From positions 1 through 20,667 of IMG/VR virus record IMGVR_UViG_3300025769_001079: a DNA stretch of 20,667 nt; one strand, given 5' to 3'. Source of the stretch: a virus. This document shows, piece by piece, positions 1 to 20,667 of this stretch (position 1 is its first letter; every line of letters begins with the position of its first letter). Below the pieces are notes generated by a model. That model made no database searches. It was not told where the DNA came from and saw only the letters and a list, made by a program, of their open reading frames with translations. The position numbers were made by a program, and so were the translations under genes.

Positions 1-2
1 TG

Positions 3-1013
3 CCAGAAGCTGCGCGGAACAAGGTACACGAAACCATAGCAAAGCTAGACGTTGGTAACGCCGACAACCACGATTTGCATCTAGATTTGGTACACAACTT
101 CTGGTTGCGTGATCGTGCGCGGGTCATAGGTGAGAAGGCAATCGAAATCTTTACTGGTGACAGTGAGGAGTTTGGTGAACTACGCCGCCTCATCGAAACA
201 GTAGAAGACGGACGCATCAGCGACAAAACAACCTACACAAAGGTGGAACACGACTTCGAACAACTGTTAGAGGACGAAGCTGGTGATCCCGATTTCCCTT
301 TTACATACGATCTGATCAGTGAGAATGTTGGCGGATTAGATCGTGGTAACTTAGGTATCCTGTTTGCCAGACCAGAAGTAGGCAAGACAACCTTCTGTTG
401 TTTCCTTGCGGCATCGTACGTCAAGCAGGGGTTCAAGGTAACTTACTGGGCTAACGAAGAGCCAGCCCCAAAGATTAAGCTGCGTATCATCCAGTCGTAT
501 TTTGAACTCACCCGCCCAGAGATGGTAAGCAACAGAACCGACTTGGGTAGACGCTATCAAGAAGAGATAGCCCCCTTGCTTACGATCATGGATTCAGTTG
601 GCACGTCGGTTGAAGAGATCGATGAGTATGCCAAGCTAAACAAGCCTGACGTTATGTTCTGTGACCAGTTGGATAAGTTTCGTATCTCTGGCGAGTACAA
701 TCGTGGGGATGAACGCCTCAAAGAAACGTACGTTGTTGCTCGTGAGATTGCCAAACGAAACCGACTATTGATGTGGGCTGTCAGTCAGGCAAGCTATGAG
801 GCACACGACAGGCAGTGGATTGACTATTCGATGCTGGATAACTCACGGACAGGTAAGGCAGGGGAAGCCGACATCATCATAGGTATCGGCAAGACAGGCT
901 CAAGCGAGGTTGAGAACACTGTGCGTCACATTTGCATATCCAAGAACAAGCTGAACGGATGGCATGGTATGATCAACGGACAGATCGATATCGAACGTGG
1001 CGTGTATTATTGA
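3..1013 (+). CDS. DnaB-like replicative helicase, ATPase domain (5' end outside window)
   Basis: The reading frame is open to the left edge of the window, so the gene starts upstream; an in-frame TTG at 75 is probably not the start. The visible 336 residues hold a RecA-fold ATPase core. A Walker A-like loop, ARPEVGKTT, lies at 366-392, with Ala where the first Gly is usual. A hydrophobic strand ending in Asp-Gln (DVMFCDQ) at about 648-668 serves as Walker B, followed by a WAVSQAS strand and an SRTGKAGEAD segment typical of the DnaB/T7 gp4 C-terminal domain. In this family ATP hydrolysis drives a hexamer along ssDNA ahead of the polymerase. The position just before the polymerase genes fits. 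The stop overlaps the next start as TGATG. A RecA/KaiC-like ATPase of another role is the main alternative. Confidence 0.85.
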   Translation, partial: PEAARNKVHETIAKLDVGNADNHDLHLDLVHNFWLRDRARVIGEKAIEIFTGDSEEFGELRRLIETVEDGRISDKTTYTKVEHDFEQLLEDEAGDPDFPFTYDLISENVGGLDRGNLGILFARPEVGKTTFCCFLAASYVKQGFKVTYWANEEPAPKIKLRIIQSYFELTRPEMVSNRTDLGRRYQEEIAPLLTIMDSVGTSVEEIDEYAKLNKPDVMFCDQLDKFRISGEYNRGDERLKETYVVAREIAKRNRLLMWAVSQASYEAHDRQWIDYSMLDNSRTGKAGEADIIIGIGKTGSSEVENTVRHICISKNKLNGWHGMINGQIDIERGVYY

Positions 1014-1261
1014 TGACGGTCAAGCCGCGCAGAAGGTACTGGCTCGACAGATACAAGTGTGGCAAGGGTTGTGAGATTTGTGGATATAACGAACAGCCTG
1101 TTGCTTTACATTTTGATCACAAGTACCCTAGCGAAAAGAGACGAGCCATAGCGCACATGATGGATTACAAACTAACTAACTTGATAAATGAAATCAGAAA
1201 GTGTAGAATCCTCTGTGCAAACTGCCACTATATTGAAACAGATAAGGAACGGAGAGAATAG
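1013..1261 (+). CDS. HNH endonuclease-like protein, 82 aa
   Basis: The ATG at 1013 overlaps the helicase stop (TGATG), which sets the start by translational coupling; a longer in-frame start at 932 would lie deep inside the helicase. Two zinc knuckles, CEIC near the N-terminus and CANC near the C-terminus, flank a central HFDHKYP motif. The final CANCHY supplies the last His of a treble-clef HNH fold. The family makes metal-dependent DNA nicks or double-strand breaks; free-standing HNH genes in phages act as homing endonucleases or packaging helpers. The gene is Lys/Arg rich, as expected for DNA binding. G+C is lower than in the flanking replication genes (24 of 60 bases at 1081-1140), suggesting acquisition as a mobile cassette with the next gene. 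Confidence 0.85.
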   Translation: MTVKPRRRYWLDRYKCGKGCEICGYNEQPVALHFDHKYPSEKRRAIAHMMDYKLTNLINEIRKCRILCANCHYIETDKERRE

Positions 1262-1756
1262 ATGCCTTCTTTAGAATATATAAATCATTGTAGAGAAATA
1301 AGACATCGTGAAGAAAACATGCAAACGTATTCTTCCAAAGATATACCTGAGTTAAAGAAAAAACTAGCTGCTGCTAGAAAAGAAGCAAAAAAGATTTCTG
1401 AGTCTGACGATTTAAACAATCAACCGCGAAGAGAAGCAGGGAGACTTTCCAAACTTATAGGTCTGCTAGAGCACAGATTGTCGATACAGGATTACGGAAG
1501 CGGAACAGTCTTAGTAAATCAAAAGTACGTTGTAAGTCTTAGTAGTGCAAAATGGAGAATAAAAGGTAGAAATGTGTGGTACAATCACAAAAGAGATTTG
1601 ACTCATTTTGTATGTAACTACATTCTAAAAGAAGATCAGGTAGAGTCCCCTACGCCACAGGAAGAACTTGCATATTTTCAAACACAGCTTAGAATACTGC
1701 TAGATCAAAAACCAGAGTGGCTTGTACACAGACTAAAGGCACTTACTAATGACTAA
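1262..1756 (+). CDS. Unknown AT-rich protein, 164 aa
   Basis: I do not recognise this gene. Its ATG directly follows the HNH stop codon with no spacer, and a purine-rich stretch (AAGGAACGGAGAG) just upstream can serve as ribosome binding site. Residues about 24-75 are rich in Lys, Glu, Ala and Arg and predict a helical, possibly coiled-coil segment. The middle holds a basic Trp/Tyr/His patch (KWRIKGRNVWYNHKRD) that could bind nucleic acid. The C-terminus looks helical. Base composition is unlike the neighbours: rows 1321-1380 and 1501-1560 each have 21 G+C of 60, against 32 of 60 at 1801-1860. Its tail overlaps the exonuclease start by 8 bases. It may be a passenger of the HNH gene or a partner of it; both are inference. 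Confidence 0.75.
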   Translation: MPSLEYINHCREIRHREENMQTYSSKDIPELKKKLAAARKEAKKISESDDLNNQPRREAGRLSKLIGLLEHRLSIQDYGSGTVLVNQKYVVSLSSAKWRIKGRNVWYNHKRDLTHFVCNYILKEDQVESPTPQEELAYFQTQLRILLDQKPEWLVHRLKALTND

Positions 1757-2333
1757 TGTTCTAACCTTCGACGTGGAAACAACCCACATACACAAGGATA
1801 GCGGTGGCACGACTGCCCTGCCTTACTTTGGAAACCGACTCGTTTCTATTGGCTACAAGTGGTTGGGTAAGACTGTCCACTATCACTGCTACTCCCACGC
1901 TGACAAGCCAGCCTACGACTTTGCTGCCGAAACATTCCAGCGGGAACTTGACACGGCTGACGTTGTTGTGGGACAAAACATAAAGTTTGATCTGTCGTGG
2001 ATCAGAGAATGCGGATTCAAGTATGAAGGACACGTCTATGATACGATGGTTGCAGAATATATTTTATCGAAAGCCCAGCGTTGGCCTCTTGGACTTGCTG
2101 CTCTTGCAGAAAAGTATGACGTTACCCGCAAGGAGAAAGACCTCGTTGCGCCGTATCTTAAAGACGGCAAGACCTTTTACGACATACCGTGGGAGATAGT
2201 AGAAGAGTACGGAAAAGCTGACGTACTTGCTACTGAAGAGATTGCACTTAAACAGCTTGATGCCTTTGGCACTACCTTTGAGGAACTATTCAATGACCAA
2301 CAACTTGATACCGACATTAAAGCTTTCGCTTGA
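1749..2333 (+). CDS. DEDDy 3'-5' exonuclease, proofreading half of a family A DNA polymerase
   Basis: All three exonuclease motifs are visible: Exo I with Asp8 and Glu10 (FDVETT), Exo II with Asp81 (GQNIKFDLSWI), and Exo III with Tyr154 and Asp158 (YGKAD). The Tyr-x3-Asp form marks the DEDDy class of PolA proofreading domains. The enzyme removes mispaired 3' ends using two metal ions. At 194 residues it is just the exonuclease domain; the polymerase domain follows in another frame, overlapping by 41 bases. The last dozen residues before the stop look out of frame, because the expected continuation (LIPTLKLSLEMTDTLA) is encoded one base further on. The start ATG at 1749 overlaps the previous gene by 8 bases. 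Probably works with the polymerase as a two-chain enzyme, unless a frameshift joins them. Confidence 0.92.
   Translation: MTNVLTFDVETTHIHKDSGGTTALPYFGNRLVSIGYKWLGKTVHYHCYSHADKPAYDFAAETFQRELDTADVVVGQNIKFDLSWIRECGFKYEGHVYDTMVAEYILSKAQRWPLGLAALAEKYDVTRKEKDLVAPYLKDGKTFYDIPWEIVEEYGKADVLATEEIALKQLDAFGTTFEELFNDQQLDTDIKAFA
2280..2295 (+). promoter_or_regulatory. Ribosome binding site deciding the polymerase start
   Basis: GAGGA at 2280-2284 sits 8 bases before an ATG at 2293-2295, inside the end of the exonuclease gene. It supports independent initiation of the polymerase chain at 2293, rather than at the in-frame TTG at 2227, where the encoded leader residues look like out-of-frame sequence. Confidence 0.6.
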
Positions 2334-3834
2334 GATGACAGATACCCTCGCTCGTATCGAGCAACAGGGACTCAAGATAAACCTACAGACCCTCGATGAG
2401 ATCGAGAAAGAATACCAAGAAGAGATGGACATCCTTGAGGTACGCCTCAACAAACTGGCGCGGGAAGCTATGGGGGATACTCCTGTCAACCTGTCCAGTC
2501 CTGATGATCGAAGCGTCTTACTGTATTCCCGCAAAGTGAAGGACAAACCTGAGTGGTCGCGTATGTTTAATCTGGGTCACGAGATGCGTGGCTCCACAAT
2601 GAAACCCAAACTGCGTACCCGCATGAAGCGCAGTGAGTTCAACTCAACTGTCCGCCGCATGACAGAGGTAGTTCAAAAGACACGCGGACATCAATGCACA
2701 GATTGTCGTGGGGAAGGTCGCGTCAGCCCTCGCAAGAAAGATGGCACACTAGGAAAAGCAATCCGTATCTGCAAGCCGTGTAGTGGCACAGGAGTTATCT
2801 ACGTTCCTACCGGCGAGGTTGCTGGCTTCAAGTTGGTTCCGCGTGATCCGATGGATACGGCATCCGCCGGATTCAAAACCGACAAGGTTACTTTAGAAAA
2901 CCGACAAACCGACTTGTCTGGTGATGCCCACGAATTTGTTACAGCCTATGTACGTTACAATGCGTTGCGTACCTATCTGTCCACCTTTGTAGAAGGGATG
3001 AAAAACAATGTTGACGAGAATGGCTTTATACACCCAGAGTTTATGCAGTGTGTTACGGCGACGGGTCGTCTTTCGAGCCGCAATCCTAACTTTCAGAATA
3101 TGCCACGTGGAAATACCTTCGCTATACGGAAGGTGGTCGAGAGCCGCTTCGAGGGTGGCTCGATACTTGAAGGGGATTATTCCCAGCTAGAATTTCGGGT
3201 AGCAGGTTTCCTTGCTAAAGACAGCCAAGCCTACATCGATGTAAATGAGGGTACAGATGTTCACAGCTATACTGCCAGTATTATCGGATGCAGCCGACAG
3301 GAAGCGAAGGCTCACACCTTCAAACCCTTGTACGGTGGTGTCACCGGAACCGACGCTCAACAACGCTACTACAGAGCCTTTAAAGAAAAGTATGAGGGTG
3401 TCACTACTTGGCACGAGCAACTCCAGCGAGAGGCCGTCCAGAAGCGATTAATCACCCTTCCAAGCGGCAGGCAGTATGCCTTTCCTCACGCACGTTGGAC
3501 TCAGTGGGGTACGGCTACAAATCGGACTGCAATCTGTAACTATCCAGTGCAGGGATTTGCTACCGCTGACCTATTGCCTATCGCTCTTGTCAAGCTGCAA
3601 AATTTGTTCCTTGACAGAAAACTTATTTCTGTGATATGCAACACGGTACACGATTCAATCGTAGTCGATGTACACCCAAACGAAAAAGATATTTGTATCA
3701 AGCTGATGACAGAAGCAATGATGTCATTACCTGAAGAGACAATCAGAAGATATAATGTGGCGTACGATATGCCTGTCGGAATAGAATTAAAAATAGGCAA
3801 AAATTGGCTTGACTTGACAGAAGTAGACCTGTAG
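2293..3834 (+). CDS. polA: Family A DNA polymerase, polymerase domain with DnaJ-type zinc finger
   Basis: From the ATG at 2293 the protein is 513 residues and lacks the exonuclease domain, which is the preceding gene. Motif A is LEGDYSQLEFR with Asp295. Motif B, the O-helix, is RQEAKAHTFKPLYG with Lys339, Phe343 and Tyr347. Motif C is VHDS with Asp454. These are the metal and nucleotide binding residues of PolA-type enzymes. Phe343 corresponds to Phe762 of E. coli Pol I. An inserted segment at residues 130-172 has two CxxCxGxG units, with Cys135/138 and Cys160/163, as in the DnaJ central domain, enough to bind one zinc. HMO-2011 phage polymerase was described with the same type of insertion. 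No 5'-3' exonuclease domain is present. The role is replication of the phage genome. Confidence 0.95.
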   Translation: MTNNLIPTLKLSLEMTDTLARIEQQGLKINLQTLDEIEKEYQEEMDILEVRLNKLAREAMGDTPVNLSSPDDRSVLLYSRKVKDKPEWSRMFNLGHEMRGSTMKPKLRTRMKRSEFNSTVRRMTEVVQKTRGHQCTDCRGEGRVSPRKKDGTLGKAIRICKPCSGTGVIYVPTGEVAGFKLVPRDPMDTASAGFKTDKVTLENRQTDLSGDAHEFVTAYVRYNALRTYLSTFVEGMKNNVDENGFIHPEFMQCVTATGRLSSRNPNFQNMPRGNTFAIRKVVESRFEGGSILEGDYSQLEFRVAGFLAKDSQAYIDVNEGTDVHSYTASIIGCSRQEAKAHTFKPLYGGVTGTDAQQRYYRAFKEKYEGVTTWHEQLQREAVQKRLITLPSGRQYAFPHARWTQWGTATNRTAICNYPVQGFATADLLPIALVKLQNLFLDRKLISVICNTVHDSIVVDVHPNEKDICIKLMTEAMMSLPEETIRRYNVAYDMPVGIELKIGKNWLDLTEVDL

Positions 3835-3857
3835 TATCAGTCTACAACCCTAACAAC

Positions 3858-3876
3858 AGGAGCATGAAAAATCATG
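3858..3876 (+). promoter_or_regulatory. Ribosome binding site for the next gene
   Basis: AGGAG at 3858-3862 lies in the 39-base gap after the polymerase stop. The ATG at 3864 is only one base away and out of frame with the gene; the ATG at 3874, with an 11-base spacer, opens the long frame and is taken as the start. Confidence 0.5.
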
Positions 3877-4737
3877 GATACAGGGACAGACTTAATGAAT
3901 ATGGACGATATGGACGCAATTGTAGCAGCTATGAATGCAGACAACGATGAAGCATTGATGGCAGCAAGTGGTCAGAATGTAAAACAGACTGGTCAAAAAG
4001 GACTACCTAGAATCAATATCAACTACGATGCAGAGACAGAGGACGGTAAGAGCCTACCTCGTGGATCGTGGAAGATGTACATGGATGGTCGCTACATCTT
4101 TGCAGAAGAAGTGGTAATCCGCCCAATCCTTCGTACATTCGAGTACAGTGTATGGGATCAGGAAAGCGGTACGTTTGCATCCAAGTCAGTACAGAAGACC
4201 GTACTGTCTGGTATGTTCCCCGATACAAACGGCGGAAACAAATGTGGTCGCTTGACTCGTGACGAGGAAGATCGTTTGTCTAAGGATGACGTTGCTTACC
4301 TCAACTCTCGTGCGTCAAGCTGTAACCAAATCCTTTACTCTAAGGTGTCTGGCACATTTAAGGACGTAGATGGTAACGAGGTCGTTTTGGATAACGAACC
4401 TGTCGTTGCTTACTTCAAACGTTCTGGTTTCATTCCGATGAACGACTTCATCAACAACTTGAGCAAGCAAAACAAGGTTATGCAGAAGTGCGAAATCTTG
4501 TTGGGTACAAGCCGCCACAAGAAAGGCAGCGTAACCTACTGGACACCAAACCCTACCTTGAAGGGTGTAGTTCCAGAGATCAGCGCATACGACAAGGAGT
4601 TGATGGCTAAGTTTGTTGAGACTGTAAAAGGTCACAATGAGACTGTTATGAACCAGCATCGGGACGCAGCAAAGCTTCTCGCTGACGATGACGACATCGA
4701 TTTAGCAGCGGACTTTGACAATGCTAACGCTGCTTAA
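3874..4737 (+). CDS. Candidate phage ssDNA-binding protein, 287 aa
   Basis: No family is recognised with certainty. The protein has an acidic N-terminus, a central part rich in beta-prone residues and aromatic positions (roughly residues 45-225), and a strongly acidic C-terminal tail starting DDDDIDLAADFD. An acidic tail is the hallmark by which single-stranded DNA-binding proteins such as T7 gp2.5 and E. coli SSB recruit polymerase and helicase. Its place between the polymerase and a RecB-like nuclease matches the replication block of T7-like phages. The function is therefore inferred from position and tail only; no OB-fold signature can be proved by eye. Its end overlaps the nuclease start by 17 bases, so the two are probably translated together. 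Confidence 0.9.
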   Translation: MDTGTDLMNMDDMDAIVAAMNADNDEALMAASGQNVKQTGQKGLPRININYDAETEDGKSLPRGSWKMYMDGRYIFAEEVVIRPILRTFEYSVWDQESGTFASKSVQKTVLSGMFPDTNGGNKCGRLTRDEEDRLSKDDVAYLNSRASSCNQILYSKVSGTFKDVDGNEVVLDNEPVVAYFKRSGFIPMNDFINNLSKQNKVMQKCEILLGTSRHKKGSVTYWTPNPTLKGVVPEISAYDKELMAKFVETVKGHNETVMNQHRDAAKLLADDDDIDLAADFDNANAA

Positions 4738-5617
4738 AATCCAAGACTATATGTCTAAGGCTCTCAGGGGGGAAGTTTCTGTCTCCCCTGAGACTATCGA
4801 AACATTTAAAAACGATTGTGCAAACTCTATTGTAAAGCAACTCAGTCCTAATAGCAGGGGTGAGTACCGTCTTCGTATGTCCGGTTTGGGTCGTCCACTT
4901 TGCCAGCAGGTACTGGATAAACACGGCATAAAAGAAGACATGGAATATAATACCTTGTTCCGTTTCATGTTTGGTGATCTCACTGAATCTATCCTCATGG
5001 CAGTTATGCAAGAGGCTGGGGTTGAGATCGTGGACTACCAGAAACAGGTCGAGTTAGATATCGGCGGGGAGAAACTAAAAGGAACCCTCGACGTAATCTT
5101 ACGAGATGAAACAGGTCAAGATAAGGTCTGGGATATCAAGTCTGCAAGTGACTGGGCATTCAACTATAAGTTTACTGGGATGGGTGGTTACGACAAGCTA
5201 AAGGAAGAAGACCCATTTGGTTACTTGATGCAGGGGTTCTTGTATAGTGAGGCTGTCGGTTTGCCGTTCGGTGGATGGATAGTTGTCAACAAGTCAAACG
5301 GTATGGTTGCTGTAGTCGACGTGCCAGACTGGTCACAAGAAGACAAGGCAGACTATCTCAGGGATGCTGCGGAACGAATCAAGTTCCTTAACAACCCAGA
5401 TGTGAAGCCGTTCAAGCCGTACAAACCAATTCCAGAAACCTACAAGAACAAAGGTGAGTTGGTTTCGACAGGAAACAAGCTGTTACCACGCGAATGCAAC
5501 CTGTGTGGTTATCGACACCACTGTTGGCCTGATGCTATCTTGCACAGTCGTGTAACATCACGAGCAAAGTCGCCACCACAGGTTTGGTATTCGACTCTAA
5601 AGAAAAAGGAACTATGA
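4721..5617 (+). CDS. Cas4/RecB-like PD-(D/E)XK exonuclease with probable Fe-S cluster
   Basis: The ATG at 4721 is chosen over the TTG at 4715; either overlaps the previous gene. The nuclease core shows Glu89, Asp124 in KGTLDVI and Asp138-Ile-Lys140 in VWDIKSASDW, the PD-(D/E)XK set for metal-dependent DNA cleavage. Cys61 (GRPLCQQ) stands apart from three C-terminal cysteines, Cys259, Cys262 and Cys268, spaced C-x2-C-x5-C. This one-plus-three layout is that of the 4Fe-4S cluster in Cas4 and AddB nucleases. Phage proteins of this group act as recombination or DNA-degrading exonucleases. The context is the replication/recombination block; no Cas genes or repeat arrays are nearby, so a CRISPR role is not suggested. 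It ends in the overlap ATGATG shared with the next gene. Confidence 0.9.
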   Translation: MLTLLKIQDYMSKALRGEVSVSPETIETFKNDCANSIVKQLSPNSRGEYRLRMSGLGRPLCQQVLDKHGIKEDMEYNTLFRFMFGDLTESILMAVMQEAGVEIVDYQKQVELDIGGEKLKGTLDVILRDETGQDKVWDIKSASDWAFNYKFTGMGGYDKLKEEDPFGYLMQGFLYSEAVGLPFGGWIVVNKSNGMVAVVDVPDWSQEDKADYLRDAAERIKFLNNPDVKPFKPYKPIPETYKNKGELVSTGNKLLPRECNLCGYRHHCWPDAILHSRVTSRAKSPPQVWYSTLKKKEL

Positions 5618-5997
5618 TGCCGTACCTGTTTGTAAAGAACTATGAAGTAGACTTGATGCACATGAACAAAAACTTGTATCACATCTACATCGAGTCGACA
5701 AAGAAGAGCGGGGGAGAAAGGCGGGTCTGTCAGATGCGTATACATCAGAACGGCCTGCCTCTCACTCTTGTCAACAACTACAGCAAAGAAGGATCGCTCC
5801 ACGCAGATACTGAGGTGCGAGACATAAAGACTGTAGAAGAAGAACTACAAAAGATAAGCAGAATATCTCACGCGGGAGCGTATGTATGTGTGCCGATGCA
5901 CCCTTTAACAACAGAACTTACAAATATAGAAAGACTATCCCCCAAACTGGCAGGGTATCTGATAAAAAGATTTCAATCGATTGGACTAGAGTTTTGA
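5617..5997 (+). CDS. Unknown protein between two nuclease genes, 126 aa
   Basis: I do not recognise this protein. AAGGA at 5606-5610 lies six bases before the ATG at 5617, favouring it over the ATG at 5614; the stop of the upstream nuclease (5615-5617) overlaps both. The sequence looks like a small soluble mixed alpha/beta domain: a strand-rich start (YLFVKNYEVDL), a second strand pair around residues 38-55, a charged helix (TVEEELQKISRI) near residue 75, and a final helix. No zinc motif, signal peptide or membrane segment is visible. It sits between a Cas4-like nuclease and a Holliday junction resolvase, and its stop overlaps the resolvase start, so a link to recombination is possible but unproved. 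Confidence 0.8.
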   Translation: MPYLFVKNYEVDLMHMNKNLYHIYIESTKKSGGERRVCQMRIHQNGLPLTLVNNYSKEGSLHADTEVRDIKTVEEELQKISRISHAGAYVCVPMHPLTTELTNIERLSPKLAGYLIKRFQSIGLEF

Positions 5998-6374
5998 AAA
6001 AATCACGATATAGGTCGCAGTTCGAGTTGAATCTTGCTCGAACATTGACAGAAAACAAAGTGCCATTTCGGTACGAAGAAACAAAGTTTCAATATATACC
6101 CGAACCACGCAATTATACACCTGACTTCTACCTAGAAAAGTCAGACATCTACGTTGAGGCAAAAGGCCACCTAACAAAAGACGACAGAGTTAAGATGCTA
6201 CTTGTCAAGAAACAACATCCCAAGCTAGATATTCGGTTTGTATTTCTTCGTGCATCAAATAAGATTTACAAGGGTAGCAAAACAACGTACGCTGCTTGGT
6301 GTGAACGACATAATTTTATCTGGGCTGAAGGCTCAATTCCAACAGATTGGTATGAAAAAAATGGCAGACGATAG
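5994..6374 (+). CDS. T7 endonuclease I-like Holliday junction resolvase
   Basis: The protein follows T7 gp3 closely in its visible motifs: a YRSQFE start with Glu11, YTPDF with Asp44, and VEAKG with Glu55 and Lys57. These four are the counterparts of the T7 catalytic Glu20, Asp55, Glu65 and Lys67. Later segments (KKQHPKLDIRFVF, KIYKGSKTTYAAWC) also resemble T7 endonuclease I. The enzyme cuts branched DNA such as four-way junctions and helps degrade host DNA. A TTG at 5994 overlapping the previous stop (TTGA) gives 126 residues, somewhat shorter than the 149 of T7. An upstream in-frame ATG at 5886 would add 36 residues that lie inside the previous gene and look out of frame. The TTG start is likely but lacks a strong ribosome site. 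Confidence 0.93.
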   Translation: MKKSRYRSQFELNLARTLTENKVPFRYEETKFQYIPEPRNYTPDFYLEKSDIYVEAKGHLTKDDRVKMLLVKKQHPKLDIRFVFLRASNKIYKGSKTTYAAWCERHNFIWAEGSIPTDWYEKNGRR

Positions 6375-6714
6375 CGATATCCAACAGAGTATGGAAGCCC
6401 TGTCTCTTTTACCGGACAGGTATTACATCATTCTTCGTTCTACCGGAGACAATGAGTTTACCCTGTCAGCGTACGACACCACAAGCAAGACGTACGAAGA
6501 GGATGAAGATTTCGATTCGGCTATGGTCATACAAGAGGGTGCACTCGATATGATCCGTATGCACACCGACGAGGTTTACGATAGGGGTGTTGCTGCGATA
6601 CAGTTTAGGCTGGTAGGTCAGGAGATGATTGAAGAGGCAGAGATCACTGATCCTAAAGCAATCAAAGCAGTTGAAGGCAACGTAGTTAAAGTAGATTTTG
6701 GAACGAAGCAATGA
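6361..6714 (+). CDS. Unknown acidic protein, 117 aa
   Basis: I do not recognise this protein. Two in-frame ATGs, 6352 and 6361, are possible; the second gives a more usual phage start (MADDSD). No clear ribosome site decides between them, and both lie inside the end of the endonuclease I gene. The protein is rich in Asp and Glu, with a strand-like opening ([17 protein letters not shown]), an acidic middle ([11 protein letters not shown]) and a C-terminal strand (GNVVKVDF). No cysteines, zinc sites or membrane segments are seen. It ends in an ATGA overlap with the MazG gene. Small acidic phage proteins sometimes mimic DNA or inhibit host enzymes, but nothing here shows that. Confidence 0.8.
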
Positions 6715-7031
6715 AACTAGATGAATACCAAATGAGAGCGGAAGACACCGCGATATACCCCAACGAATACGCTATTGTGTACCCTGCGCTGGGTTTAGCT
6801 GGGGAAGCCGGTGAGGTAGCGGACAAAGTAAAGAAGATTATCCGCGACGGAAAGCCTGAACTTTTTTACAAGGATGATATTGCAAAGGAACTGGGAGACG
6901 TGTTATGGTACGTTGCAATTCTTGCAAGAGACTTAGGATACAGCTTAGAAGAGGTCGCGCAGCGCAACTTGGACAAGTTAGAGGATCGCAAGAACCGCGA
7001 TATGTTGCAGGGCAGCGGAGACAATCGATGA
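6711..7031 (+). CDS. mazG: MazG-like nucleotide pyrophosphohydrolase
   Basis: At 106 residues this is a single-domain MazG protein. The metal-binding motif is complete: Glu32 and Glu35 in [15 protein letters not shown], and Glu60 and Asp63 in KELGDVLWY. MazG-fold enzymes hydrolyse nucleoside triphosphates to monophosphate and pyrophosphate. Marine phage MazG has been proposed either to lower (p)ppGpp or to process dNTPs; which applies here cannot be told from sequence. It starts in ATGA overlap with the previous gene and ends in ATGA overlap with the DUF3310 gene, within a run of nucleotide-metabolism genes leading to the ribonucleotide reductase. Confidence 0.95.
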
Positions 7032-7324
7032 GACACGAAGCATACATGAAGATGATGGAAGACGAAAACGAACAGGCTGGTAAAGAAGCGTACGGGGGGG
7101 TAGATCTTGTCAACAATCCGCCACACTATAATCAAGCAGGTATTGAGTGCATCGACGCAATCGAGGCGGCGTTGTCTCCAGAAGAATTACGAGGATACTA
7201 CAAAGGTAACATCCTCAAGTACACATGGCGAGAAAGATACAAAAACGGAGACCAAGACCTTTCCAAAGCCAGATGGTACACAGACAGACTATTAACAATT
7301 AAAAACCGACACGAAGAGGAATAA
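7028..7324 (+). CDS. DUF3310 protein, T7 gp1.7-like putative nucleotide kinase
   Basis: The start ATG at 7028 overlaps the MazG stop; a longer in-frame start at 6905 lies within mazG and codes an unlikely basic leader. The 98-residue protein carries the DUF3310 signature: [17 protein letters not shown] around residues 29-45, and a [25 protein letters not shown] block near residues 60-84. T7 gp1.7, a member of this group, phosphorylates dTMP and dGMP and determines dideoxythymidine sensitivity. The MazG and ribonucleotide reductase neighbours support a role in dNTP supply. Kinase activity of this copy is inferred from the family. Confidence 0.85.
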
Positions 7325-7328
7325 GAAC

Positions 7329-9257
7329 ATGAACAACATGTTGCCTACACCATACCAACAATTCATTCACAAGTCGCGCTATGCACGTTGGATCGAAGAC
7401 GAGCAGCGCAGGGAGAACTGGGATGAGACCGTATCCCGATATATTTCTTTTATGGATTCTTATGTGCACGACAAGCACGGCTATAAGCTGGACAGTTCAC
7501 TGAGAAACGAACTCGAAGAGGCTATCCTCAATCTGCGTATCATGCCTTCTATGAGAGCAATGATGACTGCTGGTCAAGCCCTAGACCGTGACGCAGTGTG
7601 TGGCTACAATTGTAGCTACATTCCTGTAGATAGCCCTCGTGCGTTCGATGAATGTATGTATATTTTGATGTGTGGTACAGGCGTTGGTTTTAGTGTGGAG
7701 AGAGAAAATGTCGATAGGCTACCTACTATATCTGATAATTTTAATAAGTCCGATACTGTAATTAAAGTAGGGGATAGCAAACCGGGATGGGCAAAGGCAC
7801 TGCGCGAGTTGATTGCGTTGCTCTATGCAGGACAGATTCCTTCGTGGGATGTGTCCGGTGTTCGGGCTGCAGGGGAACGCCTGAAGGTTATGGGTGGTCG
7901 TGCAAGCGGACCACAACCCCTTGTCGATCTGTTTAACTTTACTGTTGAAATATTCAAGAAGGCACGTGGTCGCCGTCTGTTTCCAATCGAGTGCCACGAT
8001 CTCATGTGTAAGATTGGAGAGATCGTAGTCGTAGGGGGTGTTCGTCGCTCTGCTCTGATTAGCCTGTCGAACCTTAACGACGATCAGATGGCACACGCCA
8101 AGTCTGGTATGTGGTGGGAGTCTGAGCCACAACGTGCGCTGGCAAACAACTCAGTTGCCTACAAGACAAAGCCTGAGATGGGTACGTTCATGCGAGAGTG
8201 GCTTGCCCTGTACGATAGCAAGTCTGGTGAGCGTGGCATGTTCAACCGTGAAGCAGCCGACAAACATGTTGCTCGTAACGGTCGTCGTGAGACAGGTCAC
8301 ATGTGGGGAACAAACCCATGTTCTGAAATCATCTTGCGTGGTTACCAGTTTTGTAATCTGTCTGAGGTAGTTGTTCGTGAAACCGACTCCCTTCAAGACC
8401 TCAAAGATAAGGTACGCTTGGCAACAGTCTTGGGAACCCTGCAGTCTACTCTGACAGACTTCAAGTACCTTCGTAACATCTGGAAGAAGAACACGGAAGA
8501 TGAGCGTTTGTTGGGTGTGTCCCTGACAGGCATCATGGATCATCCGCTTCTTTCAAAGAACGTGGATAGCAAGCGTTGGCTCGAAGAGATGCGGGAAACC
8601 GCTGTAGAAACAAACCGACGTATTGCAGAGGAGATTGGTATCCCTGTCAGCGCAGCAATCACCTGCGTAAAGCCGTCAGGAACCGTATCGCAATTGGTAG
8701 ATGCAGCTAGTGGCATCCATGCACGACACAACGATTATTACATCCGTACTGTTCGTGGTGACAACAAAGACCCCCTGACGCAGTTCCTGATCGAAACCGG
8801 CGTACACAACGAGCGTGACATGATGAAGCCAGACTCTACGACTGTCTTTTCGTTCCCGATGAAGTCGCCTGACGGTGCAGTTACACGAACTCAGATGACA
8901 GCTATCGAGCAGCTAGAATTGTGGAAGACCTATGCCTTACATTGGTGTGAGCACAAGCCATCTGTTACCATCACGGTAAAGGAACACGAATGGATGGAAG
9001 TCGGTGCGTGGGTATACGAAAACTTTGACGTTGCGTCTGGTGTCTCGTTCCTTCCTCACAGTGACCACACCTATCAACAGGCTCCGTATCAGGACATCGA
9101 TGTGGATGAGTATAACGAGTGGATGCAGACCTACAAGGATGTCAAGATTGATTGGGAAAAGCTGACTGACTTCGAGAAAGAAGACAACACCAGTGGGTCA
9201 CGTGAGTTGGCTTGTACTGCGGGTGTCTGTGAAGTAGTGGACTTGAACGCAGCATGA
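7329..9257 (+). CDS. nrdJ: Adenosylcobalamin-dependent (class II) ribonucleotide reductase
   Basis: The 642-residue protein matches the monomeric class II ribonucleoside-triphosphate reductase type. It shows the radical-site motif NPCSEI with Cys331 and Glu333, Cys342 eleven residues later (FCNLSEV), an earlier partner cysteine in the VCGYNCSY segment (Cys95), PSGTVS, and a C-terminal pair Cys629/Cys634 (ACTAGVCE) that re-reduces the active site. Spacings equal those of Lactobacillus leichmannii (Cys408-Cys419, Cys731-Cys736), while the whole protein is about 100 residues shorter than that 739-residue enzyme. It converts ribonucleotides to deoxyribonucleotides using vitamin B12, so the host must make or import cobalamin. 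GAGGA at 7316-7320 precedes the ATG at 7329. No thioredoxin or glutaredoxin gene is seen nearby. Confidence 0.96.
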   Translation: MNNMLPTPYQQFIHKSRYARWIEDEQRRENWDETVSRYISFMDSYVHDKHGYKLDSSLRNELEEAILNLRIMPSMRAMMTAGQALDRDAVCGYNCSYIPVDSPRAFDECMYILMCGTGVGFSVERENVDRLPTISDNFNKSDTVIKVGDSKPGWAKALRELIALLYAGQIPSWDVSGVRAAGERLKVMGGRASGPQPLVDLFNFTVEIFKKARGRRLFPIECHDLMCKIGEIVVVGGVRRSALISLSNLNDDQMAHAKSGMWWESEPQRALANNSVAYKTKPEMGTFMREWLALYDSKSGERGMFNREAADKHVARNGRRETGHMWGTNPCSEIILRGYQFCNLSEVVVRETDSLQDLKDKVRLATVLGTLQSTLTDFKYLRNIWKKNTEDERLLGVSLTGIMDHPLLSKNVDSKRWLEEMRETAVETNRRIAEEIGIPVSAAITCVKPSGTVSQLVDAASGIHARHNDYYIRTVRGDNKDPLTQFLIETGVHNERDMMKPDSTTVFSFPMKSPDGAVTRTQMTAIEQLELWKTYALHWCEHKPSVTITVKEHEWMEVGAWVYENFDVASGVSFLPHSDHTYQQAPYQDIDVDEYNEWMQTYKDVKIDWEKLTDFEKEDNTSGSRELACTAGVCEVVDLNAA

Positions 9258-9379
9258 GTAAGTTGGTTTGGAAGCGGGGTGACGGTTGGGTTCAATACAA
9301 CCCACCCCGCAGCCATCCTAGCTATGCGGAATGGCAGAAACTAAAAGAGAAAGAAGCCAAAGAAGGAGAAGGCAAGTGA
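9254..9379 (+). CDS. Small unknown ORF, 41 aa
   Basis: The ATG overlaps the reductase stop (ATGA) and the stop overlaps the next start (GTGA), so it fills the space exactly. The peptide begins MSKLVWKRGDGWVQY and continues NPPRSHPSYAEWQ before a charged Lys/Glu tail. It has no recognised domain. The two-way overlap and sensible composition are the reasons to call it a gene. Confidence 0.7.
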   Translation: MSKLVWKRGDGWVQYNPPRSHPSYAEWQKLKEKEAKEGEGK

Positions 9380-9534
9380 GTTGCTGGCATTGTAAAGGTG
9401 AAATGATTTGGAACAGTGATGTTGACTTAGAAGACAATAATTACTATTCTATGATTACGTTTCTGGAATGCAAAGACTGTGGGTCAGAGGCAGAATTTTG
9501 GTTACCTAGAGAAAAGGAAGAAAGTAATGTCTGA
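9376..9534 (+). CDS. Small zinc-ribbon protein, 52 aa
   Basis: The start is a GTG at 9376 overlapping the stop of the 41-residue ORF, with AAGGAGAAGG just upstream. The protein has two Cys pairs, CWHC at residues 3-6 and CKDC near residue 33, which together can bind one zinc ion. The CWHCKGEMIW opening resembles a family of very small phage proteins starting CWHCGGELIW, as I recall them. The function of that family is not known to me. An extended in-frame start at 9331 would add a very basic leader lying in the upstream gene. It is not a glutaredoxin: the second Cys pair and length argue for a ribbon. Confidence 0.8.
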   Translation: MSCWHCKGEMIWNSDVDLEDNNYYSMITFLECKDCGSEAEFWLPREKEESNV

Positions 9535-9757
9535 AGAACAAAAAGACATCATCGTAATCGATGGAACAGAATACGAGTTTGACACCCTAGAGGACAAACA
9601 GAAGTACATCGTCAATCAGATTCGTGATTTGAATGTTAAGGTTGCACAGGCGCAGTTTGGTATAGACCAACTACGTACGGCACAATCTGCCTTCACAAAC
9701 ATGTTGGTTTCGTCTGTAAAGGAAGAGTCTGTTGATACAAATCAAGATAACGCCTGA
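9527..9757 (+). CDS. Small acidic coiled-coil-like protein, 76 aa
   Basis: AAGGAAG at 9514-9520 lies six bases before the ATG at 9527. The N-terminus has a strand-like IIVIDGTEYEFDTLED segment; the rest is one long predicted helix, with QIRDLNVKVAQAQFGIDQLR showing hydrophobic spacing suited to self-association. It resembles small marine phage and cyanobacterial proteins of the DUF6447 type from memory, without proof. The function is unknown. It overlaps its upstream neighbour by 8 bases and its downstream neighbour by 26. Confidence 0.8.
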   Translation: MSEEQKDIIVIDGTEYEFDTLEDKQKYIVNQIRDLNVKVAQAQFGIDQLRTAQSAFTNMLVSSVKEESVDTNQDNA

Positions 9758-10226
9758 TATTATTTCTCGTGCCAAAAAGAAAGCTGCCTCTGTAGGTAAT
9801 CTACAGGGCAGCATCACGGGCAGTCTCAGCAATGTGGTTGGGGCAATCGGAGAAATAATCGTTGAGGAGTACGTCGGCGGTGAGCCTGTCAACAGTAAGG
9901 ACTTTGACCTGTTGATAGGAAACCGACGTGTCGACGTAAAGACCAAGCGGTGCAATACTACGCCATCTCCAAACTATGATTGCTCTGTGGCTGCACACGG
10001 ATCGAAGCAAGACTGCGACAGCTATGTCTTTGTCCGCATCCTTACAGATCACAGCAAGGCTTGGATTTTGGGAGAGATACCAAAAGAAACGTTTTATAAA
10101 AAGGCTACACGATACAACAGAGGGGATGTCGATCCGGCAAACGGATTCACATTTAGAGCCGACTGTTACAACCTAGCAATTCAAGAACTAGAGAACGTCA
10201 ATGGCAAAGAAGCAGCACAAAGCTAA
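9732..10226 (+). CDS. PD-(D/E)XK nuclease-like protein of unknown role, 164 aa
   Basis: The start is TTG at 9732, preceded by AAAGGAAGAG at a fitting distance; no ATG or other good start lies near, so the unusual start is well supported. The core reads as a restriction-like fold: Glu41 in GAIGEIIVEEY, Asp59 in KDFDLLI and Asp68-Val-Lys70 in RRVDVKTK. These are the metal-binding and catalytic positions of PD-(D/E)XK enzymes. Later segments (YVFVRILTDHSKAWILGEI) supply the remaining strands and an aromatic C-terminus. Target and role are unknown; degrading host or competing DNA is one possibility. It is the third nuclease of this superfamily in the window. It overlaps its upstream neighbour by 26 bases. 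Confidence 0.85.
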   Translation: MIQIKITPDIISRAKKKAASVGNLQGSITGSLSNVVGAIGEIIVEEYVGGEPVNSKDFDLLIGNRRVDVKTKRCNTTPSPNYDCSVAAHGSKQDCDSYVFVRILTDHSKAWILGEIPKETFYKKATRYNRGDVDPANGFTFRADCYNLAIQELENVNGKEAAQS

Positions 10227-10425
10227 TCTATTTCAATTTACAGCGTACCTAAAACAAGACGGCAATATCGAACTAAATATGGATGGCGTTACGCCAGAAG
10301 ATTTAGAGTCCGTAATGAATTCAGGGATGCCAGAGTATGAAGGTGCACACTCTATAGCATCCCTGCTTAGATATCTCAGATCGATGGGAAATGAGATGTT
10401 GGATAAATCGAGACAATATATTTAA
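10201..10425 (+). CDS. Last gene of the plus-strand operon, unknown, 74 aa
   Basis: The ATG at 10201 lies inside the end of the nuclease-like gene. The peptide starts with a basic stretch (MAKKQHKANLF), then a strand (FTAYLKQDGNIELNMDG) and a helical C-terminal half (IASLLRYLRSMGNEML). I recognise no family. The stop at 10423-10425 closes the plus-strand gene run, four bases before the end of the convergent minus-strand gene. Confidence 0.8.
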   Translation: MAKKQHKANLFQFTAYLKQDGNIELNMDGVTPEDLESVMNSGMPEYEGAHSIASLLRYLRSMGNEMLDKSRQYI

Positions 10426-10429
10426 GTAG

Positions 10430-10588
10430 TCAAGACTTCTTGTGTTCCTTGATTACCTCGAATCGTGCATTCAAAAACGAACCCCGATGACGCTTGTAGC
10501 CGTCTTTGGGGTTTTTCATTAGGACAAACTCCTTGCCCTTTTTCATCCAGTGGTAGCCCTCTGGTGCACGAATAACCTTCCTAGCCAC
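10430..10588 (-). CDS. Small basic protein at the end of the structural operon, 52 aa
   Basis: Reading the minus strand, a GTG at 10588-10586 follows directly after the stop of the MMYGG-motif gene, with AAAGG nine bases upstream. The peptide contains APEGYHWMKKGKEFVLMK, then KRHRGSFLNARFEVIKEHKK, and is strongly basic. The GYHWMK start and K(P/R)H(K/R)G-S/A-x-x-A-x-F pattern recall a small protein seen in many marine phages, by memory. The function is unknown; position suggests a virion or assembly accessory. It carries a terminator-like hairpin in its coding sequence. Confidence 0.8.
   Translation of the reverse strand: MARKVIRAPEGYHWMKKGKEFVLMKNPKDGYKRHRGSFLNARFEVIKEHKKS
10480..10516 (+). 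terminator. Rho-independent terminator-like hairpin for the plus-strand operon
   Basis: AACCCC (10480-10485) pairs with GGGGTT (10508-10513), and GACG (10489-10492) pairs with CGTC (10501-10504), leaving a 3x3 internal loop and an 8-base end loop. The plus strand runs on to five T (10512-10516), two of which sit in the stem. On the minus strand the same stem is followed by CGTTTTTG, so weak action both ways is possible. It lies 55 bases beyond the last plus-strand stop, at the meeting point of convergent operons, where a terminator is expected. Confidence 0.6.
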
Positions 10589-10997
10589 GAGTCTTTGCCT
10601 TTCCGCCGTACATCATTCCGCTGCGTACAGGATTTCCGTCTCTGTCTCGTACTGGATTTCCGTCTTTATCTCTTACGATACCTGCGGCACCGGCAATTTT
10701 ATCCGCATAAGTTACCTTATCATAAGGCGGAGCAAGTGCTGCAAATTTTCTTTTACCACTCTTGTTTGACTTTGCCATACCCCCCTTTGCCATATTCATT
10801 GACATACCCATAGGTTGCATCTGGGTCGGTTTCTCTTGTTTCTGTGGTTGCATCATAGGCGCAGACTGCATCATCCCACCCATCTGTGCTTTTTTGCGGG
10901 GCTTGGTTGCTGTACCGCCGTACATCATCGGCTTGCGACGAGACATACCACCATACATCATACCCTTGCGTTGTCCGTTGTAATATGTTTTCATCAT
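10581..10997 (-). CDS. Met/Gly-rich basic protein with MMYGG motifs, 138 aa
   Basis: The start overlaps the stop of the 1673-residue gene (ATGATGA), with AGAAGG just upstream; the second ATG three bases on is equally possible. The composition is extreme. MMYGG occurs three times, near residues 13, 24 and 129, with further Met-Gly and Met-Gln runs (QMGGMMQ, AKGGMAK) and many Lys/Arg. A middle part (residues about 84-107) reads as ordinary protein. It is followed by a repeated (R/K)DGNPVRD unit coded by a 24-base tandem repeat. Similar Lys/Met/Gly-rich low-complexity proteins are known to me in marine phages without an assigned job. Its place at the end of the ejection-protein genes suggests a minor virion or DNA-associated component; this is inference. 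Confidence 0.85.
   Translation of the reverse strand: MMKTYYNGQRKGMMYGGMSRRKPMMYGGTATKPRKKAQMGGMMQSAPMMQPQKQEKPTQMQPMGMSMNMAKGGMAKSNKSGKRKFAALAPPYDKVTYADKIAGAAGIVRDKDGNPVRDRDGNPVRSGMMYGGKAKTRG
10626..10673 (-). repeat. Two-copy 24-base tandem repeat in the MMYGG protein gene
   Basis: Units 10626-10649 and 10650-10673 differ at only a few positions and share GGATTTCCGTCT. Each codes eight residues of the form RD(K/R)DGNPV. The frame is kept, so the repeat grew by whole codons. Confidence 0.85.
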
Positions 10998-13900
10998 CCT
11001 TCTGTATCTCCGGGAATTAGTTGTGCCGTAAAGTATTTCTGTATGTCTTCAGGTGTTCCTTCTGGAAGATAGTCAACCATATTCAAACCTAGTCTTGACA
11101 TCTCTGTGTATACGAAGTCAAATGTTGCACTTCCAAATTTTTCAAAGTCCTTCTTAGTCATACTTTGTGGATATTCCATAACCCTAAGAACAAACTCTGC
11201 GTTTTCTCTGCTAGTTGCTGCCATCTTCATCATATCAATTCCAGCAGCGGTGGCAATAGATAAAGCTAGTTCGCCGGACACATACGGAACACTGACTTGA
11301 TTTCGCATCAAACTAAAACCACGAGACATGGCATAGTTAGTAGTGAGAGGGCGGAATAGGTTGCCTATTTCGACGCGGGTAAGATCAGTCTTTGCTTGTG
11401 AAGCCAAAAAGTCAAATACACCTTCGATAGCATCAACCCACTTTTCCGCGTCTTTCATCTGTTTTTCTGTAGGAATATTGTAAGAAAGGGATTCTGTTCC
11501 AACAAGCAACGCTGTTAGATTTTTCTTAAAGATAGCCCCCTGCTCACCCTCAAAAAGTAAAGCTCCTTCTGCTGGTGCATCGAAGGTTTTCAGAACTTTC
11601 TGTCCTTCTGGCAATCCCAGTAGAGTTTTTCCTTCTTGAGTTTTAAGCTTTGCAACGTTCATCATACCGTTGATGACCATGCTACGGAATGCCTGATCAA
11701 TAACTTCTACGGCGTTTACGTCTTGTCCATCAACATTAACGGTAAGGCTGATGACATCTCCTCCACCCTCTTTGAACTTCTTTGCACCTACCAGATTTAT
11801 AAGGGCGTTTCTCTTCATGTCTTGGATTCTGTATAGTCCGCCCTCACCTATATTAAACACATTCATAAGAAAATCTTCAGGCTTGTCTATAGGAATATTA
11901 GAAGCTTTAATCACACTGTCTTGTCCGACTTGCAGTATTCTTTTGTTTCTTACGGCTTCGGTTGCTGCCGCTTCTACCTTGCCAACTACATCGGCGCGTA
12001 GTTCTACAACCTTTTGTGCAAATGCTTTAGAGTTGGATAGTTCGTGGAAAATGCTGTTGTTTGTTTCGAGTATCCCACCTAAATCCACGATATTAATCAT
12101 TTCACTAGAGCCATCTGCGTATCGTACAGGAAATCTTAAAGCTTGCTGTAAGTTTTCTAAGTCATCTACGTTTATAGAAGGAAACGCTGACGGAACATCT
12201 ACTGCGCCAAACGCCCCTACAACTTCTGTTTGCCCAGAGGTTATTGCTTTTAAAGATCTTTGAGCGTCCTTACCCCACGCATCATATATGTAGGCAGAAA
12301 GATATCCAGATATTGCTCGAAGTCTTGCAATGTCTTCAGGGCTATCTGCTCTAAATACAGCGTTTCCTTTTTCATCTCTACTAGCCAGTTCTTGTAGCAT
12401 AGTATTAAATTGCACACCAATTTCATTTATTGTGGTAGCTTTATTATTTCCAGAAATAGCCTTGCTAACTTGTCCAACAAAGTTATTTAACATGGTTACA
12501 GGATTGTCATTACCCTTATAATTTCTAGTAAAGATAGACGTGTTTATTTCCGTACCGTATACCTCGTTGACATCTAAGTCTTCAAAGTTCAAATAGTCAG
12601 AGCCGTTATCAGCAGCCCTTTCCCTTGCACCCACTGTTGTTACACCGTTTTTTGCAAAAGTTTTAGTAATGGGTCCGTTTAGGCGAATTCTATCCCACCA
12701 TTCTGCTTGATATATTCGTGCAGCAGAATCCCACTCATCTCTGTACTCTTGTGGAATTATTTCCTTTGCTTCTGTAACAAACTCAAAGTACCGCGCAGAT
12801 AAGCTATCATTTCTTATCCGTGCGCCGTATTCTGCAAAAGCAGAAACTACGTCCATAACCTCTCCGGGTAGTGCTTTGAATGCACCTAACTCTCCGTTTT
12901 CTGAGTGCCAAATTACTATCTCTAGTGGTGAAACATCTTCACTAATAAACTCATCATTTTTTGTTCCATCGCTAAACACAGGCGTGGAATGGCGAAGTCT
13001 CATCTTTTCAAAGGTGGTGTTTGGTAGCTTGTCTATTTCACGTCTAGCCATTTCATTAAAAGCTTTACGTGCCCTTTTACCTAAGTTGCCAGCAAAAAAT
13101 GCACTGTCTCGACCAAAGAACTCTCCTAGCGCAGAACTCGTGCTAGGTGCATTTTCATCTTTTGCAATACGAAACATGCGGCGAACAAGGTCAGTGACAT
13201 CTACTGACTTTTCTTCAGAGATGGCTTTTTTGTCTAAGTCAATAAAACCACGACGGGCCGTCTTCTTTGCATCTGTAAGAAATCCACCAATTAGGTTTTC
13301 CCATCCTCGTGCGAGGCGAAGTCCTGTACCGTAGTTCAGGTTGAACTTAGTTAAATCTTTCGCCCGTTCTGTGTGCATTTCCATACGCTGAGTGGCAAGC
13401 TTATTTGCTTCTGCTAGTTCGTCCAACTCTGGGTTTAAGCGTCTCTGCACATCGAGGTGGACCTCTTCTAGGCGGGAAATTACACTATGATCTGCGTTGG
13501 TAAACCGACTGCTTAGAAGCAGGTCCCTTGCGTCCATAACCTTTTCGCTTAAATCTCTTCCGTCCGCATTGAGGTGTTCTTGGCTAGTTGCCAAGCCCTG
13601 CTTCAAGACACCAATGTAGTCTGAAATAATCTTACGAGATTTGACGTCTGTTATGTTAGCATTCTTTAGTTGAGATTCTAGCTGGGCTACAAACTCGCTT
13701 CCTTGTTGTAAGGTAAATGCACGAAAGTTTTGTAAGGTCTGTGCTTCGTTTACATTGGTCAAAGACGTAAGTTCTTTAGCACTTATTTTACCAAGTGCAA
13801 GCTGCTCTGACGCTCTCATCCAACTCAAGTTAGTTAGAGAAGCAGTAGAAAGAGAAAATGTTTGACGAGCACGGGCTAAACCTTCAGTATCCTCTGGGTC

Positions 13901-16015
13901 CCACATAGCAAGTATTTTTTCTTGTGCTTCCCGCATGGTTCGAGCGTATCTTGCTACTTGATCCCTGTTTTCAGGCGTTAGCCGCGCTGACAGCTTTCTA
14001 ACATAATTTAAAGCACGGATTTCTTTAGAGCCTACGTTCATTCCATTCTGACGTAGGAGATTAGCGTACGCTGTTACATCAGCATCTGAAAGCAAACCTC
14101 CTATGCTTCTGCCAGTTAATTTTTCATACCCAGCAACATCAATCAGACTTTCAATGCCTATCGCAAGCTGATTAGTCAAGTCTCCTGCAGCACTATTCGC
14201 ATAGTTCAGCATTTTTCCAGTGATGAAAAGACCACCCTTACCTACTGTTAGATATCCTATGCTTCCCATAGCTTCTGCAGTTAGCCTGTCACCATCAAAC
14301 GCATCAGTAAGAAGTTCACCGGCATTGTATTGGGCTACTGACAATAGGGTAGTATCTTTAACCCCCTGCCAAATAACGCTTACAGGCATGTTATTAAGCA
14401 ACTTTGCCCTGATCAACTGATTTGTAAGGGATTCCCTTTTACGAGTTAATTCTAAGTATTCGACGGACGGACGCGATAGATCAAATCCCTTTTTCATTTC
14501 CAAGTCACGAATTTTCATGTCAGTATCGTTGATGCCGTCTTTTAGGCGTTTGAAACCGACCCGCGATTGATTCATGTCTATACCGCGCAATACGTCTTTT
14601 TCATTATACTTTTTCAAAAGATCACGAAAATCATTGTCGTGCTTTAAAATAAAGAATGCCCCAACGTCATCTACGTCTTTTATCTTATCAGCAACTGCCC
14701 CGCCAGCCTTACGTATAGCTTGAACATCTTCAACTAAGTCGTCATATACTTTTAGGCTTTTCTTGGCTTTTGTTCCTAAGTCAGCGGTTACTAAACCGGC
14801 AGCTTCTACAAAAGATAGCATAAATCTTTCACTTTTACTAAACAGGTTTGTTGCCGTATTCATTACCTGATAAACATCTTCGTCAGACAGATAGTTTATG
14901 GGTGCATCTTTCTCTGTTCCGTCGGCTTGCGGTACTTTAACGGATATTAGCCTGTTGTATGTCTCGTCGTTAATCTCGCCAGCCTGTCGTTTTTCCTCTA
15001 GTCTGTCACGAATAAACTCATTCCAAGTTTCGTTTATGTCTTGGATAGCCACACTATCTGAAAGAGTTTTATCCCAAGTTTCTTGTACTTTGTTGCGGTA
15101 TCCTTCTGTAGCTTTCCACGCCTCATTCCACTGAATTGAGTCTGTTATACCTACCATGCTTCCAATGCCTTTAGCCGCATAGTACGCACCTGCGGAAACA
15201 CCCGCTGGAACATAGCTAAGTGCTGCGTCCCCTAAAAATTGTGCGTTAGAACGAATATACCCATCGTTTATTCTTTCGATAACCATGTCCATAAAGTCGT
15301 GGGTACTAACACCATCGACCATAATTTGCTCTAAGATAGTCTGTTCTTTTCTAGAAAGACCTGTTTCGTTACCTGCTCTGTCTGTAGCAAACTTACCGCT
15401 TGTAATCACGCTGATAGCTTTTGAAGAGTCAAACTGTTTGCGCTGTTCGGAATGAAGAAGCGGGTCCGCTTCCTTTTCTACAGTCGGCTCAAAATCACCA
15501 AATTCATCCGTAAACCGACGTGCAACTTTTGGTGATTCGTACTGTTGCTTGTAGTAGCTGTACGAACCTTGTAATAAGTCGTTTGCAGATTTTAGTTCTT
15601 CTTCTTTTTGCTGCTCGTTTAAGCCCATTGACGACAGCATGGACGGATTGTTAACAATAGATAGTGCCCCTTGTAGGCTATCGACATCTACTTCATCTAC
15701 TTGTCCAGCAACAATCATGTCCTTGAAGGCAGTCATATCTAAAGTAACGGGGCGTTCTGCCTGCTGTGTTTCTGCCGCTATGTCAGCACGTTTTTCTAAA
15801 GGCGTACGAATTCCTTTACCAAGAATACCGGTCTCTGCAACAGCCTTACCTACAGGACGCAAGGCTTTATCACGGGCAGTCTCAACATTCCGATAAAAAG
15901 AGTTCGGTTTATCTAAAGTAGAATTTGTTTCTGCAACAGAAGCGGGAATTTCGCCTGCTACAGTCATTGCAGAAATGTCGTCTATGTTCTCTTGTTGTGT
16001 GTTTTGAAGAACCAT
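10994..16015 (-). CDS. Very large internal virion/ejection-type protein, 1673 aa
   Basis: This is the longest gene in the window. It codes a mainly helical, charged protein with no recognised enzyme domain; in particular I see no lytic transglycosylase motif like that at the start of T7 gp16. Two Gly/Ala-rich, mildly hydrophobic stretches stand out, at residues about 260-290 (LGDAALSYVPAGVSAGAYYA) and about 540-625. They could interact with membranes. Long helical stretches with many charged residues lie between about 690 and 900. Size, position after a 712-residue gene and the overall order resemble T7 gp14-15-16, whose products leave the capsid to form a channel across the cell envelope. 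A gp16-like ejection role is therefore likely but inferred from context. AAAGGA upstream of the ATG gives a somewhat long spacer. Confidence 0.9.
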   Translation of the reverse strand: MVLQNTQQENIDDISAMTVAGEIPASVAETNSTLDKPNSFYRNVETARDKALRPVGKAVAETGILGKGIRTPLEKRADIAAETQQAERPVTLDMTAFKDMIVAGQVDEVDVDSLQGALSIVNNPSMLSSMGLNEQQKEEELKSANDLLQGSYSYYKQQYESPKVARRFTDEFGDFEPTVEKEADPLLHSEQRKQFDSSKAISVITSGKFATDRAGNETGLSRKEQTILEQIMVDGVSTHDFMDMVIERINDGYIRSNAQFLGDAALSYVPAGVSAGAYYAAKGIGSMVGITDSIQWNEAWKATEGYRNKVQETWDKTLSDSVAIQDINETWNEFIRDRLEEKRQAGEINDETYNRLISVKVPQADGTEKDAPINYLSDEDVYQVMNTATNLFSKSERFMLSFVEAAGLVTADLGTKAKKSLKVYDDLVEDVQAIRKAGGAVADKIKDVDDVGAFFILKHDNDFRDLLKKYNEKDVLRGIDMNQSRVGFKRLKDGINDTDMKIRDLEMKKGFDLSRPSVEYLELTRKRESLTNQLIRAKLLNNMPVSVIWQGVKDTTLLSVAQYNAGELLTDAFDGDRLTAEAMGSIGYLTVGKGGLFITGKMLNYANSAAGDLTNQLAIGIESLIDVAGYEKLTGRSIGGLLSDADVTAYANLLRQNGMNVGSKEIRALNYVRKLSARLTPENRDQVARYARTMREAQEKILAMWDPEDTEGLARARQTFSLSTASLTNLSWMRASEQLALGKISAKELTSLTNVNEAQTLQNFRAFTLQQGSEFVAQLESQLKNANITDVKSRKIISDYIGVLKQGLATSQEHLNADGRDLSEKVMDARDLLLSSRFTNADHSVISRLEEVHLDVQRRLNPELDELAEANKLATQRMEMHTERAKDLTKFNLNYGTGLRLARGWENLIGGFLTDAKKTARRGFIDLDKKAISEEKSVDVTDLVRRMFRIAKDENAPSTSSALGEFFGRDSAFFAGNLGKRARKAFNEMARREIDKLPNTTFEKMRLRHSTPVFSDGTKNDEFISEDVSPLEIVIWHSENGELGAFKALPGEVMDVVSAFAEYGARIRNDSLSARYFEFVTEAKEIIPQEYRDEWDSAARIYQAEWWDRIRLNGPITKTFAKNGVTTVGARERAADNGSDYLNFEDLDVNEVYGTEINTSIFTRNYKGNDNPVTMLNNFVGQVSKAISGNNKATTINEIGVQFNTMLQELASRDEKGNAVFRADSPEDIARLRAISGYLSAYIYDAWGKDAQRSLKAITSGQTEVVGAFGAVDVPSAFPSINVDDLENLQQALRFPVRYADGSSEMINIVDLGGILETNNSIFHELSNSKAFAQKVVELRADVVGKVEAAATEAVRNKRILQVGQDSVIKASNIPIDKPEDFLMNVFNIGEGGLYRIQDMKRNALINLVGAKKFKEGGGDVISLTVNVDGQDVNAVEVIDQAFRSMVINGMMNVAKLKTQEGKTLLGLPEGQKVLKTFDAPAEGALLFEGEQGAIFKKNLTALLVGTESLSYNIPTEKQMKDAEKWVDAIEGVFDFLASQAKTDLTRVEIGNLFRPLTTNYAMSRGFSLMRNQVSVPYVSGELALSIATAAGIDMMKMAATSRENAEFVLRVMEYPQSMTKKDFEKFGSATFDFVYTEMSRLGLNMVDYLPEGTPEDIQKYFTAQLIPGDTEG

Positions 16016-16030
16016 TACAGTACGTATCCT

Positions 16031-18169
16031 TTAGACTTGCTCTTGAGTTTGTGCCCACATGTTCCACGCATCTGGGGCATTCTTTTTCCATGTTTCTAAT
16101 TCTTCTGGAGTAGCATCCTGTACAGTTTTGTATTTATTTTGCGGATCACGTGTGCGTATTGTATTGGTCATGGAATCCCAATACCAGAGTTTCGTATCTC
16201 TTAAGGTTGGTACGGCTCCTTCTTCCGGCTTCATTCCGCTTGCAGCCGTCATAGGAGTCCGATATCCTGCTTTTTTTGAAAGCTGCATAAAGGTATACGC
16301 ACCCTTAATTTGTTTTTTGGATAGAGGAGTAGCACGACCAGATGAATCCGCAATCTGTATGATATATGAGTATTGATCTTTCTGACGCTGAAACTGGTTT
16401 AATGCTAGAGTTGCTCGTTCAATAGCAATTTCAGGAGTGTCCCAGTTGCTTCCTAATCTAACCAACTGAGCATCAATGTCTTGGTTAGACAAACGACCAG
16501 ACGGATCAGCCGCACGTGCCATCTGGAAAGCAAGAGCAATACGGGATGCTTCTAGTTTTGCAAACTGTATAGCTTGCTGCTCTGCAAAACTTTCATCTCC
16601 ATTAGATTGCTTTAAGTATCTTTTATAACCCTCATTATACTTTGCTTTAATACCTGCATTGAGTTCCGCCAACCTTTCTTTTGTGACGTATTTTACAGGA
16701 TCGCCGTCAGGGTCAGTTGATAAATTAGCAACTTCAGACTGAGATACCACCATAGTTGATGGGCCATATTGAGTGACGAAGCTTGCATCTATAAATTCGC
16801 TGTCTTTACTTCCCCAAAAATCACTGTCGTTTCTACCTAAAAGACTTCTTGCAACAGCCTTACCTGCAGCAATTAAAAGGTAGGCTTTGCCAGCAATAAT
16901 AGGGGGAGATTTACCCTCACCTGCTTTTGCTACCTGATCTTGCAGTAGTTTAACGTAATCCTTTAATTCAACAATAGTATTACCTACTTCAACATCCCGT
17001 TCTTTAATTTTATTGAAGTCTTCTTCTTTTGCATTACGACTTATTAACAATCTGGCACCATACAGTCTATTAGTTGTGCTCACATCCTTCACGTTTATAT
17101 TTCCACTGCTTGGGTCCCAATCTGTCAAGGGAACCATCAAAGCAAGTGCTACCTGCATTGCAATCGGATCGTTGTTTGTAGCATTACGCAACTTACTTAA
17201 AATATCTTCTGCTGTTGCTTGTTCCATCAAATTAAAGTTTGGACTTTCACTATCCAAGTTCAAGTCCCTGCCAAAAGTATTGATGATTGTGGCTGCACCA
17301 TTTAATGCCCTTGTTTTTCTACTCAGGTCAAATCCAGTTATGTTAGCAAGCTGTGAATCGAACACCTCTGCAAATTTGTTTCGCTCTATACCTAGACCAT
17401 CTGCTAATTGTCCGTACGCATTACCGTAAGTTTCATCGTTAAAATTTATAGTTAGGCGTATAGATCCGTTACTATCGACCGTTCTAGATAACTCGTCTGT
17501 AGATACGATTGCAGATGCACCAGATGCGACATTCTCATCAGCACCCTCTGGTTTCATAACCCCCGTTTTTAAAGCTAAAAGCTGATCAAGGTAGGGCTGT
17601 ATATTCTTAAATGTTTTTGCAGGATTCCACGAAACTAAATTAATATCACCACCGTTTCTTTTTAGTTCAGCATCATATTCATTGGTAAGGATATTCATGT
17701 GTGTTTGAATCGTTCCTATGAAAGCACTCAACTGTGGTGCCGTAAGATTCTTTAGTCCAGACTGTTCTTTTGAAGAAAGAGATCGATACATAGAGTTCAG
17801 AGCAAGTGGACTTTCTACTTTACCGCCTTTTCCAAAAACGTTGTAGTCAAACCCGTAAGAACCAATTTGTGCTTCGTAATCAGATGCTCTCTGCAAAGAA
17901 CTTTGCATCTTTGCAAGATCCAAATCTATCCCGTCGGTTGCGCGACCAAACGGGCCAATAGGCTCACGCTCATTAAACTTTTGACGAGCGGATTTAATCA
18001 GAGTAAATATGCCGCTGGTATCTTTTTTAGGATCCCAGCTTGCTTGAATTGCCAATTCTTCAATTCTGTCAACTTTAGCCTGTTCAGCTAAACGTCTTGC
18101 TTCTTCTTTTTCAATGTTCTGTGTGAAGCCCTTGATAAGGCCAGTAGCGAATGCTGCACCAATACCCAT
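16031..18169 (-). CDS. Large internal virion-type protein, 712 aa
   Basis: The start ATG lies one base after the stop of the upstream gene, with AAGAAGAGG ahead of it. The first 20 residues (MGIGAAFATGLIKGFTQNIE) are Gly/Ala rich and could be a membrane-active or packing helix, followed by a charged helix (EKEEARRLAEQAK). The remainder is predominantly helical with Asn/Ser/Asp-rich loops and no recognised catalytic motif. The middle includes alpha-helical segments around FNKIKERDVEVGNTIVELKD. By size (T7 gp15 is 747 residues) and position directly before the 1673-residue gene, it is a candidate gp15-like ejection protein. The sequence alone does not prove homology. Confidence 0.88.
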   Translation of the reverse strand: MGIGAAFATGLIKGFTQNIEKEEARRLAEQAKVDRIEELAIQASWDPKKDTSGIFTLIKSARQKFNEREPIGPFGRATDGIDLDLAKMQSSLQRASDYEAQIGSYGFDYNVFGKGGKVESPLALNSMYRSLSSKEQSGLKNLTAPQLSAFIGTIQTHMNILTNEYDAELKRNGGDINLVSWNPAKTFKNIQPYLDQLLALKTGVMKPEGADENVASGASAIVSTDELSRTVDSNGSIRLTINFNDETYGNAYGQLADGLGIERNKFAEVFDSQLANITGFDLSRKTRALNGAATIINTFGRDLNLDSESPNFNLMEQATAEDILSKLRNATNNDPIAMQVALALMVPLTDWDPSSGNINVKDVSTTNRLYGARLLISRNAKEEDFNKIKERDVEVGNTIVELKDYVKLLQDQVAKAGEGKSPPIIAGKAYLLIAAGKAVARSLLGRNDSDFWGSKDSEFIDASFVTQYGPSTMVVSQSEVANLSTDPDGDPVKYVTKERLAELNAGIKAKYNEGYKRYLKQSNGDESFAEQQAIQFAKLEASRIALAFQMARAADPSGRLSNQDIDAQLVRLGSNWDTPEIAIERATLALNQFQRQKDQYSYIIQIADSSGRATPLSKKQIKGAYTFMQLSKKAGYRTPMTAASGMKPEEGAVPTLRDTKLWYWDSMTNTIRTRDPQNKYKTVQDATPEELETWKKNAPDAWNMWAQTQEQV

Positions 18170-18170
18170 C

Positions 18171-18734
18171 TTATTCAGCCTCTTCTTTCGTCGGTTTCAT
18201 ATTCATAAAGCTTTCCGGCTTTGGTTCTTCTGGTATGTAACCGCGCCGAATTTCCTCGTTAATCTGTTCGCTAACATACGCAAACATGCTAGGATTGTTT
18301 TGCTTCATCATCTGGAAGAATGTATCGTCGTCCATTTCGTCACGCTCTAACTGATCGTCGTTCTCAAAGAAACGATACGGAATACCTTCCTCTTCTGCCA
18401 TCCCAGCGATTACCATTGCAAGAGGACCCTTGATCATCACACCAACGTCAGGATTAAACCGACCCTCTTGGAACCCCTGCATGATGTATCCTTCGACAAG
18501 CACCTCGACAGAGGCACCGACGATTAGCATCTTCATCATTTCGCGTTTGACTTTTTTTACCTTGAGGCTGGCTATAGCTTTGTTCAAGGCTTCTTCTGCA
18601 TCGACGGTTTGAGGGGGCTGACCCCAAGCGTAGTTTTGATTGTCTTGGGTGATGCTATATCCCGGCGGCACTCGTGCGAAGGGATCTTTCGCTTCGATGG
18701 TACCACGCATAGGCTGATCTTGTGCTATTCTCAT
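18171..18734 (-). CDS. Virion-associated-type protein, 187 aa
   Basis: Start and upstream stop share ATGA. The N-terminus (PFARVPPGYSITQDNQNYAWGQPP) followed by TVDAEEALNKAI recalls a family of marine phage proteins with a P-G-x-S-L/I-T ... W-x-x-P-P pattern, as far as I remember, found in structural gene regions. A central stretch, LIVGASVEVLVEGYIMQGF at residues about 70-88, is hydrophobic but probably a buried helix rather than a membrane span. The C-terminal third is acidic and Met rich (DEMDDDTFFQMM) and ends in a charged tail. The role is unknown; the position among ejection-type genes points to a virion component or an assembly factor. Confidence 0.85.
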   Translation of the reverse strand: MRIAQDQPMRGTIEAKDPFARVPPGYSITQDNQNYAWGQPPQTVDAEEALNKAIASLKVKKVKREMMKMLIVGASVEVLVEGYIMQGFQEGRFNPDVGVMIKGPLAMVIAGMAEEEGIPYRFFENDDQLERDEMDDDTFFQMMKQNNPSMFAYVSEQINEEIRRGYIPEEPKPESFMNMKPTKEEAE

Positions 18735-19198
18735 ATGCCTACCTCACCTTTCAATGTCGCTTCTGCAATAACTTTTGTTTTGCGTCCAGACCGAACAGTA
18801 GGGGTTACCTCTTGTCCTGCTGCTGCACGTAGGTTTTGAAGATGTGGGTTTTGGGAATTGTACAAGGCTTCCCAATATCGTGATACCTCTGGGTTTTGAT
18901 ATAGACGCTGTTGCATTTCAGGCATCTGAACCTGACCGACTGCCGTACCGCGAGTCAATTGCTTTATAGTACGTGCTCTTTCTATTTCTGGTGCTTGACT
19001 AAATACTTGAGCGTCCTTGCCTTTTGATTCAACCCAAGCTTGTGCACCCTTCTTGATAAATCCCAGAGCGGTTGAGGAATCATACAAACCAGCATCTTCG
19101 TCAGCAAACATGTCCGCTGGATTGCTGCTTCTTCCACCACCAAACAACGAACTTCCGAAAGTCCAGACGGTGCTAATAATGTTACCTAAATCAAACAT
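18731..19198 (-). CDS. Small virion-type protein, 155 aa
   Basis: I do not recognise the family. The N-terminus (LGNIISTVWTFGSSLFGGGR) is an amphipathic to hydrophobic segment ending in a Gly/Ser linker, a pattern common in phage proteins inserted in or near the portal or ejected. The middle is helical, with basic and Gln residues (ERARTIKQLTRG, EMQQRLYQNPEVSRYWEAL). The C-terminus has a basic RSGRKTK patch. It lies 13 bases after the 443-residue gene and overlaps the next by 4 bases, in one operon with the ejection-type genes. Confidence 0.82.
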   Translation of the reverse strand: MFDLGNIISTVWTFGSSLFGGGRSSNPADMFADEDAGLYDSSTALGFIKKGAQAWVESKGKDAQVFSQAPEIERARTIKQLTRGTAVGQVQMPEMQQRLYQNPEVSRYWEALYNSQNPHLQNLRAAAGQEVTPTVRSGRKTKVIAEATLKGEVGI

Positions 19199-19211
19199 CT
19201 ATTTTCCTAAC

Positions 19212-20543
19212 TTATGCGTTTGCAATCCACTTGGCAATCCAGTTTCCAACTCCGGCAGCTAGGTTGTCTTTTTGTGTTTGATCGTATATCTTCTGACTAT
19301 TTGCAAATTCCATAGCCATGATTCCGATTTCGTGCTGCCGTTGCAGTTGTGATTCTCCCTTTTGAAAGTTCCACGCTGCATTGTCACGATACTGTTGCCA
19401 TAGATTATTCATTGCATTTTGTGTTGCATTAAAAGTGTTCTGAACGTTTTGGCGGTTGGCTTCGTTAGCGGCTGCAGTATTTGCCGTGTTTACTTGTCTG
19501 CGCCACTGAACGTTGGATTGATCTACAGCAAATTGCATGTTTGCATTGAACTTAGAACGGGCATCATTCATTGAGGCATTGAACTGATTCATTGCGTTGG
19601 CTTCACCAGCATTGAACTGGTTCATTGCGGCTACCCGGTTAGCGTTTGCTGTCTCGACCTGACTTCCCAACTCTTGAAAGAACTGCTCAACCTGCAACTC
19701 GTTCTTTGCGTTGAACTGCTGACGGGCGTTTTCTTCAGCGGCATCTTTGAAAATAGCTTGAGTCAGGGCGTTGTACGAAAGGGTATTGGCCTGCTGCTGT
19801 GCGTCGAGGTTCTTTGTTTCGATAGCAAGAAGAGACTGTGCGTTCGTTACTGCAGAAGTCAAACGAGCATTTAAATTTGCCTTGTCCATTGCCGCAAAGG
19901 TTGCAGCGTTGGACAGAGCCATCTGCTGTTCGTTGTTCAGGTTTGCAAGCTGAATCGTTGCATACTTCTTTGCGTCGTCGGCTGCAATCGTGATTCCAGA
20001 TTCCAAGACAGCTTGGGTCATTGCTGCTGCAGCCATCGAACTGCCGCCCAATCCACGTGCTTGCATAATACCGCCGATTTTACGAACGGCAGGAGCAGCC
20101 CACGGGGGCATCGGTTGACCTTGCTGGATGCTTCCCAACAGTTGACTCATTTGATATTGGGTGGTAGCCCGTTGGTCTAGTTGTTGGGTTGCTGCTGTGC
20201 CGATTGCTCCTGCAGACGGACCTGCCTGTACCCCAGTCATGTCAACCTGAACAGGCTGAGTGATTTGAGCGGCTTGCATCGTTCCTACCTGCGGAGTTAC
20301 CTGCGTGGTAGTTGCGACTTGGCCTAAGTTAGGTGTCGTCTGAGTAGGTAGGGGGGCTATTGTTCCGGCAGTTCCCGCCGTTGCAGTAGGAACTGTAGGT
20401 TGTGCAGCAATTTGAGTACCGGTTGTTCCCTGTATTTCGTTGGAAGCAATGGTCTGTGTTACAGGAACTGCAGCAGGAATACCCGCTCCGGCAAGTGCAC
20501 CTACTTCTGTTTGTAATTGCTGATCTGTAGTAATTGTTGCCAT
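19212..20543 (-). CDS. gp14-like internal virion protein with 11-residue repeats, 443 aa
   Basis: Three parts are visible. Residues 1-125 are low complexity, rich in Thr, Gln, Val, Pro and Ala with almost no charge, and probably disordered. Residues about 143-184 hold WAAPAVRKIGGIMQARGLGG followed by SSMAAAAMTQAVLESGI, a pattern I associate with phage internal virion proteins. Residues 185-426 form 22 uninterrupted 11-residue units, with Asn at position 6 in 14 of them and Asp in 3, as expected of a long helical bundle. The last 17 residues (NLAAGVGNWIAKWIANA) form an amphipathic Trp-bearing helix. The order relative to the 712- and 1673-residue genes suggests a T7 gp14-like role in forming a DNA ejection channel. 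There are no cysteines. A purine-rich AAGGGACTAGGG precedes the ATG. Confidence 0.9.
   Translation of the reverse strand: MATITTDQQLQTEVGALAGAGIPAAVPVTQTIASNEIQGTTGTQIAAQPTVPTATAGTAGTIAPLPTQTTPNLGQVATTTQVTPQVGTMQAAQITQPVQVDMTGVQAGPSAGAIGTAATQQLDQRATTQYQMSQLLGSIQQGQPMPPWAAPAVRKIGGIMQARGLGGSSMAAAAMTQAVLESGITIAADDAKKYATIQLANLNNEQQMALSNAATFAAMDKANLNARLTSAVTNAQSLLAIETKNLDAQQQANTLSYNALTQAIFKDAAEENARQQFNAKNELQVEQFFQELGSQVETANANRVAAMNQFNAGEANAMNQFNASMNDARSKFNANMQFAVDQSNVQWRRQVNTANTAAANEANRQNVQNTFNATQNAMNNLWQQYRDNAAWNFQKGESQLQRQHEIGIMAMEFANSQKIYDQTQKDNLAAGVGNWIAKWIANA
19266..19991 (-). repeat. Array of 22 hendecad (11-residue, 33-base) units in the 443-aa protein
   Basis: Residues 185-426 divide without gaps into 22 units of 11. 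Examples are QMALSNAATFA, ARQQFNAKNEL, AMNQFNAGEAN, AMNQFNASMND and ARSKFNANMQF. Position 6 is Asn in 14 units and Asp in 3. Positions 1-2 are mostly small or hydrophobic. Two neighbouring units also share 20 of 21 bases (19576-19596 and 19609-19629), showing recent duplication; others are diverged, so the array is old. Confidence 0.85.
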
Positions 20544-20546
20544 ACC

Positions 20547-20667
20547 CTAGTCCCTTTGCAAAACCTTATCCAACTTATCCTCGACCCGATGCAAGGCTTC
20601 CATGACCTGCCGCATATCGTTGCGAACATCTTCACGAGTTGCGTACTCTTCGCGTGTCTTGTTAACC
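20547..20667 (-). CDS. C-terminal end of a small coiled-coil protein (5' end outside window)
   Basis: The minus frame is open from the right edge to a TAG at 20549-20547, three bases before the next start. The 39 visible residues (ending EALHRVEDKLDKVLQRD) are charged, with hydrophobic residues spaced as in a two-stranded coiled coil. Such tails are common in small phage membrane-anchored or lysis accessory proteins, but the N-terminus is missing, so no function is given. Confidence 0.7.
   Translation of the reverse strand, partial: VNKTREEYATREDVRNDMRQVMEALHRVEDKLDKVLQRD

Follow-up and report, generated by a model that had tools for sequence, protein, structure and literature searches.

What is a run of 22 eleven-residue units, joined without a single gap, doing in a viral protein? 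The window considered here, by which we mean the whole 20,667-nucleotide stretch that was analysed (positions 1 to 20,667 of IMG/VR virus record IMGVR_UViG_3300025769_001079), encodes on its minus strand a 443-residue open reading frame, gA (19212-20543), which opens a block of genes and has relatives in 27 phage records and more than 230 viral contigs. An earlier sequence-only reading had picked out the hendecads and suggested that they form a DNA ejection barrel. The array itself is confirmed and indeed strengthened by its relatives: it is phase-locked, and its hendecads are gained and lost only whole. Its likely role takes rather longer to argue.

What does the array look like?

The boundaries proposed in that reading are exact, residues 185-426 of the frame starting at 20543 corresponding to 19266-19991 on the minus strand, and the division into 22 gap-free blocks was reproduced, with Asn at position 6 (Asn6) in 14 of the 22 and Asp in three more, namely the blocks starting at 185, 262 and 416. 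The array has no Pro, few Gly and an abundance of Gln and Asn, and it falls into parts (all on the minus strand). Arm 1 (residues 196-272; 19728-19958) is a 22-residue double hendecad in which NL and NA alternate, arm 2 (residues 273-371; 19431-19727) consists of single hendecads that follow the pattern AMxQFNAxxxN, and residues 372-426 (19266-19430) retain the register with Asn6 mostly gone and with W382 and R402 strongly conserved. The protein begins with a low-complexity head of variable length, rich in Thr, Gln, Pro and Ala (residues 1-125; 20169-20543), and a conserved segment, PxWAAxAVRKxxxxMxARGLGxSSMAAAA, precedes the array (residues 140-184; 19992-20126). It ends in a tail (residues 427-443; 19215-19265) that had been proposed as a membrane-entering helix; this tail is amphipathic and does contain Trp, but in the window it is only weakly hydrophobic (best 19-residue mean hydropathy 0.08), and in some relatives the C-terminus is Gly/Ala-rich and more hydrophobic (up to 1.49). 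Searches of PHROGs, Pfam and PDB sequences with the window's gA gave no convincing match, and weak Pfam rows to GHMP kinase, KMP11 and CCDC90 were judged to be chance.

The period of 11 stands clearly above shuffled sequence, with a positional information z of 7.15, the highest among periods 4-39, and, of the others, just its multiples 22 and 33 are prominent; there is no heptad signal in the window's array (period 7, z = -0.9). The top count for a single residue in one column is 14; shuffled sequences give 7.4 +/- 0.9, and none of 1000 reached 14. A Fourier test on Asn alone tells the same story, with a peak at 2.74 residues, or 11/4 (0/1000 shuffles), and a modest one at 11.04 (p = 0.044), and nine divergent homologues show period 11 with z between 6.1 and 15.2. 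The DNA carries no tandem repeat across the array and thus no sign of recent tandem duplication, from which we take the array to be old.

How has it evolved?

Searching by tblastn with gA recovered 27 phage records, comprising HMO-2011-type marine podophages, their kin and one unclassified record. Among the named relatives are Puniceispirillum HMO-2011, the Pelagibacter HTVC and Roseobacter CRP phages, Vibrio CHOED, Aeromonas MQM1 and 1233, Pseudoalteromonas Slicky01, Sinorhizobium phiM6 and Rhizobium RHph, and scans of viral contigs added more than 230 distinct homologues. The family is limited to HMO-2011-type podoviruses and close kin, and its members are nearly always annotated as 'hypothetical protein'. 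HMO-2011 gp25 and its homologues in CRP, HTVC, CHOED, MQM1, Slicky01 and phiM6 are true homologues of gA (E 1e-9 to 1e-37) that share its gene block; they have 20-28 units, with up to 38 in environmental contigs, and differ in their head and tail extensions. The 142 relatives that were compared reach down to about 30% identity, and the window's gA has the series IAxxDA ... NAxxQFNA ... SNxxWRR ... W382 by which the family is recognised along the array.

It is the spacing of such anchors that makes the strongest case. Between residues 187 and 402, spacing among the 142 homologues equals that of the window modulo 11 in every one of the 138-142 sequences available per interval, and an anchor-motif search placed 232 of 236 sequences in the window's modulo-11 class, the four exceptions probably being wrong motif picks. 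The sequence-only reading had counted on homologues without indels between units; indels do exist, yet all are whole hendecads. The array ranges from 20 to 38 hendecads across the family, with ten length states for the pair of arms and therefore at least nine independent changes, each a multiple of 11, for which our own arithmetic gives a chance of about (1/11)^9 if every remainder is assumed to be equally likely. Changes in arm 1 (-22, +22, +66 and +176 residues) are all even numbers of hendecads, and its residue 7 keeps to the double unit, being Leu or Phe in 337 of 345 even units and Ala or Ser in 341 of 345 odd ones; arm 2 has changed by -11, +11, +22, +33 and +44. The two vary independently, arm 1 having gained 6 or 16 units with arm 2 unchanged, or lost two while arm 2 gained two, and between residues 185 and 421 the closest relatives match the window in length throughout. 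A loose helix would need no strict whole-unit spacing whereas a packed one would, so the spacing supports a packed rod.

Asn6 is kept too, as had been expected: over 17 blocks in 56 sequences of less than 70% identity it is 71% Asn and 13% Asp, and 153 of 212 inserted units carry Asn there. Across the family it is strong in blocks 2-17 and 19, is not a family trait in the blocks starting at 251, 284, 372, 394 and 405, and is weak in that at 416, so that the last 50 or so residues of the array are conserved in length and mostly not in Asn.

Relatives have also acquired domains at their ends. Extensions bearing LysM or RTX replace the low-complexity head in some, with a LysM at the head of CRP-235 gp25 (E 8.7e-11), which fits contact with peptidoglycan or the cell wall, and RTX calcium-binding repeats in the homologue of contig L117. 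N-terminal extensions with LysM, RTX nonapeptide and EF-hand-like segments were seen at L331:1639-4170 (CRP-235 gp25), L117:6804-9836 and L157:485-3691, the EF-hand-like rows falling below the Pfam cut-off. At the other end, Peptidase_S74, a self-cleaving C-terminal chaperone that assists trimers, is found in the homologues of CRP-738 (E 1.7e-10), CRP-235 (3e-9) and contig L151 (0.00028); it is absent from the window's gA in a Pfam search, as from most relatives. Four further homologues (L002, L141, L154 and L159) carry a C-terminal module of about 80 residues, CWVAREVYGxxxxRWxxFRxWLxxxAPKWxxxLYxKHGExxAxxIxxxPxLKW, which has no Pfam or PHROG match in the scanned proteins.

How might the helices pack?

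AlphaFold2, given 94 homologues, predicts helices at residues 169-275 and 283-442 and no strands, with low confidence (mean pLDDT 65, pTM 0.29), the two being separated by a predicted break at residues 276-282 (19698-19718, minus strand; pLDDT below 50 at 278-280). A helical array is what the sequence-only reading had supposed, and mean-field coupling analysis agrees in showing enrichment of couplings from i+2 to i+4 in the family. Foldseek found no match for the model, as expected given its low confidence. A solenoid or beta reading (an Asn ladder with ANL motifs, as in pentapeptide repeats) was rejected in view of the helix-only prediction, the absence of Pro and the scarcity of Gly.

Placed on a helical wheel at 98.2 degrees per residue, both arms are hydrophobic at positions 2 (98 degrees) and 7 (229 degrees), with an additional hydrophobic position that is 4 (295 degrees) in arm 1 and 5 (33 degrees) in arm 2. 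The hydropathy profile is two-faced, with a second harmonic of 0.65 and a first of 0.08, the pattern expected of a helix flanked by others on both sides; a single amphipathic face was rejected on that first harmonic. Asn6, at 131 degrees, adjoins hydrophobic position 2 at the edge of the charged and variable face (positions 10 and 3) and is the most conserved position of all (entropy 0.62, versus 2.18 at position 10), while positions 1 and 8, on the opposite side from Asn6, are Gln-rich and mostly uncharged.

The natural comparison is with phiX174 H, a decameric helical tube in which 18 of 23 inward residues are N, Q or R, and which has only three hendecads (QKELTKMQLDN and two more) before continuing in heptads (PMC7354561). 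Like H, gA is predicted to be an amide-rich hendecad helix; unlike H, it shows no heptad signal alongside its 20-38 hendecads, the viruses are of unrelated kinds, and we claim no homology. Set against the arm 1 profile, the H hendecads align best in the register that pairs position 1 of H with position 1 of gA (p = 0.002 over registers), a match that is based on 33 residues, with three profile sets tried and with the inward-facing residues of the H hendecads inferred from the H heptads. This register puts the H amide (Gln) positions at gA 1 and 8, not 6. The Asn-lined lumen of the sequence-only reading accordingly finds no support, and because Asn6 adjoins position 2, has the lowest entropy and is not where the H amides map, we read it as an interface lock: judging by sequence, it most likely locks register and helix-helix contacts, and a polar lumen would more plausibly be lined by the Gln-rich face (positions 1 and 8).

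What do the neighbouring genes suggest?

In the window and in relatives, gA is the first gene of a conserved block that closes with two large proteins. It is followed, on the same strand, by the fast-evolving gB (155 aa; 18731-19198), the conserved gC (187 aa; 18171-18734), which overlaps gB by four bases, the mostly helical gD (712 aa; 16031-18169), matching T7 gp15 in position and size range, and gE (1673 aa; 10994-16015), the most diverged of the block, which occupies the position of T7 gp16 and is larger than the listed gp16-like proteins. The five are tightly spaced or overlapping, after which the block meets convergent replication genes, and by gene order a like block is present in HMO-2011, HTVC033P, Slicky01, phiM6, MQM1 and CHOED. 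What leads to gA can be seen in contig L008, where gA is identical: an adaptor (Pfam SU10_adaptor, E 4e-21), a 722-residue tail protein, an 829-residue fibre ending in S74 and a 114-residue protein. The ejection-protein setting suggested earlier is therefore plausible, gA being preceded by an SU10-type adaptor and tail genes, and followed by two large proteins, in short-tailed phages; the tail of the relative MQM1 measures 9 nm (PMC10410586).

In T7 this position is occupied by gp13-gp16. Podoviral ejection genes are grouped in an operon, a small gene and two large ones (gp14, gp15 and gp16 in T7), and gp14 is better conserved than the other two (PMC8954989). Median identities among relatives here are 67% for gA, 31% for gB, 59% for gC, 22% for gD and 19% for gE, and such conservation of the small gA while gD and gE diverge most counts for an ejection module, matching what is reported for T7. 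Like gp14, gA follows adaptor and tail genes, precedes two large proteins, is the best conserved of its set, is helical (by prediction) and may have a Gly/Ala-rich C-terminus. Unlike gp14, which itself has no 11-residue period, it is separated from the large genes by an extra small pair, gB and gC, and at 443 residues it is twice as long, the gp14 family measuring about 180-240 aa (PMC8954989). Nor is there any profile similarity: hhalign comparison of gA, gB, gC, gD and gE with T7 gp14 revealed no homology (for gA, probability 0.2% and E 0.35), even for gC, which is nearer to gp14 in size and adjacency, and P-SSP7 gp14 as a second probe had matches in cyanophages only. For gD, modelled with a pLDDT of 76 and a pTM of 0.58, Foldseek returned nothing below E 0.5 and no known fold, and a PDB match of its N-terminus (chain 23sg_m, gp20, E 0.0066) was judged compositional. 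The block is thus plausibly ejection-like by position, and not by proven homology.

Several other features of the neighbourhood deserve a mention. Comparing L009:1221-10404 with window positions 10994-20543, gA, gB and gC are 86-99% identical, gD is 37% and gE 22% identical, apparently the result of a swap of the two large genes downstream of an almost unchanged gA. A small Met/Gly/Lys-rich protein with repeated MMYGG motifs (10581-10997, minus strand), conserved in a few contigs, sits where the block ends, and its gene contains a 24-base tandem repeat (10624-10676). Upstream of the adaptor gene in L008 (155-1591) is a 478-residue protein, most of which consists of short TTLTGVSATGTVNTVNTTAD-type repeats. 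Finally, DNA polymerase I is apparently split in the window, into exonuclease and polymerase reading frames (1749-2333 and 2227-3834, plus strand; named by eye) that overlap in different frames, and adjacent polymerase frames are reported for MQM1 too (PMC10410586).

So what is gA?

We infer that gA is a virion protein of the ejection (internal-core) module of HMO-2011-type podoviruses, its hendecads making a rod that is most simply a parallel homo-oligomeric tube or bundle, and we would hold this at a little short of an even chance. The 20-38 hendecads would give an elongated alpha-helical rod with neighbours packed along two of its sides; in the window protein it would measure about 36 nm at full extension. 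The tube or bundle would lengthen the short tail across the cell envelope during genome delivery. With an identical side-chain pattern in every unit, such a rod could gain and lose units only whole. Counting against it is the roughly two-fold variation in array length, which does not track one fixed envelope width, and virion proteomics of any gA relative was not found in the literature searched. A bolder version, speculative and on balance unlikely, would make gA a delivery tube unlike known ejection proteins in sequence, its length in whole hendecads (20-38) serving as a ruler for different envelopes, with Asn rungs zipping the helices and Gln lining the channel.

The S74 domains of three relatives point elsewhere, to a trimer with no DNA channel, and are the main evidence that gA is instead the three-stranded, right-handed coiled coil of a tail needle, fibre or spike, in which Asn6 would form polar core layers that set trimer and register. 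The preceding tail-fibre gene is likewise S74-ended, and positions 5, 9, 2 and 6 are successive +4 steps that would put Asn at the edge of the core. Such a shaft is a serious contender, though an unlikely one: a simple three-stranded core would leave the second hydrophobic stripe, at position 7, unaccounted for, the block comes after the tail genes and beside two large proteins, as in T7, and although a few gA relatives end like the S74-bearing trimeric fibres and spikes of the endosialidase chaperone family, the window's gA and most others do not, and their predicted helical hendecad body differs from the beta-structure usual in such fibres. Rather less likely, we think, is a hairpin like that of ejected T7 gp14, which has two antiparallel helices, with six copies resolved, in an outer-membrane channel (PMC11784390). 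The break predicted at 276-282 would make antiparallel partners of residues 169-275 and 283-442, several such hairpins forming the channel, and conserved residues around 272-292 and a mirror-like hydropathy of the arms (by eye from the hydropathy table, arm1(x) resembles arm2(9-x)) are in keeping with this. However, no relative shows a break in hendecad phase at the putative turn, arm lengths are unmatched across the family, mean-field analysis shows no antidiagonal coupling line (best z 2.5, from an effective 67 sequences only) and the pTM is low, so that on sequence grounds a continuous rod seems favoured.

The barrel as first proposed, with 6-10 copies and the Asn6 ladder facing inward to touch DNA, draws on the decameric tube of phiX174 H and on the retention of Asn6 in relatives and inserted units, and it appears improbable now that Asn6 is found beside a hydrophobic seam, far less variable than exposed-looking positions, which suggests a packing role, and now that the H glutamines map elsewhere. 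A core or scaffold rod, never ejected, that orders the DNA or the core stack within the capsid would be expected at the identical gene position, but the LysM and RTX modules of the N-terminal extensions fit an exposed or periplasmic life better, and we consider it very improbable. To an 11/3 amphipathic helix lying on a membrane, like the 11-mers of alpha-synuclein or the apolipoproteins, we give next to no credence: it would account for a period of 11 without heptads, but not for the lack of a single hydrophobic face, the highly conserved Asn next to a hydrophobic position or the Gln/Asn-rich composition.

Why does it matter?

HMO-2011-type phages are described as a dominant and broadly distributed group of marine viruses (PMC9038755), and the papers searched contain no description of how their DNA passes the host envelope. 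The block described here offers five candidate genes for that delivery, with gA the clear leader. If gA is a tube, the principle embodied in phiX174 H, of hendecad helices lined with amides, would be linked to the tailed phages, and if its length does act as a ruler, gA would be the long-rod counterpart of the H tube in dsDNA phages. The array also suggests a structural rule: residues could be taken out or put in by elevens with the fold intact, and the reach of the rod may depend on its length.
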